64,000 bases of DNA from contig NZ_LMGI01000004.1 in the NCBI RefSeq assembly GCF_001427105.1, positions 62,001 to 126,000 on the forward strand. Reading direction: 5' to 3'. Below, piece by piece: positions 1 to 64,000 of the stretch; position 1 is the stretch's first letter, and the number at the start of each line of letters is the position of its first letter. Position numbers and translations under genes: made by a program. The notes beneath the pieces were generated by a model. That model made no database searches. It was not told the DNA's origin and saw only the letters and a program-made list of their open reading frames with translations. This stretch comes from Sphingopyxis sp. Root154. Lineage in GTDB: Bacteria > Pseudomonadota > Alphaproteobacteria > Sphingomonadales > Sphingomonadaceae.

Positions 1-1968
1 GGCGTTGCCTACGCGCACGCCGAGGATGATTTTTCGACCTTGCAGGAAGTGCTGGCGATGACGCGCGGCCGGGCGGGGGCGATGCTGGGCGAGGATGGTG
101 CGAAGATCGACTATGCCGAAGCGCTGCTCGGCGTGCGTGCGACCACCGCGCGCGACTGGCCGCGCCTGCCCGCCGATGTGAAGGCGCTGTTCACCGCCTA
201 TGCCGCGGGGCTCAACCATTATGCCGGAAAACATCCCGATGAGGTGCGCCTGTCGGGACTGTTCCCCGCGACCGGCGAGGATGTCGTCGCGGGTTTCGTG
301 CTGCGTTCGCCCTTTTTCTTCGGGCTCGATTCGGTGCTCGGCTCGCTCGTCGAGAACAAGGAGATCGGGCGCGAGGGTGGCCCCGCGCTCGATGCGACGG
401 GCAAGCTGGTGCCGCGCGAACTGACCCCGGTCGGGACCGATCCCGCCGACAATGGATCGAACGGCATGGCGGTCGCGCCCGCGCGCTCGACCGACGGGGC
501 GACGCGGCTCGTGTCGAACTCGCACCAGCCGTGGACGGGCGGCGTCGCCTGGTACGAACTGGTCGTGCATTCGGAGGAGGGCTGGGATTTCGCCGGCGCG
601 AACTTCCCCGGCTCGCCTTACCCCTTCCTCGGGCACAATAAATATCTCGGCTGGACCAACACGGTGAACCGGCCCGATCTGATCGACGTCTACAAGCTGG
701 TGCTCGACGACAGCGGCGAGAAATACCGCTTCGACGGCGCGTGGCGCCCGCTTGAGGAAAAGCGCATCTGGCTGAAGGTCAAGTTCGGCCCGTTCGTGCT
801 GCCAGTCCCGCGCACCATCTATCGCTCGGTCCATGGGCCGGTGGTTAAGAACGCGAAAGGCGCCTTTGCGATCCGCTATGCCGGGATCGATCAGGCAAAT
901 ATGGTCACCCAGTATTATAGGTTGAACAAGGCGAAGAGCTTTGCCGAATGGCGCGCGGCGATGGCGGGGCAGGGCGTGCCCGCGACCAATTTCATCTACG
1001 CCGATGCGAAGGGCAATATCGGGCTTTTCTATAATGCGATGTTCCCCGACCGGCAGCCGGGGTTCAACTGGCGCGGCGTTTTGCCCGGCGACACCTCGGC
1101 GGATTTGTGGACGCAGACGCTGCCGTTCGACCGCGTGCCGACGCTGGTCAACCCGCGCTCGGGTTATGTGATGAACGCGAACAACACGCCGTGGGTCGCG
1201 GCGGGGCCGGGCGACGAACTCGATGCCGCGGCCTTCTCGCCGCTGCTGGGGGTCGAGGACGATATGACCAATCGCGGGGTGCGGCTGATCGAGCTGTTCG
1301 AGGCGTCGGGGCAGATCGACGAGGCGCGGCTGAAGGCGATCAAATATGATACCGCCTATGCAAAGACGGGTTATGCGAAGGCGTGGATGGACCGCATGCT
1401 CGCGCTCGACACCAAGAGCGATCCGGCACTGGCGCAGGCGCAAAAACTGCTGCGTCAATGGGACTGGAACCTCGACGGCAGGGGGAAGGGCGACGCGCTG
1501 GCGCTGATGCTACTTCGCCCCGCGAACGGCAGCCATTACCAGCGCCGCGCCGCGCCCGATCCGCGCACGGTGCTGAAAGAGACGGTCGCGCATCTGCAGG
1601 AGCATTTCGACGGGCTCGATCCGAAGCTCGGGACCGTATTGCGATTACGGCATGGTGAGGGCGCGAACCGCGTCGACCTACCGCTCGATGGCGGCAACGA
1701 TACGGTGCGCGCGTCGACCTTGTGGGACGCCGAACCCGACGGGCGGCTGAAGGTGCGCCACGGCGACAGCTTCATCATGTTCGTGACGTGGGATGCGCAG
1801 GGCCGGGTGCACTCGGAATCGATCCAGCCGTTCGGCGCCGCAACGACGCGGCCCGATAGCCCGCACTATAATGATCAGGCGCCCCTGTTCGTGGCGCACA
1901 AGCTGAAGCCTGTGCTGTTCGATCCCGCGGCGCTGAAGGCGGGCGGGGCGCGCTTCTATCGGCCTTGA
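1..1968 (+). CDS. penicillin acylase family protein (5' end outside window)
   Basis: N-terminal nucleophile hydrolase of the penicillin acylase / acyl-homoserine-lactone acylase family (peptidase S45), which cleaves amide bonds after autocatalytic splitting of a precursor into alpha and beta chains. The reading frame is open from base 1, where GVAYAHAEDD already encodes the family's N-terminal part, so the start lies outside the window. The motif NGSNGMAV places the likely nucleophile serine (start of the beta chain) at codon 457-459; an NSHQPW segment and a GHN...GWTNT segment follow, as expected for the beta chain. Family members are usually periplasmic, but the signal peptide cannot be seen here. 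The substrate (beta-lactam, acyl-homoserine lactone or another acyl amide) cannot be told from sequence. The M16 protease gene follows after about 95 bases. Confidence 0.9.
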   Translation, partial: GVAYAHAEDDFSTLQEVLAMTRGRAGAMLGEDGAKIDYAEALLGVRATTARDWPRLPADVKALFTAYAAGLNHYAGKHPDEVRLSGLFPATGEDVVAGFVLRSPFFFGLDSVLGSLVENKEIGREGGPALDATGKLVPRELTPVGTDPADNGSNGMAVAPARSTDGATRLVSNSHQPWTGGVAWYELVVHSEEGWDFAGANFPGSPYPFLGHNKYLGWTNTVNRPDLIDVYKLVLDDSGEKYRFDGAWRPLEEKRIWLKVKFGPFVLPVPRTIYRSVHGPVVKNAKGAFAIRYAGIDQANMVTQYYRLNKAKSFAEWRAAMAGQGVPATNFIYADAKGNIGLFYNAMFPDRQPGFNWRGVLPGDTSADLWTQTLPFDRVPTLVNPRSGYVMNANNTPWVAAGPGDELDAAAFSPLLGVEDDMTNRGVRLIELFEASGQIDEARLKAIKYDTAYAKTGYAKAWMDRMLALDTKSDPALAQAQKLLRQWDWNLDGRGKGDALALMLLRPANGSHYQRRAAPDPRTVLKETVAHLQEHFDGLDPKLGTVLRLRHGEGANRVDLPLDGGNDTVRASTLWDAEPDGRLKVRHGDSFIMFVTWDAQGRVHSESIQPFGAATTRPDSPHYNDQAPLFVAHKLKPVLFDPAALKAGGARFYRP

Positions 1969-2063
1969 AAGCCGGGATTTGCTGTCCTAAACCGTTGATA
2001 CAGTGCCGTCCGGCGCCCGGTCGCACGCGGGCATAAAGCCTGCGCCCGAACAAGAGGATTTTC

Positions 2064-4943
2064 ATGCCCCGTTTCCATCGCTTCGCGCTCGCTCTGGCGG
2101 TTTCCACCTCGCTCGTCGCCGCGGGCCCCGCGCTCGCCAAGGCGAAGGCCGCCAACCCCGCACCGATCGCCGACCTCGTGAAGGCCGTCGATATTCCGTA
2201 CGAGGCGTTCACGCTCGACAACGGCCTGCGCGTGATCGTGCACGAGGATCGCAAGGCGCCCGTCGTTGCGGTATCGGTGTGGTATCGCGTTGGGTCGAAG
2301 CATGAGCCCAAGGGCAAGACGGGCTTTGCGCATCTGTTCGAACATCTGATGTTCAACGGGTCCGAAAATTCGCCGGGCGATTTCTTCGAACCGCTGCAAC
2401 AGGTCGGCGCGACCGACAGCAACGGGACGACCAACGTCGACCGCACCAATTATTTCGAGACGGTGCCGACGGGCGCGCTCGACCGTGCGCTGTTCCTCGA
2501 AAGCGACCGCATGGGGCATCTGCTCGGCGCGGTGACGCAGGAAAAGCTAGATAACCAGCGCGGCGTCGTCCAGAATGAGAAGCGCCAGGGCGACAACAAC
2601 CCCTATGGCCTGCTGCGTTACGAGATTTTCGAAAATCTCTTTCCGACGGGGCATCCCTATCACCACAGCACGATCGGTTCGATGGGCGACCTCAACTCGG
2701 CGAGCCTCGGCGACGTGAAGAAGTGGTTCACCGACAATTACGGCCCGAACAACGCCGTGCTCGTGCTCGCGGGCGACGTGAACGTCGCCACTGCAAAAGC
2801 CAAGGTGCAGGAATGGTTCGGCGACATTTCGCGCGGCCCCGAAATTGCGGCGCCCAAGACATCGATCCCGACGCTGCCCGCGCCGCTGGCGAAGGAGGTC
2901 AAGGACCTCGTCCCGACGACGCGCATCTATCGCATGTGGGCAATTCCCGGCCTGAACGATCCCGAGGCGGTGCCGTTGCAGATGGCGATGGGCGTGCTCG
3001 GCGGCCTGTCGTCGTCGCGGCTCGACAATGCGCTGGTGCGCAAGGATCCGGTCGCAGTGAGCGTTTCGGCGGCGGCGCAGCCGTTCGAGGATGCCGGTAT
3101 CCTGCTGGTGCAGGCCGACGTAAAGCCGGGCGTCGACCCCAAGCTCGTCGCGTCGCAGCTCGACGCGGAAATCGCGAGCTTCCTTGCCAGCGGGCCGACC
3201 GCGGACGAATTGCAGCGGACCGCGGCGAGCTATCTGGCGGGCACGATCTCCGGGCTCGAATCGGTCGGCGGTTTCGGCGGCAAGGCGGTGACGCTGGCCG
3301 AGGGCGCGCTCTATTCGAACAATCCCGCTTATTACAAGGTCGAGCTCGACCGGATGGCGAAGGCGACCCCCGAGCAGGTCAAGGCGGTTGCCAACAAATG
3401 GCTGTCGCGCCCGGCCTTCTCGCTGACCTATACCCCCGGTGAGCGCACCGAGGGCGGCGAAAATCGCGGCGGCGCGGTGACGGGCGGCAAGGTGACCGCA
3501 CCGGTCCAGCCCGACCGTTACTGGAATGAGGCGCTCGGCGATGTCGGTCCCGATACGGGCGGCACTTCGTCGTTCGCCGACCGTTCGCAGCTGCCGGCGG
3601 TTGCCGACCTCAAGGCGCTCGACTTTCCGGCGATCGAACGCACCAAGCTCAAGAACGGCGTCGAGGTCGTTTTCGCGCGGCGCACGACGGTGCCGACGGT
3701 CAATGTCGCGGTCAGCTTCGACGCGGGCTATGCCGCCGATCCGCACAGCGCGCTCGGCACCCAGTCGCTGATGCTTAGTCTGATGGACGAGGGCACCACG
3801 AGCCTCGATTCGATCGCCTTTGCCGAAGCGAAGGAGCGACTGGGCGCGCAGATCGACGCGACCGCCAATGCCGACGAAACGGTGTTCAGCCTGTTCGCGC
3901 TGAAACCGAACCTCGGCGCCTCGCTGAGCCTGCTCGCCGACTATATCCGCAATCCGGCGTTCGACGCCAAGGAGCTCGATCGTGTGCGTGCGCAGCAGCT
4001 CAACCGGCTGAAGGCCGAGCTCAATAATCCGAACGCGATCGCTTCGCGCATATTGACGCCGGTGCTGTACGGCGCCGATCATCCCTATGGCATCCCGCCG
4101 TCGGGCCTTGGCAATTCGAAATCGGTGGCGGCGGTGACGCGCGATCAGCTTGCGGCGTTTCATTCGGCGTGGATCCGTCCCGACAATGCGCGCGTCTTCG
4201 TCGTCGGCGACACGACGCTTGCCGAAGTGAAGAAGCAGCTCGACGCGACGCTGGGGCAGTGGAAAGCCCCTGCGACCGCGAAGCCGGTCAAGCATTTCGA
4301 GATCGCGATCCCGGCGCCGAAGCCGCGCATCCTGTTGTTCGACCGGCCGAAGTCGCCGCAGTCGGTGATCCTTGCGGGCAAGGTGCTCGACGCCAAGGGC
4401 GGCGACGAACTCGAAGTGCTCCGCTCCGCGAACGATATTTTCGGCGGCAATTTCCTGTCGCGCTTCAACACCAATTTGCGCGAGACCAAGGGCTGGTCCT
4501 ATGGCGTGCGCAGCCGCATTTCGGGTGATCAGGACCGGTTGACCTGGGTCGCCGCGGCGCCGGTGCAGGCCGATCGCACGGGCGATTCGATCAAGGAGTT
4601 GCAGAGCGACCTTAAAAGCTTCCTCGGCGACAAGGGCGTGACGAAGGAAGAACTCGAGCGCACGATCAACGGCAGCGTTCGCGAACTGCCCGGCAGCTTC
4701 GAAACCTCGGGCGACGTGCTCGGCGGAATCCGGCAGATCGTCAAATTCGGCCGTCCCGACAATTATTACGAGACGCTGCCCGCGACCTATGAAGCGATGA
4801 CTGCGGCCGAAATCGACGCGGCGGCGCGCAAGGCGCTCAGCACCGATGGTCTCGTCTATGTCGTCGTCGGCGATGCCGCGGTGGTTAAACCGCAGCTTGA
4901 CGGATTGGGTCTGCCGGTGGAAACGGTGTCCCTCGATAACTAA
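2064..4943 (+). CDS. M16 family zinc metallopeptidase, two-domain, exported
   Basis: Pitrilysin/insulinase-like protease of 959 residues. A signal peptide of about 25 residues (basic start, hydrophobic core, ending near PALAKA) implies a periplasmic location. The inverted zinc motif HLFEH lies at residues 90-94, and the third ligand is probably the Glu of QNEKRQ near residue 172. The second half, from about residue 500, repeats the fold without the zinc motif, the usual arrangement for M16 proteins that carry an active and an inactive half in one chain. The start ATG has GAGGA a few bases upstream. These enzymes degrade peptides and unfolded protein fragments; the exact substrate is unknown. 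Confidence 0.93.
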   Translation: MPRFHRFALALAVSTSLVAAGPALAKAKAANPAPIADLVKAVDIPYEAFTLDNGLRVIVHEDRKAPVVAVSVWYRVGSKHEPKGKTGFAHLFEHLMFNGSENSPGDFFEPLQQVGATDSNGTTNVDRTNYFETVPTGALDRALFLESDRMGHLLGAVTQEKLDNQRGVVQNEKRQGDNNPYGLLRYEIFENLFPTGHPYHHSTIGSMGDLNSASLGDVKKWFTDNYGPNNAVLVLAGDVNVATAKAKVQEWFGDISRGPEIAAPKTSIPTLPAPLAKEVKDLVPTTRIYRMWAIPGLNDPEAVPLQMAMGVLGGLSSSRLDNALVRKDPVAVSVSAAAQPFEDAGILLVQADVKPGVDPKLVASQLDAEIASFLASGPTADELQRTAASYLAGTISGLESVGGFGGKAVTLAEGALYSNNPAYYKVELDRMAKATPEQVKAVANKWLSRPAFSLTYTPGERTEGGENRGGAVTGGKVTAPVQPDRYWNEALGDVGPDTGGTSSFADRSQLPAVADLKALDFPAIERTKLKNGVEVVFARRTTVPTVNVAVSFDAGYAADPHSALGTQSLMLSLMDEGTTSLDSIAFAEAKERLGAQIDATANADETVFSLFALKPNLGASLSLLADYIRNPAFDAKELDRVRAQQLNRLKAELNNPNAIASRILTPVLYGADHPYGIPPSGLGNSKSVAAVTRDQLAAFHSAWIRPDNARVFVVGDTTLAEVKKQLDATLGQWKAPATAKPVKHFEIAIPAPKPRILLFDRPKSPQSVILAGKVLDAKGGDELEVLRSANDIFGGNFLSRFNTNLRETKGWSYGVRSRISGDQDRLTWVAAAPVQADRTGDSIKELQSDLKSFLGDKGVTKEELERTINGSVRELPGSFETSGDVLGGIRQIVKFGRPDNYYETLPATYEAMTAAEIDAAARKALSTDGLVYVVVGDAAVVKPQLDGLGLPVETVSLDN

Positions 4944-4969
4944 CATCAGTTTCAGTAAGGAGAGCCCAT

Positions 4970-5272
4970 ATGTCCCAAGTCGATGGTAGCTATGATTGCG
5001 TAACCAAGTCGCCGATGGGCGATCAGAAGTCGGTTTTCACCGTGAACAGCGACGGCGGCAGCTTCACCGGCCAGAATGCGGGCGCGATGGGCGCGCTCGA
5101 TGTCGAAAATGGCAAGGTCGACGGCAACAAGCTGACCTGGACCATGAACATGAAGGTGCCGATGCCGATGACGCTCGAATGCGAAGCGACGATCGACGGC
5201 GACGCGCTGACCGGCACGATCAAGGCCGGTGCGTTCGGATCGATGGCGATGACCGGCACCCGCCAGGGCTGA
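4970..5272 (+). CDS. small conserved beta-rich protein, function unknown
   Basis: A 100-residue protein with a clear AAGGAG ribosome-binding site just before the ATG. There is no signal peptide or membrane segment. The chain alternates short beta-strand-like stretches with Gly/Asp turns (for example NSDGGSFTG, ENGKVDGNKL and IDGDALTG), which suggests a compact all-beta domain. It lies 26 bases after the M16 protease gene and is closed by a strong terminator, so it may be cotranscribed with it. I do not recognise a named function. Confidence 0.7.
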   Translation: MSQVDGSYDCVTKSPMGDQKSVFTVNSDGGSFTGQNAGAMGALDVENGKVDGNKLTWTMNMKVPMPMTLECEATIDGDALTGTIKAGAFGSMAMTGTRQG

Positions 5273-5293
5273 GTCACGCCTCACGAAAAGCGA

Positions 5294-5334
5294 AGGGCCG
5301 TCCGCTCCTGTGAAGGGAGTGGGCGGCCCTTTTG
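5294..5334 (+). terminator. Rho-independent terminator
   Basis: GGGCCGTCCGCTC and its near-complement GAGTGGGCGGCCC form a GC-rich hairpin followed by TTTT. It closes the M16 / small-protein transcript. Confidence 0.85.
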
Positions 5335-5414
5335 CTTTGCATAGCAATGCCCTTTGGGTTTGCGGCCATTCGGGGACTATCCAAAGCGGCGGCATGGGCG
5401 CATAGGCTGCCGCC

Positions 5415-6659
5415 ATGCACAAGCCGGCCCAATCCCCCCAACGGAGCCTGCCGGGCGACCGTGAAATGGTGGTCATGATGGCGATGGTCATGGCGCTCAA
5501 TGCACTCGCCATCGATTCGATGCTGCCCGCACTGCCCGCGATCGGCGAGGCGCTGGGCGTTACGGTCGCCAACGATCGTCAGCATGTCATCTCGATCTAC
5601 CTGCTCGGTATCGGCTTCGGTTCGCTGCTATACGGCCCGCTGTCGGACCGGTTCGGGCGCAAGGGTGTGCTTGTCCCCGCGCTGTTCGCCTATCTCGCAC
5701 TCTCGATTGGTTGCGGCCTCGCGACCAGCTTCGCGATGCTGCTCGTGCTCCGCTTCATCCACGGACTGGTCAGCGCGGCGCTCGGCGTCATTGTGGTCGC
5801 GGTGATCCGCGACCTGTTCGCGGGCGATGCGATGGCGAAACGGCTGTCGCTGATCTTCCTCGTCTTCATGATCGTGCCGATCATCGCGCCGACGATCGGC
5901 GCCGGGATCGCCGCGGTGGCGGGCTGGCGCGCGATTTTCGTCGTGCTGGCGGTGATGTCGATCGTGATGCTGTTCTGGTTGCGCCGCCTTCCCGAGACGC
6001 TCGACCCCGCCGATGTCCGCCCGCTCGATCTTCGCACGATGATCGCGGGCTGGGCGACGGTGACGCGACATCGCCGTGCCGCAGGCTATATGATCGCCTC
6101 GGGGATGATGCAGGGCGCGCTCTACGGCTATCTCAACAGCAGCGAACAGATCATCGCCGAGGTGTTCGGCGCGCAGGCGATGTTCCCGCTGATCTTCGCG
6201 TGCGTCGCAGTCGGCATCGCGATCGCTAATTTCTCGAACGCCGCGATCGTCGAGCGGTTCGGGGCGCGGCGCGTGTCGCAGGCGGCGGTCTTCGCCTTCA
6301 TGGCGACCTCGATTCTGCAGATCGTCGCGGCGCTGAGCGGCGTCGAGACGCTGTGGATGTTCACCGCGCTGATGATGGCCAACGTCGGCCTCGTCGGCTT
6401 TATCGGCAGCAATTTCGGGTCGATCGCGATGGAGGATTTCGGGCATATGGCGGGCGTCGCGTCGTCGTATCAGAGCTTTGCCAAGACCTTGCTCGCGGCA
6501 ACCGTCGGCGCGACGATCGGGCAGCAATATGACGGCTCGACGCTGCCGCTGGCTTATGCCTTCCTGATCAGCGCGGTGGTCGGCCTGGCTTTGGTCTTCT
6601 GGGCCGAGCGCGGCAAGCTGTTCACGCGGCCGGGAACGGCACCGAAAAGTCCCTATTAG
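5415..6659 (+). CDS. MFS multidrug efflux transporter, Bcr/CflA type
   Basis: A 414-residue polytopic membrane protein with about 12 hydrophobic segments. The N-terminal pattern with IDSMLPALP in the first helix and the loop-2 motif GPLSDRFGRKGV is typical of the DHA1 drug:proton antiporters related to Bcr/CflA. The family expels drugs or small metabolites in exchange for protons at the inner membrane. It stands alone behind a terminator and has no obvious Shine-Dalgarno sequence, so the exact start is a little uncertain. The substrate is unknown. Confidence 0.9.
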   Translation: MHKPAQSPQRSLPGDREMVVMMAMVMALNALAIDSMLPALPAIGEALGVTVANDRQHVISIYLLGIGFGSLLYGPLSDRFGRKGVLVPALFAYLALSIGCGLATSFAMLLVLRFIHGLVSAALGVIVVAVIRDLFAGDAMAKRLSLIFLVFMIVPIIAPTIGAGIAAVAGWRAIFVVLAVMSIVMLFWLRRLPETLDPADVRPLDLRTMIAGWATVTRHRRAAGYMIASGMMQGALYGYLNSSEQIIAEVFGAQAMFPLIFACVAVGIAIANFSNAAIVERFGARRVSQAAVFAFMATSILQIVAALSGVETLWMFTALMMANVGLVGFIGSNFGSIAMEDFGHMAGVASSYQSFAKTLLAATVGATIGQQYDGSTLPLAYAFLISAVVGLALVFWAERGKLFTRPGTAPKSPY

Positions 6660-6718
6660 CGGCCCTGTCGGCTTGAAGCCGGTGAACGTCTGCTTTGAGG
6701 TGGGAAGCTGTCCCTTTG

Positions 6719-6801
6719 TGCACCCCGGCGAAAGCCGGGGCCAGTGCGGACATATGCTAGGTTTGCGTCAGGCTTCTGGACCCCGACTTTCGCCGGGGCA
6801 C
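6719..6801. repeat. intergenic palindromic repeat
   Basis: Two arms built on CCCCGGCGAAAGCCGGGG and the partly matching CCCCGACTTTCGCCGGGG face each other about 30 bases apart, between the convergent MFS and permease genes. The arms are individually near-palindromic as well. Elements of this type (CCCCGGC-GAAA-GCCGGGG) are scattered between genes in sphingomonads. The rest of the 6660-6866 gap shows no gene. Confidence 0.7.
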
Positions 6802-6866
6802 ATCTCTCTATCGGCAGCAACCGGTCGGTAGCGGCTGAGATCCCATTTCGATGCGCTTGATACAAA

Positions 6867-6892
6867 GAAAGGGGGCCGAAGCCCCCTTTCCC
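6867..6892 (-). terminator. Rho-independent terminator of the APC permease gene
   Basis: On the minus strand GGGGGC and GCCCCC pair around a TTCG tetraloop and are followed by TTTCTTT. It lies 18 bases past the permease stop codon. Confidence 0.88.
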
Positions 6893-6910
6893 TTGGTATC
6901 ATTCGATCCG

Positions 6911-8449
6911 TCAGTTGAACGACGGTGCCGGCGGGACCGGCGGCGGCGGTGCGTCGGCGTCGTCCTCGTGCACCTCGATATGTCCCTGACCTACATGGCT
7001 GCGCGAGCGGCTGTAGGCGAAGTAGACGACGAGGCCGATGGCGGCCCAGATCAGGAAGAGGTTGATGCTCTTCTGGTCGAGATTGAAGAAGAGATACAGA
7101 CAGCCCGCGATCGCGATCGGCGCCGTGAGGTAGATAAGCGGCGTCTTGAACGGACGATGACGGCCGGGATCGGTCTTGCGGATCACCATCACCGCGATCG
7201 ACACCGCGGCGAAGGCGAAGAGCGTGCCCGAGTTCGAGATGTTCGCCAGCTGCCCGACTGGGAAGAAGGCGGCGAACAGCGCAACCGCGATGCCCGTGAT
7301 GATCGTGATCACGTGCGGCGTGTTGAACTTCGGGTGGATCTTCGAAAAGGCTTGCGGCAGCAGGCCGTCGCGGCTCATCACGAAGAAGATGCGGGTCTGG
7401 CCGAACATCATCATCAGGATGACCGACGGCAACGCGAGACCGGCGGCAAGACCGATCAAATTGCCGACCTGCGGCCAGCCGATTTCACGCAGCGTCCATG
7501 CCAGCGCTTCCTTCGAGCAGACCACCGCCTGATCTCCGATCGCGCCGCACGCGGCGGCGAGTTCGCGACTGCCGGGTTCGAGCGCATGGGCGCCTGCCGC
7601 ATCGATCCCCACCGGCTGCGCGCCGACCGAACCGATCACGCCCGCGGCGACGAGCAGGTAGAAGATGGTACAGATCGCGAGGCTGCCGATCAGGCCGATC
7701 GGCATGTTGCGCTGCGGATTCTTGGTTTCTTCGGCCGCCGTCGAAACCGCGTCGAAGCCGACATAAGCGAAGAAGATCGACGCCGCGGCGGCGCCGATAC
7801 CGCCGAAGCCGAGCGGGGCGAAGGGTTCGAAATTCTCCATGTTCATCACGGGAACCGCGAGAACGACGAACAGCGTCAGCGCCGCAACTTTGATGACCAC
7901 GAGGAACGCATTGACCGTCGCCGATTCGCGGGTGCCGATGACCAGAAGCATGGTGACGAGGCCGGCGATGAACATCGCGGGCAGGTTGATCATGCCACCG
8001 TCATATGGCCCAAGCACCAAGGTAGAAGGTATATCTATGGCGAAGGCATTTTCGATCAGCCCGACAACATAGCCCGACCAGCCGACCGAAACGGCGCCCG
8101 CGGCGACCGCATATTCGAGGATCAGCGCCCAGCCGACCATCCACGCGATCAGCTCGCCCATCACGGCGTAGCTATAGGTGTAGGCCGAGCCCGATACCGG
8201 GACCATCGAGGCCATTTCGGCGTAGCAGAGCGCGGCAAAGGCGCAGACGAAGCCGGCGATGATGAAGCTGATCATCATGCCCGGACCCGCCTTTTGCGCG
8301 GCTTCGGCGGTCAGCACGAAAATCCCGGTCCCGATCACGGCGCCGATCCCCAGCATCGTTAGCTGGAAGGCGCCGAGCGTGCGCGTAAGCGACTTTTTTT
8401 CCGCTGTCGCCAAAATGGCATCCAACGGCTTTACGCGGTCAAATAGCAT
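6911..8449 (-). CDS. APC family amino acid permease (cationic amino acid transporter type)
   Basis: Polytopic inner-membrane amino acid/proton symporter of the APC superfamily, about 512 residues. The first helix carries GIGAVIGTGIFVLT, the unwound substrate-binding segment of the family, and 12 to 14 hydrophobic segments follow; the C-terminus is Pro-rich and cytoplasmic. The frame is open to 8455, but AAGGGG directly touches that ATG; the second ATG at 8449 has correct spacing of 6 bases and is the better start. It shares its domain plan with the permease at 55347-56780. Which amino acid it carries is not evident. Confidence 0.92.
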   Translation of the reverse strand: MLFDRVKPLDAILATAEKKSLTRTLGAFQLTMLGIGAVIGTGIFVLTAEAAQKAGPGMMISFIIAGFVCAFAALCYAEMASMVPVSGSAYTYSYAVMGELIAWMVGWALILEYAVAAGAVSVGWSGYVVGLIENAFAIDIPSTLVLGPYDGGMINLPAMFIAGLVTMLLVIGTRESATVNAFLVVIKVAALTLFVVLAVPVMNMENFEPFAPLGFGGIGAAAASIFFAYVGFDAVSTAAEETKNPQRNMPIGLIGSLAICTIFYLLVAAGVIGSVGAQPVGIDAAGAHALEPGSRELAAACGAIGDQAVVCSKEALAWTLREIGWPQVGNLIGLAAGLALPSVILMMMFGQTRIFFVMSRDGLLPQAFSKIHPKFNTPHVITIITGIAVALFAAFFPVGQLANISNSGTLFAFAAVSIAVMVIRKTDPGRHRPFKTPLIYLTAPIAIAGCLYLFFNLDQKSINLFLIWAAIGLVVYFAYSRSRSHVGQGHIEVHEDDADAPPPPVPPAPSFN

Positions 8450-8573
8450 AATCATCCCCTTGGGAGCGGCTGAACTGCCGCCCGTCTCATGGCGGGGCAG
8501 ACTAGCCGCTCCGCGCGTCAGCGCAACTTAATTTCATGAGGCCAGCGCTGCATTTAATGGGGACCAGCGCCGC

Positions 8574-10715
8574 TTACCGTACGGTAAAGCGCACTCGGTC
8601 AATCATTCGGCCGCCTGGATCAACCAGCGTCAGCATATGGACGCCGGGGCGCGGCAGGATTTGTTGCCCCGCATCGGCATCGCCGAGCGCTTTCTTGTCG
8701 AGGTTCAGGCGGTATCCGGCGACCGAACCGCTAACCGTCACCGCCAGCCGCTGGCGGTCGATCGGGATGTCGGGGTCGAGCGCATAGACGCTGCCGCTGA
8801 CCGGGCTGGTGATGCGTGGGCGGCGCGCAGCCTGCGGCGCGGCGGCCATTTCCGTTTGCGCGGTGCCGCGCAGGAAATATTCGCGGCGCGGCGGCTCGCG
8901 GGTGCCGGGGAGGGTAATCTGGCGCGCTTCGACGCCTTCAGGCATCGTCGGCGGCTTGCCGGGGCTGCCGGCGTGGAGCGAGAGCATCACATCGCGCCAC
9001 ACCGGCGCGGCGCCCGAGGTGCCCGAGACGGCGCGCATCGAATCGCCCTCGAGATTGCCGACCCACACCGCGACGGTGAAGCGGTCGGACCAGCCGATAC
9101 ACCAATTGTCGCGCATGCCCTTCGACGTACCCGTCTTCGCCGCAGCCCAGAAGGGCAGGCGGAGCGCGCTGTCGGCGCCGAAGGCGTCGGAGCGGGCGGT
9201 CGCGTCGGCGAGGATGTCGCCGACGATGAAGGCGGCGGCGGGGTTGACGATCTGGCGGGCGCCGTCCGTCCTTTGGTTTGGCATGAAATGGACCGGCGAC
9301 CAGCGTCCCAAATTGGCGAATGTGCGGAAGGCGTTGGCCTGCTCTACAAGCGAAACTTCGGCGGAGCCAAGCGCAAGGCTGAAGCCGTAATATTCGCCGT
9401 CCTCGACGAGGCCGTGATAGCCGAGCGTCCAGAGGCGGTCGCGGAATTGCTGGACGTCGTCGATGACGAGCGCGCGGACCGCGGGGACGTTGAGCGAGCT
9501 AGCGAGCGCGTGGCGCACGCTGACCGGCCCCTTGAAGCTGTGATCGTAGTTTTTGGGCACGTAGAGCCCCGACGCGGTGTCGAGCTGGACCGGGCTGTCG
9601 TCGAGGATCGAGGCGGCGGTGAGCCAGCCATGCTCGATCACCTGCGCGTAGAGATGCGGTTTGAGCGTCGAGCCTGCCTGGCGCGGCGCGTTGGCGCCGT
9701 CGACTTGCGATGCGGTCGATTTGAGGCCGACGCCGCCGACATAGGCGAGCACTTCGCCGGTGGCATTGTCGAGAACGACGACCGCACCGTCGCGCACGCG
9801 GTCCGAGCCGAGGCCGGCGAGCTGGCGGCGCAGCGCGACGATCGCGGCGGTCTGGATGCGGCGGTCGATCGTCGTTTTGACGCGCTTGCCGGGCTGGTCG
9901 AGCAGACGGACGGCGAGGTGGGGGGCGAGCGCGGGGTCGAAGCGCGCGGCATGCTCGCCCGAGACGAGCGTCGCGGCCGCGGCGCGGATCGCGGTGCAGT
10001 CCTTTGCTTGTGCCACGCGGCACGCGCGGCGGCCGAGCGCCTCGGCGCCCGCGGCGGGGCTGGGGAGCAGGCCCGCGAAGAGCGCGGCGTCGGTGCGATT
10101 GAGCTCGGCGGGTTTCTTGCCGAACAGGCTTTGCGCGCCCGCACCGATACCCTGCGCCTCGCCGCGCAGCGGGAGGAGGTTGAAATAGGCCTCGAGCATT
10201 TCGTCATGCGACCAGTTCGCCGCGAGTGCTTGTCCGGCGCGCATCTGGCGGAGCTTGGTGCGCCAGTCGCGTTTGCCCGGCTGCGCGAGGCTGGGGTCAA
10301 GGAAGGCGGCGAGCTGCATCGGCAGAGTCGAGGCGCCGCGCGAGCGGTCGCCGGTCCAGCGCGCTCGGATTGCGCTGGCGATCGCAAGCCAGTCGACCCC
10401 GCCGTGCGACCAGAAGCGGCGGTCCTCGCTTTGCACCACGGCGGTGCGGACGGCCGGACTGATCTGGTTCAGCGGCACCCATGCGAGGCGGCGGCGTTCG
10501 AAATTGACGCGCTCGCTGTCGAGCAATTGGCCTTCGCGGTCGTAGAGCCACGCCTCGCTTGGGCGCCAATCGGCGCGCACCTTTTCGAAGGCGGGCATCG
10601 CAGGCGGTCGCGTCGCGAGATGCGCGGCGGTGACGAGGACAAGCGCCGCGAGCGCGGCCCATGCGAGAACATGGGGCCAGCGCCGCCGGCGCCCGGGGAC
10701 GGGCGACAGGCTCAT
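8574..10715 (-). CDS. pbpC: penicillin-binding protein 1C
   Basis: Bifunctional class A penicillin-binding protein of 713 residues. A short cytoplasmic tail and one membrane anchor (about residues 12-35) are followed by the glycosyltransferase domain with SEDRRFWSHGGVDW (catalytic Glu 97) and GASTLPMQL. The transpeptidase domain has STLK (Ser 349), SSLN and KTGT (527-530). The last ~85 residues match the PBP1C-specific C-terminal domain. It polymerises peptidoglycan at the outer face of the inner membrane, although in E. coli PBP1C appears to be mainly a transglycosylase. It starts 4 bases after the alpha-2-macroglobulin stop codon, so the two are cotranscribed, the same partnership as E. coli pbpC-yfhM. 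Confidence 0.95.
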   Translation of the reverse strand: MSLSPVPGRRRRWPHVLAWAALAALVLVTAAHLATRPPAMPAFEKVRADWRPSEAWLYDREGQLLDSERVNFERRRLAWVPLNQISPAVRTAVVQSEDRRFWSHGGVDWLAIASAIRARWTGDRSRGASTLPMQLAAFLDPSLAQPGKRDWRTKLRQMRAGQALAANWSHDEMLEAYFNLLPLRGEAQGIGAGAQSLFGKKPAELNRTDAALFAGLLPSPAAGAEALGRRACRVAQAKDCTAIRAAAATLVSGEHAARFDPALAPHLAVRLLDQPGKRVKTTIDRRIQTAAIVALRRQLAGLGSDRVRDGAVVVLDNATGEVLAYVGGVGLKSTASQVDGANAPRQAGSTLKPHLYAQVIEHGWLTAASILDDSPVQLDTASGLYVPKNYDHSFKGPVSVRHALASSLNVPAVRALVIDDVQQFRDRLWTLGYHGLVEDGEYYGFSLALGSAEVSLVEQANAFRTFANLGRWSPVHFMPNQRTDGARQIVNPAAAFIVGDILADATARSDAFGADSALRLPFWAAAKTGTSKGMRDNWCIGWSDRFTVAVWVGNLEGDSMRAVSGTSGAAPVWRDVMLSLHAGSPGKPPTMPEGVEARQITLPGTREPPRREYFLRGTAQTEMAAAPQAARRPRITSPVSGSVYALDPDIPIDRQRLAVTVSGSVAGYRLNLDKKALGDADAGQQILPRPGVHMLTLVDPGGRMIDRVRFTVR

Positions 10716-10719
10716 CGCA

Positions 10720-13700
10720 TCACTGCGTGACGCTGGCGATCGTCAGCGGAGCGTTCGGCCACTGGCCGCGGATCGCGGGTGAATACATCGCCTCGACCCG
10801 CGTCGGCGGCAGGGTGAAGCGGCCCGAGCCGTTGAGCCGCACGACATATTCGACCGCATGGGTGCCTGCGGGCATCCAGCCGAAATAGCCGCGCCAGCTG
10901 TCCTTGCCGCGTTCGACATAGCTCGGCTGCGCGCCCGATCCGCCCGCCTGCTCGGCGAGCATTTCGGACTGGCCGCCGAGGTTGCCGACGATCGTCGCGC
11001 CCGGCGCGATCGGATCGTTGATGACGACCCACGTCCGGCCGGCGGCGGCAACGACCTCGATCCGCACCTTGATCACGTCACCGCGCGTCAGCCGGTCCTT
11101 GTTCGCTGCCTTGACGATGCTGACCGAGCGCTTGATCCGGTAACCCGCGTTGAGCGGTTCCTTCAGTGGCACCGCCGCCTTGACACTGACGGTGGCCCAT
11201 GGCGTTCCGGTGCCTTCGTGCTTCAGGCTCATCGTCGCCGCGGCGAGCGCGACGCGAAGCGGCGAGACGGGCTCGGCGGGCAGCGGCCAGCTTTGCGAAG
11301 CGGTGGCGCCCGCAAGGCCGATGTTGGTGACGCCGGTGATCGCATTCGCCGGATAGAGGTCGGCGAAGCGGCGGACGGTGACCGCGCCCCAGGCGTTGGC
11401 GGGGGTGGTGTCCCAATGACCTTTGCGCTGGCGCTGCGCGACGCCGACCATCAGCTTGCCGGCGTCATCCTCCCAGCCCTTGCGGCCGAGCACGGCTTCG
11501 AGCGCCTTGATCGCCATTTCGTCGCCGCTGGTCATCATCCACCAGGGCGCGCGCGCGTCGTCGACAAGGTCGAGGCGCGTGCCTTCGTAGACGAGACGTT
11601 TGCGCAGTTCGGCCTCGGCGGCGGTGCGCAGCGCAGGCGCGCCCCGCACGCCCGGCGTCTTTTCGATCGCGACGAGCCAGTCGGCGAGGGTGCCGGTGGC
11701 CATGTCGATCGGCGCGACGTCGATCGCGGCGACGAGGCTCGCGCTCGACGCGTTGTTGCGCGCGAGTGCCGCCAGGGCCGCGATGCGGACGGGGCGGATG
11801 TCCCACGGACCATAGCCCTTACGCGTCAGGCGCCCTTCGACGACCGCCTGCAACGCCTTGACCATCTTCGCCTTCGACGCCTCGGGGATCGCGAAGCCGT
11901 TCGCCGCGGTCACGCTGAGCACATAAGCGGTGAGCTCGATCGACCCTTCGAGCCGTTCGTTGGGCCAGTAGCGGAGCAGCCCGTCGTCATCGAGATAGGT
12001 CGGCATCGCCCCGGCAAGCGCCTGCCAGCGCCCGACATCGCCGAGCGCGACGGCGCGCGAGGTCGACTGTTCGAAGCAGTTGTACGGGTAGATCGCCATA
12101 TAATCGCGCACCCCCGACAAGGGCGGCGCGAGCGTGCCGGCGAGCGCGACGTCGACATAGCCGCCGGGCAGTGCGCCCGCCGGGATCGCGATCGGCAAGG
12201 TCGTGTTCGGGCCGACGCGGAACAGGCTGGCGGCCCAGGTTTCGACCGGGATCGCGGGTTCGACCGTCTGCGCGAAGACGAGGCGGTCGCGGGCCTTGCC
12301 GCCCTTGGCCACTGCCTCGATGGTCCATTCGATCGGGCCGGTGGTTTCGGGGGCGGTCATCGACCAGCTGATCGGCACCGCGCCGCCTGCCGGGATGGTG
12401 ACGGTGAGCGGCGGGGCGGTCGCGACGGCTGGCGACAGCGTCGGGGTCGCGGTGACCTCCATCGGCTGATCGGTGCCGTTGCGAAGCGTGAAGCGCGCAT
12501 CATAGGTGTCGCCGGTGCGCACCAATTCGGGCATGCCGGCGAAGACGCCGAGATCCTGCACGGTGCGGACGGTGGTTTCGCCGGTGCCGAAATATTGCGA
12601 CCCGTCGGTCGCGATCGCGACGAGGCGGAAGCCCGAGAGATTGTCGGACAGCGGCACGTCGACCGTCGCGCGGCCCTTGGCGTCGAGCGGAACATTGCCC
12701 TTCCACAGCAGGACGGGACGGAAGTCTTCGCGGGTCAGGCCCGAAAGATCGCCGCCACCGCCGCCGCCGGGTTCGAGCGCCTTGCGGCCGTAATGGCGCT
12801 TGCCGACCACCTGCATCTGCGCGGTCGAGGTGAGCACGTCGAGCGTGCGTTCGCCCATCATCGCGTTCAGCACTTCCCAGCTTTCGTTGGGGGCGAGCTG
12901 GAGCAGCGCCTCGTCGACCGCCGCGAAGGCGACGTCGGCGTTCTTCGGCGCCTTGCCGTCGGGGGTCTTGACCTCGATGCCGACCTTCGCGGTTTCGCGG
13001 ACCGAATATTTCTCCTTGTCGGCCTTCACCTTGACGCCGAGCTGATGGCCTTCCCAGCCGACCTTGATGCGCGCGATACCCATGCGATAGCTCGGCTTGG
13101 CGAGATCGACGAGTGCGGTCGGCGGCGCGCCTTCGCTATTCTCGATCTTGAAGCCGACCGCGCGTTTCATCTTGCGGAACCAGCTTTCCTCGCCCGTCAC
13201 GCGCCCGCGCACCGCCATCACCGAGACATAGACGTCGGGCGCGTAAGTCGCGGGAAGTTTGACCTTCACGACGGGGTTCGTGCCCTTGAGCGGCACGACA
13301 AAGCTCGACAGCACGCCTTCGCGCTCGACGGTGACGAGCGCGGTCGCTTCGCGGAACGGCATGCGGACCTGGAAGCTTGCGGTATCGCCCGCGGCGTAGC
13401 GCGGCTTTTCGGCGATCACGTCCATGCGGTCGCCATTGTCGCCGCCGAACCACCAGTCGTCGTCGCCCGCGAGCCACACCGAGCGGACCGCGCGCGCTTC
13501 ATTGCCGTCGGCATCGAGCGTCGTCGCGACGACGGTGACCTCGCCCGAGATACCGGGCGCCATCGCGCAGCTCGCGCGGCCGAGCTTGTCGGTCGTCGCC
13601 GAGCAGGTCGCATCGAGCCGCGTCGTGCGCATCTGGTTGTCATAGGCGTAGAAGCCGCCGATCAGGCGGCGGCGCGCGGTGATGATCTCGCGATTGTAGA

Positions 13701-16560
13701 GCGCGACCTGCACGCGCTGGCCCGAAATCGGCTTGCCATCGAGGTTCAGCGCGATGAAATTGAGGCGCAGATCATTGTCGCGCATCAGCCAGCCGTCGGT
13801 CTTGACGCCGAGGCGGACGGCCGAGGGGTAGAGGGTGACGCGGCGGCTCGACGTCAGCGTTTCGCCATTCGCGTCCTCATAGTCCATTTCGGCGGCCATC
13901 AGCGTCGGTTCGGTGATCGGCTGGTCGACCGTGACGCTCGTCGTCGCGGCGCCATTGGCGTCGAGCTTCAAGGGCACCGAGCGTGCGAGCGGCAGTTCGG
14001 CGGAGGGGGTGTCGCCGCTGTCGTCGAGCTGGACGACGCCTTCCTTCACCGGCTGGCCGTCGAAATCCCAATCCTTATAATCCTCGGGCGGCGACCAGCT
14101 CGAGCGGAAATTGGTGCGCAGTTCGACCGGGATGTTGGGCGCGGGGCCGCCCGACAGATAACCGACGAACAGCGACAGCGGCACGGCGGCGGGGCGGACG
14201 AGCGCGGTTTTCGGCCCGGTGATCGTCGCCTTCATCGTCGGCAGGCGATATTCGTCGACCTTGACCGACTGGCCCGACCAGATCGTCTTGTCCTCGCCGT
14301 CCTTGTCCTTGGTGACGAAGACAAGCTCATAATCGCCCATGGGGGCCGATGCGGGGACGTTCCAGACCGTCTCGCCGCTGCCGGTCGCAGCGATGGCGAA
14401 GGGCATTTCGAATTCGGTGTCCGAGCCGCGGTGGACGAGGCGGAGCTTGCCCGACAGCGCCTCTGGGGTCCGGAAGCCAAGGCCGACCGGGCGGCGGAGC
14501 AGATGCTTCATGTGGACCGTCTCGCCCGCCTGCACGAGCGCGCGGTCGAAGACGGTGTGGAGGATGTCGTTCCGCTCCGACCAGCCATAGGGGAGGTCGA
14601 AGTCATAAGGGCGGATGCCGTTGCCCCAGTCGGTGAGCGTGAAGCTGAAATCGTCGCCCGAGCGCGCGCTGACCATCAGCGCGTGGCCTTCGCTTTTCGC
14701 CATGTCGGGGGTTTCTTCGCAGCTCGAATAGGTTTCGGGCTGCGGCAGCCCGCCCGCGAAGGCGAGGCGGCCCGCCTTGTCGGCGGTGCCGCGCGCGAGC
14801 AGGCGGCCTGTGCAGCTGTCGGAGACGCGGATTTCGGCGCCCGCGACGGGAAGGCCGGTGTCGAGCGCGGTTACCCACGCGAGCGAGCCCTCGCGGCCCC
14901 ATTTGAAGTGGACGGCCATATTGGTGACGAGCGCCGCGGTCGCGACGTAACGCGTCGACTTGCGGCCGAGCAGCGCGGCGCCAAGCTCGGGGCTCGCGAT
15001 CTCGACGACGTGGAAGCCTTTTTCGGCGAGCGGGATGCCGACGACCTCGAATTCCTTGCCGCCCGCGGCAGGCGCGAGCTGCATGTCGCGGCGTTCGCCG
15101 CCGGCAGGGGCATCCGCGAACACCGATTTGGTGCCGGTGTAATTGACCGTGACGTCCTTGCCGGCAGCGTTCTTTTCCTCGCGATAGTCGGTGTCGTCGG
15201 CGTCATCGACACGCTTCAGCCAGCGCGCGATCGCGGCATCGTCGTCGCCGACCTTGAGCGCGGTCGCGGGCATTTTGAGGTTCGCCTGGACGAGCGAGCT
15301 TTCGACCCCGCGCACGGTTACCGGCAGCACGCCGCCTTCGCCCGCTTCGAGGATGCCGAATTCGGCGGCGAATTTGACGAGCGGCGGGGCGCGGTCGATG
15401 TGGAATTTCAGCGGGAAATTCGACTGGTTCTGCAGCTTGCGGCCGCTCTGGTCGGTGACGTCGGCAGGGAGCACGAGCGTCGCGTCGACATTCTGCGGCA
15501 GCGGACCGGTGAAGCGGACGCTCGTCAGCCAGGCGTCATTCTTGTCGTCGTCATCGATCTTCGGCGTCAATTTCTTGCCGTCGGCGGTGTTCAGCGTCGC
15601 GGCGAGAACGCTCTCGCGCGATACCGGCGAGGCGAAACTGAGCGTCACATCCTTGATCGGGTTGCAGCCCGCCTGCGGATTGACGCGGCTGCACGACATT
15701 TTCGCGGTGAAGGCGGGGCGCACATCATGGTCGAAGCGCTGGTCGCGGCCGGCGGTGCGGCCCGGCACGCCCGCCTGCGAAATGCGCGAATCCCAGACAA
15801 GCGCCATCTCGCGGCCGGGGGGCAGCGGGCGGCGGCATTTGACGGGGACGATGCGGTCGAGCGCGGCTTCGCGGTCGGCGCCCGCGGCGGGGAAGTGCTG
15901 CGGCAGGCCGGCGTCGTAGGTGAAGGACTGGCGCGACCAGTTATTCTCGCCGAGCCCGGTCAGGATTTCGGTCGCGGTTTCGCGCGGGAGGACGTCGAGC
16001 GGGATCTTTTCGCCGATGCCGTCGACGGCGCAATAGCCGAAACGTCCGACCGAGGCGCGGTCGGCTGCGACATTGGTGGCGACGAGGAAGATCTGATTCT
16101 CCTCGATATCGCCGTCCATCCCGCCCGCGAACACGGCGCGCGCCGAGGGGCCGCCGGTGTCGAGCGTGAAGCGGCTGTTGCCGACGACCGAGACACCGCG
16201 CGCGGTCTTGAGCCCGTCGCGCAGCTCGACATGGCAGGCGAGCCCGCCCGGGAGCGGTTTGTCGAATTCGAGCACCCAGGTACGCGTATCGACCCAGCGG
16301 CCGGTCGCGGGCAATTTGCAGTCGTTGGTCGCGGGCGCGGCGGCGCGGGGATCGCCGAGCGGGACCATGTCTTCCGAAAAGCGCAAGGTGAAGCGCGTGA
16401 TCGTGCCGTCGCCGGTGCCCGAGCTGCCGGGGGTTGCGAGCGTGACCTGCGGAACAGTGTCGGCGGCGGTCGCGGCCATCGCGAGGCTGAGGGGGATGAT
16501 CAGCGCCAGTTTTGCCTTGCCGGCCAATGCTGTAGCCAGCGCGCGCCATCCCTTGCCCAT
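10720..16560 (-). CDS. bacterial alpha-2-macroglobulin (YfhM-like protease trap)
   Basis: Giant exported protein of about 1946 residues that in this family entraps attacking proteases through a thioester in the periplasm. Macroglobulin-type beta domains fill the N-terminal two thirds; a Gly-rich linker (GGGGGGDLSG) and an alpha-2-macroglobulin-type segment come before the thioester motif CFEQ (Cys about 1495, Gln about 1498). Active E. coli YfhM has CLEQ, so the reactive Cys and Gln are kept. The frame opens with TTG-ATA-ATG; GGGGAG lies 6 bases before the ATG at 16560, which I take as start. The signal peptide (cleavage near MAATAADT) has no lipobox cysteine, unlike the lipoprotein of E. coli. 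It is upstream of pbpC, suggesting joint repair and defence of the envelope. Confidence 0.95.
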   Translation of the reverse strand: MGKGWRALATALAGKAKLALIIPLSLAMAATAADTVPQVTLATPGSSGTGDGTITRFTLRFSEDMVPLGDPRAAAPATNDCKLPATGRWVDTRTWVLEFDKPLPGGLACHVELRDGLKTARGVSVVGNSRFTLDTGGPSARAVFAGGMDGDIEENQIFLVATNVAADRASVGRFGYCAVDGIGEKIPLDVLPRETATEILTGLGENNWSRQSFTYDAGLPQHFPAAGADREAALDRIVPVKCRRPLPPGREMALVWDSRISQAGVPGRTAGRDQRFDHDVRPAFTAKMSCSRVNPQAGCNPIKDVTLSFASPVSRESVLAATLNTADGKKLTPKIDDDDKNDAWLTSVRFTGPLPQNVDATLVLPADVTDQSGRKLQNQSNFPLKFHIDRAPPLVKFAAEFGILEAGEGGVLPVTVRGVESSLVQANLKMPATALKVGDDDAAIARWLKRVDDADDTDYREEKNAAGKDVTVNYTGTKSVFADAPAGGERRDMQLAPAAGGKEFEVVGIPLAEKGFHVVEIASPELGAALLGRKSTRYVATAALVTNMAVHFKWGREGSLAWVTALDTGLPVAGAEIRVSDSCTGRLLARGTADKAGRLAFAGGLPQPETYSSCEETPDMAKSEGHALMVSARSGDDFSFTLTDWGNGIRPYDFDLPYGWSERNDILHTVFDRALVQAGETVHMKHLLRRPVGLGFRTPEALSGKLRLVHRGSDTEFEMPFAIAATGSGETVWNVPASAPMGDYELVFVTKDKDGEDKTIWSGQSVKVDEYRLPTMKATITGPKTALVRPAAVPLSLFVGYLSGGPAPNIPVELRTNFRSSWSPPEDYKDWDFDGQPVKEGVVQLDDSGDTPSAELPLARSVPLKLDANGAATTSVTVDQPITEPTLMAAEMDYEDANGETLTSSRRVTLYPSAVRLGVKTDGWLMRDNDLRLNFIALNLDGKPISGQRVQVALYNREIITARRRLIGGFYAYDNQMRTTRLDATCSATTDKLGRASCAMAPGISGEVTVVATTLDADGNEARAVRSVWLAGDDDWWFGGDNGDRMDVIAEKPRYAAGDTASFQVRMPFREATALVTVEREGVLSSFVVPLKGTNPVVKVKLPATYAPDVYVSVMAVRGRVTGEESWFRKMKRAVGFKIENSEGAPPTALVDLAKPSYRMGIARIKVGWEGHQLGVKVKADKEKYSVRETAKVGIEVKTPDGKAPKNADVAFAAVDEALLQLAPNESWEVLNAMMGERTLDVLTSTAQMQVVGKRHYGRKALEPGGGGGGDLSGLTREDFRPVLLWKGNVPLDAKGRATVDVPLSDNLSGFRLVAIATDGSQYFGTGETTVRTVQDLGVFAGMPELVRTGDTYDARFTLRNGTDQPMEVTATPTLSPAVATAPPLTVTIPAGGAVPISWSMTAPETTGPIEWTIEAVAKGGKARDRLVFAQTVEPAIPVETWAASLFRVGPNTTLPIAIPAGALPGGYVDVALAGTLAPPLSGVRDYMAIYPYNCFEQSTSRAVALGDVGRWQALAGAMPTYLDDDGLLRYWPNERLEGSIELTAYVLSVTAANGFAIPEASKAKMVKALQAVVEGRLTRKGYGPWDIRPVRIAALAALARNNASSASLVAAIDVAPIDMATGTLADWLVAIEKTPGVRGAPALRTAAEAELRKRLVYEGTRLDLVDDARAPWWMMTSGDEMAIKALEAVLGRKGWEDDAGKLMVGVAQRQRKGHWDTTPANAWGAVTVRRFADLYPANAITGVTNIGLAGATASQSWPLPAEPVSPLRVALAAATMSLKHEGTGTPWATVSVKAAVPLKEPLNAGYRIKRSVSIVKAANKDRLTRGDVIKVRIEVVAAAGRTWVVINDPIAPGATIVGNLGGQSEMLAEQAGGSGAQPSYVERGKDSWRGYFGWMPAGTHAVEYVVRLNGSGRFTLPPTRVEAMYSPAIRGQWPNAPLTIASVTQ

Positions 16561-16695
16561 TATCAACTCCCCGTTCGGTCCGAACTTCTATCCTGCTGGA
16601 AACAGGGGACAGAGTCCACCCGCGCCGCATATAACACACGGTTAGTCGCGCTTCTGTAAAATGCTGTGACCGCCGTCATAGGCGGCGCCGAAAGA

Positions 16696-17073
16696 TCAGC
16701 GCGCGAGCATCGGGCCGAGCGGCTGTCCCGCGAAGATATGGACGTGGAGGTGCGCGATTTCCTGATGACTGTCGAGCCCGACGTTGGCGAGCAGGCGATA
16801 ACCGGGGGCGACGAGGCCGGCATCGCGCGCGACCTGGCCCACCGCACGGACGAAGCCCGCGATTTCGGCGTCGCTGCCGCGCTCCGAAAAATCGTCCCAG
16901 CTGACGTAGGGGCCCTTGGGGATCACGAGGATGTGGAGCGGCGCCTGCGGATTGATGTCGTGAAAGGCGAGGGCGAATTCGTCCTCATAGACGGTTTTCG
17001 AAGGCAGTTCGCCGCGCAGGATGCGCGCGAAGATGTTGCTGTCGTCATAGGGGAGAGTCGCGTCGATCGGCAT
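16696..17073 (-). CDS. hinT: HIT family nucleotide-binding hydrolase
   Basis: A 125-residue HINT-branch histidine triad protein. The triad HLHVH is at residues 108-112, with the upstream NIFARIL and INPQAPLHILVIPK segments typical of HinT. The family hydrolyses nucleoside phosphoramidates such as acyl- or lysyl-AMP in the cytoplasm. It starts 23 bases after the hisE stop codon, an arrangement often seen in Alphaproteobacteria. Confidence 0.93.
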   Translation of the reverse strand: MPIDATLPYDDSNIFARILRGELPSKTVYEDEFALAFHDINPQAPLHILVIPKGPYVSWDDFSERGSDAEIAGFVRAVGQVARDAGLVAPGYRLLANVGLDSHQEIAHLHVHIFAGQPLGPMLAR

Positions 17074-17096
17074 CGGAGAGTTCCTGCTCTTTCAGT

Positions 17097-17429
17097 CTAT
17101 TGGGGGCGGCTCGCCTTTTCGGTATGGCCCGAGGTGCCGTGGCGGCGGTCGAGTTCGGCGGCGATCATGTCCCATGTCAGCCCGCGCTCGGCGAGCAGGA
17201 TCGAGAGGTGGAAGATGAGGTCGCTTGCCTCGCCGATCAGTTCGGGATCATCCTCGCTGACCGCCGCGATCACCGCTTCGACGGCTTCCTCGCCGAGCTT
17301 TTGCGCGATCTTGCCGCGGCCTTTCGCGGCGAGGCTTGCCACGTAAGAAGCCTCGACCTCGCTCGCCGCGAGCCGGTCATGGATGACCGCTTCCAGCCGC
17401 CCCAGCGTGTCGCCCATTGCCTTGCTCAT
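17097..17429 (-). CDS. hisE: phosphoribosyl-ATP pyrophosphatase
   Basis: Second step of histidine biosynthesis: hydrolysis of phosphoribosyl-ATP to phosphoribosyl-AMP and pyrophosphate. The 110-residue all-alpha protein has the MazG-like metal site, with KLGEEAVEAVIAA and GEASDLIFHLSILL supplying the acidic ligands. The frame is open upstream to 17510, but family length and alignment favour MSKAMGDTL at 17429. No other his gene is next to it in this window; it is followed by hinT. Confidence 0.93.
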   Translation of the reverse strand: MSKAMGDTLGRLEAVIHDRLAASEVEASYVASLAAKGRGKIAQKLGEEAVEAVIAAVSEDDPELIGEASDLIFHLSILLAERGLTWDMIAAELDRRHGTSGHTEKASRPQ

Positions 17430-17607
17430 CTCGCGATCCCTTTGCCACACCCTTTCGCCAGCGTGCCTAGCCGTGCCGCGCGGTCCCGACAAGCGGGACG
17501 GCAGGGCCACAAAAACTTACTGCTGCGTAAACCATATCGAAACGCCTTTTCGCGTAATTTCTGCCCTGCCGGGGGGCGAGATCAACTTTATAAATCGGAC
17601 GAAGATT

Positions 17608-20600
17608 ATGAAAATGGGCACCAGCCCCTCGGTGTTTCTGACTGCGACAGCCTCGGTGATCGCGCTGGCGGCCTCGCCCGCGGCGGCGCAGAGCAGCGAC
17701 GAAATTATCGTCACCGGCTCGCGCATCGCGAAGAGCGAATTCACCAGCGCCGACCCGATCCAGGTCATCGATCCCGAAAATGCGAAGCTGCAGGGGCAGG
17801 TCCAGCTTGCCGATATCTTACGGTCGACGCCGGCAGCGCAGGGCTCGATCCAGATTACTTCTGCCATTTCGAACCGCTTCGTCGCCAATGGCGGTAATGA
17901 TGTGCAGACGGTGTCGCTGCGCGGGCTTGGCGCCGAGCGGACGCTCGTGCTGATCAACGGCCGCCGCGCGGGCCCTGCCGGGATCAGGGGCTCGGTCGCG
18001 CCGTTCGACCTTAACGTCCTGCCGCTGTCGGTAGTGCGCCAGGTCGAGGTGCTGAAGACCGGCGCTTCGTCGATCTATGGTTCGGATGCGGTCGCAGGCG
18101 TGGTCAACATCCTGACCCGCGACGATCTCGACGGCTTCGAGGGTGGCGGTTTCTCGTCGATCACCGAACATGGCGGCGGCGAAAGCTATGGCGCCGATGC
18201 CAGCTTCGGCAAGCGATTCGATCGTGGCCACATCTTTGCGACGGTCGATGTTTTCCGCCAGCAGAACCTGACGCGCCGCGACCGCGGCTTTCTCTTCTGT
18301 TCCGAAGAATATCTGAAGCGCGAGGCCGATGGCAGCCGCGCCGATATCGTCGATTTCCGCACCGGACGCCCGACGTGCAGCAGCACGCAAGGCAATCAGA
18401 TCGCCTTCAGTGACTTTTCGGGAGTCGACCAGAACGGCTTCCCTACCTTCGGTCCCGGGCTGATCGCGCCGAACGGGCAGGCGATCCTGTCGGGCCAATA
18501 TGGCGCCGAGTTCGCGGGGGTCGGCATCCCGATCAATGCCTATAACCCGATCGGCGTGTTCGGCCCCGCCAATTTCTTCGGAGTCAATTTCGACGGCCCG
18601 TCGACCGGCGCGCTCAACCAGTTCGAGCCCGTCGAGCAGGATTCGGACGTGTTTTCGGGCGTGAGCCGGATCAGCGCCTTTGTCGAGGGGGCGTATGATG
18701 TCACCGATGGCATCACCGCCTATGGCGAATTCCTGTTCAGCAACCGCAAGTCGCGCAACAATGGTTTTCAGCGGATCGAACTCCAGCAATTCACCGGCGC
18801 GTCGATGCTGCCCTTCTTCCTCTGCGATCCGACCGCATATAATTGCGATCCCAATGACCTGGGCGATCCGTTCAACGCCGAGTTCGGCGGCAACATCATC
18901 CTGCGCCCGCGCGTGCTGGTGAAGACCGAAAGCAAAGCCGACGTCGATTATTATCGCGGCGTGCTCGGTCTGCGCGGCGAGATCGGCGGCGGGTGGAAGT
19001 GGGATGTGAGCGGCCAGCACAGCCGTTCGGATGCGAGCTATACGCAGGACGTCATCTATCAGGACGCGCTTGCGTCGCAGACTTTGCGCACGCGTTCGTG
19101 CGTCGGCACCACGACGGCGGTCCGCGACGTGCCGTGCATCGATATCGACTTCACCGACCCGCGTGTGCTGCGCGGCGACTTCACGCCGGCCGAGCGCGCG
19201 TTCCTGATGGGCCGCGAGACGGGTCGTACGCTGTTCAAGCAGACGTCGGCCGAGGCTTTACTGACGGGCAAATTGTTCAACCTGCCCGCCGGATCAGTCG
19301 GTGCGGCGTTCGGGGCGAATATCCGCCGCGACGAGATCAACGACACGCCAGGCGAAGCGACGCTTGCCGGCAATGTCTCCAATTTCACGACCTCGGGCAT
19401 CACCGCAGGGCGCACCGTGTCGAAGGAAATCTTCGGCGAGGTCGAAGTGCCTTTGCTTGAAGGCGTGCCGATGATCGAGCGGCTGACGCTGTCGGGGGCG
19501 GCGCGTTACACGCATGTTGAGGCGACGCGCCGCGACGGAGTGCAGGACAAGTTCAGCGACACGACATGGAAGGTCGGCGCCGATTGGGCGGTGACCGACT
19601 GGCTGCGTTTTCGCGGCACCTGGGGCACCTCGTTCCGCGCGCCCGCGCTGTTCGAACTCTTCCTTCAGGACCAGACGGGATTCCTTGGCCAGCAGGCGAT
19701 CGATCCGTGCATCCAGACCGCGGCGCGGCTCGCGGCGGGGGCGATCAGCCAGCGCATCTTCGACAATTGCGCCGCCGACGGCATCGGCTCCAATTTCGCG
19801 GGCGGGTTTGGCCCGGCAGTGATCGCATCGGGCGGCGGCATTGGCCGGCTCAAGCCCGAAACCTCGACCGCAAAGACGGTGTCGGTCATCCTGACCCCCG
19901 ATCTGTCCGGTGCGCTGTGGGGTGGGCTCAAGACGCGCCTTGCGGTCGACTATTTCGATATCGAGGTGAAGGACGAGATCAACCTGCTCGGCGCGGGTAA
20001 TATTCTTCGCGGTTGCTATGACTCCGAGGTGGCCGACGAGCCGCTGTGCGGCCTGTTCACGCGCACCGCCGCGGGGCCCGATGCACAGAGCGTCGCGACC
20101 GTCACCGATCGCTATGTGAACATCAGCCGCCAGCGGAACCGCGGTGTCGACCTGTCGCTCGCGGTCGATCAGGATCTAGGCAACCTCGGCTCGCTCGCGT
20201 TTCGCGCGCAGATGACCTGGCAGGTGAAGGACAAGGTTTCGCTCTTCCCCGGCACCGAGGTCGACGACAATGGCAAGATCGGCAATCCGAAGTGGGTCGG
20301 CGATTTCAACCTTGGCTGGATGAAGGGTGGATGGACGCTGTTCTATGGCCTCGACGTCACTGGGGCCGCTTCTAACGCGGAAGATCTGTTCCGCGCGCAG
20401 GGCGGCGACGCGTGCCGCACGTCGGGCTTCCGTCCGGGCGGGCGTTTCTGCCCCGACGTCAGCGTGCCCGCGACCTTCTATCACTCGCTGTCGCTGAGCC
20501 GCGACGTCGCCGAGCGGTTCCGCATCACGCTGGGTGTCGCGAACCTGTTCGACACCCCGCCGCCGCGCGTGTCGACCGTCGTCACCGCGACGCCGCCGGT

Positions 20601-20682
20601 GATCGGCCAGGCGCCAGCATTTGGTACGCAATATGACTATCTGGGCCGCCGTTTCTTCCTGAGCGTGCGCGGCAGTCTGTAA
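17608..20682 (+). CDS. TonB-dependent outer membrane receptor
   Basis: About 1024 residues. A signal peptide ending at AAAQS is followed at once by the TonB-box-like DEIIVTGSRI, then a plug domain with LRGLGAERTLVLINGRR and IYGSDAVAGVVNI, and a long beta-barrel. It imports an unidentified ligand across the outer membrane using TonB energy. The frame is open further upstream, but the signal peptide starts at MKMGTSPS. Extra-long loops with Cys pairs (for example FLCDPTAYNCDP) are typical of the sphingomonad and Caulobacter receptors of this size. It is divergent from hisE with about 180 bases between; no regulator adjoins it, so the ligand cannot be guessed. Confidence 0.95.
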   Translation: MKMGTSPSVFLTATASVIALAASPAAAQSSDEIIVTGSRIAKSEFTSADPIQVIDPENAKLQGQVQLADILRSTPAAQGSIQITSAISNRFVANGGNDVQTVSLRGLGAERTLVLINGRRAGPAGIRGSVAPFDLNVLPLSVVRQVEVLKTGASSIYGSDAVAGVVNILTRDDLDGFEGGGFSSITEHGGGESYGADASFGKRFDRGHIFATVDVFRQQNLTRRDRGFLFCSEEYLKREADGSRADIVDFRTGRPTCSSTQGNQIAFSDFSGVDQNGFPTFGPGLIAPNGQAILSGQYGAEFAGVGIPINAYNPIGVFGPANFFGVNFDGPSTGALNQFEPVEQDSDVFSGVSRISAFVEGAYDVTDGITAYGEFLFSNRKSRNNGFQRIELQQFTGASMLPFFLCDPTAYNCDPNDLGDPFNAEFGGNIILRPRVLVKTESKADVDYYRGVLGLRGEIGGGWKWDVSGQHSRSDASYTQDVIYQDALASQTLRTRSCVGTTTAVRDVPCIDIDFTDPRVLRGDFTPAERAFLMGRETGRTLFKQTSAEALLTGKLFNLPAGSVGAAFGANIRRDEINDTPGEATLAGNVSNFTTSGITAGRTVSKEIFGEVEVPLLEGVPMIERLTLSGAARYTHVEATRRDGVQDKFSDTTWKVGADWAVTDWLRFRGTWGTSFRAPALFELFLQDQTGFLGQQAIDPCIQTAARLAAGAISQRIFDNCAADGIGSNFAGGFGPAVIASGGGIGRLKPETSTAKTVSVILTPDLSGALWGGLKTRLAVDYFDIEVKDEINLLGAGNILRGCYDSEVADEPLCGLFTRTAAGPDAQSVATVTDRYVNISRQRNRGVDLSLAVDQDLGNLGSLAFRAQMTWQVKDKVSLFPGTEVDDNGKIGNPKWVGDFNLGWMKGGWTLFYGLDVTGAASNAEDLFRAQGGDACRTSGFRPGGRFCPDVSVPATFYHSLSLSRDVAERFRITLGVANLFDTPPPRVSTVVTATPPVIGQAPAFGTQYDYLGRRFFLSVRGSL

Positions 20683-20694
20683 GCCTCTGGACAA

Positions 20695-20722
20695 GCCCGC
20701 GCTCCTCTGGTGAAGCGCGGGC
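20695..20722 (+). other. perfect hairpin abutting the ung start codon
   Basis: GCCCGCGCT and AGCGCGGGC form a perfect 9-bp stem with a 10-base loop; the right arm ends on the base before the ung ATG. There is no T run, so it is not a standard terminator. It covers the region where a ribosome-binding site would be expected. Confidence 0.6.
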
Positions 20723-21436
20723 ATGTCCGAGGTCAAACTGCATCCCGACTGGCTCGCGCGCATCGGCGGCGAGTTCGAGCAGCCCTATATGGCGGCGCTC
20801 AAGGCGTTCCTTGGCGCCGAGCGCGAGAAGGGCAAGGCCATCTATCCGCGTCCGCGCGACTGGTTCGCGGCACTCGACGCGACACCGCCGCAGGATGTGC
20901 GCGTCGTGATCCTCGGGCAGGATCCCTATCACGGCCCGGGGCAGGCGCATGGGCTGTGCTTCTCAGTCCAGCCGGGGGTGCGCACGCCGCCGAGCCTCGT
21001 CAATATCTACAAGGAAATGCAGAGCGACCTCGGCATTGCGCGTGCCGCGCACGGCTATTTGAAGCATTGGGCCGAACAGGGCGTGCTGCTGCTCAACAAT
21101 TGCCTGACGGTCGAGAGCGGCATGGCCGCGTCGCATCAGGGCAAGGGGTGGGAGAAGTTCACCGACGCCGTGGTCGCCACGGTCGCCGCCGACCCGGCGC
21201 CGAAGGTCTTCATCCTGTGGGGTAGCCATGCACAGAAGAAAGCGGCGAATGTGCCGGGTCTCGGCGCGGGTAGCCCGCATTTGATTCTGCGCGCGCCGCA
21301 TCCCTCGCCTTTGTCGGCGCACAACGGCTTTTTCGGGTCGCGGCCGTTCAGTCAGACGAACGCGTTTCTGGAAGCGCATGGCCGCGGCGCGATCGACTGG
21401 CGGCTGCCCGAAACGGCGGAGATCGCCGCCGCATGA
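20723..21436 (+). CDS. ung: uracil-DNA glycosylase, family 1
   Basis: Removes uracil from DNA, starting base excision repair. The water-activating motif GQDPYHGPGQAHG is at residues 65-77 (Asp 67), and the leucine-loop motif HPSPLSAHNGF near residue 200 supplies the catalytic His. The length of 237 residues is normal for the family. The 3' end overlaps the next gene by 4 bases (ATGA), which implies translational coupling. Confidence 0.97.
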   Translation: MSEVKLHPDWLARIGGEFEQPYMAALKAFLGAEREKGKAIYPRPRDWFAALDATPPQDVRVVILGQDPYHGPGQAHGLCFSVQPGVRTPPSLVNIYKEMQSDLGIARAAHGYLKHWAEQGVLLLNNCLTVESGMAASHQGKGWEKFTDAVVATVAADPAPKVFILWGSHAQKKAANVPGLGAGSPHLILRAPHPSPLSAHNGFFGSRPFSQTNAFLEAHGRGAIDWRLPETAEIAAA

Positions 21437-22191
21437 GCCTGCTCGCCGATCCGCTGACGTTGCTGGTACTCGCCATCGCGGTGATCCTGCTCGGGCTTGC
21501 CAAGGGCGGATTGTCGGGGGTCGGGGCGCTGGCGACGCCGCTCGTCGCGCTGGTGCTGCCGTCGACGATCGCCGCCGCGCTTCTGCTGCCGATATTGATC
21601 GTGCAGGACGTCGTCAGCGTCTGGTCGTTCCGCAAGACGTGGGACGGGTGGGTCATTGCATGGATGCTCCCCGGCGCCGCGGTCGGCATCGCCGCGGGCT
21701 ATGCCTATGCCGAGCGCGTCGACGAGGCGAAGCTGATGGCGGCACTCGGTGCGATCACGCTGGCGTTCGGGCTCTATCGGCTGTGGGTCGAGCGCGGCGG
21801 GCGCGTCGTCGCGGCGTCGACATCGCCCGGCTGGGTCGGCAGCCTGTTCGGGGTCGCGACGGGCTTCACCAGCCAGATCGCGCATGCCGGCGGGCCTCCG
21901 TTCCAGATGTGGGTGACGCCGCGCCGCCTGCCGCACCTCGTCTTCGTCGGCACCAGTTCGATCCTGTTCGCGGCGATCAACTGGATGAAGGTGCCCGCCT
22001 ATATCGCGCTCGGTGCCTTCCCGCACGAGGTGCTCGTCGCCGCCGTGTTGTTGATGCCGCTGGCGATCGGTTCAACGCTGCTCACCGTGCGCTGGCTGAA
22101 ACGGATCGATGGCGCGCGTTTCTATGTGCTCATTTACGTGTTGATGGTCCTGCTCGGCGCCAAGCTGGTCTGGGACGGGCTGGCGGGATAA
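21433..22191 (+). CDS. TSUP (TauE/SafE) family permease
   Basis: A 252-residue membrane protein with about eight hydrophobic segments. The two-fold pseudo-repeat, with GLAKGGLSGVGALATPL near the start and FTSQIAHAGGPPFQ in the second half, is diagnostic of the TSUP family. Members export sulfite, sulfonates or other small organic anions. It is coupled to ung by a 4-base overlap, which I take as organisational rather than functional. Confidence 0.9.
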   Translation: MSLLADPLTLLVLAIAVILLGLAKGGLSGVGALATPLVALVLPSTIAAALLLPILIVQDVVSVWSFRKTWDGWVIAWMLPGAAVGIAAGYAYAERVDEAKLMAALGAITLAFGLYRLWVERGGRVVAASTSPGWVGSLFGVATGFTSQIAHAGGPPFQMWVTPRRLPHLVFVGTSSILFAAINWMKVPAYIALGAFPHEVLVAAVLLMPLAIGSTLLTVRWLKRIDGARFYVLIYVLMVLLGAKLVWDGLAG

Positions 22192-22269
22192 CAGGCGACG
22201 CGGGCGGGCAATGCGCGTAAGATCGTCTTGACGGGCATCGGCGTCCGTCGCCTTTCCAAGGTATTGACC

Positions 22270-22401
22270 ATGGCCAAGAGCCAGAAGAAATCGAACCGCG
22301 AAACCCGCAAACCCAAGGCGGAAAAGCCCAAGAAGCCCAATGCGAGCAATCCGTCGACCAAGGTCGGCGTGGTCGCCGGGCTCGACAATATGAAGAAGTA
22401 G
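22270..22401 (+). CDS. 43-residue lysine-rich small protein
   Basis: A very short gene encoding a strongly basic protein, with KSQKKSNRETRKPK near the start and a C-terminal VGVVAGLDNMKK. The order of a basic disordered tail then a short hydrophobic end, and the tight packing (DUF427 starts 5 bases later), support a real gene. The function is unknown; nucleic acid binding is possible from charge alone. Confidence 0.6.
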   Translation: MAKSQKKSNRETRKPKAEKPKKPNASNPSTKVGVVAGLDNMKK

Positions 22402-22406
22402 GCGCG

Positions 22407-22688
22407 ATGGTTCAGGCACGGTGGAATGGCGCGGTGATCGCCGACAGCGACGACACGGTCGTCGTCGAGGGCAATCATTATTTCCCGCGCGATGCGGTCG
22501 ATGCGGCGCTCTTGTCGGATAGCGCGACGACGAGCCTATGCCCCTGGAAGGGGATAGCGCATTATCACCATGTCACCGTGGACGGACAGGTGAACGAAGA
22601 CGCCGCCTGGTATTATCCCGATCCCAAGGAAGCGGCGGCGGCGATCAAGGATCGCATCGCCTTCTGGAAGGGTGTCGCGGTCGGCTGA
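22407..22688 (+). CDS. DUF427 domain protein
   Basis: A complete 93-residue DUF427 protein with the family core of NHYFPRDAV, CPWKGIAHYHHV and AAWYYPDPKEAA. The domain is a small beta-barrel; no activity is firmly established. It sits between the Lys-rich small gene and the YaiI-family gene in a compact, same-strand run. Confidence 0.9.
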   Translation: MVQARWNGAVIADSDDTVVVEGNHYFPRDAVDAALLSDSATTSLCPWKGIAHYHHVTVDGQVNEDAAWYYPDPKEAAAAIKDRIAFWKGVAVG

Positions 22689-22700
22689 CCGCTTTCGTCC

Positions 22701-23165
22701 ATGTCCACGCCTGTCCAAATCCTCGTCGATGCCGACGCTTGTCCGGTGAAGGACGAGATCTACCGTGTCGCGTGGCGGCACGAGGTGCCGGTGAAGGTCG
22801 TGAGCAACAGCCGGCTGCGCGTCCCCGAACATCCGTTGATCGAACGGATTACCGTGTCGGACGGTTTCGACGCCGCCGACGACTGGATCGCAGAGGCGGC
22901 GAATGCGCAGAGTGTCGTGATCACCGCCGACATATTGCTCGCCGACCGCGCGCTGAAGGCGGGGGCGGCCGTGCTCGGCCCCAATGGCAAGCCCTTCACC
23001 CTCGCCTCGATCGGACCCGCGATCGCGACGCGCGCGATCATGGCCGACCTGCGGTCGGGAATGAGCGACGGGATGGGCGGGCCGCCGCCCTTCTCGAAGG
23101 CCGATCGTTCGCAATTCCTGCAAGCGCTCGATAGCGCGCTGGTGCGGCTCAAGCGCCAAGCGTAA
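22701..23165 (+). CDS. YaiI/YqxD family protein (DUF188, PIN-like)
   Basis: A 154-residue protein with the conserved LVDADACPVKDEIYR at the N-terminus and VITADILLADRAL in the middle; the acidic residues form a PIN-like nuclease pocket. MGGPPPFSKADRSQFLQALD near the C-terminus is also family-typical. Members are predicted RNases, but the biological role is unknown. Confidence 0.92.
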   Translation: MSTPVQILVDADACPVKDEIYRVAWRHEVPVKVVSNSRLRVPEHPLIERITVSDGFDAADDWIAEAANAQSVVITADILLADRALKAGAAVLGPNGKPFTLASIGPAIATRAIMADLRSGMSDGMGGPPPFSKADRSQFLQALDSALVRLKRQA

Positions 23166-23318
23166 ATTTCTTTCGTTTCTTTCCAATGCTTTGTGAAATT
23201 TGTTCGGCCGAGTGATGGCGATCACGGCTGGGTGATCGGCTGTGCGTCATAAGCGGGGCATCGGGAACGACCCGAGCCCAATTCGAACCAGATCAACGAA
23301 TGTGAAAAGGAAGAGACG

Positions 23319-23504
23319 ATGACCAAGAAGATGATCCTCACCCCCGTGCTTGCCCTCACCATGGTCCTTTCGGCCACCCCCGCTATGGCGCAGTCGGCGC
23401 AGCCCGCACAGGGCGGCATGACGGTGACGTCGAACCCGGTGCAGATCCTGATCGGCCTGCTGCTCCCCGCGGTGCAAAAGGTCCGCGAAGCCGCGGCGCG
23501 CTAG
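23319..23504 (+). CDS. small exported peptide with a pseudopilin-like helix motif
   Basis: 61 residues with GGAAGAG upstream of the ATG. A clean signal peptide ends at AMAQS, leaving about 36 residues that finish in ILIGLLLPAVQKVREAAAR and a stop. That last stretch looks like the conserved helix after the prepilin cleavage site in DUF1559 pseudopilin-like proteins of Planctomycetes, yet no prepilin motif or globular part is present here. It has its own upstream AT-rich region and a strong terminator, so it is an independent unit. The function is unknown. Confidence 0.75.
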   Translation: MTKKMILTPVLALTMVLSATPAMAQSAQPAQGGMTVTSNPVQILIGLLLPAVQKVREAAAR

Positions 23505-23556
23505 GCCGCACACCCGTTTTCGTCTCCGGCCCGGCCTGCCACGCCGGACTGGAAAC

Positions 23557-23601
23557 CAGCCCTCCCGCCCCTGCGACCCAGGCGGGAGGGCTGTCGTTTT
23601 T
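23557..23601 (+). terminator. strong Rho-independent terminator
   Basis: A perfect 13-bp stem (CAGCCCTCCCGCC / GGCGGGAGGGCTG) around an 11-base loop, followed by TCGTTTTT. It closes the small exported peptide gene. Confidence 0.92.
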
Positions 23602-23661
23602 CCGGCGCCTTGAACGCCCCTTGCATCAGGCGTAGGCTATAATGCGAAGGGGAGAGGGGCC

Positions 23662-24114
23662 ATGCTTTCCATTTTGCCACTGCTGTTGATCGCCGGCGCG
23701 CCGGCGGCCGCACCATCCGCCGCCGCGCCAGCATCGGTTGCCGCAAAGGCGACCCCGGTGACGATCGAATATTATTATCGCATCCGCTGGGGCGCGATGG
23801 ACGAGTTCCGCGCGCTCTATGCGAAGAATCACCAGCCGATCCTCGACGAGATGAAGCGGCTGGGTTTCATCACCCGGATCGAGACGACGACCCCCTTCAC
23901 CCATATGGCGGGCGGGACGCGCTGGGACCTGCGCGTGGCGATCACCTATCGCGGCGCCGAGGATGCGGTCGGCGACGGCACCGGATATGACGCCGCCGCA
24001 GAAGCTGTGGGTGCGCGTCTGTTTCCTGACCTCGCGAATTTCAAGGCCGAAGAGGCCAGGCGGTTCGCGCTGGTCGAGGAGCATTGGGACGTGATCGTCA
24101 ACAGCGAGGAGTGA
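23662..24114 (+). CDS. exported hypothetical protein
   Basis: 150 residues starting after a GGAGAGGGG ribosome-binding site. An N-terminal hydrophobic stretch plus an Ala/Pro-rich segment (about residues 1-30) indicates export. The mature part has an IEYYYRIRWGAMDEFRALY segment that resembles the start of a ferredoxin-like dimeric alpha/beta barrel, and a second half that also fits that fold, but I do not recognise a named family. It stands alone between two terminating regions. Confidence 0.7.
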   Translation: MLSILPLLLIAGAPAAAPSAAAPASVAAKATPVTIEYYYRIRWGAMDEFRALYAKNHQPILDEMKRLGFITRIETTTPFTHMAGGTRWDLRVAITYRGAEDAVGDGTGYDAAAEAVGARLFPDLANFKAEEARRFALVEEHWDVIVNSEE

Positions 24115-24143
24115 GTTTGCGGGAGGCCTGAAAGGCCCGCCGA

Positions 24144-24365
24144 TCAGTTCCCCGCGCGGCGGTGCATGAAAAAGGCAAGCAACAGCACGACCGAGATTAC
24201 CCCGACCAGCATGCCCGCGGTCGTCGTCACCATCGTGATCGAGCCCGCCGGATCATTCGAGTTCCACGCGCCGCTTTGCGTCCGGTCGATCATCCACCAG
24301 GCCCCGGCGACGACGATGAGGTCGAGCAGGACCAGCCCGAGTAGCGCGCGCGTCGATTTTTTCAT
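24144..24365 (-). CDS. small two-helix membrane protein
   Basis: 73 residues with hydrophobic helices at about 7-25 and 47-67 and a basic C-terminal tail (HRRAGN). GGGAGGGG lies upstream of the ATG on the minus strand. It runs against the preceding gene and away from the alpha/beta hydrolase gene. The function is unknown. Confidence 0.7.
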   Translation of the reverse strand: MKKSTRALLGLVLLDLIVVAGAWWMIDRTQSGAWNSNDPAGSITMVTTTAGMLVGVISVVLLLAFFMHRRAGN

Positions 24366-24465
24366 GAAAATTTCCCCTCCCGAAATCCCGACGGTTTCTT
24401 TGCTGTCGGCTATCTGCCGGGCATGTTAGCTTCGGGCTTCGCGAAATTCTACAGGAGTCGGGACC

Positions 24466-25155
24466 ATGGCAGCGCTTCCTACGATCATCCTCGTGCATGG
24501 CTTCTGGGGCGGCGCCGCGCATTGGGCAAAGGCGATCGTCGAGCTCGATCGGCTGGGGCACAAAGGGATGCGCGCGGTCGAACTGCCGCTGACCTCGCTT
24601 GCGGGCGACGCCGCGCGGACGCGGCAGATCGCGGCGCAGGTCGAGGGGCCGGTGCTGCTCGTCGGGCACAGCTATGGCGGCGCGGTGATCACCGAGGCGG
24701 GTACGGCACCGAATGTTGCGGGGCTCGTCTATATCGCGGCCTTCGCGCCCGATGCGGGCGAGAGCCCCGGCGCGCTGACGCAGCAGCATCCGCCTGCTGG
24801 CGCGGCGAACCTGGCGCCCGACGCCGACGGCTATTTGTGGGTCAAGCCCGACAAGTTTCACGAAAGTTTCTGTCAGGATGTGAGCGCCGACGAGGCGCTG
24901 GTGATGGCGGTGACGCAAAAGGCGCCGCTCGCGTCGACCTTTGGCGAGGCGGTGAGCGATCCGGCGTGGCGGATGAAGCCGAGCTGGTACCAGATTTCGA
25001 ACGAAGACCGGATGATCGACCCCGCGAACCAGAAGGCGATGTCGGACCGGCTCGGCGCGCGCAAGGTGATCGCGCTCGACGCGGGGCATGCCTCGCTCGC
25101 CTCGCGGCCGGTCGAGGTCGCGGCGCTGATCGACGAGGCGGCGCGCAGCCTGTAG
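24466..25155 (+). CDS. alpha/beta hydrolase
   Basis: A 229-residue alpha/beta hydrolase without signal peptide. The oxyanion region is LVHGFWGGAAHW, the nucleophile elbow GHSYGG (Ser about 68), and the terminal catalytic His lies in LDAGHASLASRP, with an acid in the preceding NEDRMI segment. It belongs to the salicylate-esterase/pyrethroid-hydrolase-like group with one compact domain. The substrate is unknown. Confidence 0.88.
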   Translation: MAALPTIILVHGFWGGAAHWAKAIVELDRLGHKGMRAVELPLTSLAGDAARTRQIAAQVEGPVLLVGHSYGGAVITEAGTAPNVAGLVYIAAFAPDAGESPGALTQQHPPAGAANLAPDADGYLWVKPDKFHESFCQDVSADEALVMAVTQKAPLASTFGEAVSDPAWRMKPSWYQISNEDRMIDPANQKAMSDRLGARKVIALDAGHASLASRPVEVAALIDEAARSL

Positions 25156-25190
25156 TTGACCCGCGCCGCGGCGAAGGGCAGCATCGGGCA

Positions 25191-25538
25191 ATGGCGCGCC
25201 AATATACGACCTTCGCCGAATTCTGGCCCTTTTACCTGCGCGAGCACAGCAAGACGTCGACGCGCGCGCTGCATTATGTCGGGACCAGCCTCGTCGTGCT
25301 GATCGCGCTCGCGGCGGGGCTGTCGGGCCGCTGGGGTTGGCTGATCGCGTTGCCGGTCGCGGGTTATTTCTTTGCGTGGGTCGCGCATTTCGGGGTCGAG
25401 AAGAACCGGCCAGCGACCTTCACCTATCCGCTGTGGAGCCTCGCCGCCGATTTCAAAATGTGGGCGATGTGGCTCACCGGGCGGCTCGGTCCCGAACTCG
25501 ACCGGGCCGGGGTCGTGCGGGAAAATCGATCAGACTGA
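25191..25538 (+). CDS. DUF962 / Mpo1-like membrane protein
   Basis: 115 residues, ATG at 25191 chosen by family alignment. The characteristic pattern FYLREHSKTSTRALHYVGT and HFGVEKNRPATFTYPLWSL contains the conserved histidines that bind iron in yeast Mpo1, with hydrophobic helices between. Yeast Mpo1 is a dioxygenase in the breakdown of 2-hydroxy-phytosphingosine; bacterial DUF962 proteins have not been assigned a substrate to my knowledge. In a sphingolipid-making bacterium a role in long-chain-base or hydroxy fatty acid turnover is attractive, but this is inference. Confidence 0.88.
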   Translation: MARQYTTFAEFWPFYLREHSKTSTRALHYVGTSLVVLIALAAGLSGRWGWLIALPVAGYFFAWVAHFGVEKNRPATFTYPLWSLAADFKMWAMWLTGRLGPELDRAGVVRENRSD

Positions 25539-25611
25539 CCGAAGGCACCCTCTGGCATTTATTGCGAATCATTCTTAACTCGAGCGAGTTCGCATTTGCT
25601 GGAGACGGGCC

Positions 25612-25815
25612 ATGCCCACCGACCTGATCAAGACCTTCACCTATCTCACGATCCACCTGACGATCGGGTTCAGCGTCGCTTATGTGATGACCGGATCGGC
25701 CGCGCTGGGGGGCGGGATCGCGATCATCGAGCCGTGTATCAATGCTGTCGCATTCTTCTTCCATGAAAAGGCGTGGAAGCGCGTGGGCGCGCGGCGTAAG
25801 CTGCTGCCCGCCTGA
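25612..25815 (+). CDS. DUF2061 small membrane protein
   Basis: 67 residues matching the DUF2061 pattern: KTFTYLTIHLTIGFSVAYVMTGS, an acidic residue in the second helix (IIEPCINAVAFFFHE) and a KAWKR end. Two predicted membrane helices. The function is unknown; in other genomes the domain also occurs fused to sulfate assimilation enzymes. No such gene adjoins it here. Confidence 0.85.
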   Translation: MPTDLIKTFTYLTIHLTIGFSVAYVMTGSAALGGGIAIIEPCINAVAFFFHEKAWKRVGARRKLLPA

Positions 25816-25874
25816 GGCGCGAGTCCCGGGCCGCTTTTTCGCTCACTCCCCGACCCCACCAAGGAGATACGATT

Positions 25875-26303
25875 ATGACCGTCAATCGCGCATCGGCCCG
25901 CTACGAAGGCTTCGGCAAGGAAGGCAAGGGATCGATCACGACCAAATCAGGCGTGCTCGACAAGCAGCCCTATGGTTTCGGTACGCGCTTCGAAGGGCAG
26001 CCGGGTACAAACCCCGAGGAGCTGATCGCCGCGGCGCATGCAGCCTGCTTCACGATGGCGCTGTCGTTCGGTCTCGCGCGCGCCGGCTATTCGGGCGACA
26101 CGCTTGAGACGAGCGCGGAAGTGACGCTGGAGCAGCAGGACGGCGGCTTTACGATCACCAAATCGGCGCTGACGCTGACCGGCAAGGTGCCGGGCATCTC
26201 AGCCGACGAGTTCGCCAAGATCGCTGAAGAAGCCGAGAAAAATTGCCCGGTGTCGAAGCTGCTCGATTGCGAGATCACGCTGGAGCACAGTCTCGACGTC
26301 TAG
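25875..26303 (+). CDS. OsmC family peroxiredoxin
   Basis: Thiol-dependent reductase of organic hydroperoxides, 142 residues, cytoplasmic. The reactive cysteines are in AAHAACFTMAL and EKNCPVSKLL, the usual spacing of the OsmC branch. AAGGAG precedes the ATG. Its last 4 bases overlap the 3' end of the convergent 2H phosphoesterase gene. OsmC proteins often answer to osmotic or oxidative stress; no operator is visible here. Confidence 0.94.
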   Translation: MTVNRASARYEGFGKEGKGSITTKSGVLDKQPYGFGTRFEGQPGTNPEELIAAAHAACFTMALSFGLARAGYSGDTLETSAEVTLEQQDGGFTITKSALTLTGKVPGISADEFAKIAEEAEKNCPVSKLLDCEITLEHSLDV

Positions 26304-26887
26304 GCGGCGCGTAGCAACGGTGCGGGCAGTTCATCTTCCATGAAGGCGAAGGCACTCTGCGCCGGCGGAAGCAGCGACCAGCTTTGCAGCACGCGATGGC
26401 GGCGATGGCCGACATGGCTTTCAATCAGGACGAGCTCGCGTGGAGTCCACCGCCAAGCCATCGGGACCGGGTCGAAGTCACAGGCACCATAGCCGAGCGT
26501 GATGTGGGGCCGCAGCCCCGACTTTCGATGCATCGGTTCGATGCCTTGCGTCTCTAAGAGTGCGACGATGCCCTCATAGAGATGGCGAATGCTGCCGATG
26601 TTTCCGACGGTCGTGAGTTCGGCCCCCACCTCCCGGCTCTTGATGCGTCCAAAGGGAATGTGGCTCGCAGCGGGGAGGCCCGATGCAAACGCTGCCGCGA
26701 CACGCTGGGGCAAGAACGGCTGCGGCTCCATTGTTTCGGCGATCGTGCACAGCGTCAGATGGTAAAGCTGGGGCCTCAGGCCCGCGAACAGATCGCCCGA
26801 AACGGGCGGCAATTGGCGCGCGAGCCAGCCGGCGCGGTCGGCATTTACCTGAAAACCCAGGAAATAGCGGAACATCGGGTCCATCAT
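26300..26887 (-). CDS. 2H phosphoesterase / 2'-5' RNA ligase-like protein
   Basis: 195 residues with the two H-x-T/S motifs of the LigT/2H superfamily: YHLTLC near residue 43 and RPHITLGY near residue 128. The pair forms the catalytic site that acts on cyclic or 2'-5' phosphodiesters. The true RNA substrate is unknown. A more distant relative lies at 34678-35190. Confidence 0.85.
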   Translation of the reverse strand: MMDPMFRYFLGFQVNADRAGWLARQLPPVSGDLFAGLRPQLYHLTLCTIAETMEPQPFLPQRVAAAFASGLPAASHIPFGRIKSREVGAELTTVGNIGSIRHLYEGIVALLETQGIEPMHRKSGLRPHITLGYGACDFDPVPMAWRWTPRELVLIESHVGHRRHRVLQSWSLLPPAQSAFAFMEDELPAPLLRAA

Positions 26888-26955
26888 CCATTCCTCCGAA
26901 TCGGATCAATGTTCCTATTATGTTCTCATCAATAGCGAGAGTCGAATCCTTCTCG

Positions 26956-27408
26956 TTACTCGCTATCGGCCGCCATGCGCGTCACGTGGATATAGGTCGC
27001 CTGCCAGCTGTCGCCGTGGCGGCGGAAGATGTCGGTGAAGCGGATGCGGACGCGAAAGGATTTGCCCGCCGAGCGGCCCGACAGGACCGTCTCGGCGCTC
27101 GCGAGGCCCATGTCCTTGCCGAGTGGGAGGATTACGCGATCGTTGAGCGTGACGGGGTCGTAATCGTCGTCGGCGCCGGTCCAGCCGTCGATGAAAAACG
27201 CCTTTCCATACCGTTTCCCGCTGCCGTCGATAAAGACGAGGTCGTCGGCGACCATGCGGTCAAGCGCGGCGCGATCCTGCGCGATCTGCGCCGCGTCGAA
27301 CGCATCGGCAAAGGTGCGCAGCTCCGCAATTTCGCTGGCGGGCGCCTCGGCAGCAGCGGCTGAGGCCGCCACGCCGAAAGCCAGTATCGCCGCTATCATT
27401 CCGCGCAT
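26956..27408 (-). CDS. exported NTF2-like (SnoaL/DUF4440) protein
   Basis: 150 residues with a signal peptide cut near AAAAEAP. The mature part is a cone-shaped NTF2-like domain: the first helix AELRTFADAFDAAQIAQD, then VADDLVFIDGSGKRYGKAFFI and a C-terminal sheet ending SWQATYIHVTRM. Members serve as ligand binders or isomerases; no catalytic residue can be assigned. Two other exported NTF2-like proteins are in the window (31396-31827, 44337-44807). Confidence 0.82.
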   Translation of the reverse strand: MRGMIAAILAFGVAASAAAAEAPASEIAELRTFADAFDAAQIAQDRAALDRMVADDLVFIDGSGKRYGKAFFIDGWTGADDDYDPVTLNDRVILPLGKDMGLASAETVLSGRSAGKSFRVRIRFTDIFRRHGDSWQATYIHVTRMAADSE

Positions 27409-27434
27409 GGGCCCCTCCCGTTGCTACCGCCCGG

Positions 27435-28289
27435 TTACTGCGCCGGACGGCAATCCTTCAGCCAGATGACATGCTTGTATTCGTCGAAGTCCTCGACGGT
27501 GCCGGTCAGTTTGATGCTCTTGTTCGGCTTGAGCTGGAGCGAAAAAGCGGCCTGACCCGGTGCCATATAACAGACGATGTCGGTCTTGAACGGTGCCTGG
27601 TTCGGCAGGCGGATCGCCTGTTCATAGGGCTGGGGGATTTTGTAGCCGACGCGGAAATCCTTGCCGTCCTTGGTCACATAGTCGACGAGCCCGTCGATCG
27701 TGAATTGCTTGCCCTTATAGCGGGTGAGGATGCCCGCGGAATTGCGTTCGGTGTCTTTTGACACCTGCTGCGAGAAGCTTAGCGAGTTCATTTTCACGGG
27801 CGCGGCGGCGACGGTGGTCGCGGTCGAACCCTTCTTTGCAGCGGCGGCACCCGCCTTGCCGCCCTTGACCTGATTCAGCATTCCGCACATTTCGGCCATC
27901 GCCGCATCGGCCTTGGTCGCCTGTCCGGCGCGCAGCTTGGCTTCCATCACCACTGTGCCGATCCCGCCGGTCTGGGTCGCGGTGATCTGGATCGGAAAGG
28001 CGCGCACGGTCCCCGTCATCGGCTGTTCGATCAGCATCGATCCATATTCGGCCTCGTCGGCCATGATGTCATAGCCCTTGGCAGCGACGAGCCCGCGCAT
28101 CTGGCCGATCGCGACCGCGGGCGGCAGGTCGGCGACGGTCACCGCGGCGGTGAAGCGCAGTCCGGTGATCGGATTGCCCTTTTTGACGAAGGCTTCCTCG
28201 CAGGTCGCGGCGTTGGCTGTGCCTGCCGTGAGAAGGATTGCGGCCGGCGCGATCGCGATCGCGAGGCGGGAATAAGTCGTGGTGCGCAT
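27435..28289 (-). CDS. exported protein with C-terminal OB-fold (tRNA_anti-like) domain
   Basis: 284 residues with a signal peptide ending at ANAAT. Two parts: residues ~25-150 form an unassigned domain with a Cys near each end, then a low-complexity Ala/Lys linker, and residues ~185-284 read as an OB-fold of the tRNA_anti-like type (RYKGKQFTIDGLVDY ... VCYMAPG ... KSIKLTGTVEDFDEY). Such periplasmic OB-folds are of unknown function. It is preceded by CAGGGAGCC and by an AT-rich stretch. Confidence 0.75.
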   Translation of the reverse strand: MRTTTYSRLAIAIAPAAILLTAGTANAATCEEAFVKKGNPITGLRFTAAVTVADLPPAVAIGQMRGLVAAKGYDIMADEAEYGSMLIEQPMTGTVRAFPIQITATQTGGIGTVVMEAKLRAGQATKADAAMAEMCGMLNQVKGGKAGAAAAKKGSTATTVAAAPVKMNSLSFSQQVSKDTERNSAGILTRYKGKQFTIDGLVDYVTKDGKDFRVGYKIPQPYEQAIRLPNQAPFKTDIVCYMAPGQAAFSLQLKPNKSIKLTGTVEDFDEYKHVIWLKDCRPAQ

Positions 28290-28427
28290 GAGTGGCTCCC
28301 TGAAATGTTTATGTTATGCGACTTATGTTGTGTGACGCATCTGCCGCAGCGCGCGGCCGCCTGCAATGGCTAAGTTACCAAGATGATGGTGTTTTGCGGG
28401 ACAGCAAACCTGGCTGTCGATCCGCGC

Positions 28428-28458
28428 TTGACCTCAACCGGGCTTGAGCTTTCATAAG
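28428..28458 (+). promoter_or_regulatory. SoxR-like operator and promoter of the N-acetyltransferase gene
   Basis: The dyad CCTCAAC-CGGG-CTTGAGC (28432-28449) matches the SoxR box (CCTCAAG-N4-CTTGAGG) at 12 of 14 arm positions with the same spacing. It sits between a -35 TTGACC and a -10 CATAAG separated by 19 bases, the over-long spacer that MerR-family activators require. No soxR gene is in the window. Confidence 0.65.
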
Positions 28459-28493
28459 AGCGGGACAGTTGATTCGCGAACGGAGCCTTGTTC

Positions 28494-29372
28494 ATGCTGC
28501 ATTATCCCGCTGCCACGCCTGCCGACCCCGTCGATACCGATGCCGCCGCGCCCGCCGCGGCCTTCCTGCCGCGTTATCTCGCACGGATCGGCTATGCCGG
28601 GCCGGTGGCGCCGACGCTCGAGGTGCTCGCCGCGCTTCAGGCCGCGCATATCGCCGCGATCCCGTTCGAGGCGATCGACGCGCTGACCGGCGCGGGGATC
28701 GATATCGGTGCCGATGCGATCGACGCCAAGCTGATCGGCCAACGGCGCGGCGGCTATTGTTTCGAACAGAACAGCCTGTTCCTCCGCGCGCTGCGGGCGA
28801 TTGGGTTCGAGGCCGAAGGGCTGCTCGGCCGGGTGCGCTGGATGCTGCCCGATGATGCCCCGCCGACCCCACGCACGCATATGGTGGTGCGGGTGACGCT
28901 GGGTGGGCGGCCCTGGCTTGCCGATGTCGGCTTCGGCGCGGCGGTCCCGCCCGCGCCGCTCGCGATGGACAGCGAGGAGTCCCAGCCGACGCGGCACGAA
29001 AGCTATCGTGTCGTGCGGCACGGCGACGTGTGGCAGGTCGCGGCGCTGATTGAGAGTGAGTGGCGGACGCTGTACCGGCTCGACCCCGCATCGCCGCCGG
29101 CGATCGATTATGAAATCGGCAACTGGTACACCTCGGCGCATCCGGACTCGCATTTTCGGCACCAGCTGATCGCGGCGCGGACGACCGCCGACGCGCGTTA
29201 CGGCCTGCGCGACAACCGGCTGACGACGCGGCTCGTCGACGGGCGCATCGACCGGCGCTACCTCACCGCCGATGAGATCGAGCGGACGCTGTCGGAGATT
29301 TTCCTGCTACCGGTGCGGGCGCACTGGCGCGCCGCGATCGAGCGCGCGGCGACGGCGGAGATCGCCGGCTAG
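28494..29372 (+). CDS. arylamine N-acetyltransferase
   Basis: Transfers acetyl from acetyl-CoA to aromatic amines, hydrazines and arylhydroxylamines by a ping-pong mechanism. The Cys-His-Asp triad is visible: RGGYCFEQN (Cys 89), RTHM (His 129) and LADVGFG (Asp 144). About 292 residues, normal for the family. A TTG at 28488 opens the frame, but CGGAG at 28481-28485 is spaced correctly for the ATG at 28494. The upstream SoxR-like operator suggests induction by redox-active compounds, which fits an enzyme that detoxifies arylamines. Confidence 0.94.
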   Translation: MLHYPAATPADPVDTDAAAPAAAFLPRYLARIGYAGPVAPTLEVLAALQAAHIAAIPFEAIDALTGAGIDIGADAIDAKLIGQRRGGYCFEQNSLFLRALRAIGFEAEGLLGRVRWMLPDDAPPTPRTHMVVRVTLGGRPWLADVGFGAAVPPAPLAMDSEESQPTRHESYRVVRHGDVWQVAALIESEWRTLYRLDPASPPAIDYEIGNWYTSAHPDSHFRHQLIAARTTADARYGLRDNRLTTRLVDGRIDRRYLTADEIERTLSEIFLLPVRAHWRAAIERAATAEIAG

Positions 29373-29455
29373 GCCCGCGTGACTTGACTCGCTGTGGCTA
29401 TCGCGTTCTTTTGAAGACGAAAGAAGGGAGCGCGATTCCATGGCCGACGAATTCC

Positions 29456-29884
29456 ATGGCTGACAGGGCACCCGTGCTGCTGTCCGGCGGCAATCCGCAG
29501 ATCGCGAAAGGCTATGGCGACGCGCCGGTGCAAGCCTATATCGCCGCGATGCCGGGGTGGAAGTCGGGCGTTTGGCGCCGGCTCGACAAGCTGATCGAGA
29601 AGAGCATTCCGGGGGTTGCGAAGGCGGTCAAATGGAACTCGCCTTTCTATGGTCCGCCGGGGCAGGGCGACGAGCCGACCCACTGGTTCCTGAGCATCCA
29701 TTGCTTCGACAAATATATCAAGGTCGCCTTCTTTCGCGGCCAGTCGCTCGATCCGGTGCCGCCGGTCGCGTCGAAGAGCGGCGACACGCGCTATTTCCAT
29801 ATCCATGAAGACGAGCCGGTCGACGAGGCGGCATTCGCCGACTGGGCGAAACAGGCGGCGGCGCTGCCGGGCGAGAAGATGTGA
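29456..29884 (+). CDS. DUF1801 domain protein (first of two)
   Basis: 142 residues with the DUF1801 (YdhG-like) core: QAYIAAMPGWKSGVWRRL, then AVKWNSPFYGP and KVAFFRG. The start is unusual: ATTCCATGGC and GAC follow each other twice (29436-29464), and the good ribosome-binding site AAGAAGGGAG serves the first ATG (29440), which reads only seven codons before TGA; the ATG of the long frame is at 29456. The second DUF1801 gene follows 10 bases later. The function of the family is not settled. Confidence 0.8.
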   Translation: MADRAPVLLSGGNPQIAKGYGDAPVQAYIAAMPGWKSGVWRRLDKLIEKSIPGVAKAVKWNSPFYGPPGQGDEPTHWFLSIHCFDKYIKVAFFRGQSLDPVPPVASKSGDTRYFHIHEDEPVDEAAFADWAKQAAALPGEKM

Positions 29885-29894
29885 GGAGAAGGGC

Positions 29895-30293
29895 ATGGCG
29901 GCGGATCTGATCGATGCGAAGATCGCGGGGCTCGGCGATTGGCGCGGAGCGACGCTGACGAAGCTGCGCACGCTGATCCATGCCGCCGATCCGGACGTCG
30001 AGGAGACGGTGAAGTGGCAGAAGCCGTCGAACCCGTCGGGCGTTCCGGTGTGGGAGCATACGGGCATCCTGTGCACGGGCGAGACGTATAAGGACAAGGT
30101 CAAGCTGACCTTTGCCAAAGGCGCGGCGCTTGCCGATCCAAAGGGGCTGTTCAATTCGAGCCTCGACGGCAACATGCGGCGCGCGATCGACCTGTTCGAG
30201 GGCGACGACGTCGACGAGGCGGCGTTCAAGGCGCTGGTGCGCGCCGCGGTCGAGGCGAACCTCGAAAAGCCGACGCGGGCCAAGAAGAGCTAG
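29895..30293 (+). CDS. DUF1801 domain protein (second of two)
   Basis: 132 residues, GAGGAGAAGGG before the ATG. The core ADPDVEETVKWQKPSNP and the LTFAKGAAL segment match DUF1801, with a basic C-terminal tail (KPTRAKKS). It is the tandem neighbour of 29456-29884 but clearly diverged, so a heteromeric or sequential action is possible. The function is unknown. Confidence 0.82.
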   Translation: MAADLIDAKIAGLGDWRGATLTKLRTLIHAADPDVEETVKWQKPSNPSGVPVWEHTGILCTGETYKDKVKLTFAKGAALADPKGLFNSSLDGNMRRAIDLFEGDDVDEAAFKALVRAAVEANLEKPTRAKKS

Positions 30294-30399
30294 CTTATCG
30301 GCGGCAGCCTCGCGGGGAAGAGATCGACGCGCTTTTGGATGATAGAAACGAGTCGCGGCGCGGTCGGGACAAGCCAGCCGAACGCAATGGAGGGAAAAG

Positions 30400-31323
30400 A
30401 TGACGGAGAAGCCGCGGATTTTCCTGGGCTCGTCGGGCAAGCAGGAGAAGCTGATCCAGGCGCTGACGCGCGGACTCGGCGACATCGCGAACGTCGAGCC
30501 CTGGACGACGACGTTCAACCCGGGCGTGTCGACGCTCGAGCGGCTGCTAGAACTGACGCGCGAGGTCGATTTCGCGGCCTTCGTTTTCGCTGAGGACGAC
30601 TGGACGACGAGTCCGTCGACGGCGTCGCGCACCGAATCGAGCCAGGCTGCGCCGCGCGATAATGTTGTGTTCGAGGCGGGGTTGTTCGGCGGCGTGCTAG
30701 GGATGCGGCGGACCTTCATCCTCCACGCGAACGGTGCGAAGCTGCCCACGGACCTTCTTGGCCTCACGTGCGTGCGCTACCCGGGCGAGATGACCGCGAC
30801 CGAGATGCGCGTTATGAATCAAAAGCTGCGCAAGGCGATCGAGAGCGAAGGGCGGCTCCAGCGCATCGAGGGCGTGTGGTGGCAATATTCGCTAACCGCG
30901 CGCAGCGAAAAGGAGCCTTCCGCATTGGGCTTGCTGCGCATCGGGCGCGACCGCGCCGGCGCGCTCACGCTCGTTGGGCGCGCTTGGCGCGCCGACGGGA
31001 CGCTGTCGGCACGCTATGCGAGCGAAGCGACGACGGCGCGCGACGACGGGCTCTTCTATTATTGGAACGGCGAGCGCCCACTCGACCCCGATGCGCCGCG
31101 GCTCGACGGCACGGGCGAGATCCGGCTCGAGGCCGAAGACCGCGCCGCGGGCTATTTCACGACGCGATCGAGCGCCGATCCCGAACTCAATATACGCACC
31201 ACCGGCGTCTATTGGCGCGCGCACCCGGGCGACATGGAAACGATGGACGGCCGCGACGGCCAGGCGCGTGCCGCGCTGATCGCCGAACGGCTCGCCGAGT
31301 GGGAGTCGTTCCGCAACATGTAG
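30400..31323 (+). CDS. TIR-like nucleotide-binding protein with a beta-rich C-terminal domain
   Basis: 307 residues behind a GGAGGG ribosome-binding site. Residues 1-130 are a TIR-like domain of the predicted nucleotide-binding type: IFLGSSGKQEKLIQAL at the start, VDFAAFVFAEDD, and RDNVVFEAGLFGG, where Glu 92 is the likely NAD-cleaving residue. From about residue 155 (EGVWWQYSLTA) to the end the pattern is repeated beta strands with G-W, LVGRAWRADG and YYWNGERP motifs, like a small barrel that could bind a ligand. TIR domains with a sensor at the C-terminus are common in anti-phage systems, but no nucleotide cyclase or other partner gene is nearby. Confidence 0.8.
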   Translation: MTEKPRIFLGSSGKQEKLIQALTRGLGDIANVEPWTTTFNPGVSTLERLLELTREVDFAAFVFAEDDWTTSPSTASRTESSQAAPRDNVVFEAGLFGGVLGMRRTFILHANGAKLPTDLLGLTCVRYPGEMTATEMRVMNQKLRKAIESEGRLQRIEGVWWQYSLTARSEKEPSALGLLRIGRDRAGALTLVGRAWRADGTLSARYASEATTARDDGLFYYWNGERPLDPDAPRLDGTGEIRLEAEDRAAGYFTTRSSADPELNIRTTGVYWRAHPGDMETMDGRDGQARAALIAERLAEWESFRNM

Positions 31324-31395
31324 GCGGCACGCCGTTCGCAAGCTTCCACTTACCTGAGCTCGGATCGAGCTGGCGTGGGCGAGGTGGGGCACCCA

Positions 31396-31827
31396 TTATT
31401 TCGTCGCTGGCCGCGGCTTCATATGCCACAGCGCGTTGACGATGACCCATCGCTCGCCGAATTTGCCCATGTGGAAATAGTCGACGAACCATGGGGTTTC
31501 GACGCGCACCGCGGCGGCGTTACCCGCGACGTCGAGGATCCTGCACGTGCGGTTCCACCCGGCGCGCGGGGTCTTGAGCGCGCCACGTTTCGTGAGGTCG
31601 ACGAGTTCCTCGCGGCTCATGCGCTGCAGCCCGAGCCGCTCGTCGGGCGTGTCGCCCAGAACGCGGCGCTTGGCGAGGTCGGGGTGGAGCGCGCGTTTGA
31701 CGCGCTCGGGATCGCCCTCGAGCTGGCCGTCGACATAATCGAAGCAGGTCGCCTCGATCGCGGCGAGGTCGGCCGGGGATGCGGGCGTTGCGGTCGCGGC
31801 GGCGAGGGTGAGCAGGGTCGTCAGCAT
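31396..31827 (-). CDS. exported NTF2-like protein (lumazine-binding-like)
   Basis: 143 residues with a short signal-like N-terminus (MLTTLLTLAAATATPASPAD). The first helix ATCFDYVDGQLEGDPERVKRALHPDLAKR and the end GERWVIVNALWHMKP match the putative lumazine-binding branch of the NTF2-like superfamily. No catalytic residues can be assigned and no operon partner is evident. Confidence 0.8.
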   Translation of the reverse strand: MLTTLLTLAAATATPASPADLAAIEATCFDYVDGQLEGDPERVKRALHPDLAKRRVLGDTPDERLGLQRMSREELVDLTKRGALKTPRAGWNRTCRILDVAGNAAAVRVETPWFVDYFHMGKFGERWVIVNALWHMKPRPATK

Positions 31828-31909
31828 GGCGGCTCCCGATTTGGAAATGGGACTCTCAGCCTAGCGCGCCTGCTGCGCCTGTCACCCTCCTTCGCGTCAG
31901 CCGTCGCGG

Positions 31910-32356
31910 TTAGCGGCAGCGCACATTGTCGCGGTCGATCGCGGTGCCGACCGCCGCGCCGCCGATCGCGCCTAGCACGGTGCCGAGCGTTTCGGAGCGG
32001 CCCGACGCAATAACGTTGCCCAGCACGCCGCCGGCGATGCCGCCGACGATCAGTCCGGTCGAACCGTCGTTGCGGCGGCAATAATATTTGTCGTCGCGGC
32101 CGCGATAGACGCGGTCGTTGTTCGACAAGCGGCGCTCGCGGTAGCGGCGGTCGTTGCGGTAATAGTTGTCGGCATAATAGCCGCCATGGCGCGGGTCGGG
32201 GCGGTCGTAGTCATAGCGGCCGTACTCGTCGTAATAGGCGCGGTCGTAATAGCCATAACCGCCGTCATCATAATTCGAGGCGTAACCGTCGCCGGTGGTG
32301 GCACAGCCCGCCAGCGCGGTCGCGGCGGCGAGGGGCAGGATCATCAGCTTGTTCAT
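31910..32356 (-). CDS. glycine-zipper lipoprotein
   Basis: 148 residues. A lipobox LAGC lies near residue 17, followed by a Tyr/Asp/Arg-rich low-complexity stretch (many YYD and RYR steps) and a C-terminal glycine-zipper two-helix segment (LIVGGIAGGVLGNVIASG and LGAIGGAAVG), as in the 17-kDa antigen and YmgG family. GGAG is 8 bases before the ATG at 32356; an earlier ATG at 32362 is too close to it. Likely an outer membrane lipoprotein of unknown function. Confidence 0.88.
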   Translation of the reverse strand: MNKLMILPLAAATALAGCATTGDGYASNYDDGGYGYYDRAYYDEYGRYDYDRPDPRHGGYYADNYYRNDRRYRERRLSNNDRVYRGRDDKYYCRRNDGSTGLIVGGIAGGVLGNVIASGRSETLGTVLGAIGGAAVGTAIDRDNVRCR

Positions 32357-32459
32357 CGACATCACTCCATCAGGATTGCGTGCCGGGCCAAGCGGGCGGG
32401 GCATGCTTTGCCCCTCTGATGCATAGACCCCCCAAAGCGGGTCCGGGTTCCCTGCCGCG

Positions 32460-32900
32460 CTAGTCCGCCGCACCCGCACGGTCGGGGGACCAGGCGAGGG
32501 GTTCGAGCGTGCGGTCCGCAATCGCGTCGACAAAGCGGCCGTGGCGCGCGCCCGTCTCCTTCTTGATCGCGATCCATTCGGGGTCAGCCATGAAGGCGTC
32601 CCACGCGGCTTTCATCGCCGCGGCGTCGGGCCAGTCGAGCAGATAGACGAATTCGACCTTGTCCTGATGCTCGCTGCGCCAGATCGAGCGGACCGCGAAG
32701 CCGTGGCGTGCCATGATGCGCAGCGCATGGTCACGGAAACGGTCGTGGAACGCGCCCTCGTTGGCGTGCGGGATTTCGTAGATGCGGAGTTGTTGCAGCG
32801 GGGCGCGTGCGGGGACGGGTGCGGCGGTGGTGGCCGAGGCCGCGGTCGGTGCGAAGGCGAGAAGCGCCGCGATAGCGAGGATTCGAATGGGGGAGGGCAT
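32460..32900 (-). CDS. exported NIPSNAP family protein
   Basis: 146 residues with a signal peptide ending near ASATTA. The mature part is a NIPSNAP-type dimeric alpha/beta barrel: LQQLRIYEIPHANEGAFHDRFRDH, VEFVYLLDWPD and MADPEWIAIKKET. The ligand is unknown. Confidence 0.85.
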   Translation of the reverse strand: MPSPIRILAIAALLAFAPTAASATTAAPVPARAPLQQLRIYEIPHANEGAFHDRFRDHALRIMARHGFAVRSIWRSEHQDKVEFVYLLDWPDAAAMKAAWDAFMADPEWIAIKKETGARHGRFVDAIADRTLEPLAWSPDRAGAAD

Positions 32901-32936
32901 GATCGGCTTCCTTGATGGAGCGCAGCGAAGGTCGGG

Positions 32937-33356
32937 TCAGTCGATGATCGGCGCGCCTTCGGCCTGCAACCGCGCGAGATTGTCCTTCATCGCCTGCAGG
33001 ATTTCGGGCGGATGCGATTCCCACTCGGTCACCTCGCCGACGATGCGCAGCGGCGCGCGGCTGCGATAGCTGCGCGTCGGGTTGCCGGGGAATTTCTTGT
33101 CGGTGAGGTTGGGGTCGTCGAACCAGTCGCCGGTGGGTTCGACGATATAGATGCGCTCGCGGCCGGTTCCGGCGGCGAGTTCGCAGCCCCAGATCGCCGA
33201 CTCCAATGCGGCGGAGAAATAGATCCACGACATCGGTGCGGCCTGGTAATTGCTGCTCCAGCCCGCCGCGAGCAGGTCTCCGATGGACAGGTCGGCGCGG
33301 GTGCCGTGATAGAAGGTCGCGCCCATATCGGGGCCGGTGGGTGCGGTGTCGGTCAT
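32937..33356 (-). CDS. arr: rifampin ADP-ribosyltransferase
   Basis: Transfers ADP-ribose from NAD to rifamycins, inactivating them. The 139-residue protein has the Arr signature throughout: FYHGTRADLSIGDLL, WIYFSAALESAIWGCELA, RIYIVEPTG and DDPNLTDKKFPGNPTRSY. The start at 33356 gives the family length. It lies 4 bases after an upstream lipoprotein gene and probably shares its transcript. There is no integron or transposon beside it, so it looks like a resident chromosomal Arr rather than a captured cassette. Confidence 0.93.
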   Translation of the reverse strand: MTDTAPTGPDMGATFYHGTRADLSIGDLLAAGWSSNYQAAPMSWIYFSAALESAIWGCELAAGTGRERIYIVEPTGDWFDDPNLTDKKFPGNPTRSYRSRAPLRIVGEVTEWESHPPEILQAMKDNLARLQAEGAPIID

Positions 33357-33360
33357 CGGG

Positions 33361-33900
33361 TCAATACTCGTTCCGTGTCGTGCGCAGCGTTGCCTTGCCG
33401 TTCTTCCAATTGACCTCGGCGGCGGGCTCGTCGGCCTTGCCGGGCGCGAACAGTTCATAGACGATCGTCCCGTCGTCCTGCGTGCTTTCGATGACGCGCG
33501 CCGGGGTGAAGGCGTCGGCCGCGGCGCCGGCGGTGGTCCGCACCGGGGCGGGCGCGTCGGCCCAGGCGATGTCGCGCTGCATCTCGACGACGCGGTATTT
33601 GCCCGCTTCCTCGATCAGGTCGAGCTCGACCGGGCTGCCGTCGGGGCGCGTTCCCTCGACGTCGTAGAAGAGCTTGCCGTCGCGCGCCTTACGCTCGGCC
33701 TCGGCGATTTTCATCCCGGGCACCTTGGCGAGCACCGCGTCGCGCACGCCCTGCGGCAAGTCGGCTTCGGCGACCGCGCGGATGTCGGCCGCGGGCCCGT
33801 CGGCGAGCACCGATTTTTCGGGCGCCGCCGGGGCTTCCGCCTTGCCGCACCCCGCAATCGACAGCACCGCGCCCGCCGTCAGCCAGATCCGTCCACGCAT
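33361..33900 (-). CDS. lipoprotein, possibly PepSY-like, function unknown
   Basis: 179 residues with signal peptide and lipobox (LSIAGC, Cys near residue 18). The segment ADLPQGVRDAVLAKVPGMKIAEAERKARDGKLFYDVEG has the helix-then-sheet pattern of PepSY-like domains (helix of a small protease-inhibitor-type fold), followed by PVELDLIEEAGKYRVVEMQR. It is the first gene of a two-gene unit with arr. The function is unknown. Confidence 0.75.
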   Translation of the reverse strand: MRGRIWLTAGAVLSIAGCGKAEAPAAPEKSVLADGPAADIRAVAEADLPQGVRDAVLAKVPGMKIAEAERKARDGKLFYDVEGTRPDGSPVELDLIEEAGKYRVVEMQRDIAWADAPAPVRTTAGAAADAFTPARVIESTQDDGTIVYELFAPGKADEPAAEVNWKNGKATLRTTRNEY

Positions 33901-33979
33901 CCTTGCTCTCCTGTGTATCGGTAACCGATGTCAGCCTATCGGCGACGAACGCGCGAGTCGACCCGGTGCAGCGTGAAGC

Positions 33980-34288
33980 TCATTCGATATCGTCGGAGGG
34001 GTCGAGCCGCACCACCCAGACCGGACGCCCGTCGGGCGACAGCGCGATGTCGTGGCTGGGGACCATGTCGGCCCCCGTCTCGATCCAGCCGCGCCCGTCG
34101 CACTTGGGGCAGGGCACGCGGATCGAGCGGTGGCTGACGAGGTCGATCTGGCTGTTCCATTGACCATGTCCCGTGCAGACCGGGCAAATCGCGTCGAGGT
34201 CGCCGGTGCGGTGGCGCCGCGAAATGCCGTCGAGTGCATGCGGGTCGCCGGGACCGGTGCAATGGACGATGTTCGAGGGGTGGGACAT
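33980..34288 (-). CDS. DnaJ-type zinc-finger protein
   Basis: 102 residues from the ATG at 34288. Two CxxCxGxG motifs (CPVCTGHG and CPKCDGRG) about 30 residues apart form a single zinc-binding unit of the DnaJ cysteine-rich type; no J domain is present. The frame is open further upstream, to 34333. It may bind an unfolded protein or RNA; nothing nearby tells which. Confidence 0.75.
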   Translation of the reverse strand: MSHPSNIVHCTGPGDPHALDGISRRHRTGDLDAICPVCTGHGQWNSQIDLVSHRSIRVPCPKCDGRGWIETGADMVPSHDIALSPDGRPVWVVRLDPSDDIE

Positions 34289-34677
34289 GGCGGTGCCTTC
34301 GAGGGGGCGGGCCTTTTGATCGTTGCCCGCCAAAGTTCAGGAAAGTTCAGCCCAATGGCGATGCGGTGATGGCGGTATCAGGCGGGATGACAGGAGCGGC
34401 GGCGGAGACGGAGCGGAAGCCGGAGGCGATGCTGCCACAGCGGCCGATAGAGTGGAGCAGATGTGCAGATTGTAGGAAAGGGGTTTCTGGCCCGGGCGGT
34501 GCAAAATAGGATTGGCGGGGCGCGGACACATTAGACTGCCCCATCCCTTTCGTCACCCCGGACTTGATCCGGGGTCCAGCTTCTGGCCGTTGTTGAGCGG
34601 GACCCCGGATCAAGTCCGGGGTGACGAGACACGAAATGACTCCTTGCACCCCTGCACTGCCATGGCGGGATGCGCAC
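34289..34677. other. intergenic gap without a convincing gene
   Basis: About 390 bases between two minus-strand genes. It holds the perfect inverted repeat listed separately. A short open frame at 34369-34509 has no ribosome-binding site and no recognisable content. Confidence 0.6.
34551..34626. repeat. perfect 27-bp inverted repeat
   Basis: Arms 34551-34577 and 34600-34626 are exact reverse complements, separated by 22 bases; each arm includes the near-palindromic core CCGGACTTGATCCGG. This is the intergenic repeat class often seen in sphingomonads and related bacteria (CACCCCGGACTTGATCCGGG). Transcribed, it would fold into a very stable hairpin. Confidence 0.88.
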
Positions 34678-35190
34678 TCAGGCGGCCTCCCCCCGGAGCG
34701 GCCAGCGGCCGTGTTCGACATGGGTGGTCTTGCCGACGATGCTTTCCATCAGGATGATCTCGTCGACCGTCCAGCCGATCGGGGGCATCTTTTGTGCGTT
34801 CTGCCGGTCGCCGCGGTAGTTGATCGTGATGTGCGGTTCGGGGGTGGTGCCGTCCATGATCGGCGCCTTTTCGCGCAGCAGATGGTTCACCAGCGCCTTC
34901 TGGAACGCCCGCGCCTCGGCCAGCGGCTCGCGGGTGCGCAGCGTCACCGCCTTGCGGTTCTCGATCCGGTCGAAGCGGAGCGGGAAAGGTGCTGCGGCGA
35001 AGCCGTCCAGCGCGGCGATGGTCGCGGGCAGCCACTCGGGCGGCGCATAGTGCAGGTCGTAGAGCGAGATGAGCGTGACATGGAGGAGGTGCGGCCCGCG
35101 CGAAGGATCGTTGCGCGGCAGCGCGGCGATCTGCGCCTGCACCTCCGGCGGCGGCTTGGCCATGACGTAGAGGGGGTTCCGGGCGCGCAT
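34678..35190 (-). CDS. 2H phosphoesterase / 2'-5' RNA ligase-like protein
   Basis: 170 residues with the paired motifs HVTLISL (about residue 37) and PHITINYRGD (about residue 120) of the 2H superfamily. It is a distant paralogue of 26300-26887. The start at 35190 has no obvious ribosome-binding site; an alternative in-frame ATG is at 35163. The substrate is unknown. Confidence 0.82.
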   Translation of the reverse strand: MRARNPLYVMAKPPPEVQAQIAALPRNDPSRGPHLLHVTLISLYDLHYAPPEWLPATIAALDGFAAAPFPLRFDRIENRKAVTLRTREPLAEARAFQKALVNHLLREKAPIMDGTTPEPHITINYRGDRQNAQKMPPIGWTVDEIILMESIVGKTTHVEHGRWPLRGEAA

Positions 35191-35341
35191 GGGTGGGAGT
35201 GTAGCATGGGGCGGCGGTGGGGACGACTGACGGCCGTTTCATGCGGGCTGGAATTGGGTGGTTTCGTAAACGGTCAACGTCACCCCAACTCTTGAAAATG
35301 CGAAAAAAAAGGATCACGCTGGATTCAAGAGGGGAAGCGGA

Positions 35342-37024
35342 ATGAAAATCAAGAAGATAAGAATTCGCTCTTTTAAGAATATCAATGATATTTCATTAGA
35401 CCTAGATGATATGAACCTTTTAGTTGGTGGAAACAACGCTGGAAAATCATCCGTCATACAAGGTATACATTTCACTATAAGCGCTCTTCGTTCTGCTAAG
35501 ATGCATGGAAAAAGCGCAAATATGCCAGCTAGCACGCTGGGCGTTAATCAATTCACATTTCTTCCAACACAAGAAATAATGGAGATTCATCATAGATGGC
35601 CGATGACTCAGGACTACGGCCCTAAATTTGACTTCCAGTACCTTGATGAAGATGGAGATCTTCAAGATTTTCGTTTGTCTCTTTTTCGAGGGAAGAATGC
35701 AAATATCTCGCTAAATTTCCCGAAAAATTCCCCATTTTTTCGCGCTGCATCTGACGTTAGAACGCCGTTTTCGGTGTATGTGCCCGGCTTGGCGGGAATT
35801 CCACTGGCCGAAGAGCGTAGGGCAAATTCAATTGTACAAACTGGTATTGCGCAGGGGGATGCAAATCTTTTTCTTCGTAATGTATTGCATCGTTTAGAAA
35901 AAGAGCCGCGCCATATGGCGGCGCTATGCACTTTAATGCGCAATATATTCCCAAAATTCGCAGTAGAGACAAAATTCGACGAAAATTTAAATCAATACAT
36001 TTCGTCTAAAGTGCGCCTCGGAGGCAGCTGGACGCCGCTTGAGATGGCCGGGACAGGATGCCTACAGGCTTTGCAGCTCGCCGCCTACGTGATTCTCTAT
36101 GAACCAAAATTGCTGCTGCTGGACGAGCCTGATGCCCATCTCCATCCCGGCAATCAGAAGTTACTTGTAGAATTACTATTTTCGTTGTCGGACACGGCGG
36201 GGACTCAGATAATACTCGCTAGTCATTCGCGTCACGTTTTTGATTCGATACAGAATAATCCGCTCGGCTCCGTTTATTGGCTAAGTGCTGGAGATTTAGT
36301 TGAAGATTTGGACGCCGACGTTGGGCTTCTTCTAGAACTGGGAGCGCTTGATCGATTTGAGGAGCTTAAAAGCGCTGAGCCAAAGGTTTTGGTATTTGCA
36401 GAGGATGAAAAAACGAAGAAACTTGAGATACTTCTTCTGTCAAACGGATGGGATCTGGAAAAATGCAGATTCATTTCGTTCAATGGAGTTGATAACCTAG
36501 AAGCGACAAAGATCGTAGTGGAATATTTTCTCAGCATGAGTGAAGAAGCCAGAGTATTTATTTATAGAGATGGTGATGGAATGACGCCCAATGAGCGAGC
36601 TTGGGCTCTTGAAAGATATGCGAATATCCTTCCAGAAAGATCCACTATGTTTATATCTACGCTTACAGATATAGAGCATTTCTTTTGTAGCTCGGATCAT
36701 GTCGCCGAAATTTGCGAGATTGACGGAGACGAGGCATTTACGATTATCGAAGAAGTGATCGATGAAAATCAGGCAAAGCTATCATCTAAAATTACGAGGA
36801 AGCGTGAAGATTTAAAGTTCAAAATTTTGAGAACTTTCGAAGGCCGAGAGAATATCGATAACGTAATTGGTGACAGGGTCAGCTTCCATTATTCTCTAGG
36901 TAAGATTATTTTGCCGAAAATTGAGAATCGCCTTCGCGAACTTGGGCATAATTTTCAGAGTTTGCTTGCTCCGAGTCCGGCGCTCAGGGTGGAGGAAATC
37001 GAAGAATTCGAAATGCCTGAATAG
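35342..37024 (+). CDS. OLD-like ATPase with Toprim nuclease domain
   Basis: 560 residues. Walker A GGNNAGKSS is at 29-37, Walker B LLLLDEPD near 256 and an H-loop ASHSRH near 295, so the N-terminal half is an ABC/SMC-type ATPase. A Toprim domain follows: KVLVFAEDEKTKK near 345 and FIYRDGDGM near 405 give the metal-binding Glu and Asp residues. This order is that of OLD-family nucleases, many of which defend against phages. Base and codon use are strikingly AT-rich (for example AAA, AAT, TTT and ATT codons) against GC-rich neighbours on both sides, so the gene was acquired recently. No UvrD-like helicase or other partner follows it, so it is not a complete Gabija pair. Confidence 0.9.
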   Translation: MKIKKIRIRSFKNINDISLDLDDMNLLVGGNNAGKSSVIQGIHFTISALRSAKMHGKSANMPASTLGVNQFTFLPTQEIMEIHHRWPMTQDYGPKFDFQYLDEDGDLQDFRLSLFRGKNANISLNFPKNSPFFRAASDVRTPFSVYVPGLAGIPLAEERRANSIVQTGIAQGDANLFLRNVLHRLEKEPRHMAALCTLMRNIFPKFAVETKFDENLNQYISSKVRLGGSWTPLEMAGTGCLQALQLAAYVILYEPKLLLLDEPDAHLHPGNQKLLVELLFSLSDTAGTQIILASHSRHVFDSIQNNPLGSVYWLSAGDLVEDLDADVGLLLELGALDRFEELKSAEPKVLVFAEDEKTKKLEILLLSNGWDLEKCRFISFNGVDNLEATKIVVEYFLSMSEEARVFIYRDGDGMTPNERAWALERYANILPERSTMFISTLTDIEHFFCSSDHVAEICEIDGDEAFTIIEEVIDENQAKLSSKITRKREDLKFKILRTFEGRENIDNVIGDRVSFHYSLGKIILPKIENRLRELGHNFQSLLAPSPALRVEEIEEFEMPE

Positions 37025-37070
37025 GCGCTGCAATTGCGGTGGCAGGTGCAACAACCCTTAATCCTTGAGG

Positions 37071-37632
37071 TCAGCTTACGTCTGGCGCGTGACCATATTC
37101 GGCGTAGAGTTCGAGCAGCCGCTCGGGGCTGATACCGTCCTGCTGTGCCATGGCCAGTTCGTGACCTTCGTCGTCGAGGCTGATCACCGGCCGTTGCCGC
37201 GCCAATTGCGGATGAACCCAGCAGCCCTGATTGATCGTCTCGGTAAAACCCTTGAGGCTGTTCGCGAACCATCCCCACCACGGCCCCATATCGCTGTATT
37301 TTCCGTCGTCGAAGCCGTCGACATAGCGTTCGAAATTCTCGCGCGAGAGGGTGGACCAGACGCCGTAGCCGAATTTTTCGGGCATGCCGTGGACGGGGAT
37401 GTCGAAGACGCATCGGACGAAGAAATGCTCGCCGCCTATCACGCAGAAATCTTCAGACAGGAAATCGCCGTCGAGGCGTAGCGCGCTGTTGGGATCGAGA
37501 TGTTCGGCCTTGCCCCAATGATCGGGTGCTCGACATCGCAACTCGCGCATTTCCAGCGGGCCGATTGCAGAAATTCGAGAGCGGACGGCCCCCGCCGTCC
37601 GAACAGCTTTCCGAACAAGCCCCCTCCGGTCA

Positions 37633-37633
<1 letters not shown>
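37071..37633 (-). pseudogene. DUF2199 protein gene broken by a frameshift
   Basis: The ATG at 37633 overlaps the thiC stop codon (TGATG) and begins MTGGGLFGKLFGRRGP... with the zinc-knuckle-like WKCASCDVEH. That frame runs on into nonsense and stops at 37439. The rest of the family domain (APDHW, SEDFCVIGGEHFFVRC, GYGVWSTLSRENFERY) is in a different frame that ends at 37071. The switch is near 37530. In intact relatives about ten residues normally separate the CxxC knuckle from the APDHW segment; these seem absent, so a small deletion not divisible by three is likely. The function of DUF2199 is unknown. Confidence 0.8.
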
Positions 37634-39543
<1,910 letters not shown>

Positions 39544-39582
39544 TTATCGGAGCGAGAATGGGATTCCGGCCTAGGAACGCCA

Positions 39583-39672
39583 ACCCTCCCTCCGCCGGTA
39601 TTAGCCGGATCAGGTTCAACGGGTCGCGGTCTATTCCGCTCTCAACCGGCCATTACAGACGCGGCTCCCCGG
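39583..39672 (-). promoter_or_regulatory. TPP riboswitch (THI element)
   Basis: Minus strand: GGGGAGC at the 5' end, then TTGAGAGCGG, ACCCGTTGAACCTGATC and a terminal GGCTAATACCGGCGGAGGGA. These are the conserved blocks of the thiamine pyrophosphate aptamer in the right order. It sits about 60 bases upstream of thiC. Confidence 0.95.
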
Positions 39673-39759
39673 GGATGGGGGCGTTATAGGCGGCGGGCGA
39701 TGCGCTGTCCATTGATGATGGGGATGGGGCGGTGGTAAAGAGCGGCGAGGGAGAGATTT

Positions 39760-40200
39760 ATGCGGATCATGGCGGCGGTTCTTTCGCTCCTGCTCGTGGC
39801 GGCGAGCCCGGTGGCGACGGTCGACGATCTCGCCTGGCTTGCGGGCGATTGGGCCAGCGAGGCCGACGGACGCTGGACCGAGGAGAGCTGGTCGGCGCCG
39901 CGCGGCGGGGTGATGATCGGGTACAGCCGGTCGGGGCGCGGCGAGGCTTTGCGCGAGTTCGAGTTTCTGCGGATCGCGGTGGGGGAGGGCGGCGGACTCG
40001 CCTATCTGGCGCAGCCGCAGGGGCGGGCGCCGGTCGCCTTTCCGCTGGTGCGGCACGACAAGGCGAGCGCGACCTTCGAGAATGCCGCGCATGATTATCC
40101 GCAGCGCATCGCCTATGCCCGCACTGGCGACACGCTGACCGCGACGATTTCGGCGATCGACGGGTCGAAGCCGCGCAGCTGGACCTATCGGCGGCGCTGA
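39760..40200 (+). CDS. exported DUF6265 protein
   Basis: 146 residues with a signal peptide ending near AASPVA. The mature part has LAWLAGDWASEADGRWTEESWS, GVMIGYSR and ATFENAAHDYPQRIAYAR, the typical blocks of this small beta-barrel family. The stop codon overlaps the next gene's ATG by 1 base (TGATG), so translation is coupled. The function is unknown. Confidence 0.85.
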   Translation: MRIMAAVLSLLLVAASPVATVDDLAWLAGDWASEADGRWTEESWSAPRGGVMIGYSRSGRGEALREFEFLRIAVGEGGGLAYLAQPQGRAPVAFPLVRHDKASATFENAAHDYPQRIAYARTGDTLTATISAIDGSKPRSWTYRRR

Positions 40201-40934
40201 TGGACAAGACGGGACGGTTGTTCGCGATCATCGACAGCCTGCGCCGACGGCGGCGGCCGGTGACCGCCGAGATACTCGCCGAGGAACAGGGCGTGTCGGT
40301 GCGCACGCTGTACCGCGACGTGCAGGCGCTGGTCGCGCTTGGCGCGCCGATCGAGGGCGAGGCGGGGGTCGGCTATGTGCTGCGCGCCGGCTTCTTCCTG
40401 CCGCCGTTGATGTTCACCGCCGACGAGCTGGAAGCGCTCGTGCTCGGGGCACGCTGGGTCGAGGGGCGGCAGGACGGATCGCTGTCGCGCGCGGCGGGGC
40501 TGGCGCTCGCCAAGATCGCGGCGGCGAGCCCCGACGAACTCAAGCACCGGATCGACGAGGCCGGGCTCTGGCCGGTGAGCAGCGGGTGGCGCGAGATCAA
40601 TGCGCCGTTGCTGGCGACCGTTCGCGCGGCGATGCGCACCGAAAAGACGCTGCACATCGGTTATGCCGACGCGAGCGGCGCGGCGACCGAGCGCGCGATC
40701 TGGCCCGCGGCACTCGCCTATTTCGAAGAGAAGCATATCATCGCCGCCTGGTGCCTGCTGCGCCAGGATTTCCGCAGCTTTCGCATCGACCGCGTGACAT
40801 CGGCGCGGATCGGCGACGAAGGCTTTGGGCGACGCCGCGCGGTGCTGATGGCCGATTTCTGGCGCCACCGCGACTATTCCGAACAGCCTGCTGACATGAT
40901 CTGTCAGGAGACCCGGCTAAACCCTGCCGGGTGA
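40200..40934 (+). CDS. YafY-type WYL-domain transcriptional regulator
   Basis: 244 residues. An N-terminal HTH_11 helix-turn-helix (residues ~3-60, with TAEILAEEQGVSVRTLYRDVQAL) is followed by a ligand-sensing WYL domain in which ALAYFEEKHIIAAWCLLRQDFRSFRIDRV corresponds to the usual W-Y-L region. It probably represses or activates neighbouring genes in response to a small ligand. The coupled DUF6265 gene is a plausible partner. Confidence 0.9.
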   Translation: MDKTGRLFAIIDSLRRRRRPVTAEILAEEQGVSVRTLYRDVQALVALGAPIEGEAGVGYVLRAGFFLPPLMFTADELEALVLGARWVEGRQDGSLSRAAGLALAKIAAASPDELKHRIDEAGLWPVSSGWREINAPLLATVRAAMRTEKTLHIGYADASGAATERAIWPAALAYFEEKHIIAAWCLLRQDFRSFRIDRVTSARIGDEGFGRRRAVLMADFWRHRDYSEQPADMICQETRLNPAG

Positions 40935-40980
40935 AGGGCGGCCGGCGATCGGCGTCCGCGAATGCCAAGGATTTTCAGCG

Positions 40981-41385
40981 ATGACCCAGACCTATCACGG
41001 CTCGTGCCATTGCGGCGCGGTCAAATTCGAAGCCGACATCGACCTCGCGGCGGGGACGGGCAAATGCAATTGCTCGATCTGCACCAAGAAGCGCGGCTGG
41101 AGCGCGCAGATCAAGCCTGACGCCTTTCGCCTGCTGAGCGATCCCGCGGTGCTGTCCGACTATCAGTTCGGGTCGAACAGCGCGCACCATGTCTTTTGCA
41201 AGACGTGCGGCGTGTCGTCGTTCGGCCACGGTTATGTCGAGGAAATCGGCGGCGCCTATTATTCGGTCGCGATCGCGTGCCTCGACGATCTGGAGCCCGC
41301 CGAGATGGCGGCGCTGCCAGTTCAGTATATGGATGGCGCGGGCAACAATTGGTGGAACCCGCCTGAGGTCACGTCGCATATGTAG
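40981..41385 (+). CDS. GFA family (CENP-V/GFA domain) zinc protein
   Basis: 134 residues with the zinc-binding cysteines of the glutathione-dependent formaldehyde-activating fold: CHCGAVKFE, CNCSICTKKR and FCKTCGVSSFGHG. Despite the family name, many members have no proven link to formaldehyde. It follows the WYL regulator by about 45 bases on the same strand. Confidence 0.92.
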   Translation: MTQTYHGSCHCGAVKFEADIDLAAGTGKCNCSICTKKRGWSAQIKPDAFRLLSDPAVLSDYQFGSNSAHHVFCKTCGVSSFGHGYVEEIGGAYYSVAIACLDDLEPAEMAALPVQYMDGAGNNWWNPPEVTSHM

Positions 41386-41392
41386 GCGCGGC

Positions 41393-41851
41393 TCAGGCGG
41401 AGCGCCGCGCGAGATATACTCCCGCGACCATCAGCGCGATCCCGGCGAGGCGCTTCGCGTCGATCGCCGAGCGCATCGCGCCGAAGAGGCCGAAATGGTC
41501 GATCGTCGCGGCGCTGATCAGCTGGCCGACGAGCACGAAGAAGATCGCGTTGCCGACCCCGAAGCGCGGCGCGATGAAGGTGACCGAGATCGCGTAAAAG
41601 GCCATGAAGGCGCCGCCGAAATAGAAATGCGCCGGAATGTCGGGCGACAGGCGCACCTGCCCGAGCGAGCCGGTAGCGATAGCGCCGGTGACCGCGATGA
41701 GCAGGCCGAGGTTGAAGAGGATCACCGATGCCGCCATCGGGCTTTCGAGCCGCGCGCCGAGGCCGCCGTTCAATGCGGCGAGGATCGGGATGCCGACCCC
41801 GGTCAGGAACATGATCGTGGCGAAGGCGGGGGCGGCATTGTTCGCGGTCAT
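41393..41851 (-). CDS. DUF606 (YdcZ) DMT-superfamily membrane protein
   Basis: 152 residues and five hydrophobic segments, as usual for the single-domain DUF606 transporters that act as dimers. GGLGARLESPMAASVILFNLG and GNAIFFVLVGQLISAATIDHFG are family-typical. AAGGAG lies before the ATG at 41851. It is the last gene of the minus-strand group PNPOx - GST - DUF606. The substrate is unknown. Confidence 0.88.
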   Translation of the reverse strand: MTANNAAPAFATIMFLTGVGIPILAALNGGLGARLESPMAASVILFNLGLLIAVTGAIATGSLGQVRLSPDIPAHFYFGGAFMAFYAISVTFIAPRFGVGNAIFFVLVGQLISAATIDHFGLFGAMRSAIDAKRLAGIALMVAGVYLARRSA

Positions 41852-41942
41852 CGCTGGATCTCCTTGGCGGCCTGCGCAGCGCGATAGGCGAGGATGGGCC
41901 ATCCGCCTAATCCCCAATTGGCGGTCCCTGCCGCGTCGATCG

Positions 41943-42545
41943 TCACGACAGTGGTTGCCAGCCCGGCATGGCGGGGAAGCCGGGCAGCGCGGCGATCCGG
42001 CGCGCCCAGGCGTCGATCGCCGGCCAGTCGACGAGGTCGATCCCGGCATCCGCCATCAGCGCCAGATACGGACTCGCCGCAAGGTCGGCGATGGTCAGCC
42101 GGCCGCCGACGAGCCAGTCGCGGCGCGCCAGATGCGCCTCGATGACGGGCAGGAAGCGCGCGGTGACCGCGGCGGCATGATCCTCGGGAATCGATATGCC
42201 GAATCTGCGCGCGAGGCGGAGCGCGGCGGGACCGTTCGCGATCTCGTTGGCGGCGTGCGAGAGCCAGAGGGCAATCTCGCCGCGCTCCCCGGGCGTCTCG
42301 CCGTCCCACACGCCCGCGCGGTAGCGCGCGGCGAGGAAAGCGAGGATCGCCTGGCTGTCGCGTAGCGTGACATCGCCGTCGACCAATAGCGGGATCTGCG
42401 TCATCGGGGTCAGCGCGCGATAGGCGTCCGACTGGCGCGCCGCGGCATCGGTCAATCGCGCGTCCCACGGCAGGCCGAGGAAGGCGAGCGCCATGCGGAC
42501 CTTGTGCGTGTTGCCCGACAGAGGGGTGCCATAGAGGGTGATCAT
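41943..42545 (-). CDS. glutathione S-transferase
   Basis: 200 residues. The thioredoxin-like N-terminal domain (MITLYGTPLSGNTHKVRMAL, TQIPLLVDGDVTLRDSQAIL) contains the Ser/Thr-type glutathione site, and the all-alpha C-terminal domain ends with the LVGGRLTIADLAASPYL segment. Its ATG overlaps the preceding PNPOx stop (ATGA), a sign of one transcript. It probably detoxifies an electrophile; the substrate is unknown. Confidence 0.92.
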   Translation of the reverse strand: MITLYGTPLSGNTHKVRMALAFLGLPWDARLTDAAARQSDAYRALTPMTQIPLLVDGDVTLRDSQAILAFLAARYRAGVWDGETPGERGEIALWLSHAANEIANGPAALRLARRFGISIPEDHAAAVTARFLPVIEAHLARRDWLVGGRLTIADLAASPYLALMADAGIDLVDWPAIDAWARRIAALPGFPAMPGWQPLS

Positions 42546-43174
42546 TGGGGGTCTCCGGACGATGCGGCGCGTAGGGCTGCGATTTCGGCGCGCAGCTGGT
42601 TGATCTCGGCCGCCATCGGGCGGACCGCGGCGGCAATCTCGACCTCGGTGAAGCGCGGGGTGATGTGCTGCGAGCAATTCCATTCCCAGCCGATGACATC
42701 GATGAAGAAGGCGCGTTCGGGGGTCGCGCGATACCCCTCGGGCATCAGCGCGGTGACCGCGGCGGGGTCGTCGGCGAGTTCGACGCTCACCGCATGGCCG
42801 ACGAGCTTCAGCCGGTCCCTGTTCGGATAATCCATCAGAAACAGCGAGACGCGGTCGTTGCCGGCAAGGTTGGCGGTGCTGATATATTGGCGGTTGCCGC
42901 GATAGTCGGCGAAACCGATGCGATTGCCCGCGATGTGGCGGAGGAAGCCCGCGGGACCGCCGCGATGCTGCATATAGGGCCAGCCATCGGCGTTGACGCT
43001 CGCCATGTAAAAGCTGTCGCGCAGCGCGATATAATCGAGTTCCATGGCGGTCAGCGCGTCGGGGGTGCCGTCGGCGCCGGCGTCCATCTTGATATAGGCG
43101 GCGCGCGAGCCATGGCGTTCCTGCACCGCTTTCACCGCGTCGCTGAACAGCGTGTGCCGATAATTTTGCGCCAT
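42542..43174 (-). CDS. pyridoxamine 5'-phosphate oxidase family flavoprotein
   Basis: 210 residues of the split-barrel flavin-binding fold: DSFYMASVNADGWPYMQHRGGPAGFLRHI and YISTANLAGNDRVSLFLMDYP. The C-terminal ~35 residues form a predicted coiled-coil helix (INQLRAEIAALRAA). This branch usually reduces quinones or other small molecules with FMN or F420, rather than making pyridoxal phosphate. First gene of the unit with GST; divergent from the LysR gene. Confidence 0.88.
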   Translation of the reverse strand: MAQNYRHTLFSDAVKAVQERHGSRAAYIKMDAGADGTPDALTAMELDYIALRDSFYMASVNADGWPYMQHRGGPAGFLRHIAGNRIGFADYRGNRQYISTANLAGNDRVSLFLMDYPNRDRLKLVGHAVSVELADDPAAVTALMPEGYRATPERAFFIDVIGWEWNCSQHITPRFTEVEIAAAVRPMAAEINQLRAEIAALRAASSGDPQ

Positions 43175-43246
43175 GGGCCGTTTCCTTTCGAGAGTGGTTT
43201 AGGCTGTTGCTCTTTTTGTGATAATGAGTGGAGATTGAACAAGTTA

Positions 43247-43263
43247 ATTCCGGTAAATGGAAT
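43247..43263. promoter_or_regulatory. possible LysR operator (ATTCC-N7-GGAAT)
   Basis: The perfect dyad ATTCC-GGTAAAT-GGAAT is 4 bases from the LysR-gene ATG, in the AT-rich spacer between the divergent units. It fits the T-N11-A style of LysR sites, but the arms are only 5 bp long. Confidence 0.35.
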
Positions 43264-43267
43264 AATT

Positions 43268-44158
43268 ATGGACCGCCTGCTCACGCTCGAAATGTTCGTC
43301 GCGGTCGCGACCGAGGGCGGCTTTGCCGCCGCTGCGCGCAAGCTGGGCAGCTCGCCGCCCGCGGTGACGCGCGGAATCGCGGCGCTCGAGGCGCGGCTGG
43401 GGACGAGCCTGTTTCATCGTTCGACGCGCGCGGTCGCGCTGACCGATGCGGGCGCGGCGTTTCTGGAACAGGCGCGCCGGATCCTCGCCGACCTCGCGGG
43501 CGCCGAGCGCGAAATCCGCGGTGCCGAGGCCGAACCGCGCGGGCAATTGCACCTGACCGCGCCGGTGATGTTCGGGCGGCTGCATGTGCTGCCCGTCGTG
43601 GGCGAGTTGATGGCGCAGCACCGCGAGCTGTCGGCGCGGATGATGCTGATCGACCGCAATGTGCGGATCGTCGAGGAGGGGATCGACGTCGCAGTGCGCA
43701 TCGGTCCGCTCGCGGACTCCGGGCTGAAGGCGGTGCGCATCGGCCGGGTGCGCCAGATGCTCGTCGCGAGCCCCGCCTATCTGGCGCGGCGCGGCGCGCC
43801 GGAAAGGGTGGCGGAGCTGGCGGGGCATGATTTGATCGCGGCGATGGGGCCGCGCGCTGCGGGCGAATGGCAATTCGTGTCGAGACGCTGGCGCGTCGAA
43901 CCGCGCCCGCGGCTGATGCTCAACACCGTCGACGGCATTTTGGCGGCGGCCGAGGCGGGGCTGGGGATCGCCAATCTCTTGAGTTACCAGCTCGCTGCGG
44001 CGATCGATGCGGGGCGGTTGATCGCGTTGCTCACCGACGAGCAGCCGCCCGCGCTGCCGGTGCACCTGCTGTTCGAACCGTCGCGCGCCGGTTTGCCCGC
44101 GGTGCGGCTGTTCCTTGCGGCGATGAAGGTACGGATGCGAATGGTGGGGCTGGTTTGA
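43268..44158 (+). CDS. LysR family transcriptional regulator
   Basis: 296 residues. The N-terminal winged helix-turn-helix (MFVAVATEGGFAAAARKLGSSPPAVTRGIAALE) is standard, and the effector domain has MVGLV at its end and GLGIANLLSYQLAAA in the pocket region. It is divergent from the PNPOx-GST-DUF606 unit, the usual layout when a LysR protein controls its neighbour. The ATG at 43268 was chosen from the HTH alignment; the frame is open much further upstream. Confidence 0.93.
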   Translation: MDRLLTLEMFVAVATEGGFAAAARKLGSSPPAVTRGIAALEARLGTSLFHRSTRAVALTDAGAAFLEQARRILADLAGAEREIRGAEAEPRGQLHLTAPVMFGRLHVLPVVGELMAQHRELSARMMLIDRNVRIVEEGIDVAVRIGPLADSGLKAVRIGRVRQMLVASPAYLARRGAPERVAELAGHDLIAAMGPRAAGEWQFVSRRWRVEPRPRLMLNTVDGILAAAEAGLGIANLLSYQLAAAIDAGRLIALLTDEQPPALPVHLLFEPSRAGLPAVRLFLAAMKVRMRMVGLV

Positions 44159-44213
44159 GGGTAGGGTATGGCGGTTGCGGGGTGGCGAGCGGACGTTTGA
44201 ATGGCGCACGAAT

Positions 44214-44330
44214 ATCCCCTCCCGCAAGCGGGAGGCGCAGCGACGCTTGCCAGCTTGCTGGCTAGCCGCAGCGGGGTGGGCGCAATCTCACCGTTGTTGG
44301 TCCACCCCCGACCCCTCCGGCAGCGGCCGA
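44214..44330. repeat. intergenic repeat with CCTCCCGC-GCGGGAGG palindrome
   Basis: Begins with the palindrome CCTCCCGCAAGCGGGAGG and ends with CCACCCCCGACCCCTCC, about 100 bases apart. This resembles another intergenic repeat family of sphingomonads. It fills most of the gap between the LysR gene and the convergent NTF2-like gene. Confidence 0.5.
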
Positions 44331-44336
44331 GGCAGG

Positions 44337-44807
44337 CTATTTCGCGGCGGGCGCTGCCGGGTCGTATGACGAAACATGGTTCATCGCGATCACCCAGCGG
44401 CCGTCGATCTTGCGAAACAGGCGGGTGTTGATCCCTTCTTGAGACCGCTCGGGCCGCGCGAGATTATAGTGGCTGATGAGCAGCGCGGCGTCGGGCGCGA
44501 GGATGTCGATGCTGATGTCATAGAAATGGAGCGTCCCGCGCCGGTCGGGTGAGCCGCCATAGTCGCGGACATAATGGTCGAGCGTGCCCTGCCACCCGTC
44601 CTGGATCTTGCCACCCGAGACGAAGGTCACTCCGGGGTTCCAGAAGCCCGCCATATAGCCGTTAAAATCGCTGCGGTTCCACGCGGCCTCCATATCGGTC
44701 ACGACCTTCAGGATCGCCGCCTTCTCCGCCGCATCGTCGGCGTGCGCCGGAGTTGTGGCGCCGAACAGCAGCAGCGCCGCCACCAGCATCCTCATCCATT
44801 TCGTCAT
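44337..44807 (-). CDS. exported NTF2-like (DUF4440) protein
   Basis: 156 residues from the ATG at 44807, preceded by GGAGAGGGG. The signal peptide ends at AHADD. The mature part has the NTF2-like start ILKVVTDMEAAWNRSDFNGYMAGF and end GRWVIAMNHVSSYDP. It starts 13 bases past the amidohydrolase stop, so the two genes may be cotranscribed and the protein may act with the hydrolase. The catalytic role is not evident. Confidence 0.85.
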   Translation of the reverse strand: MTKWMRMLVAALLLFGATTPAHADDAAEKAAILKVVTDMEAAWNRSDFNGYMAGFWNPGVTFVSGGKIQDGWQGTLDHYVRDYGGSPDRRGTLHFYDISIDILAPDAALLISHYNLARPERSQEGINTRLFRKIDGRWVIAMNHVSSYDPAAPAAK

Positions 44808-44820
44808 GGGACCCCTCTCC

Positions 44821-46308
44821 TCAGGGCTTGCGCAGGAACAGCGGATGTTCGGGCAGGCGCGAGCGATCGACAATCTTCCCGCCCGCGATCACCGCCTCGA
44901 CCTTTTCGATATTGCGAATGTCGGCGAGCGGATCGTCCGACAGCAGGACGAGGTCGGCGATCTTGCCGGGCTCGATCGTGCCGAGGTCGGCGCTCATCCG
45001 CGCGGCGGCGGCGCCATGTTTGGTTCCCGCGACGATCGCCTCCATCGGGGTCATGCCGAGTTCGACGAGTCCCTCGATCGCGCGGATCGTGCCGATCCCC
45101 GGCTCGGCCTCGTCGCCCTTGGGCACGCGGCGGAATTCGGGAGCGTCGCCATAGAAGCTGTCGGTCGCCGGGGTGACCCGGCATCCCGCCTTGATCAGCC
45201 GTTCGGCGTTGCGGCGCTGCACGTCCTGATTGTCGTCCATCATTTCGAGCCGCCGCCAGCGTTCGGCGCTGGTCGTCGGGGGCGGCATCTTCGCGATCTT
45301 CGCCTCCAGTTCTGCGCGCTTGGCGAGATGCTTTTTACGATAGTCGCCGGTGATGTAATTCGACCGGATTCCGCACAGCACATCCTTCTTCACGATCAGC
45401 GCGATGAGATCGTCGGGCAGGTCGCGGCTCGTCAGCTCGGGATGCTGGATCAGGTCGATCCCCGCTTCGACTGCGAGCGTCAGTCCTTCCGAACTGGTGG
45501 CGTGCGTCTCGACCGGCTTGCCGCGCTTGTGGGCTTCCTCGACGATCACGGCCTGCTGGCGCGGCGAAAAGCCGATCAGCGCGGGGCGGAGGAAATGGCT
45601 GGTGCCGCCATATTTGATGAAGTCGACTCCCTTGTCGAGATAGTGGTTCATCGCGACGCGCAGCTCGTCGGGCGTCATGTCCATGATCTCTTCGCCCATG
45701 TCCTGTGCGAGCAGGTCGTTCCATTTTTCCTGGAACAGCGACAGGTCCGAATCCTTGGTGAGCGAGAAGGTCAGCGAGAAGGGCCCGCCCCAGCCGAGAA
45801 TGTTGCCCGCCGCCTTAAGCCTCGCGCCGACGACTTCGCCACGGTCGATGCGGTCGCGCACCGTCAGGATCGGCGGCAGTACGCCATAGCTGTCACGCAT
45901 CGTCGTTACGCCATAGGTCAGCGCGCGCTGCGCGAATTCGAGCGCGAGTTCCTCGCCGCGGTCGGCATATTTCAGCGACGTGTCGCGTCGCGCCGGCTGG
46001 CCATAGACCGAGACATGGACATTGCTGTCGATGAAGCCGGGCAGCAGATAGCGACCGCGGCCGTCGATGACTTGCGCCCCCGCCGCATCGGCACCGCCCT
46101 TGGCGATCGAAACGATCCGGCCCTTTTCGACGACGACGGTCATGCCCGGCTTCGGCGGAGCGCCCGTACCGTCGATCAGCGTGACGCCGGTGATGGCGAT
46201 CCGCCCCCCGGCAGGGGACTCCGCACGAGTCGACTGTGGGCCGAAAAGCGCGGAAATCATCAGAAACATGCCAGCAAAAGCGGTTCTAAGACAGTTTGTT
46301 GCGGTCAA
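44821..46308 (-). CDS. exported amidohydrolase (M38-like) with a variant metal motif
   Basis: About 495 residues. After a signal peptide (ending near STRAES) comes the amidohydrolase start ITGVTLIDGTGAPP. The usual HxH on strand 1 is changed: GFIDSNVHV has Asn instead of the first His. The other ligands look present: Lys in DFIKYGG, His in VETHAT, His in LIQHPEL, and Asp in TPATDSF. Relatives hydrolyse Xaa-Pro dipeptides, imidazolonepropionate or similar cyclic amides. GGGGAGGG is placed for the TTG at 46308; an ATG at 46335 is an alternative. The AT-rich GTATAC-type element lies just upstream. Confidence 0.88.
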   Translation of the reverse strand: MTATNCLRTAFAGMFLMISALFGPQSTRAESPAGGRIAITGVTLIDGTGAPPKPGMTVVVEKGRIVSIAKGGADAAGAQVIDGRGRYLLPGFIDSNVHVSVYGQPARRDTSLKYADRGEELALEFAQRALTYGVTTMRDSYGVLPPILTVRDRIDRGEVVGARLKAAGNILGWGGPFSLTFSLTKDSDLSLFQEKWNDLLAQDMGEEIMDMTPDELRVAMNHYLDKGVDFIKYGGTSHFLRPALIGFSPRQQAVIVEEAHKRGKPVETHATSSEGLTLAVEAGIDLIQHPELTSRDLPDDLIALIVKKDVLCGIRSNYITGDYRKKHLAKRAELEAKIAKMPPPTTSAERWRRLEMMDDNQDVQRRNAERLIKAGCRVTPATDSFYGDAPEFRRVPKGDEAEPGIGTIRAIEGLVELGMTPMEAIVAGTKHGAAAARMSADLGTIEPGKIADLVLLSDDPLADIRNIEKVEAVIAGGKIVDRSRLPEHPLFLRKP

Positions 46309-46353
46309 GCGACCCTCCCCGGAAACATGTGGCATTGACTCTTCGAAGATTGA

Positions 46354-46373
46354 GTATATCGTATTTCGTATAC
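46354..46373. promoter_or_regulatory. candidate GntR-regulon operator A
   Basis: Contains TATATCGTAT (46355-46364) and TCGTATAC (46366-46373), between the amidohydrolase (minus) and a plus-strand small gene and TonB receptor. A -10-like TATACT for the minus strand overlaps it. Similar elements lie at 55238, 59437 and 63008. Confidence 0.55.
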
Positions 46374-46397
46374 AGTAATAGCAAAAAAGGGGTCTTG

Positions 46398-46673
46398 ATG
46401 CTGTACCGCGAGGAATTGGCGACGCGTGGCAACGCCGTTTTTTCGCGGATGGCCGCGCGCGCGCCAAAGCTGTCATATCAGACTCAAATGCCCGGAGCCC
46501 GCAAGGGCATTCCGACGATCACCGATCACCGCCCCGCGCGCGATGAAGGGATGTGTTTCCCCTTCGATCCCGCTGCCGGCGAGGGCGCCCAAAGCTCCGA
46601 CATGTTCACCGTTCAGCCAGCCGGGTCGCGGCGCGAAAAATCGCGCCCGTCCCGGGCAAAAAATGGGGGCTGA
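46398..46673 (+). CDS. possible small protein upstream of the TonB receptor
   Basis: 91 residues starting at an ATG with AAGGGG at good spacing, 25 bases past operator A. Codon use is GC-rich like the neighbours, but composition is Arg-rich and without signal peptide or a recognisable domain. It could be a real small gene or a translated leader in the long (about 400-base) 5' region before the receptor. Confidence 0.4.
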   Translation: MLYREELATRGNAVFSRMAARAPKLSYQTQMPGARKGIPTITDHRPARDEGMCFPFDPAAGEGAQSSDMFTVQPAGSRREKSRPSRAKNGG

Positions 46674-46775
46674 GCGGCGTCCGGGGAAGTGTGCAGGAGA
46701 ACGACGTCGCCCGCCGGTCGGGGGGCACAAGCGAAATCAACGACAGGCCAAAGGCCGTACACAGGGAGCGTCCAT

Positions 46776-49706
46776 ATGTCTTACGATCAAACCAATCCGC
46801 AGGTCCGTTTTCGCCGCATACTTCTTGCCACCAGCCTGTTGTCCACCATCCTGCTGCCCGGCGTCGCGTCCGCGCAGGATGTCGCGGTCGACGAAGCCGC
46901 CGCTGAAGCGCCGACCGACATCATCGTGACGGGGTCGCGCCTGCAGCGCACCGACCTGACCGCGCCGAGCCCGATCACGGTCGTCGGACAGGAAGACGTC
47001 CAGCTGTCGGGCAACCTCACGCTCGAAAAGACGATGAACGAATTCCCGCAGCTCGCCTCGGGCAACACCTCGACCGTCAACAATGGCGGCGGCGCGGGCG
47101 TGCTGGCGGCGAATCTGCGCGGTCTGGGCGAAACGCGGACGCTGACTTTGGTCAACGGGCGCCGCTTCATCCCGGCCAACGCAAACGGCTCGGTCGACTT
47201 GACCAGCATCCCCGACGCCCTGATCAAGCGCGTCGAGGTGATCACCGGCGGCGCGTCGGCCGTCTATGGTTCGGACGCGATCGCGGGCGCGGTCAACTTC
47301 ATCCTCGACGATAATTTCGAGGGCCTTGAGATGTCCGCGCAGGCCGGCATTTCGGACCGCGGCGATGCCGCATCGAAGAAGATCGATATCACTTTCGGCG
47401 CCGACATCGGCGGCGGGCGCGGCAATGTCGCGATCTCGGGCGCCTGGGCCCGGCAGGATTCGATCACGCAGGCCGACCGTCCGTTCGGCGTGCTGCCGCT
47501 CGCCGAAGTCGGCGGCGCGCTGGTCTATTCGGGATCGGGCAACATCCCAGGCACGCGCGTGCCGCTCAGCCTGGCGCAGCGCAACGCTCTCGTCGGCGTC
47601 AACCTGACGCCGAGCGGCCCCTGCACCTCGATCACCGGCATCCGTTTCGGCGAGGGCGGCACGCCCATGCCCTATTGCCAGCCCGAGGACACCTACAACT
47701 ACGCGCCGTTCAACCTGCTCCAGCGCCCGCTCGAACGCATCAACTTCTCGGCGCTCGCGCATTATGACGTGACCGACCACATCACCGCCTATGCCGAAGC
47801 CTTCTTCGTCAACGCGAAGAATAATTCGAAGCTGGCGCCCGACAGCTTCACGCCGGTGACGCCGGGTGCTGCTTCGCAAACGTTGCTCGTTCCCAACTAT
47901 GCGACCAGCGCCAGCCTCTCGCCGACGGTACGGGACTTTTTCATCAACAACGCCCGAACCTTCGATCCCGATGGCGACGGCACCGCGGCGGTAGTCGGCG
48001 GCGGCCGCCGCGCCGACGAGCTTGGCACGCGCGACAGCTTCTTCGAACGGCAATCCTATGCGGTCACCACCGGCCTGCGCGGCGATTTCGACATCGGCAA
48101 GCAGAACTGGCGCTGGGATGCCTTTTATCAATATCTGCGCAACCGCACCGACACGCGTGCGGAAGGCGTGATCAACCAGACGCGGCTCAGCCTCGGACTC
48201 GATTCGATCGTCAACGGAGCGGGCCAGGTCGTTTGCCGGTCGGGAGTCCCGGGCTGCGTCCCCGTCTCGATCTTCGGCCTCGGTTCGATCACCCCCCAAG
48301 CCGGTGCCTATCTGACGCCGACGCGTGCCAGCAACGACATCTTCGAACGCCAGGTCGCCGGCGCCTCGCTGAGCGGCACGTTGTTCGACCTGCCCGCCGG
48401 CCCGGTGGCGGTCGCGGTGGGCGTCGAATATCGCAAGGACAGCTATCAGTCGACGCCGAGCGCGATGGACCTCAACAAGGAATATGGTGCCGCGTCGAAC
48501 AACGCGCTGTCGGGTTCGTTCGACGTCAAGGAAATCTTCGGCGAAATCCGCATCCCGATCCTGTCGGACACGCCCTTCTTCGACACGCTCGCGATCGAAG
48601 GGGCCGCGCGCTATTCGGACTATTCGACCGTCGGCGGCGTCTTTACTTGGAAAGCGGGCGGCGAATGGGCGCCGGTCAGCTGGGTCCGCATTCGCGGTGC
48701 GTATAACAGCGCGATCCGCGCACCGAACATCAGCGAGCTGTTTTCGGCGACGGGTCAGGGCTTCACCGGGGGCACCGATCCGTGCGCGCGTCCGAACCTG
48801 ACCGGCACCGATCCCCGCAGCCAGCAGTTGCGCGATTTCTGCGTCGCGCAGGGCGTCCCTTCGGGGGATATCACCAACTTCACCCAGGCGACGCTCGGCG
48901 TCACGCAGGAATCGGGCGGCAATCCCAATCTGACCGAAGAGAAATCGAAGACCTATACGATCGGCGCGGTGATCTCGCCGCCGTTCATCCCGCGCCTCAA
49001 CATTACCGTCGATTATTTCAACGTCGAGGTGAAGGGCGCGATCACGACGATCAACGCGCAGCAGACGATGAACGACTGCTACACCAACCTCGACGCCAAC
49101 AGCCCGACCTGCCTGGCCATCTCTCGCCTGCCGAGCGGCCAGATCGACCATGTCAGCACCGCCCAGAATAATATCGGGGCGCTCAAGGTCCGCGGCCTCG
49201 ACGTCCAGGGCGACTATACCATTCCGCTTCCGGCGGCGCTCGGCGACGATGCCAGCCTGCGCCTGACCGGCGTTGCGAGCTGGCTGTTCGAGCGCTCGAC
49301 GCAAGTGCTCAGCGCCAACGCGCCGCAGGATTGCGCCGGCTTCTATGGCGCGGGTTGTTCGACCGGCACCGGCGGGTTCATCGTTCCGGACTTCAAGCTG
49401 AATCTCGGCGCCGCCTATACCAGCGGTCCGCTCAGCATCCGCGGCCAGGCCCGCATGATCGGCGGCCTCAAGCCCTACAAGACCGTGACCACGATCGTGA
49501 AGTCGGCTCCGGCCACCTGGTATTTCGATCTGACGAGCACGTTCGAGATCAACGACAACTTCACCTTCTTCGCCGGCGTCGACAATCTGCTCGACAAGAT
49601 GCCGCCGATCCTCGGCACCACTTTCGTCGGCGACGCCAATGTCGACGTGTCGCTCTACGACACGCTCGGCAGGCGCTATTTCGCCGGTGTCCGGATGAAG
49701 TTCTAA
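46776..49706 (+). CDS. TonB-dependent outer membrane receptor of the peptide/hydroxyproline locus
   Basis: 976 residues with GGGAG before the ATG. Signal peptide ends at VASAQD; the TonB-box region is TDIIVTGSRL; the plug has LRGLGETRTLTLVNGRR and AVYGSDAIAGAVNFI; the rest is a beta-barrel ending GVRMKF, with a terminal Phe as outer-membrane proteins prefer. It stands between two amidohydrolase genes and ahead of a DUF885 peptidase gene, so a peptide or glycopeptide ligand is likely. A terminator follows. Confidence 0.95.
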   Translation: MSYDQTNPQVRFRRILLATSLLSTILLPGVASAQDVAVDEAAAEAPTDIIVTGSRLQRTDLTAPSPITVVGQEDVQLSGNLTLEKTMNEFPQLASGNTSTVNNGGGAGVLAANLRGLGETRTLTLVNGRRFIPANANGSVDLTSIPDALIKRVEVITGGASAVYGSDAIAGAVNFILDDNFEGLEMSAQAGISDRGDAASKKIDITFGADIGGGRGNVAISGAWARQDSITQADRPFGVLPLAEVGGALVYSGSGNIPGTRVPLSLAQRNALVGVNLTPSGPCTSITGIRFGEGGTPMPYCQPEDTYNYAPFNLLQRPLERINFSALAHYDVTDHITAYAEAFFVNAKNNSKLAPDSFTPVTPGAASQTLLVPNYATSASLSPTVRDFFINNARTFDPDGDGTAAVVGGGRRADELGTRDSFFERQSYAVTTGLRGDFDIGKQNWRWDAFYQYLRNRTDTRAEGVINQTRLSLGLDSIVNGAGQVVCRSGVPGCVPVSIFGLGSITPQAGAYLTPTRASNDIFERQVAGASLSGTLFDLPAGPVAVAVGVEYRKDSYQSTPSAMDLNKEYGAASNNALSGSFDVKEIFGEIRIPILSDTPFFDTLAIEGAARYSDYSTVGGVFTWKAGGEWAPVSWVRIRGAYNSAIRAPNISELFSATGQGFTGGTDPCARPNLTGTDPRSQQLRDFCVAQGVPSGDITNFTQATLGVTQESGGNPNLTEEKSKTYTIGAVISPPFIPRLNITVDYFNVEVKGAITTINAQQTMNDCYTNLDANSPTCLAISRLPSGQIDHVSTAQNNIGALKVRGLDVQGDYTIPLPAALGDDASLRLTGVASWLFERSTQVLSANAPQDCAGFYGAGCSTGTGGFIVPDFKLNLGAAYTSGPLSIRGQARMIGGLKPYKTVTTIVKSAPATWYFDLTSTFEINDNFTFFAGVDNLLDKMPPILGTTFVGDANVDVSLYDTLGRRYFAGVRMKF

Positions 49707-49718
49707 AAACTTGCTCCC

Positions 49719-49757
49719 GGCCGGCGGCGCGTCACTGCTCCGCCGGCCTTTCTTTTT
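49719..49757 (+). terminator. Rho-independent terminator after the TonB receptor
   Basis: A 9-bp perfect stem GGCCGGCGG / CCGCCGGCC followed by TTTCTTTTT. It lies only about 20 bases before the next gene, so it may allow partial read-through and lower the enzyme level relative to the receptor. Confidence 0.88.
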
Positions 49758-49779
49758 CCGCTATGGAAGGCCCTATTTC

Positions 49780-51426
49780 ATGACCTTCAAACCGCGTCGT
49801 ATCGCCGCCCTGATGGCGGCCGCTTCTTTATTCGCCGCCCTCCCCGTCACCACCGCAGCGGCGCCCGCGTCGGCCGGACAGACGGCGGCCGACGTCATCC
49901 CCGCGCGCACCGAAGGAATCGGTCCGTTCAAGCGCGTCGTGCTGCGCAACGTCACCATGATCGACGGCACCGGCGCGCCCGCGCAGGGGCCGTTCGATAT
50001 CGTGATCGAGAACGACCGCATCGCGCAGATCAAGTCGATCGGCTCCCCCGGCGCGATCGATCCCACCGAGCGCGCCGCGCCCGGCGACCAGGAGATGGAC
50101 CTTACCGGCTATTATGTGATGCCGGGCTTCGTCGACGCGCACGTCCACCTTCATTCGCTCAGCGATTCGCAGAAGGTGCCGTCGGACTACATCCTCAAGC
50201 TGTGGATGGCCCACGGCATCACCTCGGTCCGCGACCTTGGCAGCGGTCACCCGATCGAATGGCTGGTCGACATCAAGAAGCGCAGCGAGCGCAACGAGAT
50301 CGTCGCCCCGCGGATCGACATCTATCCGATGTTCCACCAGATTCGCGGGCCGGTGAACGACGCGGCGACAGCGCGCGCAGTTATCCAGGAGGCGAAGAAG
50401 CGCGGCGCCGACGGCATCAAGTTCATCGGCGGGGCGCCCGAGGATGTGCTCTTCGCCGCGATCGATGAGACGAAGAAGCTCGGGCTGCACAGCACGATGC
50501 ACCATGCGCAGCAGCTCGTCGCCTATGCCGATGTGGTGGACACGTCGGGCGCCGGTCTTGAAAGCATGGAGCATTGGTACGGGCTGCCCGAGGCGATGTT
50601 CACCGACAAGCGCGTCCAGTCCTTCCCAACCGACTTCATCAACAACGACGAGCAGATGCGCTTCGGCGAAGCCGGGAAGCTGTGGGCGCAAACCGCCGAG
50701 CCCGGGTCGGACGCGTGGAACAAGGTGATGGACACCTTGCTCGAGCGCAAGTTCGTGCTCGACCCGACCTTCACCGCTTACCTGACCAGCCGCGACTTCA
50801 TGCGCATGAGCCGCGCGAGCTGGCACGACGAATATACGATGCCCGCGCTGTGGGACTATTACCGCCCGAGCCGCGTCAACCACGGCGCCTACTGGTTCGA
50901 CTGGACCACCGAGCATGAGATGGCGTGGAAGGACAATTACCGGCGCTGGATGCGCTTCGTGAACGATTACAAGAATCGCGGCGGCCGGGTGACGATCGGC
51001 AGCGACGCCGGCTATATCTATAACCTCTATGGCTTCGGCTATATCCAGGAGATGGAGCTGATGCGCGAGGCGGGCTTCAGCTCGCTCGAGGTGATCCACG
51101 CCGCGACGCAGGAAGGCGCCCGGCTGCTCGGCCATGACGACCAGGTCGGGACAATCCGCGTCGGCCGCAAGGCCGACCTCGTCGTCGTGAAGGGCAATCC
51201 GCTCGCCAACCTCAAGCTGCTGTTCGGCACCGGATCGGTGCGGCTGAACGATGCGACGGGCAAGGTCGAGCGCGTCGGCGGCATCGCCTACACGATCAAG
51301 GACGGCATCATCTACGACGCGGCGAAGCTGCGCGCCGAAATTCGCGACATGGTGGCGAAATCGAAGGCCGAGCGCGGCTTGCCGCCGGGGCCGATGGTGA
51401 TCGAAAATGCAGGGACCGCGAACTGA
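49780..51426 (+). CDS. exported amidohydrolase (M38-like, metal motif intact)
   Basis: 548 residues. Signal peptide of about 27 residues (ending near TAAAPA), then the canonical binding pattern: LRNVTMIDGTGAP, GFVDAHVHLHS (HxH), Lys in DGIKFIGG, His in LHSTMHH, His in SMEHW and Asp in TIGSDAGY. The family acts on cyclic amides or Xaa-Pro type dipeptides with one or two metals. It differs from the other amidohydrolase (44821-46308), which has lost the first His. A role in splitting Pro/Hyp dipeptides is plausible from context but unproven. Confidence 0.93.
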   Translation: MTFKPRRIAALMAAASLFAALPVTTAAAPASAGQTAADVIPARTEGIGPFKRVVLRNVTMIDGTGAPAQGPFDIVIENDRIAQIKSIGSPGAIDPTERAAPGDQEMDLTGYYVMPGFVDAHVHLHSLSDSQKVPSDYILKLWMAHGITSVRDLGSGHPIEWLVDIKKRSERNEIVAPRIDIYPMFHQIRGPVNDAATARAVIQEAKKRGADGIKFIGGAPEDVLFAAIDETKKLGLHSTMHHAQQLVAYADVVDTSGAGLESMEHWYGLPEAMFTDKRVQSFPTDFINNDEQMRFGEAGKLWAQTAEPGSDAWNKVMDTLLERKFVLDPTFTAYLTSRDFMRMSRASWHDEYTMPALWDYYRPSRVNHGAYWFDWTTEHEMAWKDNYRRWMRFVNDYKNRGGRVTIGSDAGYIYNLYGFGYIQEMELMREAGFSSLEVIHAATQEGARLLGHDDQVGTIRVGRKADLVVVKGNPLANLKLLFGTGSVRLNDATGKVERVGGIAYTIKDGIIYDAAKLRAEIRDMVAKSKAERGLPPGPMVIENAGTAN

Positions 51427-51448
51427 TCCGGACGGACAAAGGGAGAAA

Positions 51449-53242
51449 ATGATGAACGGAGTTTCGGTGGCGCGGACGGTCGCGCTGGCGCTGGCGGCCT
51501 TTACCGCGCACGCGGCAATCGCCCAGGCACCCACGTCGGGCAGCGCGGATGCACGATTGAAGGCGCTGTACGAGCGCGAATGGGACTGGCGTCAGCAGCA
51601 GGGGCTGCGCAGCGGCCGCGGCGGCGATGGCGACGGCCCGACGCATCTGCCCAGGGTCGACGCCGCGACGCAAAAGGCGCGGCTCGATTACTGGACCAGG
51701 GCGCTCGCCGAACTCGATGCGATCCCCGCCGATCAGCTTTCGCCCGAAGAGAAGATCAACGCCGCGGTGTTCCGCCAGTCGATCGAAACGATGGCGAACG
51801 ACATCAAATACAAGACTTATGAGGCGCCGTTCAACGCCGACACCTTCTTCTGGTCGGGGCTCAATCCGCGCAGCGGCGGTTTCGCGACCGCGCAGGCGTA
51901 TCGCAACTATATCGCGCGTATGCGCGACATCCCGCGCTTCTTCGACGAGCAGACCGCCAATATGCGCGCCGGGCTCGCGCGCGGTTTCAGCGTTCCGCAG
52001 ATCGCGGTGCAGGGCCGCGACGTCACGATCAAACCGTACCTGCCCGCCGATCAGACCAACTCATTCTACGACGCGTTCAAGGAAATGCCCTCGACGATCC
52101 CCGCAGCCGAACAGGCCGCGCTGCGCGCCGAGGGCGAGAAGGTGATCCGCGAGACCGTCGCGCCCGCCTATGCCAAGCTCTACGCATTCATCCGTGACGA
52201 CTATATGAAGAAGGCGCGCACCACGCTGGCGGGGGAGAAGCAACCCGACGGCCCGGCCTTCTATCAGGCGCAGATCAAGGGTTTCACGACGCTCGACCTG
52301 ACGCCCGAGCAGATCCACCAGATGGGGCTCAAGGAAGTCGCGCGGATCAAGGCCGAGATGGAGCAGGTGAAGGCGAGCACCGGGTTCAAGGGCGACATGC
52401 CGGCGTTCCTGAAGTTCCTGCGTACCGATCCGCAATTCTATCCCAAGACGCCTTACGAGCTGCTCGCCAAATCCTCTTATGTCGCGAAGCGGATGGACGC
52501 GAAGCTGCCCGAGACGATCGGCTTCCTGCCGCGGCGGCGCTTTGCGATCCTGCCGGTGCCGCCGGCGCTGGCGCCGATCTATACCGGCGGGCGCGGCGGG
52601 CTCGAAAGCTGCCTGATGAACACCTATGATCTGCCGTCGCGGCCGCTCTACACGCTGACCGCGCTCACCATCCACGAATGCAATCCGGGGCACAGCTTCC
52701 AGTCGGCGGTTGCGCAGGAAGCGACGCGCCGCCCGGCATTTCGGCGCGGCACGGGCTTTTCAGGCTATGGCGAGGGCTGGGCGCTCTATTGGGAATGGAT
52801 GGGCAGCAAGCTTGGCATGTACGAGACGCCGTACGAGGATTTCGGCCGCCTCTCCTATGAAATGTGGCGCGCGTCGCGGCTCGTGATCGACACCGGCCTC
52901 CACCATTATGGCTGGAGCCGGCAGCAGGCGCAGGACTATCTGCGCGGCAACACCGCGCTGTCCGAGCATGAGATCACGACCGAGATCGATCGCTATATCG
53001 CATGGCCGGGACAGGCACTGGCGTACAAGCTCGGCGAGATGCTGATCCGCCGCAAGCGCGCCGAAGCCGAAGCCGCGCTCGGCGACAAGTTCGACCAGCG
53101 CAACTTCCACGACGCGATCCTCGCGCTGGGTTCGGTGCCGCTGCCGGTGCTCGAAGCGCGGCTCGACCAGTTCATCGCCGACGGCGGCGTGAACCCGCCG
53201 GGCTTCAACCCCGCGCTGCCGGAGGTCGCCAGCGCGCCGTAG
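51449..53242 (+). CDS. DUF885 family metallopeptidase, exported
   Basis: About 597 residues with GGGAGAAA before the ATG and a signal peptide ending at AIAQAP. The zinc motif is HECNPGH in the second half, and GYGEGWALYWEWMG is the conserved block that follows. DUF885 members are oligopeptidases or dipeptidases of the M32-like gluzincin type. It is the last plus-strand gene before a strong terminator and probably shares its transcript with the amidohydrolase upstream (23-base gap). Confidence 0.93.
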   Translation: MMNGVSVARTVALALAAFTAHAAIAQAPTSGSADARLKALYEREWDWRQQQGLRSGRGGDGDGPTHLPRVDAATQKARLDYWTRALAELDAIPADQLSPEEKINAAVFRQSIETMANDIKYKTYEAPFNADTFFWSGLNPRSGGFATAQAYRNYIARMRDIPRFFDEQTANMRAGLARGFSVPQIAVQGRDVTIKPYLPADQTNSFYDAFKEMPSTIPAAEQAALRAEGEKVIRETVAPAYAKLYAFIRDDYMKKARTTLAGEKQPDGPAFYQAQIKGFTTLDLTPEQIHQMGLKEVARIKAEMEQVKASTGFKGDMPAFLKFLRTDPQFYPKTPYELLAKSSYVAKRMDAKLPETIGFLPRRRFAILPVPPALAPIYTGGRGGLESCLMNTYDLPSRPLYTLTALTIHECNPGHSFQSAVAQEATRRPAFRRGTGFSGYGEGWALYWEWMGSKLGMYETPYEDFGRLSYEMWRASRLVIDTGLHHYGWSRQQAQDYLRGNTALSEHEITTEIDRYIAWPGQALAYKLGEMLIRRKRAEAEAALGDKFDQRNFHDAILALGSVPLPVLEARLDQFIADGGVNPPGFNPALPEVASAP

Positions 53243-53265
53243 GAATTTCCGTCATCCTGACACTG

Positions 53266-53299
53266 GGGCGGCCGCAGCGATGCGGTCGCCCTCTTTTTT
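53266..53299 (+). terminator. Rho-independent terminator
   Basis: Stem GGGCGGCCGC / GCGGTCGCCC (one G.U pair) with a 6-base loop, followed by TCTTTTTT. It closes the DUF885 peptidase gene. Confidence 0.9.
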
Positions 53300-53329
53300 G
53301 AGGGATAGCTTCGATCGCCGTCACTTGCC

Positions 53330-55171
53330 TCAATAGGCGAGCGCGCAGCCGTCGGCGCGCATCTCGCTCGCCGCGGCATAGACGCGCGTCTTGCCATCCA
53401 TGCGATGCTCGACGCACTGATAGCGCCCGAAACCGCCATCGGATTCACCCAGCGTCCAGCCGATGTCGGCCAGTTGCCGCTGCGTCGCCGCGGGCACGCC
53501 GCTTTCGAGCCGCAGCACGCCATTGACGCCGTCATCGGGCGAATCCTCGCCCATCGTCTCGGACGATCCCTCATGGTGCCAGCGCGGCGAGTCGCCTGCC
53601 GCCTGGATCTCCAGCCCGTAATCGACACGGTTGATGACGATCTGCGCCTGCCCCTGCGGCTGCATGTCGCCGCCCATCACGCCGAAGCTCATCCACGGCA
53701 CGTCGCCGCGTGCCGCGAAGCCCGGGATGATCGTCTGGAACGGGCGCTTGCCCGGCGCATAGATGTTGGGATGGCCGTCAGCCAAGCTGAACAACTGCCC
53801 GCGATCCTGAAACATGAAGCCTAGTCCGTCGGCGACCAGCCCCGACCCCATGCCGCGGAAGTTCGACTGGATCATCGACACCATCATGCCGTCCTTGTCG
53901 GCGCAGCTGAAATAGGTGGTGTCGCCGCGGCTCGGCGCCTTCCCCGGATAGACCGGCGACAGCAGCCGGTCGGGACGGATCAGCTTGGCCCGCTCGGCCG
54001 CATAATCCTTCGATACCAGCCATTCGACCGGTACCTTGGCGAAATGCGGATCGGCATAATAACGCGCGCGATCCTCATAGGCGAGGCGCTTGGCCTCGGC
54101 CTGCAAATGGATCGACAGCGCCGACTGAAAGCCCGCGCCCTTCAGGTCGAAATTCTCGAGGATGTTGAGCATCTGCAAGGTCGCAATGCCCTGCGTGTTC
54201 GCGCCGAGCGCATAGACGTCGGTGCCGCGATAGCCGGTCTTGTGCGGCTCGATCCACTCAGACTTGTGCGCGGCGAGATCCTCATAACGCAGCCACCCAC
54301 CGATCCGCTTGAAATAGCTGTCGATCGTTCGCGCGATCTCGCCGGTGTAAAAGGCATCGCGGCCCCCTTCGGCAATCAGGCGGAAGGTGCGCGCGAGGTC
54401 GGGGTTGCGGAATATCTGTCCCGCCGCGGGCCCCTTGCCGTCATTGACCCCATAGGTGCGCATCGCATTGTCGATTTCCTCGATCCCGCGGCCAGGCTGG
54501 CGGAAATTGGCGAGCGCGCGGCGGATATAATAAGCGATCATGTCGGGCACCGGCGCGCCCGCCTCGGCATGCGCGATGACGGGTTCGAACAATTCCTTCC
54601 AGGGCAATTTCCCGTAACGCTGGTGCATCGTCCACCAGCCGTCGACCGCGCCCGGCACCGACACGCTGATCGCGCCATAGGCGGGCAGCGTGCCACCTTT
54701 CGCGCGGCTGCGCACTGTCGCAAGGTCGAGCCCGCGCGGGCTTTTCCCCGACCCGGCAAGCGCCGCGAGCTTCTTTGTCTTGGGGTCCCAGATCATCGCA
54801 TAGACGTCGCCGCCGATGCCGTTCGCGGTCGGTTCGAGCAGCCCGAGGCACGCATTGATCGCGATCGCCGCATCGACCGCCGACCCGCCGCGCTTCAATA
54901 TGTCGATCCCCGCCTGCGTCGCGAGCGGATGCGCGGTGCCCGCCGCGCCATTGAGGCCGTAGGCCGCGGTGCGCGAGGCGAAGCTCGCGCCGACCGGCCG
55001 GTCACCGCCCTGAACATCAGGGCGGACAAACCGGTCCGCGCCCGCTTCCCACACCGGCGGCGCCGAACCGCTCGCCTTGGGCGCGGGCTTGGGTTGGCCA
55101 CCCTGCGCGAAGCCGGCCGTCGGGAGCAATGCGGCAGCCGGAACGGCAGCAAGAAGGGTGCGACGATCCAT
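53330..55171 (-). CDS. gamma-glutamyltransferase family hydrolase
   Basis: 613 residues. Start at MDRRTLLAAVPAAA, a Tat-like signal peptide with two arginines, ending near GFAQGG; the frame is open further upstream to 55288. The precursor is cut before the catalytic Thr; here GDTTYFSCADKDG is the family's conserved nucleophile region, and the downstream block SMIQSNFRGMGSG matches too. It cleaves gamma-glutamyl bonds in glutathione or related peptides. It sits downstream of the permease terminator, with its own promoter and the AT-rich element at 55238. Confidence 0.93.
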   Translation of the reverse strand: MDRRTLLAAVPAAALLPTAGFAQGGQPKPAPKASGSAPPVWEAGADRFVRPDVQGGDRPVGASFASRTAAYGLNGAAGTAHPLATQAGIDILKRGGSAVDAAIAINACLGLLEPTANGIGGDVYAMIWDPKTKKLAALAGSGKSPRGLDLATVRSRAKGGTLPAYGAISVSVPGAVDGWWTMHQRYGKLPWKELFEPVIAHAEAGAPVPDMIAYYIRRALANFRQPGRGIEEIDNAMRTYGVNDGKGPAAGQIFRNPDLARTFRLIAEGGRDAFYTGEIARTIDSYFKRIGGWLRYEDLAAHKSEWIEPHKTGYRGTDVYALGANTQGIATLQMLNILENFDLKGAGFQSALSIHLQAEAKRLAYEDRARYYADPHFAKVPVEWLVSKDYAAERAKLIRPDRLLSPVYPGKAPSRGDTTYFSCADKDGMMVSMIQSNFRGMGSGLVADGLGFMFQDRGQLFSLADGHPNIYAPGKRPFQTIIPGFAARGDVPWMSFGVMGGDMQPQGQAQIVINRVDYGLEIQAAGDSPRWHHEGSSETMGEDSPDDGVNGVLRLESGVPAATQRQLADIGWTLGESDGGFGRYQCVEHRMDGKTRVYAAASEMRADGCALAY

Positions 55172-55237
55172 GAGTTCAAATCCTCGTGAAAAAAATTCAT
55201 TCTGCGAGATGCGGGCGCGATAGCAAGACCGGATTTG

Positions 55238-55245
55238 ATATACGA
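55238..55245 (-). promoter_or_regulatory. candidate GntR-regulon operator B
   Basis: Minus-strand TCGTATAT, about 70 bases upstream of the gamma-glutamyltransferase ATG, matching the common element of sites A, C and D in seven of eight positions and as TCGTATAY in all. Confidence 0.45.
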
Positions 55246-55271
55246 TCGTGGTGCGGACAATCCGGAAAGCG

Positions 55272-55306
55272 AAAGGGCTATGGTGCATCGATGCGCCATA
55301 GCCCTT
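55272..55306 (-). terminator. hairpin terminator of the APC permease operon
   Basis: Perfect 11-bp stem AAGGGCTATGG / CCATAGCCCTT with a self-complementary GCATCGATGC loop region, 40 bases past the permease stop; the minus strand continues CCCTTTCGCTTT. The T run is interrupted, so it is a moderate terminator. Confidence 0.7.
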
Positions 55307-55346
55307 CGATAGACCGGCCGGCCGACGATTGCCGCGCCGGGCCGGG

Positions 55347-56780
55347 TCAGATTCCGACGACCGCCTGATCGCGCCGTGCGAGACTGCGCGCGCGGCCGTA
55401 AGCGAAGTAGACGAGGATGCCGAGGATGTTCCATCCGAGGAAGCGGACCAGCGTCATGCTGGGCAGGCTGAACAGCAGATAGAGACAGCCGAGCACCGCG
55501 AGCGTGCCGACCAGATAGGGCGCCGGGCAGCGGAACACGCGCGGCAGGTCGGGCGCCTTTTTGCGCAGCACCATCAGGCAGACGCCGACCGCGATGAAGG
55601 CGATCAGTGTTCCGGCGTTGGCCAGCTCGGCGATCTCGTCGAGGCGGAAAAAGCCCGCGACGCCAGCAACGAAGACGCCCGTCACCCCGGTGACGAACAC
55701 CGGCGTCCCCGTGCGTTCGGACACGCGGCTCAGCGAACGCGGCAGCAAACCGTCGCGGCTCATCACGAAGAAGACGCGGCTCTGGCCGTACATCATCACG
55801 AGGATGACCGACGGCAAGGCGATGAGCGCCGCGAGCGCGACGAGGTGCGAGGCGACCGGATGGCCTAGCGTGCGGAGCACGAGCGCGAGCGGCTCGGGCG
55901 AGTTGCCGAGCGTCGTATAATGCATCGCGCCGACCGCGCTGACCGCGACGAGCATGTAGATGAGCGTGCAGATCGCCATCGACCCGATGATGCCGATCGT
56001 CAGGTCGCGCTTGGGGTTCTTGGTCTCTTCGGCCGAGGTCGCGACCGCGTCGAAGCCATAGAAGGCGAAGAAGACGATCGCGGCGGCCGCCATCACCCCC
56101 TTGGTCGCGCCGCTCGCGTCGACATGGCTGGCAAAGCCATAGGGCATGAAGGGCTGGAGATTGTTTGCGTCGAACGCGGGCGCCGCAAAGGCGACGAAGA
56201 TCGACAACGCGACGAGCTTGATGATCACGAGGATGATGTTGAGCGTCGCGCTTTCGCGCGTCCCGGCCATCAGCATGCCCGCCACCCCGAGCGCGACGAG
56301 CACGGCGGGCAGGTTGACGATGCCGCCGGCGTGCGGGCCGGATAGCAGGGCGGGGGGCAAATGGATGCCCGCCGACTGGATCCAGCCGACCAGATAGCCC
56401 GACCAGCCGACCGCGACGGTCGAACAGGCAAGCGAATATTCGAGGATCAGGCTCCACCCGACGATCCAGGCGAGCGTCTCGCCGAGCACCGAATAGGTGT
56501 AGGTATAGGCGCTGCCCGACGTGGGGATCATCGTTGCGAGTTCGGCATAGGCGAGCGCGGCGCAGGCGCAGACCGCACCGGCAATGGCAAAGGCGAGGAT
56601 CACCGCGGGGCCCGCGCGCTCGGCGCCGACGCCGGTCAGCGTGTAGATACCCGTTCCGACGATCGCGCCGACCCCCAGCGCCACAAGATGCGGCCAGCTG
56701 AGCGTGGCGCGCAGGCTATGCCCCGCCTCCTGCCGCGCGACCGCGATGGGCTTTATCGGCCCGAAAAGACCTGCTGCCAC
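55347..56780 (-). CDS. APC family amino acid permease of the hydroxyproline operon
   Basis: 477 residues, 12 or more membrane helices. First helix GVGAIVGTGIYTLTGVG and the helix with PTSGSAYTYTYSVLGE are diagnostic of the APC superfamily and similar to the permease at 6911-8449. It is the last gene of the unit dapA-like - epimerase - gntR - permease, so it probably brings hydroxyproline or a related amino acid across the inner membrane. Confidence 0.93.
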   Translation of the reverse strand: MAAGLFGPIKPIAVARQEAGHSLRATLSWPHLVALGVGAIVGTGIYTLTGVGAERAGPAVILAFAIAGAVCACAALAYAELATMIPTSGSAYTYTYSVLGETLAWIVGWSLILEYSLACSTVAVGWSGYLVGWIQSAGIHLPPALLSGPHAGGIVNLPAVLVALGVAGMLMAGTRESATLNIILVIIKLVALSIFVAFAAPAFDANNLQPFMPYGFASHVDASGATKGVMAAAAIVFFAFYGFDAVATSAEETKNPKRDLTIGIIGSMAICTLIYMLVAVSAVGAMHYTTLGNSPEPLALVLRTLGHPVASHLVALAALIALPSVILVMMYGQSRVFFVMSRDGLLPRSLSRVSERTGTPVFVTGVTGVFVAGVAGFFRLDEIAELANAGTLIAFIAVGVCLMVLRKKAPDLPRVFRCPAPYLVGTLAVLGCLYLLFSLPSMTLVRFLGWNILGILVYFAYGRARSLARRDQAVVGI

Positions 56781-56825
56781 CTATTGCTCCTCCCTTGTCT
56801 GGAGCCGACGGCAGCCGGCCCCCTG

Positions 56826-57473
56826 TTAATCGTCGACGAGCTGCTGTCGCAGATCGTCCAGCGTCTTGCGGATATGCGCATCGACCAGCACCGAAATCTT
56901 GTCCGCATCGCGCGCCAGCCACGCCTCGAGCAGCTGGTGATGTTCCTCGTTCGCGCGCTCGTCGCGCCCCAGCGGTTCGAGGTGGACACGCACATAGCGT
57001 TCGGAGAGCACCTGCAGGCGCTCGAGAATGGTGATCGTGACCGGCTGGCCGCACGGGCGGAACAGCGCGCGGTGGAAAGCGCGGTTGAAGGCGCCGACCC
57101 CGTCGCCATGCTCATCGGTGACATGGTCGAGCGTATCGAGCGTTTCGATCGCATGGGAATGATCGGCCTCGGTCGCGAGCAGCGCAGCGCGTGCGGTGGC
57201 GTCGGGTTCCAGCTTAATGCGCAGCTCATAGACTTCCTGCGCCTCCGAAGCGCTGAGCGACCGCACGAAGAAGCCGCGGTTCGCCTGTGATCGGACCAGC
57301 CCTTCCTCTTCGAGGCGGGCGAGCGCTTCGCGTAGCGGAATCTTGCTGACGCCGAGTTCGGCGGCCAGCGCGTCCTGGCGGATTGCATGTTCGCTGGAAA
57401 CGACCCCCGAAAGGATGCGCTCGCGGACGAGGTCCACCAGCTGGTCGGACAGGTTTCGGATGATGAGGCTCAT
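56826..57473 (-). CDS. GntR family regulator, FCD type
   Basis: 215 residues. Winged helix-turn-helix at about residues 8-70 (IRQDALAAELGVSKIPLREALARLEEEGL), then an all-helical FCD effector domain with candidate metal ligands in FNRAFHRAL, NEEHHQLLEAW and VDAHIRKTL. The ATG at 57473 is 7 bases after the epimerase stop, and the gene is inside the operon it likely controls. The candidate operator is the TCGTATAY element found in four intergenic regions of the locus. Confidence 0.92.
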   Translation of the reverse strand: MSLIIRNLSDQLVDLVRERILSGVVSSEHAIRQDALAAELGVSKIPLREALARLEEEGLVRSQANRGFFVRSLSASEAQEVYELRIKLEPDATARAALLATEADHSHAIETLDTLDHVTDEHGDGVGAFNRAFHRALFRPCGQPVTITILERLQVLSERYVRVHLEPLGRDERANEEHHQLLEAWLARDADKISVLVDAHIRKTLDDLRQQLVDD

Positions 57474-57480
57474 AAGGGCC

Positions 57481-58479
57481 TCATAGCACCGAAAATCCAT
57501 TCCAGAAGCTGTCTGCTTGATCGACCCAGATCGTGTTGAATCCGGTCGCGATCGCCGATCCCTCGATCGAGGGAATAATGCCGGGCGTATCGCCGAGCAT
57601 CGCGCTGTCCTCGACCCGTCCGATGAAGCGGCTGCAGATATAGCTTTCGTGGACGAAACGGTCGCCAACCTGCAGCCGTCCCTTGGCAACGAGATGCGCC
57701 ATCCGCGCCGACGTGCCGGTGCCGCACGGGCTGCGGTCGATCGCGCGCTCGCCATAAAAGACCGCGTTGCGGCCGTCGGCGCCTTCACCTTTGGGCCGGT
57801 CTGTCCACATGACATGGCTGACGCCGCGGATGCGGTCGTCAACGGGATGCACCGGCTCGTACGCCGCCTGCATCAGCGAGCGAATGGTGCGGCTCAGATC
57901 GACGATCCGCGACGCACCGAGCGCATCGAGACTGATATACGGGCCCTGCGGCTCGATGATCGCGTAATAATTGCCGCCATAGGCGACATCGACCTTGAGC
58001 CGGCCGAAGCCGGGGACATCGATTTCGATCCCCTCGGTCGCGAGATAGGAGGGCACGTTGCGGATCCGCACCCACGAAACCCGGTCACCCTCAGTGCCAT
58101 ATTCGATGTCGATCGTTCCTGCGGGAACCTCGACGCGCAGCTTGCCGGGCACCCGCGGGGTAATCAGCCCATTCTCGAGCCCGAAGGTGATGAGCCCGAT
58201 AGTCCCGTGGCCGCACATCGGAAGGCAGCCACTGGTTTCGATGAACAGGATGCCGATGTCGCTGTCGGGCTGAGTGGGCGGATAGAGAAATCCGCCCGAC
58301 ATCATGTCGTGCCCGCGCGGTTCGAAACAAAGGCTCGTTCGGATCCAGTCGAACCGGTCGAGGAAATCCTGGCGCCGCTCGGCCATCGACCCTCCGCGGA
58401 CGAGCGGCGCACCACCGGCGACCAGCCGGACCGGATTTCCGGCAGTGTGGCCGTCGATGCAGAAGAAGGTGTGGCGCAT
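57481..58479 (-). CDS. 4-hydroxyproline 2-epimerase (proline racemase family)
   Basis: 332 residues. Interconverts trans-4-hydroxy-L-proline and cis-4-hydroxy-D-proline by a two-base mechanism. The two catalytic Cys are present: LPMCGHGTIG (Cys 89) and SPCGTGTSARMA (Cys 252). Having Cys at both positions separates it from 3-hydroxyproline dehydratases, which have Thr at the second. GGGAGA precedes the ATG at 58479. The DapA-family and dehydrogenase neighbours complete the pathway, which supports hydroxyproline rather than proline as substrate. Confidence 0.93.
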   Translation of the reverse strand: MRHTFFCIDGHTAGNPVRLVAGGAPLVRGGSMAERRQDFLDRFDWIRTSLCFEPRGHDMMSGGFLYPPTQPDSDIGILFIETSGCLPMCGHGTIGLITFGLENGLITPRVPGKLRVEVPAGTIDIEYGTEGDRVSWVRIRNVPSYLATEGIEIDVPGFGRLKVDVAYGGNYYAIIEPQGPYISLDALGASRIVDLSRTIRSLMQAAYEPVHPVDDRIRGVSHVMWTDRPKGEGADGRNAVFYGERAIDRSPCGTGTSARMAHLVAKGRLQVGDRFVHESYICSRFIGRVEDSAMLGDTPGIIPSIEGSAIATGFNTIWVDQADSFWNGFSVL

Positions 58480-58496
58480 GGACTCTCCCTGGCCCG

Positions 58497-59411
58497 TCAG
58501 GCCGCGATCTTGCTCGGCTGCGTCGCCGCGCATTTTTCGACCATCGCGATCACATCCTTACGGCGCTGGCCAGCGAGCGGCATGCGCGGCATGCGGACGC
58601 GTTCGGAGCCGCGCCCCATGATCTCTTCGGCGAGCTTGATCGACTGGACCAGATCGCGGTCGGCGTCGAGATGGAGAAGCGGCATGAACCAGCGATAGAT
58701 CGCCAGCGCCTCGTCATATCTGCCCTCGTTGAACGCCGCGACAAGGCGGACCGATTCGGTCGGGAAGGCACTCGTCAGTCCGGAGACCCAGCCACTGGCC
58801 CCGAGGAACAGGCCCTCGAGCGCAATGTCGTCGAGCCCGGCCATCACCGTATAGCGATCGCCGAAACGGTTGAAGACATCGGTGAAGCGGCGCGGATCGG
58901 GCGCGCTTTCCTTGATCGCAACGATGTTGGACACGTCGCGCAGCGCCTCGAGCGTCGCGAAATCGACGTCGACGCGGTACGCGGGCGGATTGTTATAGAG
59001 CATGATCGGCAGCGAGGTCGCCTCGGCAACGGCGCGGAAATGCGCCTGCAGCTCTTCGGGGGTCGGCACATAGACCATCGCGGGCAGGAGCATGATCGCA
59101 TCGGCGCCGAGCTTTTCGGCGTCCTTTGCATATTGGATCGCGCGCGCGGTGGTGAGTTCGGACACGCCCGCGACGACGGGCACGCGCCCGGCAACCGCTT
59201 CGACCGCGCCTTGCAACACATCGCGCTTCTCGTCGGGTTCAAGCGAATTATTCTCGCCGCACGTGCCGAGAATGATGAGCCCGGTCACCCCGTCATCGAC
59301 GAGCGCGCTCTGCACGCGCTGGGTTGCATCGAAATCGACCGACAGATCTTCGGCGAATTGAGTGGTAGCTGCGGGATATACGCCCTCCCACAGTGTCCTT
59401 ATCACGCTCAT
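58497..59411 (-). CDS. DapA family lyase, probable 1-pyrroline-4-hydroxy-2-carboxylate deaminase
   Basis: 304 residues of the dihydrodipicolinate synthase fold. Tyr 139 (MLYNNPPAYR) and the Schiff-base Lys 167 (VAIKESA) are in place. In hydroxyproline catabolism this family member converts 1-pyrroline-4-hydroxy-2-carboxylate to alpha-ketoglutarate semialdehyde with loss of ammonia; the neighbours make that assignment more likely than lysine synthesis. GGAGG is 5 bases before the ATG. First gene of the minus-strand operon, divergent from the FAD dehydrogenase gene. Confidence 0.88.
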   Translation of the reverse strand: MSVIRTLWEGVYPAATTQFAEDLSVDFDATQRVQSALVDDGVTGLIILGTCGENNSLEPDEKRDVLQGAVEAVAGRVPVVAGVSELTTARAIQYAKDAEKLGADAIMLLPAMVYVPTPEELQAHFRAVAEATSLPIMLYNNPPAYRVDVDFATLEALRDVSNIVAIKESAPDPRRFTDVFNRFGDRYTVMAGLDDIALEGLFLGASGWVSGLTSAFPTESVRLVAAFNEGRYDEALAIYRWFMPLLHLDADRDLVQSIKLAEEIMGRGSERVRMPRMPLAGQRRKDVIAMVEKCAATQPSKIAA

Positions 59412-59423
59412 TCATTACCTCCG

Positions 59424-59454
59424 TTGAAGCTTCAGATCGTATACGGTATATGAT
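59424..59454 (+). promoter_or_regulatory. promoter with candidate GntR operator C
   Basis: -35 TTGAAG (59424-59429) and -10 TATGAT (59449-59454) flank the element TCGTATAC (59437-59444). The expected transcription start coincides with the ATG of the FAD dehydrogenase gene. A binding protein here would block both directions. Confidence 0.5.
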
Positions 59455-59459
59455 ACAAG

Positions 59460-60734
59460 ATGCCAAATGATTTTCCATCTCGCTCGTCCGAACCGCAGAA
59501 TGCTGTCGTAATTGGCGGAGGCGTCGTGGGACTCGCCACCGCTCTCGCGCTACAAAAACGCGACATATCAGTCACATTGATCGATTCGCCCCCGGCATCC
59601 CCTGCCGCATCATGGGGGAATGCGGGCCATATCGCCATCGAACAGGTCGAACCGCTCGCGTCGCGCGCGACGATCCGCTCGATGCCGCGCCGCCTGTTCC
59701 GGCGCGGCGGCGCGCTGTCATTGCCATGGCGCGATATCGGCGCGTGGCTGCCCTTCTCGCTGCGGCTCGTCGCCGCGACGAGCCCCGCGCGCTTCGCGGC
59801 CGGCCGCGCGGCGCTCGGTCAGGCGCTGGGCGATGCGATGGGTTCGTGGCGCCGGCTGCTGGGCCGAATCGGGGCGGGCGACCTGCTCGTCGAGGATGGC
59901 CATTATATCCTGTGGGAAAGCGCCGTGAGCGCCGAAGCTGGTCGCGCGCACTGGGCGGCAACCGATATCGGGCAAGCGAGCATGCGCGATGCGACGCCCG
60001 CCGAGCAGGACCGGCTTGCCGCGCTGACCTCAGCTCCGGTCGCCGGCGCGGTCCATATTGCGGGATCGGGCCAGATCGCCGACCTTGATGCGCTGGGCGC
60101 GGCGCTCCGCGCGGGATTCGACGCCGCCGGTGGTTCGCGAATCGAAGCGAAGATCGACCGGCTGCTGATCGAGGACGGCCGCGCCGTCGCCATCGCCGCC
60201 GACGGGACGCGCCACACAGCAGATGCAATGGTGATCGCGAGCGGCGCCGCGTCGGGCACGCTGATGGCATCGATCGGCCAGCGCGTGCCGATCATCGCCG
60301 AGCGCGGCTATCATATCCAGTCGGCCGACACCGGCTGGCCGCAGGATATGCCGCCGGTGGTGTTCGAGGACCGGTCGATGATCGTCACCCGTTTCCGGTC
60401 CGGGCTGCGCGCCGCGAGTTTCGTCGAATTCGGCCGCGGCGCCAGCCCCGCCGATCCGCGCAAATGGGCGCGGCTGCGGAAGCATGTCGCGGCGCTCGGC
60501 CTGTCCTTCGGCCTGCCCGGCGCCGAATGGATGGGCGCGCGTCCGACGCTGCCCGACTATCTGCCGGCGATCGGGAGGAGCGACCGCGCGGCGAACCTTT
60601 TCTACGCGTTCGGCCACCAGCATCTGGGCCTGACTCTCGCCGCGACGACGGGTGATGCCATCGCCGCGCTCGTCGCTGGCGACGCGCCGCCCTTTGACCT
60701 CGCCCCCTTCGACCTCAAGCGTTTTGGAGCCTGA
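59460..60734 (+). CDS. FAD-dependent D-amino acid dehydrogenase, probable cis-4-hydroxy-D-proline dehydrogenase
   Basis: 424 residues of the DAO family. The FAD-binding Rossmann motif VVIGGGVVGLATA is at residues 16-28, and the C-terminal block ARPTLPDYLPAIGRSD ... GHQHLGLTLAATTGDAIA matches D-amino acid dehydrogenases that oxidise cis-4-hydroxy-D-proline to 1-pyrroline-4-hydroxy-2-carboxylate. The ATG has no ribosome-binding site and lies at the predicted transcription start, so the message may be leaderless. The M24 peptidase gene follows after 1 base. Confidence 0.9.
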   Translation: MPNDFPSRSSEPQNAVVIGGGVVGLATALALQKRDISVTLIDSPPASPAASWGNAGHIAIEQVEPLASRATIRSMPRRLFRRGGALSLPWRDIGAWLPFSLRLVAATSPARFAAGRAALGQALGDAMGSWRRLLGRIGAGDLLVEDGHYILWESAVSAEAGRAHWAATDIGQASMRDATPAEQDRLAALTSAPVAGAVHIAGSGQIADLDALGAALRAGFDAAGGSRIEAKIDRLLIEDGRAVAIAADGTRHTADAMVIASGAASGTLMASIGQRVPIIAERGYHIQSADTGWPQDMPPVVFEDRSMIVTRFRSGLRAASFVEFGRGASPADPRKWARLRKHVAALGLSFGLPGAEWMGARPTLPDYLPAIGRSDRAANLFYAFGHQHLGLTLAATTGDAIAALVAGDAPPFDLAPFDLKRFGA

Positions 60735-60735
60735 C

Positions 60736-61938
60736 ATGACCAACGGAATCGGCGGATCGACCGCCGCACAGGAACTCGCCGCAATCACCCCCTGGGCGGA
60801 CCGCGCCGCGCCGATCGCTGCTGCCGAGCGTGAACAGCGCATCGAAAAGGCGCGGCTGCTGATGCACGCGACCGGCGCCGGCGCGCTGCTGGTCGGCGCG
60901 GGCGCGAGCCTGCGCTATTACGCGGGCATCCCGTGGGGCGCGAGCGAGCGGCTGGTCGCGATGCTGCTGCCGCGCACGGGAAAACCCATCGTCATCGCGC
61001 CCGCGTTCGAGCTCGGTACGCTCGAAGCCGACCTAAAGATCGAGGTCGAGTTGCGATTGTGGGAGGAGGATGCGAGTCCGTCCGAACTGGTGGTCGGTGC
61101 CTTGCGCGAGATTGGCGTGACGACGCTCGCAATCGATCCGGGCATGGCGTTCCTGTTCGTCGATCGCATCCGCCGCGCCGGTCCAACGCTCGACATCGTC
61201 GATGGCGGGCCGATCGTCGACGGCTGCCGGATGTATAAATCCGCCACCGAACTCGCGCTGCTCCAGCAGGCGAAGTCGATGACGCTCGAAGCGCATTGTC
61301 GCGCCGCGCGCATCCTGGCCCCCGGCATCCGGGCGAGCGAGGTCTCGCGCTTCCTCGAAGAAGCGCACCGCGCAATCGGCGCGGCGGCCGGCAACAGCTT
61401 TTGCATCGTCCAGTTCGGCCGAGCGACCGCCTTTCCGCACGGGCTTCCCGGCGACGCGCAGCTCAAGGAAGGCGACGTCGTGCTGATCGACGTCGGCTGC
61501 GTGGTAGAGGGCTATCATTCGGATATCACGCGCACCTATGTCTATGGCGAGGCGGACGCCGACCAGCAGCGCATCTGGGCGCTCGAAAAGGAAGCGCAGG
61601 CCGCGGCGTTCGACGCCGCGCTGCCCGGCGCGCCGTGCGAGGCGGTCGATGCGGCGGCGCGTGCGGTCCTCGAAAAGGCGGGGCTGGGTCCCGACTATCG
61701 CTTGCCCGGGCTGCCGCACCGCACCGGCCACGGCATCGGGCTGTCGATCCACGAGCCCGCCTATCTGGTGCGCGGCGACACGACGCCGCTCGCGCCCGGC
61801 ATGTGCTTTTCGAACGAGCCGATGATCGTCATCCCCGACCGCTTCGGCATCCGGCTGGAAGATCATTTCTACATGACCGAAAGCGGCGCCAAATGGTTCA
61901 CCGAACCCTCGCCCGCGATCGACCGGCCGTTCGGCTGA
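60736..61938 (+). CDS. M24 family peptidase, Xaa-Pro (prolidase) type
   Basis: 400 residues. An N-terminal creatinase-type domain (about 1-150) precedes the pita-bread catalytic domain with dinuclear metal ligands in LIDVGCVVEGYHSDITRT (two Asp), HRTGHGIGLSIHE (His), FSNEPMIV (Glu) and IRLEDHFYM (Glu). The family cleaves Xaa-Pro bonds; next to hydroxyproline catabolic genes it probably frees proline or hydroxyproline from peptides in the cytoplasm. No signal peptide is seen. It is convergent with the Ldh2 gene, ends 1 base apart. Confidence 0.92.
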   Translation: MTNGIGGSTAAQELAAITPWADRAAPIAAAEREQRIEKARLLMHATGAGALLVGAGASLRYYAGIPWGASERLVAMLLPRTGKPIVIAPAFELGTLEADLKIEVELRLWEEDASPSELVVGALREIGVTTLAIDPGMAFLFVDRIRRAGPTLDIVDGGPIVDGCRMYKSATELALLQQAKSMTLEAHCRAARILAPGIRASEVSRFLEEAHRAIGAAAGNSFCIVQFGRATAFPHGLPGDAQLKEGDVVLIDVGCVVEGYHSDITRTYVYGEADADQQRIWALEKEAQAAAFDAALPGAPCEAVDAAARAVLEKAGLGPDYRLPGLPHRTGHGIGLSIHEPAYLVRGDTTPLAPGMCFSNEPMIVIPDRFGIRLEDHFYMTESGAKWFTEPSPAIDRPFG

Positions 61939-61939
61939 G

Positions 61940-62956
61940 CTAGTCCAGCAGCGCCCGCACATCCTCGTAGAGCTGGCGCGGCACCTGCACGCCATTCGCG
62001 AGGCTGCGCGCGCGCGCTTCGAAGCGCCGCTGCGACGGCAGGCGGGCGCCCTGTCCGGTGATCGCGTCGAACACCTGTTCGGCGCGTTCGATATGCTTCG
62101 CCGCCTCGTTGCCGAGGAAGCCCGCGGGATCGATCGCCAGGATGAACTCGCCGCCGATCGGCGACGAACCGGCACCGGCGTCGAGCGCGATCGATTCGGC
62201 GCTGGTGAGATCGCCGATCAGCGGGCCCGCGATCAGTTCGACCATTGTCGCCAGCGCGGAGCCCTTGTGGCCGCCGAAGGTGAGCATCGCCCCGCCCAGC
62301 GCCGCCGCGGCATCGGTGGTCGAGCGTCCCTCGGCATCGATGCCCCAGCCCTCGGGAATCGGCTTGCCCGCGCGGCGGTGGAGTTCGATCTCACCGCGCG
62401 CGACCGCGCTCGTCGCGAAGTCGAAAATATAGGGATAGGCGCCGGGGCGCGGCCAGCCGAACGCGATCGGGTTGGTACCGAACAGCGGCTTGATCCCGCC
62501 CGCGGGCGCTACCCATGCATGGCTGGGGGTGCAGGCGAACGCCACCAGGCCCGCCGCAGCGACGGCCTCGACCTCGGGCCAGAGCGCCGCGAAATGCACG
62601 CAATTGTTGATCCCGAGCGCGGCAATTCCATTGTGCCGCGCCTTTTCGACCAGAAGGGGCAAGCCTTTCCCGAACGCGGTTTGCGCAAATCCCCCGCCCG
62701 CGTCGACGCGGACCAGTGCGGGCGCGACATCGTGCACCACCGGGACGGCGTCCTTGACCACCTTGCCGGTCTTCAACGTGTTCACGCAGACAAGCAGGCG
62801 ATAGATCCCGTGGCTTGCACATTCGTCGCGCTCGCCGGCAACGATCGTTTCGGTCACCGCCTCGACATGCTGCGGCGCGAGGCCATGGTGCGCGAGGATA
62901 TCGCGCGACAGCGCCGCCACCTCGTCCAGCGAAAGTCGTACATTGTCGTCGCTCAT
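61940..62956 (-). CDS. Ldh2/malate dehydrogenase family imino acid reductase
   Basis: 338 residues of the NAD(P)H-dependent malate/lactate/ureidoglycolate dehydrogenase superfamily: GFAQTAFGKGLPLLVEKA, NNCVHFAALWPEVE, PLFGTNPIAFGWPRP and GGHKGSALATMVELIAG. In hydroxyproline clusters this family supplies a 1-pyrroline-2-carboxylate reductase that turns the product of the 3-hydroxyproline branch into L-proline. The start at 62956 is chosen by family length; the frame is open upstream. It is divergent from the GH127 gene across operator D. Confidence 0.87.
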   Translation of the reverse strand: MSDDNVRLSLDEVAALSRDILAHHGLAPQHVEAVTETIVAGERDECASHGIYRLLVCVNTLKTGKVVKDAVPVVHDVAPALVRVDAGGGFAQTAFGKGLPLLVEKARHNGIAALGINNCVHFAALWPEVEAVAAAGLVAFACTPSHAWVAPAGGIKPLFGTNPIAFGWPRPGAYPYIFDFATSAVARGEIELHRRAGKPIPEGWGIDAEGRSTTDAAAALGGAMLTFGGHKGSALATMVELIAGPLIGDLTSAESIALDAGAGSSPIGGEFILAIDPAGFLGNEAAKHIERAEQVFDAITGQGARLPSQRRFEARARSLANGVQVPRQLYEDVRALLD

Positions 62957-63007
62957 CACTCTTCTTTCATCAAATGTTCCCGAGGCGATTATCGCCGCTT
63001 GCATAAT

Positions 63008-63023
63008 TCGTATACTATATAAT
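63008..63023. promoter_or_regulatory. candidate GntR operator D with overlapping -10 box
   Basis: TCGTATAC (63008-63015) touches an AT-rich TATATAAT (plus-strand -10 TATAAT at 63018-63023) between the divergent imino acid reductase and GH127 genes. Confidence 0.5.
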
Positions 63024-63063
63024 ATGCTACTGCCAAGGCGAGCGAAAGACTCAGGGGAGCATA

Positions 63064-64000
63064 ATGCAACAATGGCACGTCGATCGCCGTACCCTGCTCG
63101 CGGGCGCCGCATCGATGGCGTTCGTCCCGGTTTTCGCCCGCGCAGCACCAGCGGCGAGCATAGCTTTCGGCCCCGCGAAACCGCTACCGCTTTCGGCGAT
63201 CCGCCTGCTCGAATCGCCGTGGCTCGAAGCCGTGGAAGGCAATCGCCGCTATCTGCACGCGCTCGAACCCGACCGCCTGCTCCATAATTTCCGTACCAGC
63301 GCCGGGCTCGAACCCAAGGGCGCAGTCTATGGCGGCTGGGAAAGCGACACGATCGCGGGGCACAGCCTCGGCCATTATCTGACCGCTCTGTCGCTGATGT
63401 ATGCGCAGACGGGCGATGCGGAGTGCAAGCGGCGCGCCAGCTATATCGTGGGTGAACTCGCCGCGGCGCAGGCGGCGCATGGCGACGGCTATGTCGCGGG
63501 CTTCACGCGCAAGCGCGGCGACGTCGTGGAGGACGGCAAGCTGCTGTTCGCGGAGCTGAAGCGCGGCGACATCCGCTCGATGGGGTTCGACCTCAACGGT
63601 TGCTGGGTCCCCTTCTACAACTGGCACAAATTGTTTGCCGGGCTGTTCGATGCGCAGGAGCTTTGCGGCGATGCGAAGGCGTTGCCCGTCGCGGTCGGGC
63701 TCGCCGCCTATATCGACGATGTGTTCGCCGCGCTGACCGACGATCAGGTCCAGCAGATACTCGATTGCGAGCATGGCGGGATCAACGAAAGCTTCGCCGA
63801 GCTTCATGCGCGCACGAAAGACCCGCGCTGGCTGCGCCTCGCCGAGCGGCTGCGCCACCGCAAGGTGCTCGACCCGCTGAGCGAGGGCAGGGATTCGCTG
63901 CCGTGGATCCACGCCAACACCCAGATCCCCAAGATCATCGGCCTTGCCCGGCTGCACGAACTGACCGGCAAGGCGGACGACGCCCAGGCGGCGCGCTTCT
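63064..64000 (+). CDS. GH127 family beta-L-arabinofuranosidase (3' end outside window)
   Basis: The first 312 residues of a DUF1680/GH127 glycoside hydrolase. A Tat-type signal peptide with twin arginines (DRRTLLAGAASMAF) is followed by the family blocks YGGWESDTIAGHSLGHYLTALSLMYAQTGD and NGCWVPFYNWHKLFAGLFD. GGGGAG precedes the ATG. The founding GH127 enzyme, HypBA1 of Bifidobacterium longum, removes beta-L-arabinofuranose from arabinosylated hydroxyproline. Catalytic residues at the C-terminus lie beyond the edge. Position beside a hydroxyproline pathway supports a matching glycoprotein substrate. Confidence 0.9.
   Translation, partial: MQQWHVDRRTLLAGAASMAFVPVFARAAPAASIAFGPAKPLPLSAIRLLESPWLEAVEGNRRYLHALEPDRLLHNFRTSAGLEPKGAVYGGWESDTIAGHSLGHYLTALSLMYAQTGDAECKRRASYIVGELAAAQAAHGDGYVAGFTRKRGDVVEDGKLLFAELKRGDIRSMGFDLNGCWVPFYNWHKLFAGLFDAQELCGDAKALPVAVGLAAYIDDVFAALTDDQVQQILDCEHGGINESFAELHARTKDPRWLRLAERLRHRKVLDPLSEGRDSLPWIHANTQIPKIIGLARLHELTGKADDAQAARF

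Follow-up and report, generated by a model that had tools for sequence, protein, structure and literature searches.

We found that a single gene of Sphingopyxis sp. Root154 encodes a TIR domain fused to a predicted C-terminal beta-barrel that resembles the barrel of Cap15. The gene lies at positions 30400-31323 (+ strand) of the window, the 64,000-nucleotide stretch of DNA analysed here, and its product is 307 aa long. Our preferred explanation, which we hold with moderate confidence, is that this gene on its own encodes an NADase effector, with the barrel as sensor of a nucleotide-like ligand. Our analysis computed TIR homology with an intact NAD pocket, a fold model of the barrel, a fusion that is constant in intact copies, and turnover of the gene as a single unit.

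The gene and its TIR domain

The open reading frame starts with ATG, is uninterrupted, and contains the motifs FLGSSG and RDNVVFEAGLF that the first-pass annotation had pointed out. It is a real gene, because 42 further loci encode relatives of its C-terminal domain, 35 of them at full length. The protein consists of a TIR domain (residues 6-127; 30415..30780), a connecting helix (residues 128-154; 30781..30861), an eight-stranded Cap15-like barrel (residues 155-275; 30862..31224) and C-terminal helices (residues 276-306, followed by the stop codon; 31225..31323), all on the + strand. The helices are taken from the structure model, and the barrel from the model, VIA-align, hhalign and BFVD.

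The N-terminal part had been described as TIR-like, and this is borne out by its match to PF10137 (CAP12/Pycsar TIR; E 6.2e-22, 78.3 bits vs the Pfam curated cut-off of 24.7) and by an intact NAD pocket. The PADLOC PycTIR model also matched over the TIR (E 4.5e-22). When the PDB was searched by sequence with the window protein, Cap12 (TIR-STING) and PycTIR were found over the TIR part, together with two other matches at E 0.04-0.07, one of which is another Cap12; a search with the family profile returned Cap12 and PycTIR chains only. The NCBIfam match was limited to the TIR part, and its Cap12 equivalog score of 80.3 bits lies below the cut-off of 450 for a full-length Cap12. Pfam gave no family at cut-off outside the TIR part, and the barrel is covered by no Pfam or NCBIfam model. 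A DUF4178 match (E 0.05, in 1 of 39 members) was judged to be chance.

The portion of the SfSTING study on which we draw (PMC9402430) gives the NAD pocket and catalytic set as F6, S10, W33, F37, L47, R78, N80 and E84, with D110 contributed by the dimer mate. In the window protein, by alignment to 7UN8, this set falls at F8, S12, W35, F39, L49, R86, N88, E92 and D118. The offset that links the chain index to the published numbering was inferred and is consistent at 9/9 positions. All nine residues are identical in 36/36 full-length members. Among them, Glu92 (codon 30673..30675, + strand) aligns with the catalytic Glu84 of SfSTING. The TIR half of the full structure model is poor in places (pLDDT <50 for residues 68-91), but structure comparison still ranks TIR-STING first (Foldseek E 1.7e-7; VIA-align Z 13.6); similarity to the N-glycosidases DNPH1 and MilB was seen as well. 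The TIR domain is predicted to be an NAD+-hydrolysing output.

The C-terminal barrel

The second half had been proposed to be a small beta-barrel within residues 150-307. Modelled alone from 39 sequences, the C-terminal part forms eight strands and then two helices (pLDDT 84.8, pTM 0.82), with the barrel at about residues 155-275. Most of the folds that it matches are membrane barrels or binding barrels, rather than a known enzyme fold unrelated to ligand sensing; they include designed enzymes and a lipocalin-type prostaglandin synthase.

Comparison of this half with known structures had also been suggested, and here the answers were divided: VIA-align, BFVD and hhalign favoured a Cap15-like barrel, whereas Foldseek against the PDB favoured lipocalins. 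With VIA-align, the Cap15 structures 7n34 (Z 10.7, rmsd 2.8, 100 residues aligned, 17% identity) and 7n35_B (Z 10.3) outranked the other natural proteins listed, with OmpA at Z 9.1 and avidins at Z 8-9. Six designed barrels (Z 11.0-12.1) ranked over Cap15, and a designed membrane barrel (Z 10.1) and an engineered OmpA (Z 10.0) lie less than one Z unit from it and are therefore tied with it. In the BFVD viral models, Foldseek found an S-2TMbeta protein as the sole match at E<=0.001 (1.7e-5; next 1.2e-3). In the PDB, its top match was lipocalin PGDS (E 5.7e-4), accompanied by designed barrels, and Cap15 was absent from the best 50 matches listed.

We also compared the family barrel with a profile of 18 Cap15/OptE barrels taken from three genomes and fifteen plasmids. 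hhalign gave a score of 22.99 over 40 columns, pairing FYYWNGERP - GTGEIRLE - GYFTTR with the Cap15/OptE pattern YxYxN-P - HxGxxxL - GxYxTDR, at an HH-suite probability of about 10%. Column shuffles reached this score in 0/200, 1/100 and 2/500 trials (3/800 in total), and in global mode the corresponding counts were 2/200 and 1/100. The controls behaved as chance, with 43/200 shuffles reaching the score for nitrobindin-type barrels and 55/200 for lipocalins; these control alignments are less diverse than that of Cap15 and are therefore weaker tests. An earlier comparison with five Cap15 barrels, which aligned 16 columns in a different register, is superseded by the 18-barrel version. An IMG/VR search for additional Cap15 proteins found none.

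The Pfam family for Cap15, PF18153, did not match the window protein in a search of its own genome at E<=10, nor any of the 39 family members among the matches listed. The domain is not filed as a PF18153 member. Two N-terminal transmembrane helices in the Cap15 style are absent, and the TIR domain occupies the N-terminus in all 36 intact copies. Taken together, we think it probable that the C-terminal domain is a true Cap15-type barrel.

Distribution and conservation

The 42 loci with the C-terminal domain come from one scan of 84,980 species genomes and have best-segment identities of 58-69%. The scan requires exact seven-residue stretches and therefore recovers close relatives only. The 35 full-length relatives are 64-76% identical to the window copy at the protein level. 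One other locus is truncated where its contig stops, and in six the reading frame is broken (L006, L024, L041, L043, L044 and L045; four of these are metagenome bins), either through sequencing error or because an accessory gene that is costly to keep is decaying. TIR and barrel occur together in 36/36 intact copies, the window copy included. The full-length alignment (A3) omits these seven incomplete loci and the barrel alignment (A4) omits four of the 42; L003, whose protein is identical to that of L005, was left out of both.

Named carriers are Sphingomonas, Mesorhizobium, Pseudaminobacter, Phenylobacterium, Croceibacterium, Xanthomonadaceae, Nocardioides and Microlunatus. Further copies come from bins labelled Acidobacteria, Rokubacteria, Gemmatimonadetes, Chloroflexi, Deltaproteobacteria/Myxococcales, Nitrospirae and Euryarchaeota, labels that may be wrong. 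The gene is rare in the genome samples: carriers were found in 2/246 genomes sampled from the order and 1/385 from the class (the organism's own). At phylum level the barrel profile matched 19/398 genomes at E<=1, three of them strongly (own copy included) and the other 16 with a best E of 0.008-0.8. The ORFs of two weak matches (L055 and L056) look by eye like acyl-CoA ligase, ABC transporter and S-adenosylmethionine synthetase, with no TIR. The C-terminal domain was unmatched in the phage and plasmid collections, and IMG/VR gave 15 and 88 pattern stretches of which none was confirmed at the sensitivity used.

Across 36 sequences, mean pairwise identity is 0.81 for the TIR (residues 4-127), 0.71 for the barrel (155-275), 0.52 for the C-terminal helices and 0.36 for the loop at residues 69-82; conservation of the barrel thus comes close to that of the TIR. 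The barrel strands carry numerous invariant W, Y, R, Q, S, T, E and G residues. Judged from sequence conservation, and with inward-facing side chains not located, these residues would fit a polar-aromatic pocket for one constant ligand.

The gene tree mostly keeps phyla together, with 11 label changes vs a minimum possible of 8. However, one bin labelled Rokubacteria groups with Methyloceanibacter (97/81), another labelled Chloroflexi is nested in Actinomycetota (100/99), and Mesorhizobium copies form two well-supported, unjoined clades separated by weak forks. Subject to the caveat on bin labels, this suggests some horizontal transfer of the gene.

Turnover at a single-gene site

The gene occupies a variable site (30294..31395). 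On one side a DUF1801 gene ends at 30293, and on the other lies a lumazine-binding-like gene (31396-31827, minus strand). Genomes of the same genus have other single genes, or no gene, at this position. Six same-genus loci carry the lumazine-binding-like gene, and in none of them did the TIR-barrel gene align. In L113 both flanking genes are present about 30 bases apart and the TIR-barrel gene is absent. In L115 an upstream N-acetyltransferase gene nearly abuts the lumazine-binding-like gene, and therefore this locus lacks the TIR gene as well as the two DUF1801 genes. The site is occupied by a 2'-5' RNA ligase-like gene, under the Pfam cut-off, in L110 (L110:2122-2730) and L112 (L112:815-1354), and by a ThuA gene in L111. 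The left side of L114 did not align, which leaves site occupancy to be read from the other five loci. From this six-locus comparison, we conclude that the TIR-barrel gene was gained or lost here as a single-gene unit.

Some genes around the site resemble those found elsewhere. The window itself contains a 2'-5' RNA ligase-like gene at 34678-35190 (- strand; PF13563, 44.6 bits), which by eye is like the site gene of L110 and L112, and a gene at 26300-26887 (- strand) that is similar by eye to these genes and has no Pfam match. Two adjacent DUF1801 genes (29384-30293, + strand) lie directly upstream of the TIR-barrel gene. A DUF1801 gene also adjoins the relative in Pseudaminobacter (L018:10617-11087), which may be chance.

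Neighbours and the search for a partner synthase

A conserved housekeeping neighbourhood would have argued against the reading given in the first-pass annotation, and no neighbour is common to the family. When stop-to-stop ORFs of the window region and the 42 loci were clustered, no neighbour family occurred in more than nine loci, the gene's own frames excluded. The commonest, in nine loci at scattered positions, is an ABC transporter by the label of its L039 member; the second, in eight loci, is unannotated. Six Mesorhizobium loci share synteny. With a simple custom gene caller, 30 immediate neighbours from 20/42 loci were scanned, of which 22 had a Pfam match at E<=0.001 and eight had none. 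The matched families include a group associated with detoxification or accessory metabolism (carboxymuconolactone decarboxylase 3, GST 2, glyoxalase, AHSA1, RibD_C, GFA) and also cation efflux (2), DUF1801, acetate kinase, RsmJ, NAMPT, a LuxR-type regulator and Prim-Pol. In a Steroidobacter bin, the NAMPT-family gene (L040:1026-2450) is on the opposite strand and ends 3 bp from the TIR-barrel gene.

The absence of a cyclase nearby, remarked on in the first-pass annotation, extends to the relatives. No CD-NTase or nucleotide cyclase family was present among the 22 Pfam-matched neighbours from 20 loci, and a CD-NTase profile built from five sequences had no match at E<=1 in 5,865 ORFs from the window region and the 42 loci (759 kb of loci; flanks up to 10 kb, shorter where contigs end). 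On 15 plasmid control loci, most of them containing a synthase fragment only, the same profile matched five, two strongly. In one plasmid locus, from Shewanella baltica, a gene that matches the CD-NTase profile (E 3.9e-22) precedes a Cap15/OptE-like gene (L072:890-2511), and on the far side of the latter comes a small gene that carries the annotation diadenylate cyclase. The searches for SMODS, for mCpol (PF18182, E<=10) and for Cap15 covered the organism's own genome, and none of the three had a match there. It contains 19 GGDEF matches, and therefore nucleotide second messengers exist there.

The surroundings of the gene are not a dense defence island, because none of 10 further window proteins matched PADLOC at 1e-5. 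About 4 kb downstream, at 35342-37024 (+ strand), lies a gene for a 560 aa AAA_15/OLD-like ATPase (PADLOC AriA 1.9e-28, NsnB 3.1e-28, fused AriAB model 1.2e-15) whose last 217 residues have no Pfam or PADLOC family. It is possibly a second defence gene.

Discussion

The TIR-barrel protein appears to combine parts of known immune effectors. It resembles TIR-STING (Cap12, CBASS) in its N-terminal PF10137 TIR, its nine identical NAD-pocket residues, the presence of a putative C-terminal sensor and a similar total length, but this candidate sensor is a predicted beta-barrel rather than STING, the Cap12 equivalog cut-off is not reached, and no CD-NTase was detected near the window gene or its relatives. 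With Cap15 (CBASS) and OptE (Panoptes), which are S-2TMbeta proteins, it probably shares the eight-stranded barrel and, in hhalign, shows the common pattern YxYxNxP / GxxxxL / GxYxT-R. Those proteins carry two transmembrane helices whereas this one carries a TIR output, and it differs from them in matching no PF18153 and having no synthase detected in cis. The S-2TMbeta group was reportedly defined in a 2015 comparative genomics paper. Like PycTIR (Pycsar) and TIR-SAVED (CBASS), the protein joins a TIR effector to a putative nucleotide-sensing domain, but in the PycTIR model the TIR is C-terminal (positions 149-286 of 288). SAVED is a different sensor fold from this barrel. In the part of the CBASS literature that we cite, TIRs are fused to SAVED or STING (PMC10419184), and in that on S-2TMbeta the two-helix element is termed obligately fused to the barrel (PMC12657218).

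Based on these comparisons, we propose a model in which the N-terminal TIR is the output and would hydrolyse NAD+ upon TIR-TIR packing, and the C-terminal Cap15/OptE-type barrel is the sensor. We infer NADase activity, ligand binding, oligomerisation and a role in defence. When a small ligand is bound or released, the oligomerisation of the barrel would change; this ligand is most probably nucleotide-like and constant across hosts. The change may complete TIR active sites between protomers, comparable to the part that Asp110 from the dimer mate plays in SfSTING. The completed sites would then drain NAD+, and the infected or stressed cell would stop.

The gating of TIR packing by the barrel is suggested by analogy with relatives. 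According to the sections cited, TIR-STING requires packing that brings D110 into the active site of its mate (PMC9402430), and Cap15 is active with nucleotide bound, whereas OptE becomes active once nucleotide is lost (PMC12657218, PMC12657230). Thus, by the same analogy, the ligand may be either an activator or an inhibitor. Free c-di-GMP is unlikely to be an activator because the host has 19 GGDEF matches; an inhibitory housekeeping ligand, or one made by phage or under stress, would fit better. One form of the model, which we regard as a long shot, is a one-gene guard that works in reverse: a housekeeping nucleotide normally fills the barrel and holds the TIR inactive, and once phage sponges or a shortage of nucleotide during infection empty the barrel, NAD+ destruction is triggered. 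Such an arrangement would account for the missing cyclase, the conserved pocket and solitary movement between phyla and, if true, it would follow the logic of Panoptes with no synthase of its own.

The strongest competitor to a nucleotide-sensing effector, although we consider it somewhat doubtful, is a calycin-like pocket in the style of lipocalin, avidin or nitrobindin that binds a non-nucleotide metabolite or xenobiotic, so that the TIR answers chemical stress and not phage. The best Foldseek matches in the PDB, lipocalin PGDS and designed ligand-binding barrels, agree with this, as do the detoxification and accessory-metabolism genes among the 30 scanned neighbours. However, VIA-align ranks Cap15 over avidins and lipocalins, the top BFVD match is an S-2TMbeta protein, the lipocalin and nitrobindin-type profile controls are at the level of chance, and the TIR has Cap12 and PycTIR as its sequence relatives.

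It is unlikely that the TIR, instead of being a cell-killing NADase, makes a signal or serves in NAD or nucleotide salvage outside immunity. The resemblance to DNPH1 and MilB and the convergent NAMPT-family gene in L040 would suit such a role, but all nine SfSTING pocket residues are kept, the sequence relatives are Cap12 and PycTIR, and NAMPT stands beside just 1 of the 20 loci with scanned neighbours. We give about as little credence to an orphan CBASS- or Panoptes-type effector served by a nucleotide synthase encoded elsewhere in the genome: known CBASS TIR and Cap15 effectors do pair with a synthase, as far as the cited part of that work describes them (PMC10419184), and the genome has its GGDEF matches, but it has no SMODS or mCpol match, no CD-NTase was detected within up to 10 kb of the 42 relatives, and the gene is gained or lost alone.

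No description of a TIR fused to a Cap15-type barrel was found, by title or abstract, among the papers listed in our searches of the open-licence literature. If our preferred explanation of a one-gene effector with a Cap15-like sensor is true, the combination would show that bacterial immune proteins swap their output and sensor modules more widely. For a single small gene with no synthase detected nearby, the question becomes what a Cap15-like barrel senses when there is no dedicated signal-maker, and this question is experimentally approachable.
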